64,000 nucleotides of DNA from Gammaproteobacteria bacterium (GTDB lineage: Bacteria > Pseudomonadota > Gammaproteobacteria > Xanthomonadales > Rhodanobacteraceae): NCBI GenBank assembly GCA_021325195.1, contig JAJPHQ010000037.1, forward strand, positions 62,001-126,000. Direction: 5' to 3'. The stretch's first letter is position 1. Each line of letters begins with the position of its first letter. Positions 1-64,000 of this stretch are shown here, piece by piece. The position numbers and the translations under genes were made by a program. The notes below the pieces were generated by a model that was not told where the DNA came from, did no database searches, and saw only the letters and a list, made by a program, of their open reading frames with translations.

Positions 1-104
1 CCTTCAGCGCTTGCCCGGTTTGTATCAAACGATCTGCGAACGCTTGTTGTGATCACCGCTGATCATTGATCGATGCACGCGACTCGGTCACGGCGATGCT
101 GCGC

Positions 105-554
105 TCAATGCCCGGTGTCCACGCCGATTGCTGCCGGCCTGGCTTTGGCGCGTGAGGCAAGCCGCGCGCCCAGTGCGACCAGAGGCGCCAGCGTGATCAG
201 AAACGTCAAGTGATACCAGATCGGAAACTTGTTCCAGACATGGATGTGGTCGGGCACAAACAACGCAAGCAGCACCAGTCCGACGATCCAGGGCGCCATG
301 TTTGCGGGCGTCATTGCACGCACCAGCGCGCCGGTGAGGAGCGACGTGAGCGCCCCGATCGAAAGCCGGGCGATTTTCATGCCGAGCGTGAACGACATCA
401 GCGGCTCTGCCTGCACGTATCCGGGCAGCCACAGCCGCAAGCCCCAGTTGAGGATCGTCACGATCACGACCCATGCCACCAGTCCAACGACGATTCCAGC
501 GATCGTGCGCCACATGGCCCTCTCCCGTATATTGGTTGAAATACAATAGTACAA
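105..554 (-). CDS. small multi-pass membrane protein, unknown function (likely start at internal Met MWRTIAG)
   Basis: ORF with several hydrophobic segments; divergent from padR-like gene. Confidence 0.6.
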   Translation of the reverse strand: MYYCISTNIRERAMWRTIAGIVVGLVAWVVIVTILNWGLRLWLPGYVQAEPLMSFTLGMKIARLSIGALTSLLTGALVRAMTPANMAPWIVGLVLLALFVPDHIHVWNKFPIWYHLTFLITLAPLVALGARLASRAKARPAAIGVDTGH

Positions 555-561
555 TCAAACT

Positions 562-1155
562 ATGAAAGCAAAATTGCTCATTCTTGGCGTGTTGCACCGC
601 GGCAACTTTCATCCCTATGAAGTCAAGCGCCGTCTGGAGAATGCGATGGTCGAGTGTTACACCGACGTCGATGTCGGAACGCTCTACTACGCAATCAGGC
701 AACTGGAGAAAGAGCGTTCGATCTCGGCGGTGTCGCGGCAGCGCGTGGCGCGCGGCGGCATGCGCACGGTTTACAAGATCACCGCGAAGGGAAGGGCCGA
801 ATTCCGGGAATTGCTGCACCGGAAATTTGAGGAAGAAGGTCCGGTGTCGCAGACGTTGTATGGCGCGCTCCTGTTTCTGCACCTCAGCGATCTTGCCGTG
901 GTCGAAGAAGTCATTCGTCGCCGGATCGCGCGCCTCGACGAACTCATCGCCAAGCTTGGGCCGATCCGCAAAGAGCTTCGTCCGGTGCTCTCGACCGGCG
1001 GAGAACATCTGCTGCGCCATCTCGACAAGCAACGGCGCCTCGACCGCGATTGGCTGAAAGGTCTGCTGGCCGATGTCAAAGCACGTCGCGTGCGCGACGT
1101 CGCCGACCCGAAGCGTCTGGCAAGCAGCGCCGCCAGCGCAACCCGGATGAAGTGA
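562..1155 (+). CDS. PadR family transcriptional regulator
   Basis: N-terminus KLLILGVLHRGNFHPYEVKRRLE...VDVGTLYYAIRQLEKE typical of PadR winged helix. Confidence 0.85.
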   Translation: MKAKLLILGVLHRGNFHPYEVKRRLENAMVECYTDVDVGTLYYAIRQLEKERSISAVSRQRVARGGMRTVYKITAKGRAEFRELLHRKFEEEGPVSQTLYGALLFLHLSDLAVVEEVIRRRIARLDELIAKLGPIRKELRPVLSTGGEHLLRHLDKQRRLDRDWLKGLLADVKARRVRDVADPKRLASSAASATRMK

Positions 1156-1159
1156 AAAC

Positions 1160-1194
1160 GGAATCCGGGATGTATCGATCACTTCCCGGATTCC
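1160..1194. terminator. hairpin between convergent genes (possible bidirectional terminator or repeat)
   Basis: GGAATCCGGGA-13nt-TCCCGGATTCC, perfect 11-bp stem between stop codons at 1155 and 1212. Confidence 0.5.
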
Positions 1195-1211
1195 ACTGCG
1201 CTGCGTCCGGG

Positions 1212-3668
1212 CTACTCGTTCGTTGCCGGTTGCAAGGTCATTCGATACTTCGTTTCGCCCGGCAGCAGCGATGTGGGTTGCCCGCGCACCCATTGTTCGT
1301 GACCGGCGCCGAAATACGGCGTCAGCGGATTGTCGGATTGGCCGGCCGGCATTTCCAGAATGCCATGCGCCTCCTCGCCGGGTCGCACGCTGAGCCGCAT
1401 CGACGCGCCGAAATCGGGACGCTGCACGCGCGGCATGTCGCGGTCGCCCGGCAGCGGCTGGTGCGGCATGTCGATGAAGCGCGACAGCCATGACGGCAGC
1501 GCGACCGACAGCGGGTTGTCGATCCTGGCCGTGTTGCGTTCACCCCACGTTTTCGACGACAGCGGTCCGGGCAGCTTCGCCAGTTCGTCGGCCACCTCGC
1601 GCGCGGAATCGATCAGCAACGCGTTCCAGTCCTTGTATTTCGGATCGAGCAGCCACGCGGGCTTCCGCGTCACCATCGTCCACACCGCGTGTTCGCCGAC
1701 CTCGATGGTCGGCCATTTGAAATCCGGCCACTTCGCCGCCGCGCGCGCGGCAAACGGCGCCAGCACGTTGTCGCGCACGCGGTTGTGGAACAGCCGCACG
1801 ATCCGGTAACCGACGCTGCCGGTCGCGGCGCGCGCCTGCCACTGCTGAACGTAGGGTTTCATCGCCCTCAGCTGAGGGCAGGACGCCCCAATCCCGGCCA
1901 GCACAGGGACGTGCGCCGAGCCGGGACCCATTCGATCGCACTGCGAAAGCACATCCAGCAGCAGCTTCTGCCAGCGTGCGAGAAACAGCGCGCGATCATC
2001 GAGCTGGATGTCAAGGGTGTCACGAGGCGCAAAACGGTCGCGCGCGAAAAGATCGTCACGGATCTGCTGCGCGCGTGCGCCACGGTCGTAACCGCCGTCG
2101 CCCAGCAGTTGCAGGGCGTCGCCGGACACGATCCGCTGGTTGGCGGTCCAGATCCGGTGATCAGGCGGATTCTCGATGCGGGGATCCTGAGCGGGCGCCG
2201 CGTAGCCGATCCAGCCGGTGCCGGGTTTTGACCAGTCGGCCGGCGCCGAGGGATCGAAGCCGGCGCGCAACGGAAACACGCTGCCCGCGATGCTCCAGCC
2301 GACATGGCCCTGTGCGTCGGCAACCACCAGGTTCTGCGGCGGGATGCCGATGGTGGGCGCGAGCGCAAGGGCCTGATCGACGTTGCGCGTGGTTTCCAGT
2401 TGCATCAGATTGAGATTGAGCGCGCGCGGATCCTGCGCGATCCAGGCCAGCGCCAGCGGCGTGCCGTCGGTGTCCTTGTCCATGATCGGACCCCAGATGG
2501 TGTCCTCGACGGTCATGTGCACGTCGGGTGCACCCTTCACGTGGATCGTCTCGTCGTGATCGACGAACGCGACCCAGCCTTCGGGCGTCCTGTAGCGCGA
2601 GGGATCCTTCGGATCGCGGATCACGCGCACCCAGTCCATCCAGTCGCCTTCGCTGTTGGTGAAGCCCCAGGCGATGTGTCCGTTGCTGCCGATCACCAGC
2701 GCCGGCACACCGGGCAGGGTGACGCCGTTCAAGTCGATCATTTTTTCCGGATCGGCGGGATCGGGCCAGCGCATCCGCGCGCGGTACCAGATGTCCGGCA
2801 CCGCGAGGTGCAGGTGCGGATCGTTGGCCAGCAACGCGGCGCCGCCGGTCAATGCGCCGCCGACGGCGAAGCCGTTGCTGCCGATGCCGGTGGCGGCTGC
2901 CGCCGCTTCCGCGACCGCGCGCGCGCCTTTCGCCCACGCGACCTGCTTCAGCGGCTGCCCGCGCAGGTCGAACACTTCCGCGCCCGGCATCGGCACGGGC
3001 TGCGAGGGGCCGCCCTGCATGGGGGTTTCCCAACGCGGATCGGGCGCCAGCAGGAAATCGGCGAGCGTGCGCGGCAGCACCGCGCGCAGGCGCGCGATGT
3101 CGAGTTCGCGGCGGTTCTGGCCGTCCTGGTTGAGGTCGAGGAACATCGAATCGATCGCGAGGATCGAATCCTGGTCGATCCATCGCTGCGGCTTCGCGCC
3201 GAGCAGGAGGTATTCCCAGGGCCGCACCGCCAGCGCATGCAGACCTGCGTTGACGCCGGCGGTGTAAGCATCCAGCACTGCGCGGTCGTGCGGCGGCATC
3301 AGCGCGAGTTCCCGTGCCGCGAGCGCGCGGAAGCGGTGGCGGCGGCGATCTTCGTCCATCGTGAGCGCCGCCTTGCCGACCAGCGCCGACAGCTCGCCCG
3401 CGGCGTTGCGGCGCAGCAGGTCCATCTGGAAGAAGCGCTCCTGTCCGTGCAGGAAGCCCAGCGCGAAGGCGAGATCGCGGCGGTTGCGGGCGTCCAGGGT
3501 CGGCACGCCGTTCGCGTCGCGCACCACCGTGACCGGCGCCGACAGGCCGTTCAGGGCGAGCGTACCGTTCAACTGCGGCCGGCTGCCGGCCAGCAGCCGC
3601 CAGCCGAGCGCCAGCGCGATCACCGCGACGATCAGCAGCGTGATGACGACGCGGCGGAGCCAGCGCAT
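1212..3668 (-). CDS. penicillin acylase family protein (Ntn hydrolase)
   Basis: 818 aa; GSNGFAVGG autoprocessing-type motif, NDPHL, GHVGW typical of penicillin amidase. Confidence 0.9.
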   Translation of the reverse strand: MRWLRRVVITLLIVAVIALALGWRLLAGSRPQLNGTLALNGLSAPVTVVRDANGVPTLDARNRRDLAFALGFLHGQERFFQMDLLRRNAAGELSALVGKAALTMDEDRRRHRFRALAARELALMPPHDRAVLDAYTAGVNAGLHALAVRPWEYLLLGAKPQRWIDQDSILAIDSMFLDLNQDGQNRRELDIARLRAVLPRTLADFLLAPDPRWETPMQGGPSQPVPMPGAEVFDLRGQPLKQVAWAKGARAVAEAAAAATGIGSNGFAVGGALTGGAALLANDPHLHLAVPDIWYRARMRWPDPADPEKMIDLNGVTLPGVPALVIGSNGHIAWGFTNSEGDWMDWVRVIRDPKDPSRYRTPEGWVAFVDHDETIHVKGAPDVHMTVEDTIWGPIMDKDTDGTPLALAWIAQDPRALNLNLMQLETTRNVDQALALAPTIGIPPQNLVVADAQGHVGWSIAGSVFPLRAGFDPSAPADWSKPGTGWIGYAAPAQDPRIENPPDHRIWTANQRIVSGDALQLLGDGGYDRGARAQQIRDDLFARDRFAPRDTLDIQLDDRALFLARWQKLLLDVLSQCDRMGPGSAHVPVLAGIGASCPQLRAMKPYVQQWQARAATGSVGYRIVRLFHNRVRDNVLAPFAARAAAKWPDFKWPTIEVGEHAVWTMVTRKPAWLLDPKYKDWNALLIDSAREVADELAKLPGPLSSKTWGERNTARIDNPLSVALPSWLSRFIDMPHQPLPGDRDMPRVQRPDFGASMRLSVRPGEEAHGILEMPAGQSDNPLTPYFGAGHEQWVRGQPTSLLPGETKYRMTLQPATNE

Positions 3669-3826
3669 GCAGCCTCACCCCTCGATGACCGGCCGCATTC
3701 TTTCAGACTCCGCGCCTTCGAGACAATCGTGTCGTCGGGTTTCCCCCGGCCACCCGGGTTTCCATGTCGGTCCGGGCGATGCGAGGAAACGTCAGCTCGC
3801 TCGACGTCGTTGCCGGCGCAGCAGCA

Positions 3827-4255
3827 TCAGAAGCCGCGGCCGTGGAAGCGGCCGCTGCCACCGCCGATCGAAATCCCGATGCCCCCGGTGGGATGCTCGC
3901 AACTGCCGAAGGCCTTGCTGAAGTTGACGTTGGCGGCGCCCCACGTACCACTGCCCCGGCGACCCGCACTGACCACGCCGGTGCTGACGCTGCCGTGCAT
4001 CTGCGTCTGGTTGTAGGTGGAATCATCGCAGGCCGGCGCCAGAGCCACTGCCGCATTGTCGGGACGGCCGCTGGTGTCGCCGTAATACACGCCGGGCGCG
4101 GCGTGCGCGTGACCCGCGGTGCTGCCGGCGGCGGTCGGCACGCTGCCCGGCGGCAATTGCAGGTTCAGGGAGCTGTCGGCCGTCTGGGCCAGGGCGGGCG
4201 CAGCCAGCAATCCGGCCGTCAGGAGCAGGGCAAAACGTTGAGCGTACATGGCCAA
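3827..4255 (-). CDS. secreted hypothetical protein
   Basis: signal peptide RFALLLTAGLLAAPALAQ; Gly/Ser-rich C-terminus. Confidence 0.55.
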   Translation of the reverse strand: MAMYAQRFALLLTAGLLAAPALAQTADSSLNLQLPPGSVPTAAGSTAGHAHAAPGVYYGDTSGRPDNAAVALAPACDDSTYNQTQMHGSVSTGVVSAGRRGSGTWGAANVNFSKAFGSCEHPTGGIGISIGGGSGRFHGRGF

Positions 4256-4331
4256 TTCCCCGCTTGCCGGCGTGCCTTATGCGGCACACGGGCGTTGGAA
4301 ACCGTGCCGGGCGGGAAGTTCCCGCCGGCGT

Positions 4332-6575
4332 TCACGCCGTGGATTCGATCCTCTCCACCCGCCGCAGCCCGCGCGGCAGCAGCCCGCCGCGCTGCGCCCG
4401 GCTGCCGCCGTATTCGACGAGGTCGGCCCATTTCAGGGTCAGCTTGCGCTGGCCCGCATGCAGCGTGACTTCGCCTGCGCCTTCCGCGACCACCGCGATG
4501 CCGGCCACGCGTTCCTCGCCGGATTGCCATTTCGCCTTCGGGATTTCGATCAGCTTGTTGCCCCGTCCGCGCTCGAGTTCCGGCAGGGCGGCGACCGAGA
4601 ACATCAGCAGGTGCCCTTCCGTCGTGACGACCACGATCCGGTCGCGCGCGGGATCGTTCACCACCGCCGGTTGCAGCACGCGCGCGCCGTCGTCCATGCT
4701 GATCACCTGCTTGCCACCCTTCTTGTTGGCCAGCAGCGCCTCGAAGCGCGTGATGAAACCGTAGCCCGCGTCGGTGGCCAGCACCAGGCGGGTGTCGTTG
4801 TCGCCGATCGCGAGCGCGTCGAAGCGCGCACCCGCGGGTGGCGTGAAGCGGCCGGTCAGGGGTTCGCCGTTGCCGCGCGCCGAGGGCAGGGTGTGCGCGG
4901 GCGTGGAGTAACTGCGCCCGGTCGAATCGAGGAAGGCGACCTGCTGCGCGCTCCTGCCGCGCATCGCGGCGAGGAATGCATCGCCCTCGCGGTACGACAG
5001 TTCGCGCGCATCGACATCGTGGCCCCTGGCCGCGCGCGCCCAGCCCTTCTGTGACAGCACCACGGTCACGGGCTCGGAAACCACCAGCTCGCTTTCGTCC
5101 AGCGCCTGCGCGGCCGCACGCTCGACCAGCGGCGAGCGGCGCGCGTCGCCGTACTTGTCGGCGTCGGCTTTCAGTTCCTGCTTGATCAGCGTCTTCAGGC
5201 GCGCCTTCGATTTCAGCGTCACCCCGATCTTCGCGCGTTCCTCTTCCAGCTCGTCGCGCTCGGCGTCGAGTTTCATTTCCTCCAGCCGCGCCAGTTGCCG
5301 CAGTTTGGTTTCGAGGATGTAATCGGCCTGTTCTTCGCTCAACTTGAAGCGCTTGATCAAGGCGGGTTTGGGTTCGTCCTCGTGGCGGACGATCCGGATG
5401 ACTTCATCCAAATTGAGAAACGCGATCCGCAGCCCTTCCAGCAGGTGCAACCGGCGTTCGACCTTTTCCAGCCTGTGCTGCAAGCGCCGCGTGACGGTGT
5501 CACTGCGGAAGCGCAGCCATTCTTCCAGGATCTGTTTCAGCGTCTTGACCTGCGGCCGGCCGTCCAGCCCGATCATGTTGAGGTTGACGCGGAAGCTCTT
5601 CTCGAGATCGGTGGTGGCGAACAGGTGCTGCATCATCGCGTCGGTGTCCACGCGGTTCGAGCGCGGGATCAGTACCAGCCGCACCGGGTTCTCGTGGTCG
5701 GACTCGTCGCGCAGGTCTTCCAGCATCGGCAGCTTCTTCGCGCGCATCTGCGCGGCGATCTGTTCGATCACCTTGGCCGGCGACACCTGGTGCGGCAGCG
5801 CGGTCAACACGATGTTGCCGCGTTCTTCCATGTACACCGCGCGGCAGCGCACCGAACCGTTGCCGGTCGCGTACATCGCCACCAGTTCATTGCGCGGCGT
5901 GATGATTTCCGCGGCGGTCGGAAAGTCCGGGCCCTTGATGTGTTCGCACAGCTCGGCGACGCTGGCGGAAGGCTCGTCCAGCAGATGGATGCACGCCGCC
6001 GCGATTTCGCGCAGGTTGTGCGGCGGGATGTCGGTGGCCATGCCCACCGCGATGCCGGTGGCACCGTTCAGCAGCACGTGCGGCATCCGCGCCGGCAGCC
6101 ATGAGGGTTCCGTGAGCGTGCCGTCGAAATTGGGCGTCCATTCCACCGTGCCCATTCCGAGTTCGCCCAGCAGCAGTTCGGCGATCGGCGTCAGCCGCGA
6201 CTCGGTGTAGCGCATCGCCGCAAAGGATTTGGGATCGTCGGGCGAACCGAAGTTGCCCTGACCGTCGATCAACGGATAGCGGTAACTGAATGGCTGCGCC
6301 ATCAGCACCAGTGCTTCGTAGCAGGCCATGTCGCCATGCGGATGGAACTTGCCGATCACGTCGCCCACGGTGCGTGCGGATTTCTTGGGCTTGGCGGCGG
6401 CGGCAAGGCCGAGTTCGCTCATCGCATAGACGATGCGGCGCTGCACGGGTTTCAGGCCATCGCCGATGAAGGGCAGGGCGCGGTCCAGCACCACGTACAT
6501 CGAGTAGTCGAGGTAGGCGCGCTCGGCGTATTCGCGCAGCGGGATCTGTTCGAAGTTGGTTTGCAAGTCAGTCAT
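4332..6575 (-). CDS. parC: DNA topoisomerase IV subunit A
   Basis: 747 aa; [38 protein letters not shown]. Confidence 0.97.
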
Positions 6576-6604
6576 CTTCTTTCGTCATTTAGGCGACGCG
6601 GTGA

Positions 6605-6622
6605 GCGGCCATGGATGGCCGC
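6605..6622 (-). repeat. CATCCATG-centred hairpin module
   Basis: GCGGCCATCCATGGCCGC on minus strand; same centre as 29404, 29431 and 60036. Confidence 0.6.
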
Positions 6623-6696
6623 GTTTTGAGTAGCGAGGAAAGCCGGAATCCATTTTTGATTGGGCAAGCAACCGTCCCTGGTGAAGAGCGCCGGCC

Positions 6697-6712
6697 CGGC
6701 CATCCCTGGCCG
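6697..6712 (-). repeat. CAGGGATG-centred hairpin module
   Basis: CGGCCAGGGATGGCCG on minus strand. Confidence 0.5.
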
Positions 6713-6720
6713 ATCGCTCA

Positions 6721-6764
6721 GCCGAGCACGCGATGCGATTCAACGCATCGCGTAAACGCTCGGC
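6721..6764 (-). repeat. 44-nt bulged hairpin with TTGAAT loop, overlapping the 3' end of the yoeB-like gene
   Basis: GCCGAGC-gttt-ACGCGATGCG-TTGAAT-CGCATCGCGT-GCTCGGC; same architecture as 46457..46500. Confidence 0.75.
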
Positions 6765-7018
6765 ATCGCCCCCATCCGCAGCACTTTCACGGTAAGCGCT
6801 TCGCGGACGATTTGATAGACCAGTCGATGCTGGATATTGATGCGGCGGGAATACGCGCCGGCGAGGTCGCCGACGAGTTTTTCGTACGGGGGCGGACTGG
6901 CCAGCGGGTTGCGCGCCAGCACGTCCAGCAAGGCTTGTGCCCTGGCCTGCAGGCCCGCGGCTTTCAGTTTCCTCGCGTCCTTTTGCGCCTGGCGCGTGTA
7001 GACCAGCGTCCAGCTCAC
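6740..7018 (-). CDS. Txe/YoeB-type toxin with altered C-terminus
   Basis: MSWTLVYTRQAQKDARKLKAAGL...SRRINIQHRLVYQIV...VKVLRM, then GAMPSVYAMR. Confidence 0.8.
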   Translation of the reverse strand: MSWTLVYTRQAQKDARKLKAAGLQARAQALLDVLARNPLASPPPYEKLVGDLAGAYSRRINIQHRLVYQIVREALTVKVLRMGAMPSVYAMR

Positions 7019-7257
7019 CAGCCGGGGGTCCGCGGCAGTTTGTCGACAGGTGTTTTCATGCCGCGCTTGATCGACTCGCGCATGCCCGGGATCGAGAGCA
7101 GGTACAGCGTTTCCTGGATGGCCGACCAGTCCTCCTCGGAAATCAGCACGCCGCTGTTGCGTTTGCCGGCGATCCGGATCGGCTTGTGGGTTTCCGCGGC
7201 CTCGTCCAGAAGGCGGTAGAGGTTGGCGCGCGCTTCGCTTGCGGTGATCTGGCTCAT
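7015..7257 (-). CDS. Phd/YefM family antitoxin
   Basis: MSQITASEARANLYRLLDEAAETHKPIRIAGKRNSGVLISEEDW; overlaps toxin start. Confidence 0.9.
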   Translation of the reverse strand: MSQITASEARANLYRLLDEAAETHKPIRIAGKRNSGVLISEEDWSAIQETLYLLSIPGMRESIKRGMKTPVDKLPRTPGW

Positions 7258-7309
7258 GTGGTACTCCTTTGCACGAAGCGTACGTGATTGCGTACGCTTT
7301 GGCAACGCC

Positions 7310-8182
7310 TCAATGCACGCGTTCGGTGGCGATGCCGAGTTTCGCTAGCTGCACCTGCACGCTGTCCGGGCCGGCGAGGTGTCCCGCGCCGACCGCGACA
7401 AAGATCGTGCCGTGTTGCTGCAGCAATTCCTGGATCCGTTTCGCCCAGTCGCGGTTGCGGTTCACCAGCAGGATTTCGTAGAGCTCCGGGTACTTGTCGT
7501 GCATGTCGGCGTTCACGACCTGCGCGATGGCGTCGACGTCACCGGCCTGCCAGTTTTTCACCAGCGCGGCGATCAGCGCCGGCCCCTTGTCGAAATCGTC
7601 GAGGGTGCTGCGCAGCAGGTCGATCTGCTGCGGTTGCGGCAATCCGGCGAAGAACCGGATCTGTTCCTCGGCGGTCTCGAACGCATCGATCGGCTTGCCT
7701 TCCGCCTTGAATTCGCGCTGCAGTACCTTGTCGGCGCCCGAGTGCGGGTCGTAGCCGGCCTTGACGATCGGCGCGACCGCCAGCGTCAGCGCGGCCAGCC
7801 ACGGCTTCAGCGATTCCAGCCCGGCTTCGCCGCCCGGCAATCCTGCGCTTTCCGCGGCGGATTCGAGTCGCGCGCGATCGGCGCCGTCCAGCTCGCTGGA
7901 CAGTCTGTGCGACGGATCGACGCCGTATTCGAGGATCAGCGGCTGCATCGTCGCCGGCGAATCGTCGTCTTCCTCCACGTACAGCGTGCCGCTGGCCGCC
8001 AGCGCCCGGTCAAGCGCCGGATAATGCCATGGCGCATCCCTGGGCAGCACGTGGACCGTGCCGAACAGATAGACGGTCGCAGTGGAACTCTTCACCACCC
8101 ACAACGCGGGATCGGCCAGCGCCGGTGTGCAGGCCAGCAAGGTGACGGCCAGGCCGAGGCAGAACTTGCGCAGCGTGTTCAT
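7310..8182 (-). CDS. TraB/GumN family protein
   Basis: LWVVKSSTATVYLFGTVHVLP and VGAGHLAGPDSVQVQLAKLG. Confidence 0.88.
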   Translation of the reverse strand: MNTLRKFCLGLAVTLLACTPALADPALWVVKSSTATVYLFGTVHVLPRDAPWHYPALDRALAASGTLYVEEDDDSPATMQPLILEYGVDPSHRLSSELDGADRARLESAAESAGLPGGEAGLESLKPWLAALTLAVAPIVKAGYDPHSGADKVLQREFKAEGKPIDAFETAEEQIRFFAGLPQPQQIDLLRSTLDDFDKGPALIAALVKNWQAGDVDAIAQVVNADMHDKYPELYEILLVNRNRDWAKRIQELLQQHGTIFVAVGAGHLAGPDSVQVQLAKLGIATERVH

Positions 8183-8249
8183 GGGTGCCCCTCTGGGCGA
8201 CTGCGCATTTCCGCATCAAACCCGCGCGTGCCGTCCACAGGCAAACCGC

Positions 8250-9419
8250 TCAGCGCGGCACGCGGTAACCGCCCGGCACGCCGTGCGGCGACAGGGTGAG
8301 CTGCCACAACTGGTCACGGCGGGTGCGGAAGGTCGCCGCGGAACCCGAGAGGTAATAGCGCCACATCCGGCGGAAGCGTTCGTCGTAGCGCGGGTTCCTG
8401 GAGAGTTCCGGCCACGCGGCGTCGAAGTTGGCGCGCCACGCCATCAGCGTCTTGTCGTAGTCGGCGCCGAAGTTGTGCCAGTCCTCGACCACGAACAGGT
8501 TTTCCAGCGCGGGGGTGACCTGCGAGGCGGCCGGCACCATCGAGTTCGGGAAAATGTATTTCTCGATCCACGGATCGGGCCGCGACGGCGTCGAGTTCAC
8601 GCCGATGCAATGCAGCACCGACAGCCCATCGTCCTTCAGGCAGCGCCGGCACACCTCGAAATATGTCCGGTAGTTCTTCCAGCCCACGTGTTCGAACATC
8701 CCGATCGAGAACACCGCGTCGAATTTCTCGTCGAGCTCGCGGTAATCCTGCAGGCGGATTTCGATCGGCAGCCCCTTGCACAACTCGCGTGCAAACTGCG
8801 CCTGCCGTTCGGAGACCGTGACGCCCACGCCCGACACCCCGTACTTTTCGGCGGCGTATTTCAATGCCTCGCCCCAGCCGCAGCCGATGTCCAGCACGCG
8901 CATGCCCGGTTCCAGCCGCAGCTTGCGGCAGACCAGGTCCAGCTTGGCTTCCTGCGCGTCGTCCAGGTTGGCCGCGTCCTTCCAGTAGCCGCAGGAATAC
9001 ACCAGCCGCTTGCCCAGCATCGCGGTGAACAGATCATTGCCGATGTCGTAGTGCGCCTTGCCGATCTTGAACGCCTTGCGGCCGCGCTGCAGGTTCAGGA
9101 ACCGCGCGCGCAGGTGCGCGCGCAGCGCATCGAAATCGCGCAAGTGCTCGTCGAGGTGCGCGCCCAGCACGTGGAAGAAGAAGCCGTCCAGATCCTGGGC
9201 GTCCCACCAGCCGTCCATGTACGCTTCACCCAGCCCCAGCGAGCCGTGTGCGAAGGCGCGCGCGAACACGCGCTCGTCGTGCACCCGGATGTCCCACGGC
9301 CGATCGCCGTCGATCCTGACGTCCGCGAGATCCAGCAGCGCCTGCGCCTTCTCGCGCAGGTGGCGGTCGTGCCGGGAAACGGGTACGGCGGCAGCCGAGC
9401 GGGTGGACACATCGTTCAT
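8250..9419 (-). CDS. cfa: cyclopropane-fatty-acyl-phospholipid synthase family
   Basis: KAHYDIGNDLFTAMLGKRLVYSCGYW, VLDIGCGWGEALKYAAEKYG. Confidence 0.92.
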   Translation of the reverse strand: MNDVSTRSAAAVPVSRHDRHLREKAQALLDLADVRIDGDRPWDIRVHDERVFARAFAHGSLGLGEAYMDGWWDAQDLDGFFFHVLGAHLDEHLRDFDALRAHLRARFLNLQRGRKAFKIGKAHYDIGNDLFTAMLGKRLVYSCGYWKDAANLDDAQEAKLDLVCRKLRLEPGMRVLDIGCGWGEALKYAAEKYGVSGVGVTVSERQAQFARELCKGLPIEIRLQDYRELDEKFDAVFSIGMFEHVGWKNYRTYFEVCRRCLKDDGLSVLHCIGVNSTPSRPDPWIEKYIFPNSMVPAASQVTPALENLFVVEDWHNFGADYDKTLMAWRANFDAAWPELSRNPRYDERFRRMWRYYLSGSAATFRTRRDQLWQLTLSPHGVPGGYRVPR

Positions 9420-10633
9420 GGTGTCGTCCTGGCCTGGGTACGCAGACTCCACAACAGCGGACACGCGGCGAGCTGCAGCACCAGCGCCGCGATCACCGCA
9501 TACAGCGGCCTTACATCGTACAACACGCCGAGCAGCCAGCTTCCCAGAAACCACGCCAGCCCGTAGATCGCGTTGAAGACGCCCATCACGGTGGCGCGCC
9601 GGTCCCGGGGGATCCGCTGCGCCACCGCCGCGCGCAGCAGCGAGTCGTGCGCGCCGAAGCCCGCGCCCCACAAGGCCATGCCGGCGACCGCCGCCCACGC
9701 GCCGCCGAGGAACACCAGCGGCGCGTACAGCGCCGGCACGACGGTGGTCCACAGCAACACCGACAGGCCGCGCCGGTCGAATGCCTTGCCGAGCACCAGC
9801 GCGGCCAGCCCGCCGGCGAGGCTGGCCAGCGCATACAGCACCGGCACCGCATCGCCCGCGACCACGTGGTCCCTGGCGAAATGGAACGCGATCAGCGCGA
9901 AGTCGGCATAACCGGCCGCGATCAGCGCGGTCGCGGCCAGGAAGATTTTCAGGTCGCGCAGCGCTCGCGCATCGCCCGGATGCGGCGGAGCGGCGCCGGT
10001 GTCGAGATCCTGCGGCTGCGGAAAGCGGATACGCGCGACCAGCAGCACCGCCAGCGCGCACAGCGCCGGCAACAGCAGCCACGCGAAGGCATGCCGGTAG
10101 CCGCCGTGCAGGAACAGTACCAGCGCCGCGATCAACGGACCCAGCACCGCGCCGGTCGAATCCAGTGCCTCGTGCAGGCCGAAGGCCCAGCCGGCGCCGC
10201 CCATGTCTTTCGCCGCGTGCGCCAGCAGCGCGTCGCGCGCCGGCGTGCGCAGCGCCTTGCCGCAGCGTTCCAGGATAATCAAGGCCGCCGCCGCCGGCCA
10301 GTTGCCGGCCAGCGCCAATGCCGGCACCGCGAGCAGGTTGATCGCGTAGCCCGTGATCGTGATCGCCCAGTAGCGGTGCGTCCGGTCGGCCAGCAGTCCG
10401 GTGAACAGGCGCAGCACGTAGCCCAGCAGTTCGCCGCCGCCCGCGACCACCGCGACGATGGCACCCGTCGCGCCCAGCGTGCCGAGGAACGGGCCGGTGA
10501 TCGAACGCGAACCCTCGTAGGTCATGTCGGCGAACAGGCTGACGATGCCGATCAGGACGACGAACGTGAGCGCGCGGCGTGCGGGGGATCGCGCGGGCGC
10601 TGTTGCCGGTGGAGACGCGCTGCCGGATGCCAT
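9416..10633 (-). CDS. MFS transporter
   Basis: about 12 hydrophobic segments; SLFADMTYEGSRSITGPFLGTLGA. Confidence 0.9.
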   Translation of the reverse strand: MASGSASPPATAPARSPARRALTFVVLIGIVSLFADMTYEGSRSITGPFLGTLGATGAIVAVVAGGGELLGYVLRLFTGLLADRTHRYWAITITGYAINLLAVPALALAGNWPAAAALIILERCGKALRTPARDALLAHAAKDMGGAGWAFGLHEALDSTGAVLGPLIAALVLFLHGGYRHAFAWLLLPALCALAVLLVARIRFPQPQDLDTGAAPPHPGDARALRDLKIFLAATALIAAGYADFALIAFHFARDHVVAGDAVPVLYALASLAGGLAALVLGKAFDRRGLSVLLWTTVVPALYAPLVFLGGAWAAVAGMALWGAGFGAHDSLLRAAVAQRIPRDRRATVMGVFNAIYGLAWFLGSWLLGVLYDVRPLYAVIAALVLQLAACPLLWSLRTQARTTP

Positions 10634-10986
10634 CAGTGCGATTCACCGCCCAATACGCCGAACTCGGCAGGCAAGATCGCGTAGAAGATCTCGAGGTGTT
10701 CCTCGCGGACCCGTTGCAGCATCCGATCGGCTTCCGCGCGCGTCACCACGAAGTCCACCCGCACGGTTTCCTGCCCGGCCAGTTCCAGAAAATGCGCCTC
10801 GTGCAGCACGCCATGGCGGCCGAAGCCGGCGATCGAGCGGAACGCGGTGCCGCCGTGCAGGCCGAGCTTCCTCGCCTCGCCCAGCAGCCAGTCGTACAGC
10901 AGGATGCCGTGGTGACGGCGGTTCTCGTGCACGAAAAAGCGCAGGTACACGCCTTGCGTGGGCGTTTCGCGGACGGGCTCGTTCAT
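10633..10986 (-). CDS. DUF190 domain protein
   Basis: LRFFVHENRRHHGILLYDWLLGEARKLGLHGGTAFRSIAGFGRHG; adjacent to crcB. Confidence 0.88.
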   Translation of the reverse strand: MNEPVRETPTQGVYLRFFVHENRRHHGILLYDWLLGEARKLGLHGGTAFRSIAGFGRHGVLHEAHFLELAGQETVRVDFVVTRAEADRMLQRVREEHLEIFYAILPAEFGVLGGESH

Positions 10987-11390
10987 GCCACGTTCCTCAG
11001 CAGGGCGTGCGTCAGCGCGAAACCGAGCAGGGTCATGCCCAGCGAGCCAACGAGGTGCAGGCCGATCAAGGCCAGCGACCACGCGTATTCCTGGCGCAGC
11101 CACAGCGTCACGGTTTCGCCGGAGAAGGTCGAAAAGGTGGTGAGGCCGCCCAGGAATCCCGTGGTGATGAACAGCCGCGTTTCGGGCGAGAGCGCCTGGA
11201 ACTGCGCGAACGCGCCCAGCACCAGGCCCATGATCAGGCCGCCCAGCAGGTTGGCGGCCAGCGTGCCCAGGGGAATCGTCGGAAAGACTGGGTTGAACCA
11301 CAACCCGAAAAGGTAACGGAGGCAGGCGCCAAGGAAGGCGCCGCAACCGGTGGCAAGCAGGGCATAGAGCGTGGCCATGTGATTCTTCAT
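10983..11390 (-). CDS. crcB: fluoride channel CrcB/Fluc (alternative start 11378)
   Basis: GCGAFLGACLRYLFGLW, PLGTLAANLLGGLIMGL, TGFLGGLTTFSTFS. Confidence 0.95.
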   Translation of the reverse strand: MKNHMATLYALLATGCGAFLGACLRYLFGLWFNPVFPTIPLGTLAANLLGGLIMGLVLGAFAQFQALSPETRLFITTGFLGGLTTFSTFSGETVTLWLRQEYAWSLALIGLHLVGSLGMTLLGFALTHALLRNVA

Positions 11391-11436
11391 CCCGTGTGGT
11401 GGGCGGGAATCACGCGCGTCGGCCGCTCGTCATGCC

Positions 11437-12051
11437 TCAGGCGATGCCTTCACACGGGATGTCCCGTGGAGCAGGCATCATCAGCCTCGCGGCGGTTCGG
11501 GGAGGCATGCCATCTCCCGTGCGCTGTCCGCGCATGGTAGCGCGGTGCGGCGCGGTTCCGTCAAGCGCGGGCGCGAGCAATCCGCGCGCCGCAAGGAACG
11601 CGCGCGCATCTTCGGCGTCGCGTTCGAACCACGCACGCGCCGAGCCCAGCCGGAACGAGTAACCCCAGGCATCCATGTCGGCCAGTGCACGCTCGCGGCC
11701 GAAGCCGGGCAATTCATCGGCCAGCACGATCTGCAGATAGCAGGCGGCGTCTTCCTCTTCGAGCGAATCGCTGGCGTCGGTGTGGATGGACGCGCGCCGC
11801 GCGGGATCGGCGACGAGCAGATGACAGGCCTCGTGCAGCAGCGAGTGCAGGGGTGTGTCGGCGCGCGCATGCACGCTGCACCCGATCACGCCGGCCTCGG
11901 GTTCACCCCAGTAGCTGCCGGGGATGGGCGCGCCGTCGGCCACGCGGACCAGCCGCAAGCCGTGGCGATCGAGCAGAGACGCGGCCGCCTCGAAACCGAC
12001 ATCGGACACCCGCAGGACGCCGCCGGCCGCGCCGGCGTGGCGATGGCTCAC
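11437..12051 (-). CDS. HExxH-containing hypothetical protein; ORF reads through the fluoride aptamer
   Basis: GTG start overlapping upstream stop; HSLLHEACHLLV; C-terminal ~30 aa encoded by the riboswitch. Confidence 0.7.
   Translation of the reverse strand: MSHRHAGAAGGVLRVSDVGFEAAASLLDRHGLRLVRVADGAPIPGSYWGEPEAGVIGCSVHARADTPLHSLLHEACHLLVADPARRASIHTDASDSLEEEDAACYLQIVLADELPGFGRERALADMDAWGYSFRLGSARAWFERDAEDARAFLAARGLLAPALDGTAPHRATMRGQRTGDGMPPRTAARLMMPAPRDIPCEGIA
11470..11520 (-). promoter_or_regulatory. fluoride (crcB) riboswitch aptamer
   Basis: minus strand GGGAGATGGCATGCCTCCCCGAACCGCCGCGAGGCTGATGATGCCTGCT matches the known crcB motif core (GGAGATGGCAT..CCTCC..AACCGC..GCTGATGATGCCT). Confidence 0.92.
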
Positions 12052-12660
12052 AGGCCGGCCGCCGCGCGCCGGGCCGGCACCGGTTCGGGGCGTACGCGCC
12101 CGGCCAGCCACGGCACCGGCGGCAGCGTGTCGCCGTAGGTGTCGCGCACGAACGGATAGCTGCAAAGATCCTTGAGCAGCAGGCTGACCCGGCGGCCGGA
12201 TTCCGGCATCACCTGCTGGCCCACTTCGCGGAAGCCGAAGGTGCCGTGAAACAGCACCGAGATGTCGTCGCGCGGCTCCAGAAACACCTCGCACGCGAGT
12301 TGCGGCGAGCGCACCTCGGCATAGCTTTGCACGTCGCAATACAGCAGCCGGCCCAGACCGTGCCGGCGGTGCAGGTCACCGACCACCACCCGGTCGATGT
12401 AGACGAAGCGTTCGCAGTGTTCGCGGAACCAGCGGAAGTTGGAGCTGGTGTGCTCGCTGCCGTCGCGCAGGGCGACCAGAAAACCCGCGAGGTGACCGTC
12501 CGCCTCGGCCACCTTGAAATAATCGGCGTGCCGGTACAGCCGTCCAAGCTGGCCGGCGTCCATCGGCAGGATCGATTCGCCGGCCGCGTTGTTGAGCGCG
12601 AGTACGGCGCCGAGGTCGCTTTCGCGCACGTCGCGGAGGGTGATGGACGAGGACGTCATG
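12048..12660 (-). CDS. GNAT family N-acetyltransferase
   Basis: LRDVRESDLGAVLALNNAAGESI...RHGLGRLLY. Confidence 0.85.
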
Positions 12661-12819
12661 TCGGATGGCCGTTCCGGTTGCGTGCCGGGTCCCGCGGGGA
12701 CCCGGCCGTTCATTATCGCACGAGCCGATGCAGGGGTCGTGCCGCAGACCCGGTTGTGATCGCCGGCAGGCCGCAAAGTTCGCCGCGCCGGGGTTGCCGC
12801 CCTGCGCTATGATCGGCCG

Positions 12820-14022
12820 GTGGCGCGCCTTGCCTTCAACCACGTTTCCCTGCTGCGTTATGCGGGCCTGTTCACGTATGCCTGCGTGGGCGTGCCACTG
12901 GTCAGCCGCGACTGGATGCAGGCCGACCTCGGCGAGGCGACGCAGGTGCACCTGACCCGTGCGCTGCACGCGCAGAGCCACGAGGACTTGCTGCTGTGGG
13001 CGGTCAGCTACGTGATCTTCGGCGTGGTGTACTGGCTGCTCACGCGCAACCTGGGTTCGCGGCGGCACTGGCTCATGAAGCTGTCCGGGTTGCTGGTGCT
13101 GACCTGTGCGGCGCTGGCGATCGGCTGGTTCAGCGTCAGCGGCCTCGCCGCGCTGCTGTTGATGGTGGTCTGCATGGTCCTGCCGTGGCTGCTGCCGTTG
13201 CCGGCCGGCGTGTTGTGGCTGGTGCTGCAGAACGCCGCGCTGATCCCCGTGTTCGCCTCGTTCCCCAACATGGACATCGGCAAGGCGGCCTTGCAGGCCA
13301 GCCTGTACCTCGGGTTTTCCGCGATCGCGTTCATCACCTCCATGGTGGCGCGCCAGCAGGCCGACGCACGCGAGGACCAGCGTCGGCTCAATTCGGAACT
13401 GCGCGCCACCCGGGCACTGCTGGCCGAATCCAGCCGGATCTCCGAGCGGATGCGGATTGCCCGCGAGCTGCACGACCTGCTCGGGCATCACCTGACCGCG
13501 CTCAGCCTGAACCTGGAGGTGGCCGGACACCTGGTGGTCAATCCAGCGGCGGCCGAGCATGTCGCCAAGGCCCGCGACACCGCAAAGCAGTTGCTGGCGG
13601 ACGTGCGCGAGGTGGTCAGCGAATTGCGCGACGACGACAGCATCGAGCTGACCGATGCCCTGCGCAGCCTGACCGAGGGCGTGCCGGGCCTCACCGTGCA
13701 CCTCGAATTGCCGCAGCGCTTCGCGGTCGAGGACTCGCGCCGCGCGCAGGTGCTGCTGCGCTGCACGCAGGAAATCATCACCAACGCCGTGCGCCACGCC
13801 GAGGCCCGGCACCTGTGGCTGCGCTTCGAGCGCACGCCGCCGGGCATGCTGACCCTGAAGGCGCGCGACGACGGCCACGGCGCCGTCAATCTCAAGCCCG
13901 GCAACGGCTTGAACGGCATGCGCGAGCGCCTGGCCGAAGTGGGCGGCCGGCTGTCGATCAGCACCGGCCGCGATCTGGGTTTCGCGCTGGAGGCTTCATT
14001 CCCGGTCGAAGGTGCGGCATGA
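12820..14022 (+). CDS. sensor histidine kinase (HisKA_3/NarX-DesK type)
   Basis: RIARELHDLLGHHLTALSLNLEVA; NGLNGMRERLAEVGGRL; N-terminal TM segments. Confidence 0.92.
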   Translation: MARLAFNHVSLLRYAGLFTYACVGVPLVSRDWMQADLGEATQVHLTRALHAQSHEDLLLWAVSYVIFGVVYWLLTRNLGSRRHWLMKLSGLLVLTCAALAIGWFSVSGLAALLLMVVCMVLPWLLPLPAGVLWLVLQNAALIPVFASFPNMDIGKAALQASLYLGFSAIAFITSMVARQQADAREDQRRLNSELRATRALLAESSRISERMRIARELHDLLGHHLTALSLNLEVAGHLVVNPAAAEHVAKARDTAKQLLADVREVVSELRDDDSIELTDALRSLTEGVPGLTVHLELPQRFAVEDSRRAQVLLRCTQEIITNAVRHAEARHLWLRFERTPPGMLTLKARDDGHGAVNLKPGNGLNGMRERLAEVGGRLSISTGRDLGFALEASFPVEGAA

Positions 14023-14071
14023 TCGCCCCGCAGGGGAACACACTGCCTCGGTTACCGTGTTGCTTGCCGGC

Positions 14072-14108
14072 CCCCACGGGTCGAGGGGGCGAACCCCTCC
14101 GCGTGGGG
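14072..14108 (+). other. stable hairpin in the 172-bp kinase-regulator gap
   Basis: CCCCACG..AGGGG-gcgaa-CCCCT..CGTGGGG. Confidence 0.45.
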
Positions 14109-14194
14109 CGCGGACGGCTCGGGGGTCGCGGGAGAGCGCGGATGCAAGCGAAGCGTGACGGCGGCACGTGCCTTGGGCATTTCGAGGGCGGCGA

Positions 14195-14836
14195 ATGATT
14201 TCAGTATGCCTCGTCGATGACCAGACGCTGGTCAGGCAGGGAATCCGTTCGCTGCTGGAGCTGTCACCCGAGATCGAGGTGGTGGCCGAGTGCACCGACG
14301 GCGCCTCGGCGCTGGAGGTCATTCCGCAGGTCAAGCCCGACGTGGTGCTGCTGGACATGCGGATGCCCGGCAAGAGCGGGCTGGACGTGCTCAACGCCTT
14401 CGCCGCGCGCGGGCGCGTGCCGCCGACGATCATCCTCACCACCTTCGACGACGATCAGCTGGTGCTGGCGGGCCTCAAGGCCGGCGCGCGCGGCTATCTG
14501 CTGAAGGACGTGTCGCTGGAACAGCTGGTGGAGGCGGTGCGCACGGTCGCGGCTGGCGGCTCGCTGATCGCGCCGATGGTGACGCAGCGCCTGCTGGCGG
14601 GCGTGGGCCGGATGCAGAACCAGTTCACCAGCCTGGAACAGCCCGATCCGCTGACCGAGCGCGAGACCGAGATCCTGCGCCTGATGTCGGGCGGCTACAG
14701 CAACAAGGAAATCGCCAACTCGCTGGGCGTGGCCGAGGGCACGGTGAAGAACCACGTGTCCAACATCCTTTCCAAGCTGGGCGTGCGCGACCGGACGCGG
14801 GCGGTGTTGAAGGCGCTGGAGCTGGGCATCGTGTGA
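14195..14836 (+). CDS. NarL/FixJ (LuxR-type) response regulator
   Basis: VCLVDDQTLVRQGIRSLLE; HTH LTERETEILRLMSGGYSNKEIANSLGVAEGTVKNHVSNILSKL. Confidence 0.95.
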   Translation: MISVCLVDDQTLVRQGIRSLLELSPEIEVVAECTDGASALEVIPQVKPDVVLLDMRMPGKSGLDVLNAFAARGRVPPTIILTTFDDDQLVLAGLKAGARGYLLKDVSLEQLVEAVRTVAAGGSLIAPMVTQRLLAGVGRMQNQFTSLEQPDPLTERETEILRLMSGGYSNKEIANSLGVAEGTVKNHVSNILSKLGVRDRTRAVLKALELGIV

Positions 14837-15014
14837 TGCATGCAAGGGCCTTCCGGCCGGCGCGGCGCGGCGCGGCGCAGGGCGGGGGTGATAGCGCGAA
14901 AGCCGTGAAGCAAGTACCATCCGCCGCTTGGCGCTGCGCCTTGACGTGTGGTCGGCGGCCCGCCCGGCGACCGCGAATACTGGCAACCCGAACAAATCGT
15001 CCGGAGATCCACGC

Positions 15015-16433
15015 ATGACCCGTGTGCTTGAATTCGTTGTGGCCGTGATCATGGTGTTCATTCTTGCCGTGATCGTCGGCCTGTTCCTGCCCAGCCACGG
15101 TCACATCGAGCGCACGATCGACATCAGCCACAACCCCCGCCACATCTACGACATCCTCAACAATTTCCGGCGCTTCCCGGATTACGCGGGCCCGGTGTTC
15201 CAGGCCGAGGATCCGCAGGTCAAGTTCAGCCTTTCCGGCCCTGCCTACGGCCCCGGCGCGAAGATCAGCTGGACCGGCAACGAGGCGGTCGGCAACGGCA
15301 CGCTGACCAACGAATCCGGCAACTTCGACATCACCGGCAACGGCAAGGTGGTGTGGGACCTGCAGAACGACTGGCACGGCACCGACAAGGTGTTCACGCT
15401 CCAGATCGAGCCACGCAACAACCAGCGCCTCAGCCACGTCACCTGGTCGTACGACGTCGATTACGGCTGGAACCTGATCGACCGCTATTCGCAGCTCTGG
15501 ATCCACGGCGATCCCGCCACCCTGATCAACTACAGCCTCAATGGCCTGCAGAACCTGCTGGCCTCGATCCCCAACGTCGATTACAGCAAGGTGCCGATGC
15601 GGCTGGTGCAGACGCAGCCGGTGCCGGTGCTGCTGGTCTCGACCCAGGCGCCGCGCACGCTGGACGACGTGGACGCCGCCACCGACGCGGCGATGAAGCA
15701 GATCCGCCAGGCGATGGACAAGCTGGGCGTGAAGGCGGCCGGTCCGCGCACCGTGATCACCACCGAGTACGGCGACCAGAACTACATCTTCGACGTCGCG
15801 GTGCCGATCGACACCACCACGCTGACGGTCAACGGCCAGAGCTACGACCTGACCAAGCTGCCGCCGCCGCCCACCGCCGCGCAACAACTGGCCGCCGCGT
15901 CCTCCGCGCCCGCGTCCTCGTCGTCGGCCGCGCCGGCATCGGGGGCCAGCGCCGGCGCACCGGCGTCCGGCTCCTCGGCCGGGGCACCGCCGCAGCCGGG
16001 CAGCCTGGACAAGAAGAACCAGTTGGTCGTCGATGCCAGCGTGCGGGCAGTGATGCTGCCGGGCGGCGAGGCGCTCGAAAGCGAATGGACGGGCAGCCCG
16101 GCCGGGCTGCCGCTGCTGCGCCTCGACCTCAAGGCCTACGCCGAAACCCACGGCTACAAGTACAACGACACCGCCGACCGCATCTATGACCAGCTGGTCT
16201 CGCTGCCCAAGGCACCGTACGACCAGCAGTCGTGGCGGGTGTTCCTGCCGGTGCAGAATGCGCCGGCGCAGACGCCGGAACAGGCGGCCGGACGCGTGCC
16301 GCCGCTGGCTCCCCTGAACCCCGCGATCTGGACCGCCAGCGCGGCGCCGCCGTCCAGCTCTTCCGCGGGGCAGAAGCCGGAAGCGGGCAAGAAGAAACCC
16401 GAAGCGCACAAGGCCAGACACAGGCACCGCTGA
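15015..16433 (+). CDS. SRPBCC/polyketide cyclase family protein, membrane anchored, Ala/Ser-rich C-terminus
   Basis: N-terminal TM then GHIERTIDISHNPRHIYDILNNFRRFPDY. Confidence 0.7.
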   Translation: MTRVLEFVVAVIMVFILAVIVGLFLPSHGHIERTIDISHNPRHIYDILNNFRRFPDYAGPVFQAEDPQVKFSLSGPAYGPGAKISWTGNEAVGNGTLTNESGNFDITGNGKVVWDLQNDWHGTDKVFTLQIEPRNNQRLSHVTWSYDVDYGWNLIDRYSQLWIHGDPATLINYSLNGLQNLLASIPNVDYSKVPMRLVQTQPVPVLLVSTQAPRTLDDVDAATDAAMKQIRQAMDKLGVKAAGPRTVITTEYGDQNYIFDVAVPIDTTTLTVNGQSYDLTKLPPPPTAAQQLAAASSAPASSSSAAPASGASAGAPASGSSAGAPPQPGSLDKKNQLVVDASVRAVMLPGGEALESEWTGSPAGLPLLRLDLKAYAETHGYKYNDTADRIYDQLVSLPKAPYDQQSWRVFLPVQNAPAQTPEQAAGRVPPLAPLNPAIWTASAAPPSSSSAGQKPEAGKKKPEAHKARHRHR

Positions 16434-16447
16434 ACGCCGGCACGATC

Positions 16448-16474
16448 GAAAGGCCCGCCTCGAGCGGGCCTTTC
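16448..16474 (+). terminator. intrinsic terminator-like hairpin
   Basis: GAAAGGCCCGC-ctcga-GCGGGCCTTTC just after stop at 16433. Confidence 0.8.
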
Positions 16475-16566
16475 GCTGGATGGCCACTTGGGCGGCAGCA
16501 CGGCGCATGCGCGTGTCGCGGGCACGCCTGCTAAAGTTCACGCACGATGACGCGCGCAATCCGGCG

Positions 16567-17508
16567 ATGATCGAAACCGAACGCCTGTGCAAACGCTACG
16601 GCGCCATCGACGCCGTCGCGGACCTCGATCTCAGGGTCGCGCCGGGACAGGTGCTCGCGCTGCTGGGCCCCAACGGGGCGGGCAAGACCACCACGATGCG
16701 GATGATCGCCGGGTTCCTGCTGCCCAGTTCCGGTTCGGCGCGCGTATGCGGACACGACGTGGTGCGCGAGCCGATGGCGGCGCGGCGCGCGCTCGGCTAC
16801 CTTCCGGAAGGTGCGCCGAGTTACGACGAGCTGTCGGTGGCGGAGTTCCTTGCCTTCGCCGCGCGCGTGCGCGGACTGGGCGGCGTCGCGGGCTCGCGGC
16901 GGATGGACGAGATGATCGAGCGGTTGCAACTGCAGCCGGTGCTGGCGCAGACCATCGAGACGCTGTCCAAGGGCTACCGCCGGCGGGTGTGTCTGGCGCA
17001 GGCGCTGCTGCACGACCCGCCCGCGCTGATCCTGGACGAACCGACCGACGGCCTCGATCCCAACCAGCAGCGCGAGGTGCACGCGCTGATCCGGGGCATG
17101 GCGCGCGACCGCGCGATCATCGTCTCGACCCACGCGCTGGACGAAGTGCGCGCGGTGTGCAACCGCGTCGCGATCCTTGCGGGCGGGCGGCTGCGTGCGC
17201 AGGGCAGTCCCGCGGAACTGGAACGGCAGTCGCGCTACCACCATGCGGTCAGCTTCCGCGCGCCCGCCAGTGCGCTGGCGCGCGAGATGCTCGCGCGCAT
17301 GCCCGAGGTCGATGCAGTCGAGGTCGATCCGGTGGATGCGCGTGTCACCGTGTTTCCGCGCGAGGGCAGGGACATCTTCGGCGCGGTGGTACGGCTGCTG
17401 GAAGAACAGCACGTGCGCATCGACGAGCTGCAACTGGAGCGTGGACGGCTCGAGGACGTGTTCCGGCGCGTCACCGAGGAGGCGGCCGACCTGCCGCGCG
17501 CGGCATGA
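16567..17508 (+). CDS. ABC transporter ATP-binding protein (gliding-motility GldA-like)
   Basis: Walker A GPNGAGKTTTMRMI; Walker B ALILDEPTDGLDPNQQREV. Confidence 0.92.
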   Translation: MIETERLCKRYGAIDAVADLDLRVAPGQVLALLGPNGAGKTTTMRMIAGFLLPSSGSARVCGHDVVREPMAARRALGYLPEGAPSYDELSVAEFLAFAARVRGLGGVAGSRRMDEMIERLQLQPVLAQTIETLSKGYRRRVCLAQALLHDPPALILDEPTDGLDPNQQREVHALIRGMARDRAIIVSTHALDEVRAVCNRVAILAGGRLRAQGSPAELERQSRYHHAVSFRAPASALAREMLARMPEVDAVEVDPVDARVTVFPREGRDIFGAVVRLLEEQHVRIDELQLERGRLEDVFRRVTEEAADLPRAA

Positions 17509-17642
17509 GGCCGGAACGGCGGTCCGCGGGTGGATGCGAATGAACGCGAATCGGGCCGGGACAAGGCAAGCGGATCCGCGGGCATTCGCGCCTGGGTGCG
17601 GACCGCATGTCCGCGTTCGCCAGCACGCATCATGGTGACGGC

Positions 17643-18416
17643 ATGCCGAGTGCAGCATTGAAGCCGGCGGCGGAATGGCACGGACGTCCGTTCCTTGGCG
17701 TGTTTCTGCGCGAGCTGCACGGTTTCCTGGTCGCGCCGGTGGCGTGGCTGTTCACGGTGATCTTCCTGGTCTTTGCCGGCGCGCTGACGTTTTATCTGGG
17801 CGGCTGGCTGGAACGCGGACAGGCCGATCTGGAGCCGTTCTTCGCGTTCCATCCGTGGCTGTACCTGGTGCTGGTGCCGGCGCTGGCGATGCGGCTGTGG
17901 GCGGAGGAACGCCGCAGCGGCACGCTGGAACTGCTGCTGACGCTGCCGATCCGGCCCTGGCAGGCGGTGCTGGCCAAGTTCCTGGCGGCGTGGATTTACA
18001 TCGGCGGCGCGCTGGCGCTGACCTTCCCGATGTGGCTGACGGTCAACTATCTCGGCAACCCGGACAATGGCGTGATCCTCGCCGGTTACATCGGCAGCTT
18101 CCTGCTGGCCGGTGCCTTCCTCGCGATCAGCGCGTGCCTGTCCGCGTTCACCCGCAGCCAGGTGATCGCGTTCATTCTCGCGGTGACGGCGTGCTTCCTG
18201 TTGCTGCTCGCGGGCCATCCGCTGGTGCAGGGGCCGCTGCTGGCGCTGGGTTCCGCGCGCGTGGCCGACGCGCTGGGCGAGCTGAGCCTGCTCTCGCACT
18301 TCGGCGCGATCTCGCGCGGCGTGCTGGATTTCGGCGATCTCGCGTATTTCCTGCTGACGATCGCGTTCTGGCTGGCCGCCAACGTGATGGTGCTCGATGC
18401 GCGGCGGGGCGGCTGA
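17643..18416 (+). CDS. ABC transporter permease (GldF-like)
   Basis: ABC-2-type membrane protein between ATPase and GldG-like gene. Confidence 0.88.
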   Translation: MPSAALKPAAEWHGRPFLGVFLRELHGFLVAPVAWLFTVIFLVFAGALTFYLGGWLERGQADLEPFFAFHPWLYLVLVPALAMRLWAEERRSGTLELLLTLPIRPWQAVLAKFLAAWIYIGGALALTFPMWLTVNYLGNPDNGVILAGYIGSFLLAGAFLAISACLSAFTRSQVIAFILAVTACFLLLLAGHPLVQGPLLALGSARVADALGELSLLSHFGAISRGVLDFGDLAYFLLTIAFWLAANVMVLDARRGG

Positions 18417-18417
18417 A

Positions 18418-20235
18418 ATGCGTGCCCGGGGCCGCTTCCCGTTGTGGCTGGGGCTGCCGGCGCTGGCGGCCGCCTACGTGCTGCTGGTGCTGGGCAGCTC
18501 GGCGTGGCTGAAGGGGCGGCGCGTCGACCTGACCCAGGACCAGCTCTACACCCTGTCGCCCGGCACCCGCCGCATCCTCGACGGCCTGAAACAGCCGCTG
18601 GACCTGACCCTGTATTTTTCCGACCGTGCCAGCCGTTCGCTGCCGCAACTGCGCGCCTACCACCAGCGCGTGGTGGACATGCTCGACGAAATGGCGCGCG
18701 ACGCGCATGGACGGATCCATCTGTCGCAAGTCGATCCGCTGGCGTTTTCCGAAGACGAGGACCGCGCCACCGCCGCCGGCCTGACGCCCGTGCGCGGCGA
18801 GGGCAACGGCGAGGCGATCTTCTTCGGACTGGCCGGGCGCAACCCGGCCGACGGCCGCACCGCGTCGATCCCGTTCTTCCTGCCGGCCAAGGAACCGTTC
18901 CTCGAATACGACCTCGCCAAGCTGATCCACGATCTCGACATCGCGCACAAGCCGCGCGTCGCGATCTTCAGCGAACTGCCGATCTGGGGTGGCGCAGATG
19001 CGTCCGGCCAGGACCAGCCGCCGTGGACGGTGCTGCAGCAGTTGCGCCAGTTGTTCGACGTGCAGCGGCTGGATGCGTCGTCGCTGGCGAAGATCGATGG
19101 CGGCATCGACGTGCTGGTGCTGATCCAGCCGCGCGCTCTTTCCGACGCCGACGTGCACGCGATCGACCGTTACGTGCAGGCGGGCGGACGCCTGCTGGCG
19201 TTCGTCGATCCGGACTCCGAAGTCGATGGCGGACTGTCTTCGGATCTGCCGAAACTTTTCCGTGCCTGGGGCATCGCGTTCGATCCGGGCCGGGTGCTGC
19301 TCGACCGTGCGCGTGCGTTGACGGTGCAATCGCCGCTGACCGGCACGCCGGTGCGGCATCCGGCCGTGCTGGGGCTGTCCGACGGCGAACTCAACCGGCA
19401 CGACCCGGTGACCGCCGCGCTCAGCGTGATCGACGTTTCCACCGCGGGTTACTTCGGGCTGCTGCCCGACACCGCGACCCGGCTGGAACCGCTGATCCAG
19501 AGCACCACCGAGGCGATGTCGGTGTCCGCGGACACGGTGCGCAACACGGCGGACCCGTCATCGCTGTACGAAGGTTACAAGCCCGATGGCGAACACTACG
19601 CGATCGCGGTGCGCGTGCTCGGCAAGCTCGGCAGCGCGTTTCCCGGTGAGGCGGGGGCGGACGGGGCACATCCGGCGCGGGACGCGCAGGTGCTGCTGGT
19701 GGCCGACACCGATCTCCTGTCGGACCGCCTGTGGGTGCAGGCCACGCCTTCGCTCGACCAGACCCTGATGAGTCCGTTCGCCAACAACGGCGACTTCTTC
19801 GTCAACGCGATCGACGATCTGTCCGGGCCGTCCGACCTGATCGCGATCCGCGGCCGCGCGGTGGCCGAGCGGCGCTTCACCCGCGTGGACGCCATGCGCC
19901 GCAGCGCCGACGAGAAGTTCAAGGCCAAGCAGCTCGAATTGCAGGCCGAACTGGCCGACACCGAGCAGCGGCTGGCCGCGCTGAGGAACGCCGTGCACGG
20001 ACAGGCGCGCAGCGCGGCGCAGAAGGCCGCGCTGGAGCAGTTCACGCAGCGCAAGCTCGCGATCCGCGGCGAGCTGCGCGCGGTGCAGCGTCAGCTCGAT
20101 GCCGACATCGAACACCTGTCGATGCAGTTGAAGTTCCTCGACATCCTGGCGATGCCGATCCTGCTCACGCTGATCGCGCTGCTCTACGGCGGCGTGCGCC
20201 TTCGCCGTCGGCGCACCCGGCAGGGCTGGCGGTGA
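18418..20235 (+). CDS. GldG family ABC-associated protein
   Basis: RVDLTQDQLYTLSPGTRRILDGLKQPLDLTLYFSDRA; C-terminal TM. Confidence 0.9.
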   Translation: MRARGRFPLWLGLPALAAAYVLLVLGSSAWLKGRRVDLTQDQLYTLSPGTRRILDGLKQPLDLTLYFSDRASRSLPQLRAYHQRVVDMLDEMARDAHGRIHLSQVDPLAFSEDEDRATAAGLTPVRGEGNGEAIFFGLAGRNPADGRTASIPFFLPAKEPFLEYDLAKLIHDLDIAHKPRVAIFSELPIWGGADASGQDQPPWTVLQQLRQLFDVQRLDASSLAKIDGGIDVLVLIQPRALSDADVHAIDRYVQAGGRLLAFVDPDSEVDGGLSSDLPKLFRAWGIAFDPGRVLLDRARALTVQSPLTGTPVRHPAVLGLSDGELNRHDPVTAALSVIDVSTAGYFGLLPDTATRLEPLIQSTTEAMSVSADTVRNTADPSSLYEGYKPDGEHYAIAVRVLGKLGSAFPGEAGADGAHPARDAQVLLVADTDLLSDRLWVQATPSLDQTLMSPFANNGDFFVNAIDDLSGPSDLIAIRGRAVAERRFTRVDAMRRSADEKFKAKQLELQAELADTEQRLAALRNAVHGQARSAAQKAALEQFTQRKLAIRGELRAVQRQLDADIEHLSMQLKFLDILAMPILLTLIALLYGGVRLRRRRTRQGWR

Positions 20236-20279
20236 GTGGCGGCGTGCGGGAGGGGATGATCCGCTGACCGGCCGTCGCG

Positions 20280-20660
20280 GTGGCCGTTTTCGGCGCCGGC
20301 GCGGTGGTGACGGGCGCGCTGGGCGCGCACGCCTTGCGTGGTGCATTGCCGCCCGCATCGCTGGAAACATGGAACACCGCCGTGCGGTTCCAGTTCTGGC
20401 ACGTGCTGGCCCTCGCGCTCGCGGCCGTGATGCATGCGAGGCTACCCGGGAAGGGCGGGCAGCACGACCGCATTCCGATCTTCGCGCTCAGGACGGGCGC
20501 AACAGCGTTCACCCTGGGAATCGTGCTGTTCTGCGGTAGCCTGTATGCACTGGCGCTGCACGCGCCGCACGCCGTCGGGCTCGTGACTCCATTAGGCGGC
20601 GCCTGTCTCATCGTCGGCTGGATCGCGCTGGGCGTCGCGCTGTTTCATCGGAAGGGGTGA
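20280..20660 (+). CDS. DUF423 membrane protein (GTG start)
   Basis: GALGAHALRGALPPASLETWNTAVRFQFWHVLAL. Confidence 0.85.
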   Translation: MAVFGAGAVVTGALGAHALRGALPPASLETWNTAVRFQFWHVLALALAAVMHARLPGKGGQHDRIPIFALRTGATAFTLGIVLFCGSLYALALHAPHAVGLVTPLGGACLIVGWIALGVALFHRKG

Positions 20661-20669
20661 GGAAAAACC

Positions 20670-21356
20670 ATGGTGAATCCGGTCATTCCGCGCGGTTTCG
20701 ATTTCGGCGTCGCGCACGCGCATCTCTCGAAACGCGACAAGAAGCTCGCGAAATGGATGCAGCGCATCGGTCCGATCGAGCGCGATTTCACGGTGAGGTT
20801 CGATCCGGTCGATGCGCTGGCGCGCGCGATCCTGTACCAGCAGTTGTCGGGCAAGGCCGCCGCGACCATCGTGGGGCGGATCGAGAAGCTAATGCCGCGC
20901 GCGGGAAAGATCACCGCGAAGGGCATCGACGCCGCCAGCGACGAGGCGCTGCGCGCGGCCGGCGCCTCGCGCAACAAGATCGCCGCGTTGCGCGACCTCG
21001 CGGCCAAGTCGCGCGAAGGAATCGTACCCACGCCCGCGCAGCTCGCGCGGATGCCCGACCAGGACCTGATCGATCACCTGACCCAGGTACGCGGCATCGG
21101 CCGCTGGACCGTCGAGATGCTGCTGATGTTCCGGCTGGGCCGTCCCGACGTGTTGCCGGTGCACGACCTCGGCATCCGCAAGGGCGCGCAGATCGTGCAC
21201 CGATTCGATGACCTGCCCGCACCTCTGGCGTTGCAGGAATTCGGCGAACGCTGGGTGCCGTTCCGGACGCTGGCGAGCTTCTACCTCTGGAAAATCGTCG
21301 AGGCCGCGAACCCGCCCAAGAACGATGCGAAGACCGCTCGGCGTTCACAGGATTGA
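20670..21356 (+). CDS. DNA-3-methyladenine glycosylase 2 family (AlkA-like)
   Basis: AILYQQLSGKAAATIVGRI; HhH-GPD region LTQVRGIGRWTVEMLLMFRLGRPDVLPVHDLGIRKG. Confidence 0.92.
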   Translation: MVNPVIPRGFDFGVAHAHLSKRDKKLAKWMQRIGPIERDFTVRFDPVDALARAILYQQLSGKAAATIVGRIEKLMPRAGKITAKGIDAASDEALRAAGASRNKIAALRDLAAKSREGIVPTPAQLARMPDQDLIDHLTQVRGIGRWTVEMLLMFRLGRPDVLPVHDLGIRKGAQIVHRFDDLPAPLALQEFGERWVPFRTLASFYLWKIVEAANPPKNDAKTARRSQD

Positions 21357-21568
21357 TGGCGGGCTCTATCTCGAAACCCCTGTCACCGACCGTTTCCGAA
21401 CCCGGTGAGGCGACCGAATCACATTCCGACAAAATCGCCCCTAAAACCCCGTCGCCGCCCGCGAAAAGTTGAGGGAATTACCCGGCTCGTACGCATGGCG
21501 GCACTCATAACCCCGTCCACCAGATTGGTGAACAGATGGCATGATCGGGTCGCTCGTGCCGCAAACGC

Positions 21569-22045
21569 TCATGCTGTCAGGGCTTGTTTGGTATCCGGAA
21601 CGCGCGACAAGGCCCTGAGGATGAAGTACGGTCCGGTTACACGAGTCATGGCATCGTACTTTTGCAACGTGATGGTCTGCGAGTCGAAGCACATCCACTC
21701 GGGGTGCTTGAATTTCAATACGCCGGGCGCCGGTCCATCACGGTATCCCTTCGTCTTCAGCCATTGCTCGATGTTCGAGGCAGTCAGGCGGTCACTGGGG
21801 ATTTCGATGACTGCCGAGCAGGTGTTCCACCACTGCACTGCCATTCCGAACAGGCCGCCCAGGAACATGCTACGCGCCAGCGACCTGTCCGGCAGAAATG
21901 ACAAACCGACGGCAAGCGCACAGGCAATTCCGGCAAACCAGATCAGACGACGCGCATCTCGCAGCTGATGACCAATTCCCATCCTTCTTGCCGACACGCT
22001 TGCCTTCACGAACATCACACGCCTCGCGTTGGGTTCAAGAAACAC
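21569..22045 (-). CDS. small membrane-associated hypothetical protein (possible immunity-type gene)
   Basis: same strand as exporter/precursor genes; one or two TM segments. Confidence 0.5.
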   Translation of the reverse strand: MFLEPNARRVMFVKASVSARRMGIGHQLRDARRLIWFAGIACALAVGLSFLPDRSLARSMFLGGLFGMAVQWWNTCSAVIEIPSDRLTASNIEQWLKTKGYRDGPAPGVLKFKHPEWMCFDSQTITLQKYDAMTRVTGPYFILRALSRVPDTKQALTA

Positions 22046-22124
22046 GCAACTTGAAATCCTTCACCATCGAAGCCCAGCGCCGGTGAATTGCAATCGCAGG
22101 ACTGAGTCTCAATTCTTGTCTCAT

Positions 22125-22571
22125 TTATTTGTGTCGGGAATTGCTTTTCATGGCGGTCTGCAAGGCAAGGGCAAAGAAATAACCTACAAACAGCATCGCT
22201 AACGTAATGATCAGGTTTGGCCAGAGCTGCAATCTGGCACGAACTAGGATTGCTATCTCCAGTGCAGCAATAGCGATGATTAGCACGGTTATCGAATACA
22301 TCACCTGTTCTTTGAGCCAGCCAGGTTTGTTCAAAAATATTCCAGCGATTGCGCCAGCTGCGATGAAGTACGAAATCCAAGTCGATCCTAAGTCCCCCCC
22401 GGCTAAATCAATATCCGAACCAGAAAGACTGGCGCAGAATTTGAAAACTAGCCACCCACAGCCAAAGACCATGGCGACAAGGACGCGATCAGTGAAATCC
22501 TTTCGAGTAATCATTGATTTGCCCGTATTAGTTTGGGACGAACACGTATGCATGGGCTTGCGCCCATGCAT
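22125..22571 (-). CDS. small multi-pass membrane protein, candidate immunity protein (real start may be internal, e.g. 22514)
   Basis: about four hydrophobic segments; directly downstream of precursor gene. Confidence 0.55.
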   Translation of the reverse strand: MHGRKPMHTCSSQTNTGKSMITRKDFTDRVLVAMVFGCGWLVFKFCASLSGSDIDLAGGDLGSTWISYFIAAGAIAGIFLNKPGWLKEQVMYSITVLIIAIAALEIAILVRARLQLWPNLIITLAMLFVGYFFALALQTAMKSNSRHK

Positions 22572-22574
22572 ACG
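22545..22574 (-). other. perfect 13-bp stem-loop with GCAA (GNRA) tetraloop downstream of precursor stop
   Basis: CGTATGCATGGGC-GCAA-GCCCATGCATACG on minus strand; no U-tract. Confidence 0.75.
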
Positions 22575-22583
22575 TTGTGGAGG

Positions 22584-22796
22584 TTAAAGCCCCAATTCGT
22601 TTGCGATGGCACTCCCGATGGCCCAGCCAACAGCCCAAGCAGCACCAGCCGCGGCTCCTACGGCACCGCCCATTGCCGCCCCCTCCACTGTACCGGTAGC
22701 TATCGCTCCCGCCAGTGCGCCAGCCCCTGTGCCCTGCTCGATAGCGTCCATACCTCCACCGACAGCTGAAATTTCACAAGACTGAAGTCGACGCAT
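22584..22796 (-). CDS. class II microcin/bacteriocin-like precursor peptide, double-glycine leader
   Basis: MRRLQSCEISAVGGG|MDAIEQGTGAGALAGAIATGTVEGAAMGGAVGAAAGAAWAVGWAIGSAIANELGL; SD AAGGAGAG; 49 bp after C39 exporter. Confidence 0.8.
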   Translation of the reverse strand: MRRLQSCEISAVGGGMDAIEQGTGAGALAGAIATGTVEGAAMGGAVGAAAGAAWAVGWAIGSAIANELGL

Positions 22797-22845
22797 AACG
22801 CTCTCTCCTTTTCAGGCCGAGAATACAAAGCCGTCCCGGCTTCGG

Positions 22846-25002
22846 CTACCCCGCCACCTCCACTTCGCGTGGATGGGTGGTCGGAATGGGTTGCACCGCA
22901 CCGTTGGCGATCAGCAGTGCGCGTTGCGCACTGGCGATGGTTTCGGGGCGGTGGGCGATCACGATGCGGGTGATCTGCATGCGGTTCACGGCGGCGTTGA
23001 CCTGCCGCTCGCGTTCGATGTCGAGGTGGCTGGTGGCTTCGTCCAGCACCAGCAATGCCGGTTTGCGGTAGAGGGCACGGGCCAGCAGCAGGCACTGTTT
23101 CTGGCCGCCGGACAGTGCCGAGCCCATGTCGCCGACCAAACTCTGGTAGCCCATCGGCATCGCCATGATGTCGTCGTGGATCGCCGCCAGCCGTGCCGCG
23201 ACCTCGAGCTTCAGCGGCGATGTTTCTGGATCGAAAAACGCGATGTTGTCGGCGATCGAGCCTGCGAACAGTTGGTCGTCCTGCATCACGGCGCCGACCT
23301 GGCTGCGGTAGCGGGCTAGTCCCAGCCGGCGGATATCGATGCCGCCGTAGAGAACCTCGCCTTCCTGCGGCTCCAGCAGGCCCAGGATGATCTTGGCGAG
23401 CGTGGTCTTGCCGCAGCCGGATGGGCCAATCAGCGCGACGGATTCGCCGGCCGGAATCGTGAGCGAGCAATCCTTCAGAATCCAGGGCTCGCCTTCGGCA
23501 TAACGGAAACTCACGTTGCACACTTCGATGGATGCTTCCGGCATCGGGCCGGACCATGCGGCGTCGACGTGTTTCCCCGGCGCGGTCAACGCAATGTCGG
23601 CCACGCGCTCGGCGTGCAGGCGCAGCATCCGGAATTCGATGCCCTTGTCGATCAGGCTGGCCGCGCGGATCACGAACTGGTCGGCGTAGGCCGCAAACGC
23701 CACCAGCATGCCGGCGGTGAAGGTGCCGTCGAGCACCAGCACCGCGGCCAGCCAGATCAGCGCGACTTTCTCGATGCCGAAGATGAACTGGTTGCCGGTC
23801 TGGAAGGCGATGTTGAGCCGCTGCATCGCGATGTTGCGGTTGACGGTCTCGACCACCGCATTGGTGTAGCGCGCACTGCGCGGCTGCTGCTGGTTGAAGA
23901 GTTTCAGGGTCTGTGCGCCGCGGATGGCCTCCAGCAGTTCGGTTTGCTGGCGTGCCGAGTACACGATCTGGTCTTCCTGCGCACGCCGCAGCGGCTGGTA
24001 GGTGAACCAGCGCAGGATGGCGTACAGCACGAACGCCGCCAGCACGATCAGGGTCAGCTTGATGCTGTAGAGCGCCAGCACCACCAGTGTCAGGCTGGCC
24101 ATGATCCCGTCCAGGATCGCGGCGACGAAGCCGGTGGTGAGGGTCTGCTGGATGGTCTGCATCGAACCGAAGCGCGACACCACGTCGCCCACGTGGCGTT
24201 TCTCGTACCAGTCCAGCGGCAGCTTCAAAAGGTGCGAGAACACGTTGCTGATCCACTGCACGTTAAGCATCGCGCCCAGCCACGTGATGGTCCATGCGCG
24301 CACCGCCGAAATCGCGGCCTGGAACAGCGCCACCAGCAGGAACCCGATGCCGAGCAGCATCAACAGGCTCTTGTCCGCCGAGATCAGCACCTGATCCAGT
24401 ACCCACTGCAGATAGAACGGCCCGACCAGCGCGAACACTTCCAGCGCGAGCGCCAGCACGAAGATTTGCACCAATGCGCCGGGCAGGCCGCGCACCTTGC
24501 CGGTGAGCGTACGCAACGAAATCGACTGGCGCGCCTTGACCGGTTTGAAATCCACCCCGGGCGTGCATTCCAGCGCCACGCCGGTGAAGTGTTTGGAAAT
24601 CTCCGCGTTCGTGAGTTTCAGCACGCCTCGCGCGGGATCGTGGATCACGGCGCCGCGCGCATTGGCCTGCTCCAGCACCACGAAGTGGTTCAAGTCCCAA
24701 TGCAGGATGCACGGGGTTTTCAATGCCGGCAGCTCTTCCAGTTCCAGCCGGAGCGGGCGGGTTTCGAAGCCGAGCCTGGCCGCCATCTCCATCACCCGCG
24801 CGAGGTTGGCGCCTTTGAGTGAAGTCGAGTGCCGGCGCCGCAGCGAGGGCAGATCGACGTCGTGGCCGTGATAGCGCGCGATCATTGCCAGGCTCGCCAA
24901 CCCGCATTCGGCCGCCTCGGTCTGCAGGATCACCGGCAGCTTGCGCCGCCAGCCCCATTGCAGGCCGTCGAACGGATTGGACGTTGCGATGCCCTCGCTC
25001 AT
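22846..25002 (-). CDS. peptidase C39-domain ABC transporter (CvaB-like bacteriocin exporter)
   Basis: C39 QTEAAECGLASLAMIARYHGHDVDL, NHFVVL, HDPARG; Walker A GPSGCGKTTLAK; LSGGQKQ. Confidence 0.95.
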   Translation of the reverse strand: MSEGIATSNPFDGLQWGWRRKLPVILQTEAAECGLASLAMIARYHGHDVDLPSLRRRHSTSLKGANLARVMEMAARLGFETRPLRLELEELPALKTPCILHWDLNHFVVLEQANARGAVIHDPARGVLKLTNAEISKHFTGVALECTPGVDFKPVKARQSISLRTLTGKVRGLPGALVQIFVLALALEVFALVGPFYLQWVLDQVLISADKSLLMLLGIGFLLVALFQAAISAVRAWTITWLGAMLNVQWISNVFSHLLKLPLDWYEKRHVGDVVSRFGSMQTIQQTLTTGFVAAILDGIMASLTLVVLALYSIKLTLIVLAAFVLYAILRWFTYQPLRRAQEDQIVYSARQQTELLEAIRGAQTLKLFNQQQPRSARYTNAVVETVNRNIAMQRLNIAFQTGNQFIFGIEKVALIWLAAVLVLDGTFTAGMLVAFAAYADQFVIRAASLIDKGIEFRMLRLHAERVADIALTAPGKHVDAAWSGPMPEASIEVCNVSFRYAEGEPWILKDCSLTIPAGESVALIGPSGCGKTTLAKIILGLLEPQEGEVLYGGIDIRRLGLARYRSQVGAVMQDDQLFAGSIADNIAFFDPETSPLKLEVAARLAAIHDDIMAMPMGYQSLVGDMGSALSGGQKQCLLLARALYRKPALLVLDEATSHLDIERERQVNAAVNRMQITRIVIAHRPETIASAQRALLIANGAVQPIPTTHPREVEVAG

Positions 25003-26273
25003 CCGTGATGTGCTCCATTCGCGGTCAGTTGCTGCCGCAGTCCGTACAGCGGCTCGAACACCCACTGCCACAGGCTGCGGCGGTCCAGCAGGATGTCGGC
25101 ATCGAGCGCCATGCCGGGTTTCAGCGCTTCGGTCTTGCCATAGGCGTCGATGGTCTGGTGATCCAGAGCCACCAGCACGCGGTACAGCGGCACCGCCGCG
25201 TTCTGGCCCAGCAGGCTCGCGGCCTCGCCGGGGCTGAGTGCACTGCGCGAAACCTGCACGACATCGCCGTATTGCTGCCCGAACTTCTGGTACGGATACG
25301 CCTGATAGCGCAGCACCACCCGATTGCCGGGTTCGACGAAGCCGATCGCGCTGCTGGGCACCAGCAGTTGCGCTTCGAGTTTCGAGCCTTGCGGAAGGAT
25401 CGACAAGAGCGGCTGGCCGGTCTGCACCGTCTGACCGGGTTTGATCAACAGGGTGGAAACGGTGCCGGCGCGCGGTGCCCGCAGCACCGTGCCGCGTTCG
25501 GCTTCGTTTTGGGCCAGTTGCGCGTCAAGCTGTGCAAGCTGACCGCGCAACTGGCTGGCCTTGGCCGCGGTATCCAGCGGAAGTTGCGTGAGTTGCGCGC
25601 GCAGGTTGCTGATCTGTTGCTCCGCATCCAGACGCTGACGATCCAATGCCTTCACCTGCGCCTGCTCGGTCAGAGCGGCGGCCTGGTACTGGTTGAACTG
25701 GGCGACGGAGACGACGCCCTTGTCGAGCAGCGGCTGGATCTTGCCCAGGAATCGGGTGGCCGTATCGGCCTGCTTGCGTTGCAGCACGAGCTGGCCGTCG
25801 ATCTGGCGCACCTGCGCCGCGAGCATCGCGATCCTGGTACGCAGGTCCTGGGCCTGCGCCTCGGCCTGTGGCTGGAGATTGGCCAGCGTGGTGCGAACCT
25901 GCATTTGCTGTGCGCGCAACTGCGCACTGACCACGGCGCGGGTATCGCCCATGCTGGCGCTGGCCAGATCACCGGAGACTTCGACCAGCGGCTGACCGGC
26001 CGCGACGCTTTCGCCCTCGCGTACCAGCGTGCGGGTAACCGTGCCGGTGGTCTTGGCCGGCAGTGTCAGCAAGCCCGCGCTGGGCAACAACTGGCCGCTG
26101 ACGCTTTCACGCCGGGTGTAATGGCCGAAGACCAGGAACAGCACAAGGGTCGCGGCGAAAGAAGCAGCCAGGAGGGTCCACCAGAGGAAGGAAAGCGGCC
26201 TCGCGAGGTTGATCGCGCCCAGCCACTGGCCGCGCTGCGCATGCAGAACTTCATCGCGAAACAGACCGTCCAA
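24999..26273 (-). CDS. HlyD/CvaA-family periplasmic adaptor (TTG start as called)
   Basis: N-terminal TM, coiled coil, RAPRAGTVSTLLIKPGQTVQTGQPLLSILP; 4-bp overlap with exporter. Confidence 0.92.
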   Translation of the reverse strand: MDGLFRDEVLHAQRGQWLGAINLARPLSFLWWTLLAASFAATLVLFLVFGHYTRRESVSGQLLPSAGLLTLPAKTTGTVTRTLVREGESVAAGQPLVEVSGDLASASMGDTRAVVSAQLRAQQMQVRTTLANLQPQAEAQAQDLRTRIAMLAAQVRQIDGQLVLQRKQADTATRFLGKIQPLLDKGVVSVAQFNQYQAAALTEQAQVKALDRQRLDAEQQISNLRAQLTQLPLDTAAKASQLRGQLAQLDAQLAQNEAERGTVLRAPRAGTVSTLLIKPGQTVQTGQPLLSILPQGSKLEAQLLVPSSAIGFVEPGNRVVLRYQAYPYQKFGQQYGDVVQVSRSALSPGEAASLLGQNAAVPLYRVLVALDHQTIDAYGKTEALKPGMALDADILLDRRSLWQWVFEPLYGLRQQLTANGAHHG

Positions 26274-26316
26274 GGTCGCCCCCTGTGGCCCAACGATGCA
26301 TCTCCTGTTTCAGTCC

Positions 26317-26342
26317 AGCATAAGCGAGGGGGGGGGCGTCAA
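26317..26342 (-). promoter_or_regulatory. candidate promoter with C9 tract in the spacer
   Basis: minus strand TTGACG-CCCCCCCCCTCGCT-TATGCT, 14-nt spacer. Confidence 0.4.
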
Positions 26343-26450
26343 GTCTTGATTCGATTTTCGTTTCGCGGCATCGCGCGCACGCGCGAATAACCATTCAATA
26401 TTTCAGATGGCTTTCGAGAAGAGTGGCTTTTCCCGTTTCTGTGAAATATG

Positions 26451-27032
26451 TCACGCGTGACGAGCGGCTTTGGCGGGATGCCAGCACCAGTGCCACGGTT
26501 CGTAGGCAATCCCGTGCGGGTTGCCGCGCGGGTAGGAGAGCGCGAAGCCGAATGGCGAGGCGTTGCGCATCAGCCACGCAAACGCGGGCGAACGTTCGAA
26601 ATCTTCCTCGAGTGCTGCAAATCCGGGCGTGGTGAGATCGACGGCGCGGCCGCTGTGGTGTTCGCTGTAACCCGGCGCCGCGCTGACCCGCAGGATCTCG
26701 TCGATCGTCTGGCCGCGCGCGAGTTTGCGCTCGAGAATGCCGAGTTGGTATTCGATCGAACGAAACGCCGACACGACTTGCAGGTCGATGCCGTCGCGCG
26801 CCGCGGATTCGCGCATCCCGGCAAGTGCGCGCGCCGCGCGTGCCTGCAGCCATTGTGGTCGACCGTGGATGTCGGCACCGATGGCGACAAGCCGCGCCGG
26901 TTCGCGTTGCAGACGCAGGTGCCGGATGCGGCCGTAGTCACGCGGCACGCCCAGTGTGTACGCGCGTTCGATCAGCGCGCGGCGTTCCGCAGCATCGCGG
27001 CAACGCCGCGGGGGCGCCATGCCGTCGCTCAT
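26451..27032 (-). CDS. D-Ala-D-Ala carboxypeptidase, VanY family
   Basis: VVSAFRSIEYQLGI...SAAPGYSEHHSGRAVDLTTPG...WHWCWHP. Confidence 0.9.
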   Translation of the reverse strand: MSDGMAPPRRCRDAAERRALIERAYTLGVPRDYGRIRHLRLQREPARLVAIGADIHGRPQWLQARAARALAGMRESAARDGIDLQVVSAFRSIEYQLGILERKLARGQTIDEILRVSAAPGYSEHHSGRAVDLTTPGFAALEEDFERSPAFAWLMRNASPFGFALSYPRGNPHGIAYEPWHWCWHPAKAARHA

Positions 27033-27376
27033 GGCTTGCCGGTAAGCGGGGCCACGGCCGCATCGGGGTTCTCGACCTCGACGACCAGTTCGCTGTATTG
27101 CTCGTGTTCGAGTTCGACGACGAGTGCACGGTCCGGATGACGCACGTCCCAGAAGACGCGTTCGCCATGAAGATGGAACGTGCCTGCGGTGAACAGGCCC
27201 GGAATGTTGGTGCCCGGCGCGCGCCAGCCTTTCGGTTCCCGGAACACCGTGGGATCCCTGCGCGCACCCAGGATGTGCGCACGCTGGATCGTCAGCCGGC
27301 CGTTGAACGACCACAGCTTGTCCAGCCCCTCGACGTCGAACACGACGTTGCTGCCTTCCAGCGTGATCCTGACCAT
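27029..27376 (-). CDS. conserved hypothetical protein
   Basis: compact ORF overlapping VanY-like gene by 4 bp. Confidence 0.7.
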   Translation of the reverse strand: MVRITLEGSNVVFDVEGLDKLWSFNGRLTIQRAHILGARRDPTVFREPKGWRAPGTNIPGLFTAGTFHLHGERVFWDVRHPDRALVVELEHEQYSELVVEVENPDAAVAPLTGKP

Positions 27377-27419
27377 GACTCGGCTCCGTGCGGTATGCCA
27401 GTGTCGATGCAATGCGCGC

Positions 27420-28406
27420 TTACGGCCTGGGTTTCTGCGCCTCGATCCATGTCGCGATGTCGTCGATCACCTGCGGATCGACGTGGCCGGGTTTGGCGTA
27501 ATCGGAAGGCGAGGGCGGATTGCCCGCCGGCATCATCAGGTGCGAGAGCATCGGGTACTCCTTCAACGTGACACGCGGGGTCTGCGAGAACGCTGCCTGC
27601 CAATGCGAGAAGTCATCCCTGGGGGTGACCTGATAGTCGCGGCCGCCTTGCAGGATCAGCATCGGCTGTTTCAGCGTCTTCGCGACCGCGATGGCGTTGT
27701 ATTCCCGCAGGCTCAGCCAGTACGAGGTTGGCAGCCCGAGCGGTCCGGGTGCATCGGGGTGTTTCGGGTCGAGATGGGCGAGCTGCGTGCGAGCTGCCTC
27801 GACCATCGCCGCCTGCTGCCGCAACTGCGCGGCGTGCTGCTGGTCGATGCCGGCGAGGTATTCGAGCTGCCGATGCATGGCCGCGAGCAGCGGCTGCGCG
27901 GGCGCGCCGATCAGGATCAGTCCCGCGATCGACGGGTCGCGTTGCGCGATCCGCGGCGCCATCTGTGCGCCCTGGCTGTGGCCCAGCACGAACACGCGCT
28001 TCGGATCGACACCATTCGTCGCTTGCAGCACTTTGACCGCCGAAATCGCGTCGCCGGTGTATTCGTCGTCGATCGTGAACGGTTTGCCGATGAAGGCCTG
28101 CGGGTACGTTTTGGTGCGCTTGTCGTAACGCAACACCGCAATGCCATGCGCCGCCAGCCCATGCGCGATGTCCAGGAAAGGTTTGTTCGGGCCGATGGTC
28201 TCGTCGCGATCGTTCGGCCCGGAGCCACTCACCAGCACCACGGCGGGGGAAGGCCCCTTGCCATCGGGCATCGTCAGCGTGGCGCCAAGTCGATACGGTG
28301 CGTTGCCGACTTCGACTTTGGTTTCGTGCCAGGGCGTTGCGGCTGTTGCGGCCAAGGGCGCCGATGCCGTCAGCACAGCGAGCATGGCGACCAGCGCGCG
28401 CTTCAT
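27420..28406 (-). CDS. alpha/beta hydrolase
   Basis: signal peptide; VVLVSGSGPNDRDE; VFVLGHSQGAQMA. Confidence 0.9.
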   Translation of the reverse strand: MKRALVAMLAVLTASAPLAATAATPWHETKVEVGNAPYRLGATLTMPDGKGPSPAVVLVSGSGPNDRDETIGPNKPFLDIAHGLAAHGIAVLRYDKRTKTYPQAFIGKPFTIDDEYTGDAISAVKVLQATNGVDPKRVFVLGHSQGAQMAPRIAQRDPSIAGLILIGAPAQPLLAAMHRQLEYLAGIDQQHAAQLRQQAAMVEAARTQLAHLDPKHPDAPGPLGLPTSYWLSLREYNAIAVAKTLKQPMLILQGGRDYQVTPRDDFSHWQAAFSQTPRVTLKEYPMLSHLMMPAGNPPSPSDYAKPGHVDPQVIDDIATWIEAQKPRP

Positions 28407-28410
28407 GGGG

Positions 28411-28914
28411 TCAACGCGAGGATGAGGATGTCGCCGGCTCCGCAGCGGGCAGCGGCAGCACGTGGAAGCCGTTGAACTTGCCGCCCCTGCCGCAGGACAG
28501 CCGCGCCGCGAGGTCCCCCTTCTCGAAATGCAGCGGCACGGTGATCACCGCGTAGCCTTGATACATCACGTTCTGCGGTACGTCGCGGGACTTGAGCTTG
28601 CCGAACTGCGCCCCGATCGACTGCCAGACCTGCCCCAGCTTGCCGGCAGGCAGGCCGGAGCGCATCGCTTCGTCGAAATTGGACGTGGCGCCGTTGTAGT
28701 CGCCCTTCTCGAGGCGGTCGAGAAAGGTGCCGGTGCTCGCGGTGCACGCCTCGATCGCGGCGGCCGATGCCTCGGCCGATGCGGTGCTGGTGGCGCGCGC
28801 GGCGGTGCCACCGCTCATGGGCGCGGTTTGCGCGAACGCGGGCACGGCTGTTGCCAGAAAGGTCAATGCGATCACTGCGGGTTGCATGGCGATTCCTCCA
28901 ATTGTGTGAATCAC
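28411..28914 (-). CDS. secreted protein, DUF4019/DUF3887-like
   Basis: signal peptide; FLDRLEKGDYNGATSNFDEAMRSGL. Confidence 0.65.
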   Translation of the reverse strand: MIHTIGGIAMQPAVIALTFLATAVPAFAQTAPMSGGTAARATSTASAEASAAAIEACTASTGTFLDRLEKGDYNGATSNFDEAMRSGLPAGKLGQVWQSIGAQFGKLKSRDVPQNVMYQGYAVITVPLHFEKGDLAARLSCGRGGKFNGFHVLPLPAAEPATSSSSR

Positions 28915-28984
28915 GAAATTGCCGGAGCGCGAGTGAAGGTGGCGTCACGTGCCACGATGTTGATGCATACGCCGTTGCTTCAGG

Positions 28985-29170
28985 TTACGCAGGGCGTTTG
29001 AAAAACAGCGTGGGGCCGACCGCGCCATACGGCTGGATCACACTCACCAATTCCCAGCCATTGCGGCCCAGTTCGTTCATCTGCTCTTCGGCCGATTCCG
29101 TCTTCATGCCAAGGAAACCTGTCTTGATCCTGACAACCTTGTACACCCAACGTTGTGTGTCGTTGGCCAT
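28985..29170 (-). CDS. DUF4177 domain protein
   Basis: YKVVRIKTGF...EQMNELGRNGWELVSVIQ. Confidence 0.8.
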   Translation of the reverse strand: MANDTQRWVYKVVRIKTGFLGMKTESAEEQMNELGRNGWELVSVIQPYGAVGPTLFFKRPA

Positions 29171-29187
29171 CTCTCGTCACTCCCGTT

Positions 29188-29373
29188 TCATTTTCCGGCT
29201 TTCGATGGTCCGGCATCCGGCTTCAGCCGTCCGGCCCTGCGCAGCGCCTCGCGCAGCACGTACTCGATCTGGGCGTTGAGCGAACGCAGTTCGTCCTCCG
29301 ACCACTTCTGCATCGCGTCGAGCACGTGCGCGCTGATGCGCAGCGGATAGGCCTTTTTCTCGCCGGTACTCAT
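29188..29373 (-). CDS. Arc-family ribbon-helix-helix protein
   Basis: AYPLRISAHVLDAMQKWSEDELRSLNAQIEYVLREALRRAG. Confidence 0.85.
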   Translation of the reverse strand: MSTGEKKAYPLRISAHVLDAMQKWSEDELRSLNAQIEYVLREALRRAGRLKPDAGPSKAGK

Positions 29374-29403
29374 CCCGAAGCCGGGCTATGGTCGAGACGG
29401 GCG

Positions 29404-29448
29404 GGCATGGATGCCTGTCCCTTGATTTCCGTGATCATGGATGATCAC
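29404..29448 (-). repeat. two CATCCATG-centred hairpins at the 3' end of the SPFH gene
   Basis: GTGATCATCCATGATCAC and GGCATCCATGCC on minus strand; first overlaps the stop codon. Confidence 0.65.
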
Positions 29449-30311
29449 TGATACAAAGTGCCCGTGTTCAACACCGGCTGGCTGCCGCGCTCGCCGCACA
29501 GCACCACCAGCAGGTTGGACACCATCGCGGCCTTGCGTTCCTCGTCGAGCTGCACCACGCCGCGCTGGCTCAATTGATCCAACGCCATCTGCACCATGCT
29601 GACCGCGCCCTCGACGATCCGGGTGCGCGCGGCGATGATCGCGCCGGCCTGCTGGCGCTGCAGCATGGCCTGCGCGATTTCCTGCGCATAGGCGAGGTGG
29701 CTGATGCGCGCCTCGATGACTTTCACACCGGCCTTGCCGAGGCGTTCCTGGATCTCGTCGCGCAGGTGCGCGGTGATCTCGTCGCCGTGGCTGCGCAGCG
29801 AGGGCTTGGCGTCGTCGTGCGAATCGTAGGGATAGCTCTGCGCCATCTGCCGGAGCGCCGACTCGCTCTGGATGTGCACGTAATTCTCGTAGTCGTCCAC
29901 TTCGAACACGGCTTCGGCGGTATCCACCACCTGCCACACGATCACCGCGGCGATCTCGATGGGATTGCCGTCGGAATCGTTGACCTTGAGCTTGTCGGAT
30001 TCGAAATTGCGCACGCGCAGGGATACCGCGCGCCGGGCGTAGAACGGATTGGTCCAGCGCAGGCCGGTGTCGCGCGCGGTGCCGGCGTAGCGGCCGAACA
30101 GCAGCATCACCATGCCCTGGTTGGGCTGCACCTGGAAAAGGCCCTTGCAGCAGAAGGCGAGAATCACGAACGCGATCACCGCGATCGCGACGGGCGCCGG
30201 ATTCTGGTGGATGCCGCCGTACCCGAACAGCGCGATGCAGCCGATCAGCAGCAGGAAGAACACGACCGCGACCGGAATGCCGGCGAGCGAGAAAGCCCTG
30301 GTTTCATTCAT
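29445..30311 (-). CDS. SPFH/band 7 domain protein
   Basis: [67 protein letters not shown]. Confidence 0.92.
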
Positions 30312-30375
30312 GGCACACTCCCGTTGATCAGGCAAAAAGATATCACAATGATATCGTGCATGCAACGGGCGACGG

Positions 30376-30915
30376 TCAGTCTTCGGCGGCGGCTGGCGGC
30401 AGCATCCGGCGCAGCGCGTCGTCGCGTCGGACGTAGTGGTGATACAGGCCGATCGCGGCGTGGGCGATCGCCAGATACATCAATGTGTTGCCGAGGGTTT
30501 CGTGGAGGTCTTCGAGACGGTGCGAGCAGCCGCGGTCGGGTGCCGGGACATGCGGCAGCGGCATCCCGAGGAAATTCCACGGCGCACCGGACCACGCCAT
30601 GCTGGCGATGCCCAGCAGCGGCGTCGCGAACAGCAGCGCGTACAACGCAAGGTGGATCAGCCTGGCCATGCTGGCCTGCCAGCCAGGTGGTGGCGGCGCG
30701 ATCGGCGGCGTGCCGCCGCGCAGCCGCGCGATCAGGCGCGGCAGCATCAGCACCAGCACGGCCATTCCGAACTGCATGTGCGCCCACTTGATGCCGCCGC
30801 GCAGCTCGCGGGGGAACCCGCCGCGGGTCTCGATCAGGAGCAGCGCGCACGCGACCAGCACGAAAATCAGCCAGTGCAGGCGGCGCGTCCACGGTGAATA
30901 ACGGGGGTCGGACAT
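30376..30915 (-). CDS. cytochrome b561 family protein
   Basis: YSPWTRRLHWLIF...LHETLGNTLMYLAIAHAAIGLYHHYVRRD. Confidence 0.9.
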   Translation of the reverse strand: MSDPRYSPWTRRLHWLIFVLVACALLLIETRGGFPRELRGGIKWAHMQFGMAVLVLMLPRLIARLRGGTPPIAPPPPGWQASMARLIHLALYALLFATPLLGIASMAWSGAPWNFLGMPLPHVPAPDRGCSHRLEDLHETLGNTLMYLAIAHAAIGLYHHYVRRDDALRRMLPPAAAED

Positions 30916-31033
30916 GCAGGTGACCGTCGCGGTGCATGCGTCGCGCATGTTACCGGACGCGCCCGCGGCACAGCCGCGCCGCCGTCAGCGACGGGTTGCC
31001 GCGTCCGCCGGATGGCAACGGGTGGCAGGGCTT

Positions 31034-31513
31034 TCAGCGCTGTCCCGGGCGCCGCATGGTTTCCTGCGAGGACACCGCGCGCCATTGGCCGTCGATCCTC
31101 GCGAACACGTCGGTGAAGGGCACCTCGACGGTCCAGCCCTTGTCGCTGGAATGCACTTGGTTGATGCCGGTCGCGACCGCGGTGTCGCCCCACACGCGCA
31201 CCTCGAGATGGGTGATCACCCGGGTGGTGTTCGCGGGCACGTCCGGGTCGGCGATCAGCTCGGCCTTGCCGCGCACCTGGCCGGCCCAGTTGATGTCGCG
31301 ATAATCGTCGGCGAGGATCGTGTTCAGCGCGCTGCGGTCGCCGGTGGCGATGGCTGCCAGCCAGCGTTGTTCGAGCTGCGCGATCGCGGCCTTGTCCGCC
31401 TCGCTGCCGTCCGCGTGCGAGACGGGAGCGGCGGCAAAAGACGCCGCGCAAGGCGCCGCGGCGAGCAGAAAAAGCAGCGCCGCACGGTGCATCCGGAAAC
31501 CGGTCATGGCCAT
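31034..31513 (-). CDS. secreted SnoaL/DUF4440-type nuclear transport factor 2-like protein
   Basis: AAIAQLEQRWLAAIATGDRSALNTILADDYRDINWAG. Confidence 0.82.
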   Translation of the reverse strand: MAMTGFRMHRAALLFLLAAAPCAASFAAAPVSHADGSEADKAAIAQLEQRWLAAIATGDRSALNTILADDYRDINWAGQVRGKAELIADPDVPANTTRVITHLEVRVWGDTAVATGINQVHSSDKGWTVEVPFTDVFARIDGQWRAVSSQETMRRPGQR

Positions 31514-32244
31514 TCGTCCTGTGGCGGCCGCGTGGCCGCGATGGGTCCCCAGCCCTGCGGGCCCAGCACCTGCAGGCCCCGGAAGCGCGACTTGTAGCCC
31601 ATCTTGGGGTGGTTGGCGATCCAGTAGCCGAGGTACAGGTGCTGCAGGTGGCGTTCGCGGGCCAGTTCGATCTGGCGCAGGATTGCGTAGGTGCCGAGGC
31701 TGCGCCTGGGCAGGTCGGGATCGAAGAAGGTGTAGACCACCGACAGTCCGGTGGCACACACGTCGGTCACCGCCAGCGCAACCAGGCGTCCCTCCAGCCG
31801 GAATTCCACGAACACGGTGGGGCTCCACGGCGCGGCCAGGAAGTGCGAGAAGTCCTCGTCGCTGGCCTCGTCCATGCCGCCGCCGCGGTGCCGCGCGTGC
31901 AGGTAGCGCGCGTAGAGGTCGTGGCGTTCGTCGGTCAGGCCGGGCGGCTGTTCGTCCATTTCAAGATCGCGGTTGCGCGCAAGGCAGCGCCGCTGGCTGC
32001 GGTCGGGAACGAACGTGGCGACGTCGATCCGGCAGGGTTCGCAGGCACGGCAGCGCGGGCAATGCGGGTGATAGACGTGACCGCCGGCGCGGCGGAAGCC
32101 GCGCCCCAGCGCCAGCGCGTACACCCGCGGCAGGTCCGGCGCGGAAGGGTCCAGTACCAGATTCTGCGCGGTGCGTGAACGGAAGTAGCCGCAGGCGTGG
32201 GGCAGGGTCTGGAACAGGCGGACGCGTTCGTTGCGCATGGCCAT
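31504..32244 (-). CDS. bpt: aspartate/glutamate leucyltransferase
   Basis: CGYFRSRTAQNLVLDP, HCPRCRACEPCRI, GYWIANHPKMGYKSRF. Confidence 0.93.
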   Translation of the reverse strand: MAMRNERVRLFQTLPHACGYFRSRTAQNLVLDPSAPDLPRVYALALGRGFRRAGGHVYHPHCPRCRACEPCRIDVATFVPDRSQRRCLARNRDLEMDEQPPGLTDERHDLYARYLHARHRGGGMDEASDEDFSHFLAAPWSPTVFVEFRLEGRLVALAVTDVCATGLSVVYTFFDPDLPRRSLGTYAILRQIELARERHLQHLYLGYWIANHPKMGYKSRFRGLQVLGPQGWGPIAATRPPQDEWP

Positions 32245-32249
32245 GGCGG

Positions 32250-32648
32250 CTATCCGTGGCCGAAGAACAGGGCCACGGTGTAAACCATGATCGCGACCAC
32301 CACCGCCACCAGCACCAGCAGCCGCACGCGCATGGCGATGCGCAGGTGCCGGTTGCGCCCTGCCGCGGGCGGATTGCGTGCCGCCGCCAGTTCGTCGGCA
32401 AAGCGCGTGGCGGGTTCGATGCCGATCTCGCGCATGATCATGCGCGCGCGGGTGTGATCGTTGGCGCGCGTGATCCACACCGCCGGCCAGCTTTCGCTGC
32501 TGCCGGGCCGGGCGTAGGAAAACCGGCTGTAGCTCGAGCGCTCGTAAACGCGGCGGTTGGTGACCTTGGTGGCGATGCCATGCTCGGCCATCAGGGCCAC
32601 CACGCGCTCGATGTTTTCCATGCGTGGCGAGGCGTAGATCCGGCGCAT
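32250..32648 (-). CDS. DUF2007-like protein with C-terminal TM
   Basis: MRRIYASPRMENIERVVALMAEHGIATKVTN. Confidence 0.7.
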   Translation of the reverse strand: MRRIYASPRMENIERVVALMAEHGIATKVTNRRVYERSSYSRFSYARPGSSESWPAVWITRANDHTRARMIMREIGIEPATRFADELAAARNPPAAGRNRHLRIAMRVRLLVLVAVVVAIMVYTVALFFGHG

Positions 32649-32667
32649 GCAATAAGTCTAATGAACT

Positions 32668-33540
32668 TCAGCCGCCGTGGCGCAACCGGATCAGGCCTTC
32701 CTGGGCGGTCGAGGCGACCAGCCTGCCGTCGCGACGGAAGATCTGGCCGCGCACCAGGCCGCGCGCGCCCTGCGCGGTGGGACTGTCGCAGGCATACAGC
32801 AGCCACTCGTCGGTGCGGAACGGTCGGTGGAACCACAGCGCGTGATCCAGGCTGGCCATCTGCAGGTCGGGCGTGAGATACGACACCCCGTGCGGCAGCA
32901 GGGCGGTGCCGATGAAGTGGTAGTCCGAGGCGTAGGCCAGCAGCGCGCGGTGCAGCGCGGGTGGCGCGTGGTCGATGTTCTCGGCCAGCCGGAACCAGAT
33001 GTGCTGGTACGGCGGACGCTTGGCGGGATTCAGCTCGTCGCGGGGCCGCACGAAACGGTACTGGAACGGCCCGTCGGTGCTCAGCCAGCGTTGCAGTTTG
33101 GGCGGCAGTTTCGCCAGTTCCTCGACAGGCAGCGAGTGCGGCGGCGGCAGGTCTTCCGGCATCGGCACTTCGGGCATGCCGGTCTGGTGTTCGAAACCGG
33201 ATTCCCCGATCTGGAACGAGATCGCCGCGTTCAGGATCGGCTGGCCGTGCTGGCTCGCCACCACCCGCCGCACCGAAAAGCTGTGCCCGTCGCGTGCGCG
33301 TTCCACCGAATACACGATCGGCTTCTCGACGTCGCCCGCGCGCAGGAAATAGGCATGCAGCGAGTGCGCGCCGCGCGCTGGATCGACCGTCTGCTGTGCG
33401 GCCGACAGCGCCTGGCCCAGCACCTGGCCGCCGAACACGTAGCGCGTGCCGATGTCGCGGCTCTCGCCCCGGAACAGGTTGTCCTCCAGCCGTTCCAGTT
33501 GCAGCAGTTCGATCAATTCGGCGACACGGGGCTGGCTCAT
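32668..33540 (-). CDS. tesB: acyl-CoA thioesterase II
   Basis: FRGESRDIGTRYVFGGQVLGQAL...HSLHAYFLRAGD. Confidence 0.94.
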   Translation of the reverse strand: MSQPRVAELIELLQLERLEDNLFRGESRDIGTRYVFGGQVLGQALSAAQQTVDPARGAHSLHAYFLRAGDVEKPIVYSVERARDGHSFSVRRVVASQHGQPILNAAISFQIGESGFEHQTGMPEVPMPEDLPPPHSLPVEELAKLPPKLQRWLSTDGPFQYRFVRPRDELNPAKRPPYQHIWFRLAENIDHAPPALHRALLAYASDYHFIGTALLPHGVSYLTPDLQMASLDHALWFHRPFRTDEWLLYACDSPTAQGARGLVRGQIFRRDGRLVASTAQEGLIRLRHGG

Positions 33541-33627
33541 GCGGAAGGCGGGGCAAGAAGAACGCGCGATTTTATCGTGGAAGCCCGCGCGCATGCGAAC
33601 CCGGATCGGCCGCCCGTGCGCGGGCTG

Positions 33628-34185
33628 CTACCCCCGCCGCAGGCTGCACCCGCGCATCACCCGATCCCACGGGAACATCGGACCGGGGTCGAGCTTGCGG
33701 CGCACCTGTATCGATGCGTTGTCACTGGCCGGCACCGTGCCGGTGTCGAGATCCTCGTGCCCCGCGATCGCGCGCAGGTTCGGCAGTGCCGTGCGCAAAT
33801 GCGAAAGCAATGCCAGCAGCGCGTCGATCTGCGCGTCGGAGTAGGGTTCGGCCATCGTCTGCCGGCGCGAATCGAACCAGTCGGGGAAACGTCCGCTGTT
33901 GACCAGTTCGATGCCGATCGAATGTCCGTTGTGGCCGCGCACGTGGTGCGCGACGCGGTCATCCGGCACGTAGCGCACGATGGCGCCGTCGCGATCGATG
34001 TAGTAATGCCCGCTGTTGCCGGTGCCGTCCGCGTGCCGGATGCGCTCGCCGTATCCGCGCGCCGTTGCCAGATCCGGCAGTTCGGTGCAGTGGATCACCA
34101 CCAGGTCGATGTCTGTCGGTGCACGAGGTTGCAGCCGTTCGACGTAAGGCAGAAATTCGTCGCGAATCGGAATGGACATTTCCAT
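33628..34185 (-). CDS. N-acetylmuramoyl-L-alanine amidase (AmpD/amidase_2-like)
   Basis: VVIHCTELPD...NSGHYYIDRDGAIVRYVPDDRVAHHVRGHNGHSIGIELVN. Confidence 0.92.
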   Translation of the reverse strand: MEMSIPIRDEFLPYVERLQPRAPTDIDLVVIHCTELPDLATARGYGERIRHADGTGNSGHYYIDRDGAIVRYVPDDRVAHHVRGHNGHSIGIELVNSGRFPDWFDSRRQTMAEPYSDAQIDALLALLSHLRTALPNLRAIAGHEDLDTGTVPASDNASIQVRRKLDPGPMFPWDRVMRGCSLRRG

Positions 34186-34237
34186 GGCGACAGTATTGCA
34201 TGAAAGCGCAAGTACGTGGCCGTGCCTGTTACGCTTT

Positions 34238-34270
34238 CTCCCGTCTCCCGTCTCCCGTCTCCCGTCTCCG
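34238..34270 (+). repeat. heptanucleotide tandem repeat (CTCCCGT)x4.7
   Basis: 33 bp ending 4 bp before the ATG at 34275. Confidence 0.95.
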
Positions 34271-34274
34271 AACC

Positions 34275-34796
34275 ATGCAAGGCACCGTCATCCTTTCGCA
34301 CGGCACCGACAGCGGCCCCGACGCGACCAAGGTGAGTGCGCTGGCAAGGCTCGCCGAATCGATGGGCTGGCGCACGCAGCGCCCGGATTTCCGCGAGGAC
34401 GACAAGCTGGGCTACGCCGGCTCGGTGCCGCCGCGGGTGGCGCGGCTGGTCGCCGCCGCGCGCGGGGCCACGCGCCCGCTGGTGCTGGCGGGTTCCAGCA
34501 TGGGCGCGTTCGTGTCGGGACTGGCGTCGCTGGAAGTGCCTTGCGACGCGCTGTTCCTGATCGCATTGCCGGTCGCGATCCCGCGTTATTCCGGACGCTT
34601 CGACATGGCGCGCACGGTGCGCGCGATGCTGGTGCACGGCTGGCGCGACGAGCTGTGTCCGCCGGTGGCCACGCTGGCCTTCGCGCGCGAACGCGGCATT
34701 CCGGCGCTGGTGCTGGACGACGACCATCGGCTCGCCAACCATGTGGGCGTGATCGGGCAGCAGTTCGGGCTGTTTCTGGAATCGTTGCCGGGATAG
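34275..34796 (+). CDS. alpha/beta hydrolase
   Basis: GTVILSHGTDSGPDATKVSALA...LVLAGSSMGAFVSGLAS. Confidence 0.88.
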   Translation: MQGTVILSHGTDSGPDATKVSALARLAESMGWRTQRPDFREDDKLGYAGSVPPRVARLVAAARGATRPLVLAGSSMGAFVSGLASLEVPCDALFLIALPVAIPRYSGRFDMARTVRAMLVHGWRDELCPPVATLAFARERGIPALVLDDDHRLANHVGVIGQQFGLFLESLPG

Positions 34797-34803
34797 CAGG
34801 ACG

Positions 34804-37014
34804 ATGCGCCTTTTCGCCACCTGCCCCAAGGGCCTGGAATACCTGCTGCGCGATGAATTGATCGCGCTGGGCGCGGACGCGCACGAAATGCTGGCCGGCG
34901 TGCGTTTCGAGGGTGAACTCGGGACCGCCTACCGCGCCTGCCTGGAATCGCGCCTCGCCAGCCGGGTGCTGTTGCCGCTGGCGGAGTTCGAAGCGCCGGA
35001 CGCCGACGCGTTGTACGAAGGCGTGCGCGCGATCGACTGGTCGGGACACGTCGCGCCCGATGCGACCATCGCGATCGACGCCACGGGCAGCAGCGGCACG
35101 CTCACGCATTCGGGCTTCGCGGCGCAGAAGGTCAAGGATGCGATCGCGGACCAGTGCCGCGAACGTTCCGGCGTGCGGCCGGACGTGCAGCCGGAACGCC
35201 CCGCGCTGCGGTTGAACCTGCGCCTGCACCGCGGCCGCGCCACGCTGTCGATCGACCTGTCCGGCGAGCCGCTGCACCGGCGCGGCTGGCGGCGCGAGCA
35301 GGGCGAGGCACCGCTCAAGGAAAACCTGGCCTGCGCGATGCTGCTGCGTGCGCGCTGGCCGGAGATCCACGCGCAAGGCGGCGCACTGTTCAATCCCATG
35401 TGCGGGTCCGGCACGCTGCTGATCGAAGGCGCGTGGATGGCCGCCGACGTGGCGCCCGGCCTGCAGCGCGACTACTTCGGTTTCCTGGGCTGGCGCGGTC
35501 ACGACCAGGCGCTGTGGCAGCGGCTGCGCGACGAGGCGCGCGAGCGCGCGCTGACGGGTCTGCGCGGCTTGCGGCCCTGCTTCCTCGGCAGCGACCACGA
35601 TGCGCGGATGCTCGCGATCGCGACGCACAACCTGCAAACCGCGGGCGTGGCCGGATTCGTCTCGCTGCAGAAACACGACATCGCGCACCTGCAGCGTCCG
35701 CGCGAATTCGCCACCGGGCTGGTGATCAGCAATCCGCCCTACGGCGAGCGCATGGGCGATCGGCAAACCCTGCCGGAACTCTACCGGGTCTTCGGCGAAC
35801 GCCTGCGCCAGGACTTCGCGGGCTGGAGCGCGGCGGTGCTGACTTCCGGGCCGGAACTGGAGCGCGCGCTGGGCTTGCACGCGGACAAGCGTTACGTGCT
35901 CTACAACGGCGCGATCGAATGCGCGTTGGCGGTGTTCGATATCCGCTCCGCGGGCGAAATGCATCCGCCGCAACCGCTGCCGGCCGGCGCGGAAATGGTC
36001 GCGAACCGGATCCGCAAGAACCTGCGGCATCTCAGGAAATACCTCGCGCGCGAACGGATCGAATGCTTCCGTGCCTACGACGCCGACCTGCCGGAATACG
36101 CCGCGGCGATCGACGTGTACCGCGGCGTCCCGGCCGATGCCGCAACGCCCCCGCCCGGCCGTCCGCGACGGGAAGACGGCGTTGCGCCGCCGCAGACGTG
36201 GCTGCACGTCCAGGAATACGCGCCGCCCGCCAGCATCGATCCCGCCGCTGCCCGCATACGCCTGCACGACCTGCTGCGCGCGGCGCGCGAGGTGTTCGGG
36301 GTGCCGCGCGAACGCGTGGTGCTGAAGACCCGCGCCCGCGGCAGGGGCGGCGAGAAATACGGGCGCCTTGCCGCGCGCGAACAGTACCTGGTGGTGGAAG
36401 AGGGCGGCCTGCGGTTTCTGGTCAACCTGCATGACCGGATCGACACCGGCCTGTTCCTCGATCACCGGCTGGTGCGCGCGCGGCTGCGCGGACTGGCCGG
36501 GGGCCGCGACTGCCTGAACCTGTTTGCCTACACCGGCGCCGCCAGCGTGTATGCCGCGGCCGGCGGCGCGCGCGGCACCACCAGCGTCGATCTGTCGCCG
36601 GTGTATCTGGAATGGGCCTCGCGCAATCTGGCGTTGAACGGATTCAGCAGCGCCTCGCATCGTCTGGTGCAGGCCGACGCGATGACTTTCCTGCAATCGG
36701 ATCGCTCCCGCTACGGCCTGATCTACGTCGATCCACCCACGTTTTCCAATTCCAAGCGCGCCGGCGATTTCGATGTGCAACGCGATCACGTGGCGTTGCT
36801 GCGCGCTTGCGCGCGCCGGTTGAACGAAGACGGCGTGATCGTGTTCTCCAACAACTACCGCCGCTTCCGGCTGGATGCCGATGCGCTGGATCCGGATTTC
36901 ATGATCGAGGACATCGGCCGTGCCGGCATTCCACCCGACTTCGCGCGTCGGCCGCGCATCCACGGCTGCTGGCTTCTCCGCCTGCGACTCCGTCCCGGAA
37001 TTCCGCTCCCCTGA
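34804..37014 (+). CDS. rlmL: bifunctional 23S rRNA methyltransferase RlmK/RlmL
   Basis: 736 aa; THUMP region, NPMCGSGTLLIEGA, ISNPPYGERMG, NLFAYTGAASVYAA, IYVDPPTFSNSKR. Confidence 0.95.
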   Translation: MRLFATCPKGLEYLLRDELIALGADAHEMLAGVRFEGELGTAYRACLESRLASRVLLPLAEFEAPDADALYEGVRAIDWSGHVAPDATIAIDATGSSGTLTHSGFAAQKVKDAIADQCRERSGVRPDVQPERPALRLNLRLHRGRATLSIDLSGEPLHRRGWRREQGEAPLKENLACAMLLRARWPEIHAQGGALFNPMCGSGTLLIEGAWMAADVAPGLQRDYFGFLGWRGHDQALWQRLRDEARERALTGLRGLRPCFLGSDHDARMLAIATHNLQTAGVAGFVSLQKHDIAHLQRPREFATGLVISNPPYGERMGDRQTLPELYRVFGERLRQDFAGWSAAVLTSGPELERALGLHADKRYVLYNGAIECALAVFDIRSAGEMHPPQPLPAGAEMVANRIRKNLRHLRKYLARERIECFRAYDADLPEYAAAIDVYRGVPADAATPPPGRPRREDGVAPPQTWLHVQEYAPPASIDPAAARIRLHDLLRAAREVFGVPRERVVLKTRARGRGGEKYGRLAAREQYLVVEEGGLRFLVNLHDRIDTGLFLDHRLVRARLRGLAGGRDCLNLFAYTGAASVYAAAGGARGTTSVDLSPVYLEWASRNLALNGFSSASHRLVQADAMTFLQSDRSRYGLIYVDPPTFSNSKRAGDFDVQRDHVALLRACARRLNEDGVIVFSNNYRRFRLDADALDPDFMIEDIGRAGIPPDFARRPRIHGCWLLRLRLRPGIPLP

Positions 37015-37098
37015 GTCGGCGATGGATGCAGCGCGAAACGATGGGGTGATGGGGCCAGGGGACAGTTGAAACGTCGCGTCCGGAGGCATCGGCACCGG

Positions 37099-37127
37099 CT
37101 GAAACGTCCGCTGACGGGACGTTTCAG
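37099..37127. repeat. inverted repeat CTGAAACGTCC-7nt-GGACGTTTCAG
   Basis: perfect 11-bp stem upstream of the 37188 ORF. Confidence 0.55.
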
Positions 37128-37187
37128 GAGTGATTCAGTGCCGGAGCGCGAGCATGCCCAAGGCAGGTTGCAGCATCGGAGGGTGTC

Positions 37188-37562
37188 ATGAAACTCCGCG
37201 TTCTCGTTCGGCGTGCGACCCTGTTCGCGGCGCTGGCGCTGGCCATGGCAGCGGTCGCGCCGACGGCGTTCGCGCGCGTGCACGTCGGCATCGGCATCGG
37301 TTTCTACGGGCCGGGTTACAGCGTCGGCATCAGCAGCGGCTGCTGGGGTTGCGGGTACTGGGCCGCGGCGCCGGTGTACTACGTGCCGCCGCCCGTGTAC
37401 TACGCCCCCGCGTATTACGGTCCGGTGTACTACCCGGCCTATCCGGTCTACTACGGATACGTGCACGCGTATCCGGTCTATCGCGGCTACTACTACCGCG
37501 GTCACCACGATTACCGTGGCGGCTACTACCGCCACGGTGGTGACTGGCATCACGGCCACTGA
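37188..37562 (+). CDS. secreted Tyr/Gly/His-rich repeat protein
   Basis: signal peptide then YYVPPPVYYAPAYYGPVYYPAYPVYYGY... Confidence 0.65.
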   Translation: MKLRVLVRRATLFAALALAMAAVAPTAFARVHVGIGIGFYGPGYSVGISSGCWGCGYWAAAPVYYVPPPVYYAPAYYGPVYYPAYPVYYGYVHAYPVYRGYYYRGHHDYRGGYYRHGGDWHHGH

Positions 37563-37648
37563 CGGATGACGGCCCGGACGCCGCCGCTCCGTCACCGCGA
37601 CGAGGCGCGCTTGCGTTTTCCTAATCCCGGCTGTGCTACAACGCGCCG

Positions 37649-38281
37649 GTGAGCCGTCTTCCGCCCAGTCCCTGGCACAACGACGCCGGCGAAGCCGCCG
37701 TCGATGCCAACCCGCTGCTGACCTTCCTCAGGCAGTGGCTGCGCAATCCCGTGCAGATGGCGGCGGTTTCGCCCTCGGGACGCGAGCTGGCGCAGCGCAT
37801 GGTCGAACAGTTGCCGCCCGGCGCGCAGCGGGTGATCGAGATCGGCGCCGGTACCGGGGTGTTCACGCGCGCACTGCTGGAGCACGGGATCGATCCCGCG
37901 AAGCTGCTGGTGATCGAGGTCAACCCAGAGCTGTCGCGCTTTCTGCACGAGCGCTTTCCGGACGTGCGGATCGCCTGCGCCGATGCGCGCCGGCTGCGCG
38001 ACGTCGCGGCTGAAAACGGCATGCTGGCCGGGGACCAACGCGCCGACGCCGTGATCAGCGGTCTCGGGCTGCTGATGATGCCGCGTTCGCTGCAACGCGA
38101 AATCCTGGGCGCGGCGTTTTCGGTGCTGGGCAAGGGCGGCCGCTTCATCCAGTTCAGTTACGGGCCCGTCAGTCCGGTGCCGCGAAGCCTGCTGGAGGAA
38201 CTGGGGTTGTCGGTGCGCAGGACCGCGACCGCCTGGCGCAACGTTCCGCCCGCCAACGTGTTCGTCTATCAAAGGGATTGA
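37649..38281 (+). CDS. class I SAM-dependent methyltransferase (phospholipid N-methyltransferase-like)
   Basis: FLRQWLRNPVQMAAVSPSGRELAQRM...VIEIGAGTGVFTRALLEHG. Confidence 0.88.
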   Translation: MSRLPPSPWHNDAGEAAVDANPLLTFLRQWLRNPVQMAAVSPSGRELAQRMVEQLPPGAQRVIEIGAGTGVFTRALLEHGIDPAKLLVIEVNPELSRFLHERFPDVRIACADARRLRDVAAENGMLAGDQRADAVISGLGLLMMPRSLQREILGAAFSVLGKGGRFIQFSYGPVSPVPRSLLEELGLSVRRTATAWRNVPPANVFVYQRD

Positions 38282-38282
38282 T

Positions 38283-38314
38283 GCGCCATCCGGGCACGCG
38301 AAAGCGGATGGCGC
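38283..38314. terminator. hairpin between convergent genes
   Basis: GCGCCATCCG-12nt-CGGATGGCGC. Confidence 0.55.
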
Positions 38315-38323
38315 GGAGCCCGC

Positions 38324-38785
38324 TCAGCCCAGTTCCAGCGCGTAATCGAGCATCCCGTCTTCGCGCACGTAGCCCAGCGATTCGTACAGCGCCTGCGCGC
38401 CGTGGTTGTCGCGGGCGGTGGAGAGCAGCAGCCGTACCGCGCCGGTTTCGAGCGCATGCCGTCGCGCGCGTTGCATCAATGCGCGCGCCACGCCGCGCCG
38501 GCGCGCGGCGGCGTCCACGTAAAGATCGTTGAGGATCCACAGCGGACGCGCGGATACCGACGAAAAGCAGGGATACAACTGCGTGAAGCCCAGCGCCTCG
38601 CCGCCCGCCCCGCGCGCGAGGAAGATCGCCGATTCGCCCCGCTGCAGCCTTTCCCGCAGAAAATCGCGCGCCAGCACGGGATCGGACGGCTTCCGGTAAA
38701 ACACCCGATAGGCATCGAACAGGGGTGTCAGCGTGTCGAGATCGTCAAGCGTGGCGCGGGCGATCGTGATGTCGGCGGCATTCAT
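38324..38785 (-). CDS. GNAT family N-acetyltransferase
   Basis: ITIARATLDDLDTLTPLFDAYRVFY...LYVDAAARRRGVARALMQRA. Confidence 0.92.
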   Translation of the reverse strand: MNAADITIARATLDDLDTLTPLFDAYRVFYRKPSDPVLARDFLRERLQRGESAIFLARGAGGEALGFTQLYPCFSSVSARPLWILNDLYVDAAARRRGVARALMQRARRHALETGAVRLLLSTARDNHGAQALYESLGYVREDGMLDYALELG

Positions 38786-38893
38786 GCGCGCTCCGGTCTC
38801 GTGCGTGGCAGCGCGCGATGATGGGCGGGCAGGCGCGGCCGTGCAAGCCTGCGCGGCCGCGCCGCGACGACGGTCAGCCGGCTTGCACGGCGT

Positions 38894-39292
38894 TCAATGC
38901 TGGGTTCTCACCCAGCGCTGGTACTGGGCACGCGTGACGTACTTGCCGCCACCGCTGGCATACAGGAAATCGCTGTCGAGCGGCGGGTAGGCCCTCGCCT
39001 CGACTTCGCTGATGCGTCCGTCGTGGTTGGTATCCAGCGAGGCGAACGGCGGAGGCGGTCCGTAGTTCTGCGACGCGGCGGGCATGCCCGCGCGCACGAT
39101 CAGGGTACCGTCGGGCAGCTTGTAGGTCGCGCTGGATTCCGTGCCCGGGTAGAAACCCTGGTTGCCGGTGGTCTCGGCGGTGTTCGCCTGCGCGCCGGTG
39201 TCCTGGGCCGCGAACGCGGCGGGCCCCGCGCCCAGCAGGCCCGCCAGCAGCGCGGCGGCGATGGCTGTCCGGATCGGATGGTGCTGTGTCAT
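38894..39292 (-). CDS. secreted EF-hand-like protein
   Basis: signal peptide; FASLDTNHDGRISEVEARAYPPLDSDF. Confidence 0.75.
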   Translation of the reverse strand: MTQHHPIRTAIAAALLAGLLGAGPAAFAAQDTGAQANTAETTGNQGFYPGTESSATYKLPDGTLIVRAGMPAASQNYGPPPPFASLDTNHDGRISEVEARAYPPLDSDFLYASGGGKYVTRAQYQRWVRTQH

Positions 39293-39432
39293 GACTGGAC
39301 TCCTTGCCGTGGTGCGGCGCGTGGCGCCGCGGACACCAGCATGAGACAGCGACCGGCCGCCGCGGGTTCAGGGCCGGTTGCGGACACGCCGGCTCCGATC
39401 AGCCGGCGTTCAAGTGCCGGGCGTGCCCCGGA

Positions 39433-39804
39433 TCAGCCGTGCAGCAGTTGATGCACAAGGTAAACGATCAGGAACACCCCCAAACAGGCGAGCATGATGC
39501 CCAGCAGCGTGTCGCCGACGGCGCTGCCGTAGCCGAGCTCGCGTGCATCGTTGATGGCCTTGCGATGGTGCAGGTAGCGCATCGTCGCCGCCACCACGAT
39601 CAGCGCCGCCAGCACGATCAGCGCCAGCCCCACCGCCTGTGCCGCGTGCACGTGGTTCGCCAGACCCGCGTTGTGGCCGAGGTAGGCCAGGAACAGGTCG
39701 AAGCGCTCGATCACGAACCCGAACGCCATGATCGCGATCGCGGTCCGCACCCAGGCGAGATAGGTGCGTTCGTTGGCGGCGTGGTCGGTGAAGCGCGGAA
39801 TCAT
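39433..39804 (-). CDS. YidH/DUF202 membrane protein
   Basis: DHAANERTYLAWVRTAIAIMAFGFVIERF. Confidence 0.9.
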   Translation of the reverse strand: MIPRFTDHAANERTYLAWVRTAIAIMAFGFVIERFDLFLAYLGHNAGLANHVHAAQAVGLALIVLAALIVVAATMRYLHHRKAINDARELGYGSAVGDTLLGIMLACLGVFLIVYLVHQLLHG

Positions 39805-39880
39805 GGGCCCGGTCGTCCACGGCGGCGGGTGCGGACAAAGCGTAGCGGAATCCGGGACAGGCCTGCATGCCGCGGCGGCG

Positions 39881-42800
39881 CTATGCCGCCTTCGCCTTCG
39901 CGGCCAGGGTTTGCAGCAGTTCGTCCGCCAGCCGCAGGCGGTCGGCGGGTTCCGGCAGCTCCGCGCTGATGCGCAGCTTGTCCGCACCCTCCAGCTTGTA
40001 CGTGCGCGGCTCGCGCCGGATCAGGTTCAGCACGTTCAACGGCTCGATGTCCGGCTTTTCGCGGAAGCTGATCCGGCCGCCGGCGGCGCCGAGGTCGAGC
40101 TTGCGGATGCCCAGCGCGGCGGCACGCCGCCTCAGCGCAGCGATCGCGAACAGGCTCTTCGCCGCCTGCGGCAGCAGGCCGAAGCGGTCGATCATTTCGA
40201 CCTGCAGGTCGCGCAGCGCCTCGTCGTCGCGCGCCCCGGCGATGCGCTTGTACAGCGTCAGCCGCGCGTGCACGTCGGGCAGGTAATCGTCCGGGATCAG
40301 CGCGGGCATGTGCAGCTCGATTTCGGTCTCGCCCGCGCCCGTTTCGAAATCGAAGTCGGGTTCCCTGCCGGAACGCAGCGCGGTCACCGCGCGGTCCAGC
40401 AGTTCGCTGTAAAGCGCGAAGCCGATCGCCTCGATCTGGCCCGACTGTGCCTCGCCCAGGAGTTCTCCCGCGCCGCGGATTTCCATGTCGTGGGTCGCCA
40501 GCGTGAAGCCGGCGCCCAGCTCTTCCAGCGATTCCAGCGCGGCGAGGCGCTTTTCCGCGTCCGCGGTCATGGCCTTGCGGTCGGGCACGATCAGGTAGGC
40601 GTAGGCGCGGTGGTGCGAGCGGCCCACGCGCCCGCGCAACTGGTGCAACTGCGCGAGGCCGAAGCGGTCGGCGCGGTCGATCACGATGGTGTTGGCGGTG
40701 GGCACGTCGATGCCGGATTCGATGATGGTGGTGCACACCAGCACGTTGAAGCGCTGGCGATGGAAATCCAGCATGGTGCGTTCCAGCTCGTGCGCGGACA
40801 TCCGTCCGTGTGCGATCCGGATACGCGCGTCGGGCACGAGTTTCTCCAGATCGCGCGTGGTGCGTTCGATGGTGTCGATCGAGTTGTGCAGGAAATACAC
40901 CTGGCCGCCGCGCGCCAGTTCGCGCTGGAACGCCTCGCGCACCAGCGCGGGATCGTATTGCGCGACCAGCGTCTTCACCGCCATCCGCGCCACCGGCGGC
41001 GTCGCGATGATGGAAAGATCGCGCATGCCGCTCATCGCCATGTTGAGCGTGCGCGGGATCGGCGTCGCGGTGAGGGTGAGCAGGTCCACTTCGGCGCGCA
41101 GCTTCTTCAACCGTTCCTTGTGGCGCACGCCGAAGCGGTGTTCCTCGTCCACGATCACCAGCCCGAGGTCCCTGAACTTCACGTCCGGCTGCAGCAGGCG
41201 GTGCGTGCCGATCACGATGTCGAGCGTTCCGTCGGCAAGTCTCCGCAGTGCTTCGTCGGCATCCTTTTTCGAACGGAAACGCGACAGCAGTTCCACGCGC
41301 ACCGGAAAATCCGCGAGGCGGTCACGGAAGGTGTCGTAATGCTGCTGCGCCAGCAGGGTGGTGGGCACCAGCAGGGCGACCTGCCGGCCGGCGGTCGCGA
41401 CCGCGAACGCGGCGCGCAGCGCGACTTCGGTCTTGCCGAAACCCACGTCGCCGCAGACCACCCGGTCCATCGGCTGCGGCGCCGCAAGGTCGGCCAGCAC
41501 CGCGTCGATCGCGGCCTGCTGGTCGGGCGTTTCCTCGAACGGGAACCCTGCCGCAAAACGCGCCAGCATCGCGCGGTCGTACGCGATGGCGTTGCCCTGG
41601 CGCGCCGCGCGCCGGGCATGGATCGCCAGCAGTTCGGCGGCCACGTCGCGCACCTTTTCCGCGGCCTTGCGCCGGGCCCGCTGCCACGCCTCGCCGCCCA
41701 GCGAATGCAGCGGCGCCGCCTCGTCGGAGGCGCCGGCATAGCGGCTGACCAGCGCGAGCTGGGCGACCGGCACGTACAGCCTGTCACCGCGCGCATATTC
41801 GATCGCGAGGAATTCGCCCGGCATCCCGCCCACTTCCAGCGCGATCAATCCCAGATAGCGGCCGACGCCGTGATCGACGTGCACGATCGGCGCGCCGATT
41901 TCGAGTTCGGTGAGATCGCGCAGGATCGCCTCGGGATCGCGCCCGGCCACGCGGCGGCGGTGGCGTTCAGCGCGCGCCCGGTCGCCCGCGAGTTCGCGCT
42001 CGGTGAAAACGGTGATGGCCGGCCGGGTCAGCGCGAAGCCGCGTTCCAGCGGCGCGATGGTGAGCGCGGCATGGCCGTCCTCTCCGCTCCGGGGAGAGGG
42101 CTGGGGCGAGGGGGCCACGAACGACTGCCAGGAATCGACGACGCGCCATGGCAATCCGGCGGCGGCCAGTTGTTCGGCCAGCGCCTCGCGCCGTCCAGGC
42201 GAATCCGCGGCGATCAATACGCGCCGGTCGGGATGCGCACCCAGCCATTCGCGCAGCCGGGCGGGAAAGCCGCCGGCCGCCGCGCCGCCCGCGGAGAGAT
42301 CGGGCGCCGCCTGCGTGCCGGTGTCCGCGGCGCGCATGTCGCCGGGATCCACGACGTCGATGCGCAGCACGCGGTTCAGGCGTTCGCGCAGCGACTGCGG
42401 CGGCAGGTACAGTTCCATCGGCGGCAGCACCGGGCGCTCGATGTCGTGCGCACGCTGGTCGTAGCGCTCGCCGGTCTGTTTCCAGAATCGTTCCGCCGCG
42501 TCCAGCGCCTCCCTGCCGATCACGAACAGCGCGTCGCCGCCGAGGTAATCGAACAGCGTTTCGGTCCGTTCGAAGAACAGCGGCAGGTAGTATTCGATGC
42601 CCGCAGGGGTCACGCCCTGCTTCATGTCCTGATACAGCGGGCAGCGCCGCACGTCGATCGGGAAGCGTTCGCGCAGGCGGTCGCGGAACGCGCGCATGGA
42701 TTCGTCGGTCAGCGGAAACTCGCGCGCCGGTAGCAGCTTGACCGCATCGACCTGGTGCAGCGAGCGCTGCGTTTCCGGATCGAAGCCCCGGATCGATTCC

Positions 42801-43375
42801 ACGGCATCGTCGAACAGCTCGATCCGGTACGGCTCCGGCGCGCCCATCGGGAAGATGTCCAGCAGCGCGCCGCGCACTGCGAACTCGCCGTGTTCGTTGA
42901 CCTGCGGCACGTGGCGGTAGCCGCAGGCTTCGAGGCGGCGCTGCTCGGCGGCGAGCTCGAGCTTGTCGCCACGCGCGACCGCGAGTCCGGAACCGGCAAC
43001 GTGTGAACGCGGCGCCAGCCGCTGCATCAGGGTCGAAACCGGCACCACCAGCACGCCGCGCGTCAGCGACGGCAGGCGGTACAGCGTGTCGATCCGCTGC
43101 GACACCAGTTGCGGATGCGGCGCGAACAGGTCGTAGGGCAGCGTTTCCCAGTCCGGGAAATGCAGCACCGGCAGGTCGCCCGCGAACACCGTGAGCTCGT
43201 CTTCCAGCGTGTGCGCGGTGCGGTTGTCGGCGGTGACCGCGACCAGCAGGCCGCTGCGCGTGCGCGCGGCCTCGCACAGCAGCAGGGCCAGCGACGAACC
43301 GGCGGGTTCGCGCCAGTCGCGTCGCTGGCCGGGCTGGCTCGGCAGCGGCGGAAGGGGAAGGTCGAAACCAGGCAT
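39881..43375 (-). CDS. mfd: transcription-repair coupling factor
   Basis: RVVCGDVGFGKTEVALRAAF, LVIVDEEHRFGVRHKERLK, QLRGRVGRSHHRAYAYLI. Confidence 0.96.
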   Translation of the reverse strand: MPGFDLPLPPLPSQPGQRRDWREPAGSSLALLLCEAARTRSGLLVAVTADNRTAHTLEDELTVFAGDLPVLHFPDWETLPYDLFAPHPQLVSQRIDTLYRLPSLTRGVLVVPVSTLMQRLAPRSHVAGSGLAVARGDKLELAAEQRRLEACGYRHVPQVNEHGEFAVRGALLDIFPMGAPEPYRIELFDDAVESIRGFDPETQRSLHQVDAVKLLPAREFPLTDESMRAFRDRLRERFPIDVRRCPLYQDMKQGVTPAGIEYYLPLFFERTETLFDYLGGDALFVIGREALDAAERFWKQTGERYDQRAHDIERPVLPPMELYLPPQSLRERLNRVLRIDVVDPGDMRAADTGTQAAPDLSAGGAAAGGFPARLREWLGAHPDRRVLIAADSPGRREALAEQLAAAGLPWRVVDSWQSFVAPSPQPSPRSGEDGHAALTIAPLERGFALTRPAITVFTERELAGDRARAERHRRRVAGRDPEAILRDLTELEIGAPIVHVDHGVGRYLGLIALEVGGMPGEFLAIEYARGDRLYVPVAQLALVSRYAGASDEAAPLHSLGGEAWQRARRKAAEKVRDVAAELLAIHARRAARQGNAIAYDRAMLARFAAGFPFEETPDQQAAIDAVLADLAAPQPMDRVVCGDVGFGKTEVALRAAFAVATAGRQVALLVPTTLLAQQHYDTFRDRLADFPVRVELLSRFRSKKDADEALRRLADGTLDIVIGTHRLLQPDVKFRDLGLVIVDEEHRFGVRHKERLKKLRAEVDLLTLTATPIPRTLNMAMSGMRDLSIIATPPVARMAVKTLVAQYDPALVREAFQRELARGGQVYFLHNSIDTIERTTRDLEKLVPDARIRIAHGRMSAHELERTMLDFHRQRFNVLVCTTIIESGIDVPTANTIVIDRADRFGLAQLHQLRGRVGRSHHRAYAYLIVPDRKAMTADAEKRLAALESLEELGAGFTLATHDMEIRGAGELLGEAQSGQIEAIGFALYSELLDRAVTALRSGREPDFDFETGAGETEIELHMPALIPDDYLPDVHARLTLYKRIAGARDDEALRDLQVEMIDRFGLLPQAAKSLFAIAALRRRAAALGIRKLDLGAAGGRISFREKPDIEPLNVLNLIRREPRTYKLEGADKLRISAELPEPADRLRLADELLQTLAAKAKAA
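42079..42115. repeat. dispersed 'SPQPSPRxGE'-type palindromic repeat inside mfd
   Basis: CCTCTCC-gctcc-GGGGAGAGGGCTGGGGCGAGGGGG; translated in mfd as APSPQPSPRSGEDGHAAL. Confidence 0.7.
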
Positions 43376-43446
43376 GCGGAGATTCCGGACAAAGCACGGC
43401 ACTGCCGGAACCGCGTGACGCGCCAGCAGCAATGCAAGCGGTGATT

Positions 43447-43674
43447 TTAACAGCGGGCGCCTGCCGGGATCAGGGCGTGAATCGCACGCACGACGTCGAA
43501 ATCGGGCAGTTCGCGCGGACGGAGCAGAAACCGCAGTTCGATTTCCCTGGGCGTCAGTCGCTGGAATGCGTGACGCAGGGCCGCGAGGTCCTCGACCCGC
43601 AGCGGACGCAGCACCAACGTGCGGCCGTCGGCGAGACGGATCTTCCCGGCCAGGTCGTTCGCGTCCATCGACAC
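43447..43674 (-). pseudogene. N-terminal fragment of a GNAT domain protein
   Basis: RTLVLRPLRVEDLAALRHAFQRLTPREIELRFL, ends before an acetyl-CoA-binding motif. Confidence 0.5.
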
Positions 43675-43726
43675 GACGGCGTTGCCGCAATGTCATGCAC
43701 GTCCGACGCCCAGTCGTGCGGCAGGC

Positions 43727-44248
43727 TCAATGTATCCATCCGCCGATGCCGATCCCGATGCTGACATTGGGATGGCCTTCGCGCATCTCCTCGGCGGTCC
43801 AGCGGTGGATGGTGTCGCTGCGCACCAGCGGAAACACGTAGCCGGCCTCGCCGACCGAGCCGCTGCGCGTGCCCTCCAGCCGGCCGCGCAGGGTCACCAG
43901 CGAGCCGCCGGGATAGTCCAGCGGCTCGACATAGCCCGGCACGATCGCGATGAAACGTCCGCCCGCCGACTGTTTCACGCGCGGGCGCTGCGAGGCGTCC
44001 AGCGGATAATCGAGGATCTCGATTTCGCTGTGATCGGGGAAGTTCTGCACGTTCACCACGCGCCCGCCCCAGATCACCTCGCTGCCGTGGAAATTCTCGG
44101 GTGCGCTGGCCACCTGTTGCGGCGAAGCGGTCACCACCGCGGAGTCGGTCTTGTAGATCGGCGCCGGCGCGCACGCGGCGAGCGCGGCGGCCGGCAGCAG
44201 GATCAGCAGCGCACGGACGGGAAAACGGAAACGAAGGCGAACGCGCAT
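43727..44248 (-). CDS. Slp family outer membrane lipoprotein
   Basis: lipobox LPAAALAACAP; VIWGGRVVNVQNFPDHSEIEILDYPLD. Confidence 0.9.
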   Translation of the reverse strand: MRVRLRFRFPVRALLILLPAAALAACAPAPIYKTDSAVVTASPQQVASAPENFHGSEVIWGGRVVNVQNFPDHSEIEILDYPLDASQRPRVKQSAGGRFIAIVPGYVEPLDYPGGSLVTLRGRLEGTRSGSVGEAGYVFPLVRSDTIHRWTAEEMREGHPNVSIGIGIGGWIH

Positions 44249-44301
44249 GGCGGTGCTCCGCTGCGGAATGGAACGGCGATCAGCATAGCCCGAAACCGCC
44301 A

Positions 44302-45147
44302 TCACGGTTCATCCCGCAACCACCAGACCCGTTGGGAGGCGCGTGGCGACTGCGCCAGCAGCCGGCACAGGACGCGCAGCATCGCGGACAGTGCCGCATC
44401 GAGTTTCCAGGGCGGATTGGCGATTGCCATGCCGCAGCCGTTCAGACGCAGCGGCGAATCGTCCGGCAGCACCAGCAGTTCCGCGGCCAGCACCCTGTCG
44501 AACGGTCCTGCAGCGAGGTGACGGTGGAACGGTGCGATGGTGCGGCGAAGCTTGACGGGATACCACACCGCATACACGCCGCCGGGCCAGCGGGCATGCG
44601 CCTTCGCGAGCGCGGCCTCGATCGTGGCGAATTCGCCTTCCTGCGCCTCGAATGGCGGGTCGATCAGCACCAGGCCGCGCTTTTCCGGCGGTGGCAGCAG
44701 CGCGTTCAGTGCGGCGTAGCCATCGCGGGCATGCACGTGCACGCGGCGGTCGTTCCGGAACAGCGCGCGCAACGCCGCGGCTTCGCCGTGCTGCAATTCG
44801 CACAGCACCAGCCGATCGTTCGCACGCAACGCGCCCGCCGCCAGCAACGGCGAACCGGGATACCTTCGCAAGGTGCCGTCCGGGTTGAGTGCACGCACCG
44901 CATCGACGTAACGCCGCAGCGGCGGCGGCAGGCCTTTCGCCCCGAACAGGCGCCCGATGCCGTCACGCCATTCGCCGGTCTTTTGCGGTTCGGCGTCGTC
45001 CAGCACGTAGCTGCCGCTTCCAGCATGCGTGTCGAAACAGCCGAGCGATTTGTCCTTGGCGGTCAAGGCATCCAGCAGCGCCAGCAGGATCGCGTGCTTG
45101 AAGACATCCGCGAAATTGCCGGCGTGAAAGGCGTGGCGGTAGTTCAT
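44302..45147 (-). CDS. rlmJ: 23S rRNA (adenine2030-N6)-methyltransferase
   Basis: MNYRHAFHAGNFADVFKHAILLALLDAL; LVLIDPPFEAQEGEF. Confidence 0.94.
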   Translation of the reverse strand: MNYRHAFHAGNFADVFKHAILLALLDALTAKDKSLGCFDTHAGSGSYVLDDAEPQKTGEWRDGIGRLFGAKGLPPPLRRYVDAVRALNPDGTLRRYPGSPLLAAGALRANDRLVLCELQHGEAAALRALFRNDRRVHVHARDGYAALNALLPPPEKRGLVLIDPPFEAQEGEFATIEAALAKAHARWPGGVYAVWYPVKLRRTIAPFHRHLAAGPFDRVLAAELLVLPDDSPLRLNGCGMAIANPPWKLDAALSAMLRVLCRLLAQSPRASQRVWWLRDEP

Positions 45148-45298
45148 CGGGAGGATTCCGCGTCTTTCGCAGTATAGACATGGACATGCCGCACGAGCCG
45201 CATGGGGCCTACTCCAGGGTTGTTCGCCCCGTCAGGGTTGGATACGCTCGATCCGGCGCCTGTTGCGTGCGCGCGGCGCACATCCACGAAACTCCAGC

Positions 45299-47194
45299 AT
45301 GAAGCAGAAACCCTCCGACGCGGGAATGTGGAATCCCGAGCTGTCACGCCGCCGTTTCGTGCAGGGACTGGCGCTGGGCGGTACCGCCGCGATGCTGGGT
45401 GGCATCGTCAAACCCGCTTGGGCGCTGACCAGCCCCGCTCAGCCGAACGCAATGTCCGGCACCGAATTCGCACTGGAGATTGCGGAGATGCCGGTCGATT
45501 ACACCGGCACGCGGCGCCTCGCCACCGCGATCAACGGCCAGATTCCCGGCCCGCTGCTGCGCTGGCGCGAAGGCACCACCGTCACGCTACGCGTCACCAA
45601 CCGCCTGCGCGTTCCGACTTCGATCCACTGGCACGGCATCCTGCTGCCCGCGGACATGGACGGCGTGCCGGGCATCAGCTTTCCCGGCATCGCGCCGGGC
45701 CAAACCTTCACGTACCGGTTCCCGGTCAAGCAGAGCGGCACATACTGGTATCACGGCCATTCCGGATTCCAGGAACAGACCGGCGTCTATGGCCCGCTGG
45801 TGATCGAGCCCGCGAACGGCGAGCGCGTCCGTGCCGAACGCGACCACGTGGTGATGTTGAACGACTGGACCGACATGGATCCGGCGCATGTTTTCGCGCT
45901 GCTGAAAAGGCAGAGCGGTTACTTCAACGTCCACCAGCCGACGGTGCCGGAGTTCCTGCGCGATGCATCGATGCTGGGGCTGCGCGGCGCGCTGCGCGAA
46001 CGCGCGATGTGGAACCGGATGCGGATGAATCCGCGCGACCTGATCGACGTCACCGGCTTCACTTACACCTATCTGATGAATGGCGCGACGCCGGCAGGCA
46101 ACTGGACGGCGTTGTTCAAGCCGGGCGAGCGGGTGCGGCTGCGTTTCATCAACGGCTCGGCGAACAGTTACTTCGACGTCCGGATTCCCGGTTTGAAACT
46201 CACGGTGATCGCCGCCGACGGGCAGGATGTCGAACCGGTCGAGGTGGACGAGTTCCGGATCGCGGTGGCGGAGACCTACGATGTGATCGTGACGCCGCAG
46301 GACGATCGCGCGTACACGATCTTCGCGCAGTCGATGGATCGCAGCGGTTACGCTCGTGGCACGCTGGCGCCGCGGCCGGGCATGGAAGCCGCGGTGCCGG
46401 CGATGGATCCGGTGCCGATCCTGACGATGGCGGACATGATGGGCGCGGTGGGTGAGTCAGCGCGCTCAGCCGATGCCTTGAATGGCATCGGCTGCGCTGA
46501 CGAACGCCCGAAGCAGGATGCGAAGGGCCGGGTTGCCGGGCGAGCGCAGGATGCGCGAGCCGGCAACGGGTGCCAAAGGGACAGAAGCGGACATGCAGGG
46601 ATGTCCGGCATGGACATGTCCTCGATGCACGACATGCACGGCATGCGAGGCATGGACATGCCGGGCATGGTCCGGGCGCATCACGCGCGTACCGAGTACC
46701 ACAACCCCGGCGTGGACATGTTGATGGATTGGCCGCGCACCGCTCTCGACGATCCGGGCGCGGGCCTGCGCGGCAACGGCCGCCGCGTGCTGACCTATGC
46801 CGACCTGCACACGATCGGGGGTTCGCTCCACCACGGCGAACCTGCGCGCGAGATCGAGCTGCACCTGACCGGCAACATGGAACGCTTCATGTGGTCGTTC
46901 GACGGCGTGAAGTTTTCCGACGCGAGGCCGGTGCATTTCCCGTACGGCGAACGCCTCCGCATCATCCTTTGCAACGACACCATGATGAACCATCCGATCC
47001 ATCTGCACGGGATGTGGAGCGAGCTGGAATCGCCCGCAGGCGGGTTCCAGGTGCGCAAGCAGACCGTCAACGTGCAGCCGGCGCAACGCGTCAGCTATCG
47101 GGTGCAGGCCGATGCGCCGGGCCGCTGGGCCTATCACTGCCATCTGCTCTACCACATGGAGGCTGGCATGTTCCGCGAAGTGGTGGTGGCGTGA
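45299..47194 (+). CDS. copA: copper-resistance multicopper oxidase CopA (Tat substrate)
   Basis: SRRRFVQGLALGG; HWHGILLPADMDGVPG; MSGMDMSSMHDMHGM; HCHLLYHMEAGMFREV. Confidence 0.95.
   Translation: MKQKPSDAGMWNPELSRRRFVQGLALGGTAAMLGGIVKPAWALTSPAQPNAMSGTEFALEIAEMPVDYTGTRRLATAINGQIPGPLLRWREGTTVTLRVTNRLRVPTSIHWHGILLPADMDGVPGISFPGIAPGQTFTYRFPVKQSGTYWYHGHSGFQEQTGVYGPLVIEPANGERVRAERDHVVMLNDWTDMDPAHVFALLKRQSGYFNVHQPTVPEFLRDASMLGLRGALRERAMWNRMRMNPRDLIDVTGFTYTYLMNGATPAGNWTALFKPGERVRLRFINGSANSYFDVRIPGLKLTVIAADGQDVEPVEVDEFRIAVAETYDVIVTPQDDRAYTIFAQSMDRSGYARGTLAPRPGMEAAVPAMDPVPILTMADMMGAVGESARSADALNGIGCADERPKQDAKGRVAGRAQDARAGNGCQRDRSGHAGMSGMDMSSMHDMHGMRGMDMPGMVRAHHARTEYHNPGVDMLMDWPRTALDDPGAGLRGNGRRVLTYADLHTIGGSLHHGEPAREIELHLTGNMERFMWSFDGVKFSDARPVHFPYGERLRIILCNDTMMNHPIHLHGMWSELESPAGGFQVRKQTVNVQPAQRVSYRVQADAPGRWAYHCHLLYHMEAGMFREVVVA
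46457..46606 (+). repeat. composite hairpin element inserted in-frame in copA
   Basis: TCAGCGC-gctc-AGCCGATGCC-TTGAAT-GGCATCGGCT-GCGCTGA, then GTTGCCGG/CCGGCAAC and GGACAT-GCAGGG-ATGTCC. Confidence 0.75.
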
Positions 47195-48123
47195 AGGCGT
47201 TCGCAGCCAAGGCACTCCCCGCGTTGCTTGCCTTGACGTTCATGGCGGCGTCCGCTAGTTCCGCGGCGGCGCAGGACACGATGCAGGACATGGACATGCC
47301 ATCGATGCAGCATGCGCATGTGAAGGAGAAGCAGACGAAGCACGACCATGCCGCGTCCGTGCCGCCCAATGCGCCCGATCAGGCGATGCACGGCATGAAA
47401 ATGTTACATGCGCCACGCGCGGCGCAGCCAGAGGATGGACGCAGCGGGGATTATTCGGACGGCTATACCTACGGTCCGATGGCCGGCATGGACATGCACG
47501 ACGATGCGCCGCAAGGCATGTTGCTGCTGGATCAACTGGAATACGTGCATTCGCGCGGCAGCGGCAACGCCACGGCAATCGATGGCGAAGCCTGGTACGG
47601 CGGCGACATCGACAAGCTGTGGCTGAAGTTCGAGGGACAGTCTGGCGATGCATTGCGTACCGAGGCACTGTGGTCCCGCGCGACCACGCCGTTCTGGGAC
47701 ACACAACTGGGCGTGCGGCACGACTCCGGCGTCGGCCCGGGCCGGACCTGGGCGGCATTCGGCGTGGAAGGATTGGCGCCGTACTGGTTCGAGACGGAGG
47801 CGACGTTCTACGTGGGGCAGGGCGGCCGCGTCGCCGCGCGCGTGCAGGCTGCCTACAACGCACGTCTCACCCAGCGCCTGATCCTGCAACCGGAATTCGA
47901 GGCGAATTTTTACGGCAGGAGCGATCCGCGACGCGGGATCGGTTCGGGCCTGTCGGATGCCGAGTTCGGGCTGCGCCTGCGTTACGAAATCCGCCGCGAG
48001 TTCGCGCCTTACCTCGGCGTGGTCTGGCAGCAACGCTTCGGCCGCACCGCTGATTTCGCGCGTGGGCGGGGCGAACGCGCGGACGATCTCCAGTTCGTGG
48101 CAGGGATGAGGGTGTGGTTCTGA
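47191..48123 (+). CDS. copB: copper resistance protein CopB (GTG start overlapping copA stop)
   Basis: Met/His-rich N-terminus; YGPMAGMDMHDD, LLLDQLEYVHSRG, AEFGLRLRYEIRREFAPYLGV. Confidence 0.92.
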   Translation: MKAFAAKALPALLALTFMAASASSAAAQDTMQDMDMPSMQHAHVKEKQTKHDHAASVPPNAPDQAMHGMKMLHAPRAAQPEDGRSGDYSDGYTYGPMAGMDMHDDAPQGMLLLDQLEYVHSRGSGNATAIDGEAWYGGDIDKLWLKFEGQSGDALRTEALWSRATTPFWDTQLGVRHDSGVGPGRTWAAFGVEGLAPYWFETEATFYVGQGGRVAARVQAAYNARLTQRLILQPEFEANFYGRSDPRRGIGSGLSDAEFGLRLRYEIRREFAPYLGVVWQQRFGRTADFARGRGERADDLQFVAGMRVWF

Positions 48124-48139
48124 TTCCGATGCGGGCGGA

Positions 48140-48883
48140 TCAGTGCACGTCAACCGTGATCACGTCCGGATCGCCGCCGTGCCAGATCAGTGGCTGCGCC
48201 CGGTACAGCCCGGGCAGCAGGCGCTGCAGCGCGACGGCCTTGGGCGCGTCGTTGATCGCGATGTACGGCTCGTCCGGGTGCAGCCGCGCGTAATCCTGGT
48301 GATAGTCCTCGGCCTGATAGAACGCCTTGAACGGCACCACCTGCGTCACGATCGGCGCCGGGTACACGTGCGCGGCGGTGAGCTGCGCGATGTAATCCAT
48401 GGCGATCTTCTGCTGCCCGGGCGTGGTGTAGAAGATCACGCCGCGGTATTGCGTGCCGGTGTCCGGCCCTTGCCGGTTCAACTCGGTGGGATCGGTCGCG
48501 ACCGAGAAATACACCCGGAGCAACTGGCCATAGGTGACCTTCGAGGGGTCGTAGCGGATCCGGACGGTCTCGGCGTGGCCGGTATCGCCCTCGCTGACCC
48601 GGTCGTAGCGGGCGGTGGCGGCCGCCCCGCCCGAGTAGCCGGAAGTCACGTCGGTCACGCCGGACACGTGCTCGAACACCCACTGCATGCCCCAGAAGCA
48701 GCCGCCGGCCAGCACCGCGGTGGCGCTGCCGGGCCGGGTGGTCAACGGTGCATCGACCTTTGGCGGTGGCACCGCGCGGGCCGCCTCGTCGCCCATGGCA
48801 ACAGGCGTGCAGGCCGCGGCGGACAATAGAAGCAAGCCCGCCAGGACGGGGCCGGACAGGCGCGACAGGGTTCGCTTGAACAT
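48140..48883 (-). CDS. msrA: peptide-methionine (S)-S-oxide reductase, lipoprotein form
   Basis: AVLAGGCFWGMQWVFEHVSGV; GDTGHAETVRIRYDP; YQAEDYHQDY. Confidence 0.95.
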   Translation of the reverse strand: MFKRTLSRLSGPVLAGLLLLSAAACTPVAMGDEAARAVPPPKVDAPLTTRPGSATAVLAGGCFWGMQWVFEHVSGVTDVTSGYSGGAAATARYDRVSEGDTGHAETVRIRYDPSKVTYGQLLRVYFSVATDPTELNRQGPDTGTQYRGVIFYTTPGQQKIAMDYIAQLTAAHVYPAPIVTQVVPFKAFYQAEDYHQDYARLHPDEPYIAINDAPKAVALQRLLPGLYRAQPLIWHGGDPDVITVDVH

Positions 48884-49223
48884 GGCTGGATCGTCTCCGG
48901 TGATCGGCAACAAGGACCGGCCCTAGGCGTCGAAACTGACACGAACGAGGGCCGGCGAACGGCCCGATTTCAAGCCCCCGGTTACCCGGCCATCCCGGCC
49001 CCTGTCACCCGACACGTGCATTCCGTCACGTTTGGGGGCATTCTAGGGACGTGGGCAGGGACGTCCGGGAGCCGTGGCGTCTGGAGAACAAGGGGGCAGT
49101 GGCCACCATCCGCATGCCGTCGGCGCATCGTTGCGCGTGCAACTCCGGTTGTGCCGGGTGAACCGTTGCAAGCCGGAAGCCTGACACGGGTCGCGCGGTC
49201 GTGTCGTCTCGAGGAGAACCCTG

Positions 49224-50000
49224 ATGAACAAGCGCTTCGAACTTTCCGGACCGCTGACCGATATCAAGAGCTTTCCGGTCTGGATGCAGGACATCATCGA
49301 GGATGCGGAGTCCACCCGGCAATCGGTAATACATCACGAGTTGGGAGAGGTGCTGAAAGCCAGTCACGGCGACGGGGTTCCTGTCTGTAATTTCCTGCTG
49401 AGCATCTGGCCGGTGATCGAGCGTTTCCCCGGTTACATGGCGCACAGTCTCTTGAAGACACAGTACGACCGCAGCGAAGGCGACAACATGGCGCGCCGCT
49501 GGCTGGTCCGGAACATCCGCGTCGAGCAGAACCACGCCGAGTATTTCCTGGACTGGGCCGAGGGCCACGGCATCGCGCGCGAGCGCGTGCGCAAGGGTCC
49601 GGTACCGCACGGCGCGGAAGTGCTGGCCAACTGGTGCGAGGAAGCCAGCAGCCGCGACACGCTGGCCGCCGGCATTGCCGTCACCAACTACGCGGTCGAG
49701 GGCGCAACCGGCGAATGGGCGCGCAACCTGTACGACGACGAGGATTACCGCAACGGTTTCCCCAAGCAAGGCCGCAAGCGCAGCCTGCGCTGGCTGGAAC
49801 TGCACGCGGCGTACGACGATCTGCATCCGTGGGAGGCGCTGGAAATCGTGTGCACGCTCACCGGCGCCAACCCGTCCGTCGATGAGGTGATGCACCTCGG
49901 CGAGTGCATCAAGCGGACCTATGTCTGCATGCGCGCGCTTGCTGACAGGTGCGTTGCAAATCGCCGCGTTGTCGAGGCGAAGCACGAAGCGGCTGCCTGA
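49224..50000 (+). CDS. TenA/haem-oxygenase-like (HDO-type) protein
   Basis: all-helical with spaced His/Glu: IRVEQNHAEYFLDWAEGHG, WLELHAAYDDLHPWEALEIV. Confidence 0.6.
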   Translation: MNKRFELSGPLTDIKSFPVWMQDIIEDAESTRQSVIHHELGEVLKASHGDGVPVCNFLLSIWPVIERFPGYMAHSLLKTQYDRSEGDNMARRWLVRNIRVEQNHAEYFLDWAEGHGIARERVRKGPVPHGAEVLANWCEEASSRDTLAAGIAVTNYAVEGATGEWARNLYDDEDYRNGFPKQGRKRSLRWLELHAAYDDLHPWEALEIVCTLTGANPSVDEVMHLGECIKRTYVCMRALADRCVANRRVVEAKHEAAA

Positions 50001-50005
50001 CGCAC

Positions 50006-52498
50006 ATGCAGGACTGGCGCGGCATCGTGTCGGAGACGATGGTCGCGTTTCGTCAGCGGAGAATGAGGGGGTTCCGCCAGCCCAGCCCGTTTCGATCGTT
50101 GCCGCGTCGCTTGCTACCGCTGGCCTATGGGCTGGCCATCGTCATCGTTTTCATCATGCTCCTGACTTGGAGTGCACTGCACGTGCAGATCACTCTGGCC
50201 GGGCTTCTCAACGCGGAAAGCATCTGGTCCAAGGCGCAGAAGCAGGCGGTGATCGACCTGCTGGCCTATGCAGGCGACGGCAAACCTGGGCAATGGGCCT
50301 CGTTTCGGCAGCACATTGAAATGCTGCAAGCGGACATGTGGGTGCGCGACGCAGTCGCCAGCGGTCATTACGACCAGCGGCGCGTGGACGAAGGATTCCG
50401 GCGTGGCGAGGTCATCAGCAGCGCCCAATCAAGCATGGTCTTCGCGTTCCGCTACTTTCGGAACGCACCGTACATGCGCCAGGCGATGGCGGCCTGGCAC
50501 GCCAGCGATCCCATGATCGCGGAACTGATCGCTACCGGCGATGAACTCCAGCGCGACTGGGCGGCTGGACGTCCGACCGCACAGGAAGTGGCGCGCCAGC
50601 GCGAACGCATCCGCGCGATCAATGCCCGAATCCAGCCTCTCAGCGACCGTTTCTCGCTCGAAATCGCCAAGGGCGCGGAATCGGCCGGACGTACGCTGTT
50701 TGTGGCGGTCGTGCTGGCGGCGGTCGCCGCGATGCTGGTGCTGCTCTACATTGCACACCGGATCCTCGCGGCCATCCGCGCCAGCGAGGGCGAGCGGCAG
50801 ATCGTCGCCGAGGCGCTGGCCAACGTCGCGGAAGGCGTGATCGTGGCCGACGCCGAGCGCAGGGTGGTTGCCACCAACACCGCGCACGCACGCATCACCG
50901 GTTACGCCACCAACGCGCTGCTGGGCAAGCCGTTCGATACCCTGCGCACGCTGCCGGACGGCAGCCCGCTGCCGGCATCGGTGTGGAGCGAGCTGTCCAC
51001 GCGCGGCCACTGGCGCGGCGAGGTGCGCGCGCGGCGCTTCGACGGCAGCACCTACGCGGAGCAGATCAGCATCAGCGCGATCCGCGACGCGGAAGGGCGG
51101 ATCCAGCGGCACGTGGTGGTGGTCAGCGACATCAGCAAGAGCAAGGCGGTGCGCGACCGGCTGGAATATCTCGCCACCCACGATCCGCTCACCGGCCTGC
51201 TCAACCGCGCGGAATTCGAGCGGCACGTCGCGCGCGCGATCGACGAGGCCAAACGCGAGCGCAAGGCGATGGCGGTGCTGTTCATCGACATGGACGCGTT
51301 CAAGGCGGTCAACGACAGCTTCAGCCACGCCACCGGCGACCGGATGCTGGGCGAGATCGCGCGCCGGATCGTGCGCGAACTGCGCGAGGACGACGTGACC
51401 GCGCGGCTCGGCGGCGACGAATTCACGGTGCTGGTCCGCCGGCTGGCCGCGCGCGAGGACGTCACCCCGCTGGCCGAACGGCTGCTGGCATCGCTGCTGC
51501 GGCCCCTGCACGTGGACGGGCACGAGGTGGTGCTGGGCGCCAGCATCGGCATCGCCGGACATCCGCTGGACGGCGACGATCCGGCCACGCTGCTGGCCAA
51601 CGCCGACGCCGCGATGTACGCGGCCAAGAGCGAGGCGGGCAACGCCTACCGCTTCTACGCGCCGTACATGCAGTCGGAGGCGCGCGACCGCCTGCGCCTC
51701 GGCCACGAACTGCGGCGCGCCCTGGCCGGCGACGAATTCCGGCTGGTGTACCAGCCGACCGTGGAGATGCGCAGCGGGCGGGTGATGGCGGTGGAGGCGC
51801 TGGTGCGCTGGATGCATCCGGACCGCGGCGAACTGGCGCCGGACCAGTTCATCCCGGTCGCGGAAAAACTGGGCCTGATGCGGATGCTGGACACCTGGGT
51901 GCTGAACGCGGTGTGCGAACAGATCCGCGTGTGGAACGGCAAGCGCATGCCGCCGCTGCGGGTGGCGGTGAACGCGTCCGCCAGCAGTTTCAGCCATCCC
52001 GGTTACATCGACACCGTGCGCAAGGCGCTGCAGGACAGCGGCATTCCGGCGGACCGGCTGATGTTCGAGATCACCGAGGGCACCATCCTGCGGATGGGCG
52101 AATCCACCGAGGCCACCATGCGCGCGCTGCACGAACTGGGCATCGAGGTGGCGATCGACGATTTCGGCACGGGTTATTCCTCGCTGTCGTACCTGAAGCT
52201 GCCCGCGATCACCTGCCTCAAGATCGACCGCTCGTTCGTCAGCGGGCTGCCCAACGACGCCAACAACGCGGCGATCACCGAGGCCATCCTGGCGCTGTCA
52301 CGCAGCCTCGGGCTGCGCACCATCGCCGAAGGCATCGAGACCGACGCGCAGCACGACTTCCTGCTGCGGCTGGGTTGCGCCGAGGCGCAGGGCTATCTCT
52401 ATTCCTACCCGTTGAGCGTCACGGATCTGGAACGCCTGCTGATGCCCAATGCCCCGCACACGCAGACGCACCTGCGGCTGGTCAAGCCGCCGCAATAG
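50006..52498 (+). CDS. PAS-GGDEF-EAL protein (c-di-GMP turnover) with membrane sensor
   Basis: RLGGDEFTVLVRR (GGDEF); AVEALVRWMHP and EAL-type core IDDFGTGYSSLSYL. Confidence 0.95.
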   Translation: MQDWRGIVSETMVAFRQRRMRGFRQPSPFRSLPRRLLPLAYGLAIVIVFIMLLTWSALHVQITLAGLLNAESIWSKAQKQAVIDLLAYAGDGKPGQWASFRQHIEMLQADMWVRDAVASGHYDQRRVDEGFRRGEVISSAQSSMVFAFRYFRNAPYMRQAMAAWHASDPMIAELIATGDELQRDWAAGRPTAQEVARQRERIRAINARIQPLSDRFSLEIAKGAESAGRTLFVAVVLAAVAAMLVLLYIAHRILAAIRASEGERQIVAEALANVAEGVIVADAERRVVATNTAHARITGYATNALLGKPFDTLRTLPDGSPLPASVWSELSTRGHWRGEVRARRFDGSTYAEQISISAIRDAEGRIQRHVVVVSDISKSKAVRDRLEYLATHDPLTGLLNRAEFERHVARAIDEAKRERKAMAVLFIDMDAFKAVNDSFSHATGDRMLGEIARRIVRELREDDVTARLGGDEFTVLVRRLAAREDVTPLAERLLASLLRPLHVDGHEVVLGASIGIAGHPLDGDDPATLLANADAAMYAAKSEAGNAYRFYAPYMQSEARDRLRLGHELRRALAGDEFRLVYQPTVEMRSGRVMAVEALVRWMHPDRGELAPDQFIPVAEKLGLMRMLDTWVLNAVCEQIRVWNGKRMPPLRVAVNASASSFSHPGYIDTVRKALQDSGIPADRLMFEITEGTILRMGESTEATMRALHELGIEVAIDDFGTGYSSLSYLKLPAITCLKIDRSFVSGLPNDANNAAITEAILALSRSLGLRTIAEGIETDAQHDFLLRLGCAEAQGYLYSYPLSVTDLERLLMPNAPHTQTHLRLVKPPQ

Positions 52499-52550
52499 GC
52501 GGTTTGCACGCATATCCCGGCGTGCCGGGTAACCCGCGTCGCGACACGGC

Positions 52551-53792
52551 TCAATGCCGGGTGAAGCGGCAGCCCTGTGGTGCCGGTGCGCCGTCGAAAC
52601 GAGCCTGCGTCCAGCGCAGCAGATCCCGGTCCAGCGGCGTGCCCGGCAGCACCAGGCCCATGTGTCCGCGACCCGCATACGTCGCGTAATCGATGGCCTG
52701 CCCCGCGCGGCACTGCCGCTCGACGTAGCGCGCCTGGATCTGCGGCGAGACCAGATCGTCGCTCAGCCCCTGCGCGACCAGCACGGGCACGCCGATGTGC
52801 GCGCGCGGCACATTCTGCGCAAGATGCGCGCCCAGCGCACCCTGGTCCGGATCGATCCGGAAGATCGAACCGCCCGACAGCAGCGCCTCGAGCACCGAAA
52901 ACGTCGCGGCCTTGCCGACCAGGCAGCGACGGGCCATGTCGCGCGCCAGCGGCCGGACCAGCGGGCGGACGTAGCGGTCGAAGCTGATGTCCGGATAGAC
53001 CTCGCTTTCCGTGAACAGCACGTAGGACGAAAGCACGCGCCCCGGCGCGCCATCCTTGACGGCCTCGATCAGCGCGGGAAGGTCGGAAGCGGGTGCGAGC
53101 GCGGCCACGCCGGCCACGTTCGCGTCCGGCGCATAGTCCGGCGCGAGAATGCCGGCCCACAACGCCGCGTGGCCGCCCTGGGAGTGGCCCCACACCACCG
53201 CCCGGTTGCCGGCTTGCGCCGCCGGCAATTGCCGCACCGCGCGGATCGCGTCGAGCACCGGACGCGCTTCGCCTTCGCCGATCAGGTACGGATGCGGACC
53301 CTGCGTGCCTAGTCCGGTGTAGTCGGTCGCGACGAACACCCAGCCCTTCGCCAGCAGCGCGTCGAAGGCGGGCACGCCGTAGAACGGATCGGGCAGCAGC
53401 GACGGCGCGCAACCGGGCACGATGCCCGAGGTGCCGTGTGCCCAGTCGATGATCGGCCGCGGCCCGGCATGCGGCGTTCGCGATTCGACCACCAGCGCGC
53501 TCGCCACGGCCGGACTGCCGTTGCCCCGGGTGGTGGTGTAGAGGATCAGCCACGCGCGCGCGCCGGCCGGCACGTGGCGCGTGAAAGCTTCCGCACGCAG
53601 CAAGACGCCGGGTTTGCCGGGCATGTTCGACGGTGCGCCGTAAAACGCATCCGGTCGTGCAGGGCGAACCGCGAACCAGCACGCAACGATCGCCGCGATC
53701 ACGACCGCAACCAGCACCGCCATCACGATGATCGCATGACGTATCACTCGGACGAACCACGATGCGGCGTATTCCGGATCCGGGTCTTGCAT
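52551..53792 (-). CDS. secretory lipase-like alpha/beta hydrolase
   Basis: IIDWAHGTSGIVPGCAPS; VVWGHSQGGHAALWAG. Confidence 0.88.
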   Translation of the reverse strand: MQDPDPEYAASWFVRVIRHAIIVMAVLVAVVIAAIVACWFAVRPARPDAFYGAPSNMPGKPGVLLRAEAFTRHVPAGARAWLILYTTTRGNGSPAVASALVVESRTPHAGPRPIIDWAHGTSGIVPGCAPSLLPDPFYGVPAFDALLAKGWVFVATDYTGLGTQGPHPYLIGEGEARPVLDAIRAVRQLPAAQAGNRAVVWGHSQGGHAALWAGILAPDYAPDANVAGVAALAPASDLPALIEAVKDGAPGRVLSSYVLFTESEVYPDISFDRYVRPLVRPLARDMARRCLVGKAATFSVLEALLSGGSIFRIDPDQGALGAHLAQNVPRAHIGVPVLVAQGLSDDLVSPQIQARYVERQCRAGQAIDYATYAGRGHMGLVLPGTPLDRDLLRWTQARFDGAPAPQGCRFTRH

Positions 53793-53855
53793 GGCGTGCC
53801 GGCCGCGTGCTGTCGCGCCGCAGTGTAATCCGCCCCGCACCAGGCAGTACTGCAC

Positions 53856-56147
53856 TCAGACAGTGGATGCGCGCACGCCCAGCCAAGCCCTGATCGCCGC
53901 GATCGTGATCGGAATCGAGCCGAAGATGATGAACACCAGGTCGCCCGGCAAGCGCAACCATTCAAGCGTGCGCGCTACGGTGCTCCCCGTGTAATCCAGG
54001 CTGCGCGCATGCGCGTAACCGTGGCGAATCACGTCCCACACCTGCAACACGCCGCCGGGGAACAGGCTCATCGCCACCATCATAAGCAGGCCGATGTTGG
54101 TACCCCAGAACGCGACCTTGACGTATTTCTCGATGCCGGGCCACGCATGCTCGTTCGTGGTCTGGCGCAACACCAGCACCATCAGCGCCAGCGCCAGCAT
54201 CCCGAACACACCCATCATCGCGGCGTGGCCGTGATTGGGCGTGAGGATGGTGCCGACTTCGAAGTAGCTGACGATCGGCAGGTTAATCAGAAAGCCGAAC
54301 ATCCCTGCACCCACGAAGTTCCAGAAGCCCACCGCCATCAGGAAGTAGAACGTCCACTTGTGCGGTACCCGGCGCGGTTTGCCGTCGATGTCAACCTGGC
54401 CGCGCGTGGTCTTCACGAAATCCCACGCGTCCAGCGTCAGCAGGGTCAACGGCACGACTTCCAGCACGGACACCAGCGCCGACAAAGCCATGTTGAGTTG
54501 CGTCTGGCCGGTGAAGTACCAGTGGTGACCGGTGCCGACCAGGCCGCCCAGGAAATACAGGATCGCGTCGAGATAGATCACGCGCAGCGCCGTGTTGCGG
54601 CGGGTCAGGCCGAGTTGGAAGAACGTCAGCGCCACCACGGTGGTCGCGAAGAACTCGAAGAAGCCTTCGACCCACAGGTGGATGATCCAGAACCGCCAGG
54701 TGTCCACCACGGTGTAATTGGTGTGGGCGCCGTAGAACAGCGCGGGCACGTAGAACACCGGGATCGCCAGTGCGCCAAACAGGAACATGCGCGTGATCGG
54801 GCGTGCCTCGGCGTCGGCGTTGTCGCGCGGCCGCGCCAATTTGAACAGCAGCGCGAACCACACCAGCAGGCCAATCACCAGCAGGTATTGCCAGATCCGT
54901 CCGAGTTCCAGATATTCCCAGCCCTGATCGCCCAGCCAGAACCACCACTTGCCGAGCTTCTGCGCCATGCCGGCCCACTCGCCCAGCAGGCTGCCAACGA
55001 TCACGATGCCGAACGCGACGAACAGCAGGTTGATCCACACGCCCAACCCGCGCGGTTCATCGCGCCTGAGTGTACGGCCCAGGAACAATGCCGCGGCGAC
55101 GTAGGCGGTCGCGATCCAGAAAATCGCGCTCTGCAGGTGCCAGGTGCGCAGCAGATTGCTCGGAAACACGTCTTCCAACTGGAAGCCATAGAAACTGCGT
55201 GGATCGGCGCGGAAGTGCGCGGTCGCGCCGCCCACCAGTGTCTGGAACAGGAACAACAGCGCCACCACGACGAAGAACTTCACCAATGCGCGCTGGCCCG
55301 CGCTGGCTGTGCCGGGCAGTAACTGCGGGTGCACGACATTGCCGCGCGTGACCCAGCCGAGATAATCGAACTTGCCGAACAGCAACAAGACTGCCGCGAT
55401 GCCGGCCAGCAAAACGACCAGGCTCAGCGCGCTCCACAGGAAGGCGCCGGGAGGTGGCGTGTTGCCCACCAGCGGGTCGTACGGAAAATTGTTGGTGTAG
55501 GAAAAATCCTGTCCCGGCCGGTCGGTCACCGAGGCCCATGCCGCCCAGCTCACGAACGCGGTGAATGCACGCAGCTCTGCAGGGTTGGTGATCAGGTTCG
55601 GCTTCAACCCACCATTGTCGACGGGGTTTTTGAAATAGTCGGTCCAATGTGCAAGCTGTTGGCGCCAGGCTTGCGATTCTGCGGGCGTCAGTGCCAGTGT
55701 TCGGGTGGATGCGTCGTAGTTGTTGGTTTTCAGTTCGACTGCGACCTGCGCGCGCACGGCCGCCTGCGACATTGCATCGAGTTGTGCGAACGGCTTGCCG
55801 TATTGCGCCTGCCCCAGCGCGTCGGCGGTGTCTTCACCGATCCTGTGCAGGGCCTGCGCGGAATAGTCCGGACCCAAATAGGCACCGTGGCCCCAGATCG
55901 TGCCGTTGTCCATCAGCCCGTACTTCAGGAACACACCCTGACCGGCGCGGATCTCGTCACCGGTGAACAGTGTCGTGCCGTTCGCGTCCAAGACCTTGAC
56001 GGGAATGGGCGGTGCGTTGCGGTAGGCAAGGGTAGTGATTGCGATCAACACCGCGAAGCCTGCCACCATCACGATGCCGACGGTGCGCAGCCACCACGGC
56101 GAAAGTTCGGAATCCTCGGGTGCGACAGCCGGAAGCGTTGCGGCCAT
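53856..56147 (-). CDS. norB: quinol-dependent nitric-oxide reductase (qNorB)
   Basis: 784-aa ORF; haem-copper oxidase-type TMs; FYGFQLEDVFPSNLLRTWHLQSAIFWIATA; HLWVEGFFEFFATTV. Confidence 0.95.
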   Translation of the reverse strand: MAATLPAVAPEDSELSPWWLRTVGIVMVAGFAVLIAITTLAYRNAPPIPVKVLDANGTTLFTGDEIRAGQGVFLKYGLMDNGTIWGHGAYLGPDYSAQALHRIGEDTADALGQAQYGKPFAQLDAMSQAAVRAQVAVELKTNNYDASTRTLALTPAESQAWRQQLAHWTDYFKNPVDNGGLKPNLITNPAELRAFTAFVSWAAWASVTDRPGQDFSYTNNFPYDPLVGNTPPPGAFLWSALSLVVLLAGIAAVLLLFGKFDYLGWVTRGNVVHPQLLPGTASAGQRALVKFFVVVALLFLFQTLVGGATAHFRADPRSFYGFQLEDVFPSNLLRTWHLQSAIFWIATAYVAAALFLGRTLRRDEPRGLGVWINLLFVAFGIVIVGSLLGEWAGMAQKLGKWWFWLGDQGWEYLELGRIWQYLLVIGLLVWFALLFKLARPRDNADAEARPITRMFLFGALAIPVFYVPALFYGAHTNYTVVDTWRFWIIHLWVEGFFEFFATTVVALTFFQLGLTRRNTALRVIYLDAILYFLGGLVGTGHHWYFTGQTQLNMALSALVSVLEVVPLTLLTLDAWDFVKTTRGQVDIDGKPRRVPHKWTFYFLMAVGFWNFVGAGMFGFLINLPIVSYFEVGTILTPNHGHAAMMGVFGMLALALMVLVLRQTTNEHAWPGIEKYVKVAFWGTNIGLLMMVAMSLFPGGVLQVWDVIRHGYAHARSLDYTGSTVARTLEWLRLPGDLVFIIFGSIPITIAAIRAWLGVRASTV

Positions 56148-56230
56148 GACGATCTCCGGGAACGTGATGTCGTACGCGCCATGGTGATGACGGGTCGAGT
56201 TCCTCGTCAAGTCGCGTCAGCCCGTGTCGA

Positions 56231-56746
56231 TCAGGCGACGCGACCCCCGGAACGTGTGCGGCTGCCAGTATGGCCAACCCGGCACCGCGGCGAATTGACC
56301 GTGGTCAAGTCCGGATTCGCCTGATGTTTGCGGGAAGCGCGGCTTGATCCCAAGCGGGATGCACCTCGAAAACCGCAAACCCGACGCCTCGAAGTCCGCC
56401 GTCTCAGGTTCGCGCACTGTCGCGCAGGCGCGCATGGTCGCATATATGGATGGATCAACGCGCCGCGCACCTTGATCAAGCCACGCTGCGAGAGACTCCG
56501 CAACATGCGCGACAGGATTTCCGGCGCCAGTCCGAGTTGCGCGGCAATCTCGCCCTTGCGCGCGGACAATCGTAGGCTGTCGGCTTCCGGCTGCGGCACA
56601 TGCGCGAGCAGATGGGCCGCCACCCGCGATTCACTCCCATGCAGGCTCGGCGATTCGATCTCGTCCCACTGCGCGTCGCCAAGTCCGGCGAACAGGTAAT
56701 GCCTTCGCAATTCGGCGCAATCACGCTTGATCACTGGCCGCTCCAA
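56231..56746 (-). pseudogene. Crp/Fnr-type regulator lacking the cNMP-binding domain
   Basis: AELRRHYLFAGLGDAQWDEI joined directly to ESPSLHGSESRVAAHLLAH...HTH LSARKGEIAAQLGLAPEILSRMLRSLSQRGLIKVRG. Confidence 0.75.
56295..56308. promoter_or_regulatory. NnrR/DNR/FNR-type box
   Basis: TTGACcgtgGTCAA, perfect 5-bp inverted repeat about 150 bp upstream of norB ATG. Confidence 0.65.
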
Positions 56747-56785
56747 CCATCCACGGTCGAGCTCAGGCAGGCGTAACGGTCTGGA

Positions 56786-57949
56786 TCAAGCGCGCATTGC
56801 CCGCCGGCGCGGTGGGATGCCGCACAGCAACGGGCCGATCACGATCAGATACAGCGCGAAGGCGGCGAACCACACGGACGCAGCCCATGACCAGCCGGAA
56901 GGTCCAGACAGACGCAGGATCGCCGCGACCGTCGGCATAACGAACATGATCGTCAGTGCCGCATTCGACCGGATCGGCACGCCGCCGTGGCCCTGCGCGA
57001 CGCGCGTCATCATGCCCAGCGAGAGCGTGCCCAGTGCGCCGACCGTGATGCCGTGCAAGGTGTCGAGTTCAGATGCCAGCCAAACGCCGGTCAATCCGAG
57101 GCCGCGCAACAACAAACCGGTTGCCAGCCACAGGTAGCCGAGATGGAGCACCCACAGCATCGGTTCGCGCGCCGCGCGCCAGCCGCGCCATCCGAACAGT
57201 CTCACGAACGCCAGCGCTGCCAGCGCGATCATCAACATGCCGCGTGCGTGATCGGGCGCACCGCACAGCCCGCATAGCAGCACCAGCGCACCACCGCCGT
57301 TGACGATCCAGGTCAGGTACCGGTTGATCCGCATCGTGTGGCCGGCGAGCTTGCGGCCGGTGAAGAACGGGATCACCCGACCGCCGATCGCCAGCATCAG
57401 CAACGTCAACAGGTCCACGGCGCCGATCAGCGCGCGGTTCATCAGGGCCACGTCCGCTCGCCACGCTCCGAGGTAGAACGCGATGTCGAGGCCCGTGTAG
57501 ACCAGCAAGATGAAGATCAGGAACGCGTTGCGCTTGTTCCTCGACAGTCACAGCACGCGCCCGACCAGGAACACCAGCCCGAACAGGTAGCCGATGTCGA
57601 ACAATGCGCCCATCCAGAATGGCAGCGGCGACAGCGGCGCAACGCGCGCCAGCAACCATAGTGAAGTCAGCGCCCACAGGGAGCGGCGGGTCGTCGTTGC
57701 GATCCCGGTCCAGTTGGCCGATGCGGTCAGCAGAAACCCGCCGACCAGCGCTCCCGCGAAACCGTACAGCATCGCGTGCGCATGCCATGGAACCGGCAAC
57801 AGCGTTGCGGTTGGCAGCCATCCGGAATGCAGGAACGCGCCCCACGCCAGCATGCCCAGACTGGCGAACGACGCCGCGCAGAAGAACAGCGGGCGGAACG
57901 GATGCAGCAGCGGGGCGGGTGGGTTCACGGTTCGGGCGGCGGTGGCCAT
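56786..57949 (-). pseudogene. nnrS: NnrS family protein interrupted by an in-frame TGA (57548..57550)
   Basis: N-half LLHPFRPLFFCAASFASLGMLAWG...LVFLVGRVL*, C-half LSRNKRNAFLIFILLVYTGLDIAFYLG... in the same frame. Confidence 0.85.
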
Positions 57950-58089
57950 GAGATCCGGGCTTGGCGGCGATCGTCCCATGCTGAACCGGTCGTTTCACGA
58001 CCGCCATGACGCCGGTCAATGTCGATTCCGGCCCGCGTCGTTCGTCGCACGGGTGAAGCCGGCCTGTGCCGGGAAACGGGAGAAGAGTC

Positions 58090-58509
58090 ATGCGCGTATT
58101 GGTGATGGTGAAGGCGAGCAAGGAGTCGGAAGCCGGCGGGTTGCCGACTGCCCAGGAAATAGCCGAGATGGGCAGGTTCAACGAAAAGCTGGTCGAAGCC
58201 GGCGTGATGCTGATGGCCGAAGGGCTGCACCCCAGCTCCAAAGGCGTGCGGGTGCGTTTCGAGGGCAAGCAGCGCACGGTGATCGACGGCCCCTTCGCGG
58301 AAACCAAGGAATTAGTCGCCGGCTTCTGGCTGTGGCAGGTGCGCTCGATGGACGAGGCCATCGAGTGGATCAAGCGCGCGCCCTTGTTCGACGGCGGCAT
58401 GGAAATCGAGCTGCGGCCGGTGCTCGAGATGGACGAGTGCGGCGCGGCCGCGACGCCCGAGAACCGCGAGCGTGTGGCGCGCATGCACGAGAAGCTCGCG
58501 AAGGACTGA
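58090..58509 (+). CDS. YCII/DGPF domain protein
   Basis: MRVLVMVKASKESEAG...RTVIDGPFAETKELVAGFWLWQV. Confidence 0.92.
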   Translation: MRVLVMVKASKESEAGGLPTAQEIAEMGRFNEKLVEAGVMLMAEGLHPSSKGVRVRFEGKQRTVIDGPFAETKELVAGFWLWQVRSMDEAIEWIKRAPLFDGGMEIELRPVLEMDECGAAATPENRERVARMHEKLAKD

Positions 58510-58565
58510 AGGCGGCCGAAGCGGGCGCTTGCGCGGAGCGCGCGGGGATGGTGTGATCGGCCGTC

Positions 58566-59831
58566 ATGACGACGGCCGACACCCATCGCACCATCGAGGC
58601 GGTCTGGAAGATCGAGGCGCCGCGCCTGATTGCGGGGCTGGCGCGCATGCTGCGCGACGTGGGGCAGGCCGAGGACCTGGCGCAGGAAGCGCTCGTCGTC
58701 GCGCTGGAACGCTGGCCCGTCGATGGCGTGCCGGACAATCCGGGCGCGTGGCTGATGACCACGGCCAGGCGCCGGGCGATCGACCTGATCCGTCACCACA
58801 GGATGCGCGACGACAAGCAGGCCGCGCTCGACTACGAACTCCAACCTGACGCGATGACGCATGCGCCGGACCACGCGGACGCCCTGGATGACGACATCGG
58901 CGACGATCTGCTGCGGCTGATCTTCACCGCCTGCCATCCGGTGCTCACCCGCGAGATGCAGGTCGCGCTGACCCTGCGCATGCTGGGCGGCCTGACCACG
59001 CCGGAAATCGCGCGCGCGTTTCTGGTGCCCGAACCCACCATCGCGCAGCGCATCGTGCGCGCCAAGCGCGTGCTCGCGGAAAAACAGGTGCCGTTCGAGG
59101 TGCCGCGCGGCGAGGAGCTCGCGCCGCGGCTGGCATCCGTGCTGGAAGTGATTTACCTGATTTTCAACGAAGGCTACACCGCCACCTCGGGCGACGACTG
59201 GGCGCGCCCCGCGCTGTGCGAGGAAGCGCTGCGGCTTGGCCGTGTATTGGCGGGGCTGGCGCCGCGCGAACCGGAAGTGCACGGGCTGGTCGCGCTGATG
59301 GAAATCCAGGCCTCGCGCCTGCACGCGCGCATCGCCGCCGATGGTGCGCCGATCCTGCTGCTGGACCAGGATCGTTCGCGCTGGGATCGCCTGCTGATAC
59401 GTCGCGGCCTCGCAGCGCTGGAACGCGCGGAGCAACTGGGCGGGGCGGACGGCAATTACGCGCTGCAGGCCGCGATCGCCGCCTGCCATGTACGCGCGCT
59501 GCACGCCGAGGACACCGACTGGAAGCGGATCGCGGCGCTGTACGCGCAGCTGGCCGAAGTCGCGCCTTCACCGATCGTGGAATTGAATCGCGCCGTCGCG
59601 GTGTCGATGGCCGAAGGCCCGGAAGCGGGGCTGCGACTGGTCGATGCGCTGCAAAAGGAACGCGCGCTGGCCCAATACCATCTGCTGCCCAGCGTGCGCG
59701 GCGACCTTTTGTGCAAGCTGGGTCGCCGCGAGGAAGCCCGCGCTGAATTCGAACGTGCCGCCGCGATGACCGGCAACGCCCGCGAATCGGAATTTTTGCG
59801 CCAGCGCGCCGAGGCGTGCGTGGAGAGATAA
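58566..59831 (+). CDS. ECF42-type RNA polymerase sigma factor with C-terminal extension
   Basis: VWKIEAPRLIAGLARMLRDVGQAEDLAQEALVVALERWP; FNEGYTATSGDDWARPALCEEALRL. Confidence 0.92.
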   Translation: MTTADTHRTIEAVWKIEAPRLIAGLARMLRDVGQAEDLAQEALVVALERWPVDGVPDNPGAWLMTTARRRAIDLIRHHRMRDDKQAALDYELQPDAMTHAPDHADALDDDIGDDLLRLIFTACHPVLTREMQVALTLRMLGGLTTPEIARAFLVPEPTIAQRIVRAKRVLAEKQVPFEVPRGEELAPRLASVLEVIYLIFNEGYTATSGDDWARPALCEEALRLGRVLAGLAPREPEVHGLVALMEIQASRLHARIAADGAPILLLDQDRSRWDRLLIRRGLAALERAEQLGGADGNYALQAAIAACHVRALHAEDTDWKRIAALYAQLAEVAPSPIVELNRAVAVSMAEGPEAGLRLVDALQKERALAQYHLLPSVRGDLLCKLGRREEARAEFERAAAMTGNARESEFLRQRAEACVER

Positions 59832-59859
59832 GTGACCTCGGATCGCTCTTTCTTCGTCT

Positions 59860-60083
59860 TTCCGGGGCCACCCGCGTTGTTGGCGGGCGGAACCCGGAAT
59901 CCAGCTTTCTGCGTTTGCAAAGGGAAGCTCTGAATAAATCCATCCAGGATTTGCCAGAGCACGCCGAATTCGGTACACGCCCGAATTCGGCTTCGCAAAT
60001 CAATCACGTGCAAAAAATGCGTGCTTGATTTGCGGGCGGCACATCCATGTGCCGCATGGAAACTCTGATAAATCAGAGTTTCC
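59860..60083 (+). repeat. cluster of six consecutive hairpins
   Basis: stems at 59860-59899, 59927-59960, 59963-59991, 59995-60033, 60036-60055, 60058-60083. Confidence 0.85.
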
Positions 60084-60184
60084 AAAGCACTGCAAGAGCC
60101 GGATTCCGGGTTCGGCCTGCGATAAAGCCGCAGACCGCCTCGGAATGACGAGTAAAACCACGTATTCCATAACCGGAGAGGACC

Positions 60185-60541
60185 ATGGCCTACATGCTGT
60201 TTGTCGCCGAACCGCGCGGCCAGCGCGCGGAACGCACCGACGAAGAAGGGCGCGCACTGTACGCGCGGATGGAGCGCTATGCCGATGAACTGAAAGCACG
60301 CGGCGTGCTGCGCGCCTACTCATCATTGCGGAATGATTCCGAAGGACAACGCCTGCAAATCCGCGACGGCAAACGGTCCTTGCGCGACGGCCCCTTCGCC
60401 GAAGCGCGCGAGATGATCGGCGGATTCTTCCTGGTCGATTGCGCGACGCGCGAGGAAGCCATCGAACTCGCCGCGCTTTGCCCGGCAGCCGAGTGGGCCA
60501 CCATGGAAGTGCGCGAAACCGGCCCGTGCTATCTGGGCTGA
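60185..60541 (+). CDS. YCII/DGPF domain protein (second copy)
   Basis: MAYMLFVAEPRGQRAERTDEEGRALYARMERYADEL...LRDGPFAEAREMIGGFFLVDC. Confidence 0.9.
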   Translation: MAYMLFVAEPRGQRAERTDEEGRALYARMERYADELKARGVLRAYSSLRNDSEGQRLQIRDGKRSLRDGPFAEAREMIGGFFLVDCATREEAIELAALCPAAEWATMEVRETGPCYLG

Positions 60542-60559
60542 CACGCGCCTAGTTTTTCG

Positions 60560-60617
60560 CGACAACGCCTGAATTTGGTGGCGCGCGCAGCGCATCCGCT
60601 GGAATGAGTTGTTGGAC
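60560..60617 (-). mobile_element. attC recombination site A
   Basis: minus strand GTCCAACAACTCATTCCAGCGG...CCACCAAATTCAGGCGTTGTCG; resembles aadA-type attC. Confidence 0.75.
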
Positions 60618-60633
60618 GGCAGCTTGCCACGCC

Positions 60634-61911
60634 TCAGTCGCGTTGCAGCCGACCCAGCCGCTCTCCCATCAGCAGATGCGGGCCTTCCTGATGCGGTTCG
60701 CGCCACGGCAACTCTGGCGTGAATCCGTGACCAGCCTGGAACAGAAGCACGACATCCGAACCGCCAAACAGAAAGTTGCCCAGCATGTCGCCTTTTTGGA
60801 CGCGTACGCCCTCCTTGACGTTGGGCTCGATGTTCACGGAGCTTACCGGCGACATGCCGATCGGGATGATGGCGACCAATCCATGTTCCTCCGTTTCCAG
60901 AATCACGGTGGCGCGCGTTTCCAACGCCTGATAACCAACCGAAGAAGGGTCGAACTTGTATCTTCCGTCGGCGGCATCCCAGCTCACCCGGCCGCCGGCC
61001 AGCTCCTGGCCCGGGATGAGCGTCACTTCCCTCACCACGCCGCCGAGCGGAAAGTGATAGCGGTGGTAGTCGTAGACGTCCAGAAACAAGTGGGTGAACG
61101 TGCCTCCTGCAAATGCCGATTTGTACGGGCTGTGCTCACCCACGAGTTGCTCCACCGAGGTGACGGTTCCCGTCTTTACCGGAATGCCCGACTTTTCGAC
61201 TACGCGCGAATGGCTGTCGATCGCCCATACGCCTTGGGGCGCTCCGTCAACAGGGGATACGACGAGGGACTCGTCGTCCGGCGCGGCGATTGGCCGCTGC
61301 TGTGCCGATTTCAGGCGTCGCGAGAAGAATTGATTGAACGTCGTCCACCGCGATGGGTCTTCATACCATCCCCGACTCAGTCCGAAACCTTCGTCGGCCT
61401 GCGCCATGCGCAGATACTCGCCGTTCCACGACTCGGGCGTGTCGAGAAATCTCCCCCATGATCGGACGAACGCCTTCAGCCAGGAGTTGTACGGCTCGAC
61501 GTACTGCAGGGAGTTGTTGAGGTAGCCTCTCCCCTCAAGCTCGCCGAGCGGTTGATCGCACACAAAGTAGAGGTAGGCCAGGGACTGGTCGATGCGCTGA
61601 TACAGCGTCGCGTCGGGTTTCACGGCGATCAGGCTCGCCGGCATGGCATGCTCGACCCATGCAACAAAATCGAAGTACTGCTCGAGCGTCTGCACCGGAT
61701 TGGTGTTCGGGTCGGGATTTGTCAGTTTCGCCTGCTCGATCGAGGCAATGAGGAGCCGTTTGACTTCCGGATTGGCGGCCACGAGACGCTTCAATTCGAG
61801 TGCTGCCGGACCTTGGGGGATCGACGGTGCCTGCCTTGCAGCACAGCCCGTACACAGCAGAAGCGCGAGCACGAACAACATCCAACGCAAGTTACGTGGG
61901 CAGGTCTTCAT
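60634..61911 (-). CDS. phosphatidylserine decarboxylase-like lipoprotein (integron cassette gene)
   Basis: lipobox LLLCTGCAA; VVSPVDGAP, FLDVYDYHRYHFPLGG, FLFGGSDVVLLFQ. Confidence 0.88.
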   Translation of the reverse strand: MKTCPRNLRWMLFVLALLLCTGCAARQAPSIPQGPAALELKRLVAANPEVKRLLIASIEQAKLTNPDPNTNPVQTLEQYFDFVAWVEHAMPASLIAVKPDATLYQRIDQSLAYLYFVCDQPLGELEGRGYLNNSLQYVEPYNSWLKAFVRSWGRFLDTPESWNGEYLRMAQADEGFGLSRGWYEDPSRWTTFNQFFSRRLKSAQQRPIAAPDDESLVVSPVDGAPQGVWAIDSHSRVVEKSGIPVKTGTVTSVEQLVGEHSPYKSAFAGGTFTHLFLDVYDYHRYHFPLGGVVREVTLIPGQELAGGRVSWDAADGRYKFDPSSVGYQALETRATVILETEEHGLVAIIPIGMSPVSSVNIEPNVKEGVRVQKGDMLGNFLFGGSDVVLLFQAGHGFTPELPWREPHQEGPHLLMGERLGRLQRD

Positions 61912-61984
61912 CGTCAGTCTCCTGTGCGTCCAGCTGGCTGAGTGCGAGGAACGAGTATCGGTTCACGCCGGCATCAAACCGGCC

Positions 61985-62053
61985 GCCCAACGCCTGATCT
62001 CAGCCGACCGAAACCGCGTAGCGGTTTCGGTCGGCTGCAGCGAACTGTTGGAC
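61985..62053 (-). mobile_element. attC recombination site B
   Basis: minus strand GTCCAAC ... 17-bp perfect stem CAGCCGACCGAAACCGC/GCGGTTTCGGTCGGCTG ... CAGGCGTTGGGC. Confidence 0.8.
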
Positions 62054-62064
62054 GGCAGACCCAC

Positions 62065-62451
62065 CTACGAACCCTGCTTGTACGTACTAACCCACCAAGT
62101 ATTTCCAGCAGAATCTCGGAAACCAGCTTGCCGTTCTTGGTATGATTTCTCGGATGGCTCGGAGATGGACGTCGCACCAAGCTGAATTGCTTTGGTGTAC
62201 GCCGCGTCGACGTCGGGAACATATGCGTATATGGAATCCGTCCAGCCTTCGACATGCGACGGAAGATCACCCGCCTCAATGACGAGCACAGAGTCACCAA
62301 CCTGAAGCTCTGCTTGACACCTTTCCGGCCCGAAGTCGTGGCGTTCCAACTGCTTGGCATCGAATACGGAAACGACGAATTCCAACAGGGATAACGGTCC
62401 GTGAATATACGGCCTGACGGCGCCGAAGCCATGTCGGATATGTTCGGTCAT
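62065..62451 (-). CDS. VOC/glyoxalase-bleomycin-resistance family protein (integron cassette gene)
   Basis: DSIYAYVPDVDAAYTKAIQLGATSISEPSEKSYQERQAGFRDSAGNTWWVSTY. Confidence 0.88.
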   Translation of the reverse strand: MTEHIRHGFGAVRPYIHGPLSLLEFVVSVFDAKQLERHDFGPERCQAELQVGDSVLVIEAGDLPSHVEGWTDSIYAYVPDVDAAYTKAIQLGATSISEPSEKSYQERQAGFRDSAGNTWWVSTYKQGS

Positions 62452-62472
62452 AACGAGTGATCTCCTTTTGCC

Positions 62473-62516
62473 GTCCAACGCCTGAATTTAGCGACGCCGG
62501 CGCCGCAACGTTTGTA
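62473..62516 (-). mobile_element. partial or degenerate attC site C upstream of the VOC cassette
   Basis: AAATTCAGGCGTTGGAC on minus strand, GCGRCGCC/GGCGCCGC stem; other half not recognisable. Confidence 0.5.
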
Positions 62517-62751
62517 AGAACCCTTGCGACGCCCGTGCCGTCGAATCCTGCCGTCCAATCCGGCTGCCTTTCCCCGTTCGACGCGCAGCGTCCACGCGAT
62601 CTTCGCACCGCGCGGTTGTGGTCGCAAGCGAGCGAGGACGGCGGCATCAAGTAGCGAAGGGTGTGCTGCATGGGAGCCGGCATCTTTCCGATGCTGCATT
62701 TCGCAAGAGCGAACCCTCACCCTAGCGCTACGCGCTCGGCCTACGGCCGCC

Positions 62752-62770
62752 TCTCCCGGTGGGAGAGGGG
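62752..62770. repeat. CCTCTCCC-ggt-GGGAGAGG dispersed repeat
   Basis: part of ACCCTCACCCTAGCG...CTCTCCCGGTGGGAGAGG. Confidence 0.6.
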
Positions 62771-62778
62771 TGATCGTG

Positions 62779-63213
62779 TCATGCGTTGCTTCGATCGGAA
62801 AACGCGTCGTCCGGAAGTGCGATGAACGCGAAGCAGGGCATGCCGCGCTCCATCCAGTGCGCGCAGGCGTCATCGAGGATGTCGCACAGCGTATCGAAGT
62901 CGTTTTCCGAAGCATCGCGCAGCTCGCCGGCGTGATCGAACAGCCACGCGTAACCGCCCGCGTGCGGCAGCCATTCGAGGTCGCCCAGACAATCGGCCAG
63001 CGCGTCCCAGTTGCGTCCGAAGGTGGCGGGGAATTGCAGCGCCGCCGCGATGCGCTGCAGCAGGTCGTTCTTGTCGCGGCAACCCGCAAGGCTGATGCGC
63101 CGGACCAGGTGGCCCTCCTCGTGGGCAGCGGCGTCGAGCGTGTCCAGGTCGGATTCGCCGACGAGGTAAGCGGCGTTTTGAGAAGCGTCGGTGAGGTCGA
63201 TGGTCTGGGTCAC
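62779..63213 (-). CDS. barstar family ribonuclease inhibitor
   Basis: HLVRRISLAGCRDKNDLLQRIAAALQFPATFGRNWDALADCLGDLEWL. Confidence 0.9.
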   Translation of the reverse strand: MTQTIDLTDASQNAAYLVGESDLDTLDAAAHEEGHLVRRISLAGCRDKNDLLQRIAAALQFPATFGRNWDALADCLGDLEWLPHAGGYAWLFDHAGELRDASENDFDTLCDILDDACAHWMERGMPCFAFIALPDDAFSDRSNA

Positions 63214-63258
63214 AATGCGGACCCTGCGCAGGGCGATGTGTTTTCCCCCTCACCCCAA

Positions 63259-63297
63259 CCCTCTCCCCCAAGCGATGAAGCTGCTTGGGGGAGAGGG
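63259..63297. repeat. perfect 15-bp inverted repeat of the same dispersed family
   Basis: CCCTCTCCCCCAAGC-9nt-GCTTGGGGGAGAGGG. Confidence 0.8.
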
Positions 63298-63343
63298 AGA
63301 CAACCGCGCAGCGCGCAGAGAGTTTTTTGCGGCGAGTGGCGCA

Positions 63344-63814
63344 TCATCGTGGCACCGTGAACCTGCGGAACGTGCGGTAGTGGTCGCCGGTGTAGTAATA
63401 CACGACCGGCGGATTGCCGCCGGTGATGATCCGGCGCGCCCCCCGATAGCCCAGCCCCGCCGTTTCCACGGTGTATTCGTGGTAGTAGCCGCGCGGTTCC
63501 TCCGGCAGCCGGTGTTCGTAGTTGCCGAACACCTCGCCATCCTGCGGATGCGGGAAGGGGCCGCCGCTTTCGATCAATGCCAGCGTGGTGCGGGCCTCGG
63601 GCGGCAGGAACGCGGGAAGTTGCCGTGCCGCTTCGCCGGATGGCGGCGATGCAGACGGATTGGCATTGGCGGAAGCCGGTGCCTGCGCCGGCGTGACGAT
63701 CGGCGGCGGTGCCGCGACGGGTGGCATGAGCGGTGCGCGGCGTTGCACGTACAGATAGCCGATCACCACGATCAGCACGGCGAGCGGCAGCAGCGTTTTC
63801 CAGGTGCGTTGCAT
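63344..63814 (-). CDS. barnase-like guanyl-specific ribonuclease, membrane anchored
   Basis: LPAFLPPEARTTLALIESGGPFPHPQDGEVFGNYEHRLPEEPRGYYHEYTVET...YYYTGDHYRTF. Confidence 0.9.
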   Translation of the reverse strand: MQRTWKTLLPLAVLIVVIGYLYVQRRAPLMPPVAAPPPIVTPAQAPASANANPSASPPSGEAARQLPAFLPPEARTTLALIESGGPFPHPQDGEVFGNYEHRLPEEPRGYYHEYTVETAGLGYRGARRIITGGNPPVVYYYTGDHYRTFRRFTVPR

Positions 63815-64000
63815 CACTCTGCTCCGTCGGTCGCCAGCATTCCGGCGATCGCGTCCAGATCCGACTGCGGCGAGGGTGGAAGGTCGTGGCCGAAAGCGTC
63901 GGCCGGACGAGCGTAGCGGTTCAGCAGCAGCGAGAACACCAGCCGTTCGCCCGCCGCATCGGTGACGAAACCCGACAGCGCGTAGGCGTGCGTCAGCGTG
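63814..64000 (-). CDS. D-alanyl-D-alanine carboxypeptidase/endopeptidase, C-terminal part (runs off window)
   Basis: hand translation ...TLTHAYALSGFVTDAAGERLVFSLLLNRYARPADAFGHDLPPSPQSDLDAIAGMLATDGAE*. Confidence 0.6.
   Translation of the reverse strand, partial: TLTHAYALSGFVTDAAGERLVFSLLLNRYARPADAFGHDLPPSPQSDLDAIAGMLATDGAE

Follow-up and report, generated by a model that had tools for sequence, protein, structure and literature searches.

Does the short open reading frame (ORF) that lies directly behind a peptidase-containing ABC exporter on the minus strand of this window (the whole 64,000-nucleotide stretch of DNA that was analysed, from a bacterium of the Rhodanobacteraceae) encode a bacteriocin exported by that transporter, and, if so, which genes would protect the producer? 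An operon-like array was found, in the order hlyD, C39 ABC exporter, GG-leader glycine-zipper peptide, RNA hairpin, imm1, and imm2. Judging by the sequence, we consider it likely that the locus is a horizontally acquired, self-contained, Cdz-like or class II microcin-like bacteriocin cassette with its own exporter and candidate membrane immunity proteins. The kind of weapon is already known from Caulobacter Cdz and the class II microcins; the peptide, its candidate antidotes, and the intervening RNA hairpin are, as far as we could find, undescribed.

The first-pass annotation of this region had listed hlyD (24999-26273), the exporter gene (22846-25002), their 4-bp overlap, and the 70-aa ORF on the minus strand, all of which were recovered at those positions. 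The region it described contained these three genes but, ending at 22584, left out the hairpin (22544-22575) and two downstream ORFs of the cassette (22125-22514 and 21569-22015/22045). Its anatomy of the locus held up, but it did not recognise the candidate immunity genes, which point most strongly to a bacteriocin.

Exporter and adaptor genes

The hlyD-type gene (24999..26273, minus strand, TTG start) encodes a periplasmic adaptor of 424 aa (Pfam HlyD_3, 1.6e-17; TIGR01843, 1.7e-38, below cut-off), and adaptors 70-79% identical to it stand upstream of related exporters. Its reading frame overlaps by 4 bp that of the exporter gene (22846..25002, minus strand), whose 718-aa product is a C39 peptidase-containing ABC exporter (Pfam Peptidase_C39, 1.2e-35; ABC_membrane; ABC_tran) with Walker A from residue 526 and LSGGQ from residue 630. 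The exporter aligned over its full length with PCAT1 and ComA. In the alignment, Cys33, His106, and Asp122 of the C39 domain coincided with the catalytic residues of 6mpz and ComA; an HlyB-type domain without Cys was therefore excluded, and the triad guessed at first reading proved to be right. No second C39 protein was found in the genome (2.92 Mb) besides this exporter, and a different contig encodes one type I TolC that scores above the curated cut-off.

The peptide precursor

The precursor gene (22584..22796, minus strand, ATG start) encodes 70 aa, a 15-aa leader ending in GGG followed by a 55-aa Gly/Ala-rich core. It starts 49 nt after the exporter gene, and the SD sequence ahead of its ATG (AAAGGAGAG) is as strong as had been claimed. 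The leader (MRRLQSCEISAVGGG) has an ending of the G[G/A/S] type, at the same column where the aligned leaders of relatives stop. Its spacing, L-x3-E-I-x2-V-G-G-G, is common to many neighbours, in agreement with the double-glycine leader proposed at first reading.

Gly and Ala make up 56% of the core, which has no Cys, as had also been noticed, and no Ser-rich siderophore-type tail. In core numbering, zipper 1 comprises G7/11/15, between E5 and E23, and zipper 2 comprises G24/28/32/36, then G42/46, between E23 and E52; neither is broken by a charged residue, because E5, E23, and E52 only flank them. The description of the core as full of GxxxG went beyond composition: GxxxGxxxG occurred 4 times against 0.5 expected from composition-matched shuffles (P 0.004), and [GAS]xxxGxxx[GAS] occurred 10 times against 3.6 (P 0.0002). 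An excess of GxxxGxxxG at P 0.0002 or less was observed in 5 of the 7 relatives tested. The C-terminal tail, ANELGL, is weakly polar, with N, a single charge (E), and a hydrophobic end. The structure model of the peptide was of low confidence (pLDDT 67), and no lipobox was seen by inspection.

The search against microcin families that had been suggested was run with Pfam and NCBIfam, and no curated microcin or bacteriocin family matched the peptide above its cut-off. The match to Bacteriocin_IIc (PF10439; E 0.15) was sub-threshold, below the Pfam cut-off. Sub-threshold matches to Gly-zipper and OmpA families were put down to shared Gly periodicity and rejected. A BLAST search of 60 related genomes returned nothing but the peptide itself, because the cores diverge too fast, and the position behind related exporters was analysed instead; a tblastn search of 72,556 plasmids gave no match. 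The nearest homolog, in an unannotated Lysobacterales MAG (L055), was 50% identical over its length, a value obtained with the composition adjustment of BLAST off. At the level of sequence the peptide is new, as the first-pass annotation had supposed from the letters of this stretch.

The slot behind related exporters

Eighty related exporters with their flanking DNA were sampled, and the slot was defined as the 600 bp downstream of each. A GG-leader ORF was present in the slot of 18 of the 26 exporters at least 58% identical to the one studied and of 4 of the 50 below 58% identity. The corresponding controls were 0/76 for antisense, 35/1801 (1.9%) for segments taken at random from the same loci, and 0.5% for shuffled DNA. 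Leaders of the relatives aligned in register, and their cores diverged. A profile built from 11 such peptides matched in 9 of the 234 genomes of the family, and several of these matches had themselves gone into the profile as seeds. Such a sparse and patchy distribution is what would be expected of a mobile bacteriocin.

Candidate immunity genes

The product of imm1 (22125..22514, minus strand, 129 aa; weak ribosome-binding site) is a candidate cognate immunity protein. It is predicted to be a four-helix membrane protein with four long helices (AF2 pLDDT 73), and it had no family match in Pfam or NCBIfam and no fold match. A homolog of imm1 (32% over 125 aa) lies directly 3' of the homologous peptide in L055, the one clear case within reach; the exporter of that locus is only 66% identical, yet the pair of peptide and imm1 is kept there.

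The next gene, imm2 (21569..22045, minus strand), encodes 158 aa, or 148 aa from the probable start (ATG 22015), with a hydrophobic N-terminal part and a soluble tail, a candidate second or orphan immunity protein. Matches to imm2 were found in 5 of 399 genomes of the order, its own genome included. Its relatives lie immediately 3' of GG-leader glycine-zipper peptides in three other genomes (L099, L100, and L101), one of which (L101) holds a second pair of an imm2-like gene and a GG peptide; in L004, the peptide is followed by an ORF weakly similar to imm2. Both imm1 and imm2 are thus small membrane-type proteins co-conserved with GG zipper peptides. Because imm1 pairs with the homologous peptide and the relatives of imm2 pair with other peptides, we take imm1 to be the likely cognate immunity gene, with imm2 as a second or an orphan one.

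The imm2 profile also matched a distant protein in another genome (G545; L157, 6001-6402, minus strand) with no GG peptide beside it, so imm2 may belong to a wider membrane-protein family. This match suggests that imm2 was recruited from such a family, which is unnamed.

The hairpin between toxin and imm1

The interval between the toxin stop and the imm1 start holds an inverted repeat (22544..22575, minus strand; -31.3 kcal/mol, z -6.3) whose 14-bp stem is perfect and whose loop is GCAA. The hairpin is single-copy in the genome, which ruled out a dispersed repeat (REP or uptake sequence), and no T-run follows it. Relatives have hairpins at the same place that are unrelated in sequence. A strong stem was found within 75 nt of the stop codon in 27 of 38 peptide genes, compared with 4.5% of random segments and with 28/202 (14%) of the ends of other genes at these loci; the Fisher test against the latter (P 2.7e-12) is only indicative, because the peptides were collected from the loci manually, certain rows come from one and the same locus, and one control row (L055) overlaps a tested gene. 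An ordinary intrinsic terminator was also rejected: the hairpin was absent from the terminator scan, and of the 27 strong hairpins only 4 had a T-rich tail, with at least 4 T in the next 8 bases.

Weak or partial 3' hairpins after precursor genes raise the message of the structural gene in other peptide operons. By analogy, the hairpin is a predicted stabiliser or attenuator. Transcripts of the cvaC precursors rank among the most abundant in Xylella, which belongs to the same order (PMC11885251).

Cargo exchange and insertion site

The most similar exporter (91% identical), in G004, is followed in its slot by two different zipper peptides and a small membrane ORF that is also different, and a second locus of that genome, with an exporter 84% identical, has yet another pair. 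Because a 91% identical exporter is followed by a different peptide, the cargo has been exchanged, and because the closest exporter relatives carry other cargo, the exporter lineage does not go with any single peptide. The proposal of an exporter with a GG-peptide cargo was well backed by the relatives. Peptide-immunity pairs without an exporter match in the DNA examined were present in L099 and L121. Since the homologs of the peptide and imm1 occur with a 66% identical exporter, and some pairs are exporter-less, toxin-immunity units appear to move independently.

The gap between the glycosylase gene (ending at 21356) and the VanY-like gene (ending near 26451) is 5.1 kb in the window. In eight relatives, with the same gene order and no exporter, it is 0.12-2.5 kb. 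The GC content of imm1 was 47%, compared with 66.5% for the window, and GC3 was 49% in the peptide ORF, compared with 80-86% in hlyD and the exporter gene. No att-like direct repeats or tRNA were found at the ends of the cassette. The best reading is that the 5-kb cassette was acquired horizontally and inserted between core genes. The interval 21356-26451 is a variable site, with other sequence there in L141-L148.

Several further loci were recorded. G004 is a complete genome from the same genus with two separate C39 exporter loci, L088 (8677-9400) and L089, which differ in their glycine-zipper GG peptides and in their small membrane ORF. In Rhodanobacter sp. A1T4 (L002), an exporter 83% identical is followed by a Cys-rich GG precursor (5003-5275, 90 aa, leader KLTLSKETLAILTDEE) that resembles modified-peptide precursors, not a zipper bacteriocin. 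L121 (G021; 5409-6207, minus strand) is an exporter-less toxin cassette: two adjacent glycine-zipper GG peptides (74 and 86 aa) are accompanied by a membrane-type ORF of 69 aa, and the 12 kb examined contained no related exporter. In L021 (8171-9486), L024 (8159-9482), and L050 (8178-9510), related exporters are followed by a zipper-free GG-leader peptide and a 350-375-aa protein. The L021 and L024 peptides are nearly identical, both ending in VQYDREW, and the protein of this size class in L050 has sub-threshold similarity to an ATP-grasp domain; the three loci look like graspetide-type peptide-modifying clusters on the same exporter lineage.

Interpretation

From the established biochemistry of peptidase-containing exporters, the C39 domain would cut after Gly15, and the ABC/HlyD pair with the genomic TolC would export the 55-aa core. 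By analogy, the core may form glycine-zipper helix pairs that enter the inner membrane of sensitive relatives and make it permeable. Protection of the producer may come from two membrane proteins, imm1 as the cognate one and imm2 either as an accessory or as one acquired against a different peptide. Through 3' stabilisation or partial attenuation, the hairpin probably holds the message of the toxin at a high level compared with that of immunity.

The core might be delivered as a diffusible MccV-like class II microcin needing an outer-membrane receptor rather than as a surface-retained Cdz-type killer. The exporter architecture and the GG leader are the same in the two cases, and the same order has both class II microcin candidates, reported in Xanthomonas (PMC13174018), and CvaC peptides, reported in Xylella (PMC11885251). 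However, the core lacks Cys and a Ser-rich siderophore-type tail, no microcin family of Pfam or NCBIfam matched, and the cargo is dominated by zippers, as in CdzC/D. We give diffusible delivery somewhat less than an even chance; it concerns delivery alone and is compatible with the rest of the main explanation.

A role of the exported peptide as a signal or as a biofilm/matrix component, as shown for Synechococcus GG proteins, instead of as a toxin, is improbable. Zippers favour aggregation (PMC5380434), and GG-leader peptides with such roles exist (PMC4997328), but toxin-immunity arms races better explain the extreme divergence of cores behind near-identical exporters and the way in which partner membrane ORFs accompany the peptide type, and no receptor or kinase gene was found among the five genes of the cassette. 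A chance ORF in GC-rich DNA, with the exporter serving another substrate, is highly improbable: an antisense ORF spans the same stretch and the GC3 of the peptide ORF is atypical for the genome, but the strong SD, the canonical leader, the position 49 nt after the exporter, the 50% identical homolog in the same slot, and the slot statistics all argue against it.

The new elements here are the specific peptide, the two families of candidate immunity proteins, the pattern of exchange, and the hairpin. Few Gram-negative glycine-zipper bacteriocins have been tested so far, and immunity proteins were hard to find in a survey of Cdz-like systems (PMC5380434); the locus and its relatives offer two candidate families that co-occur with particular peptide types, and they show cargo exchange behind a conserved exporter. 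We suggest, tentatively, that the slot behind one exporter lineage of Rhodanobacteraceae and allied Lysobacterales is a swap site for cassettes of peptide, RNA hairpin, and immunity gene. Because the hairpins are unrelated in sequence yet retained in structure, and most of them lack a U-run, selection may have kept them as a device for setting the ratio of toxin to immunity or for exchanging cassettes, not as ordinary terminators. The recurrent toxin-immunity hairpin is directly accessible to RNA methods.

Comparison with known systems

The locus shares a GG leader and GxxxG helix-pair motifs with Gram-positive class IIb bacteriocins (Bacteriocin_IIc, PF10439), but it falls below the Pfam cut-off, has a single peptide, and would use Gram-negative HlyD/TolC export.

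With the class II microcins (MccV/CvaC with CvaA/CvaB), it shares the GG leader, the route of peptidase-ABC, membrane-fusion protein, and TolC, a core below 10 kDa, and an adjacent immunity gene (a candidate here). Unlike them, it has no library match, no Cys in the core, and the toxin directly behind the exporter; by inspection it has no siderophore-type C-terminus of the class IIb microcins, and siderophore-attachment or maturation genes are absent from the cluster. In the same order, CvaC-1/2/3 of Xylella are paired with Cvi (PMC11885251), and class II microcin candidates have been reported in Xanthomonas (PMC13174018); no microcin paper naming Rhodanobacter was found among those listed from an open-access subset of the literature. 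The original label of class II microcin was right about the leader and the export route but too general, the best fit being to the published description of Cdz-like glycine-zipper systems (PMC5380434).

Cdz of Caulobacter crescentus comprises the CdzA/B type I exporter, the glycine-zipper proteins CdzC/CdzD, and the immunity protein CdzI, and kills by contact, with surface retention (PMC5380434). Cdz-like systems, already found widely in gamma-proteobacteria and mostly single-peptide, are defined by 60-151 residues, a G[G/A/S] leader, one or two zippers that proline or charged residues flank and do not interrupt, a polar C-terminus, and a type I exporter nearby (PMC5380434). Here the peptide has 70 aa and lies 49 nt behind a C39 ABC exporter with HlyD, its leader (MRRLQSCEISAVGGG) ends in GGG, both zippers are uninterrupted and in excess of shuffles, and the tail, ANELGL, agrees weakly, in part a miss. 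The locus differs from Cdz in having one peptide and not two, co-directional genes and not two divergent operons, two candidate immunity genes, and a hairpin between toxin and immunity. The two are likened by these published features, not by CdzC/D/I sequence: in both, a type I exporter with an HlyD-type adaptor and no TolC in the cluster is accompanied by a small glycine-zipper cargo with a G[G/A/S] leader and an adjoining small membrane immunity protein (a candidate here).
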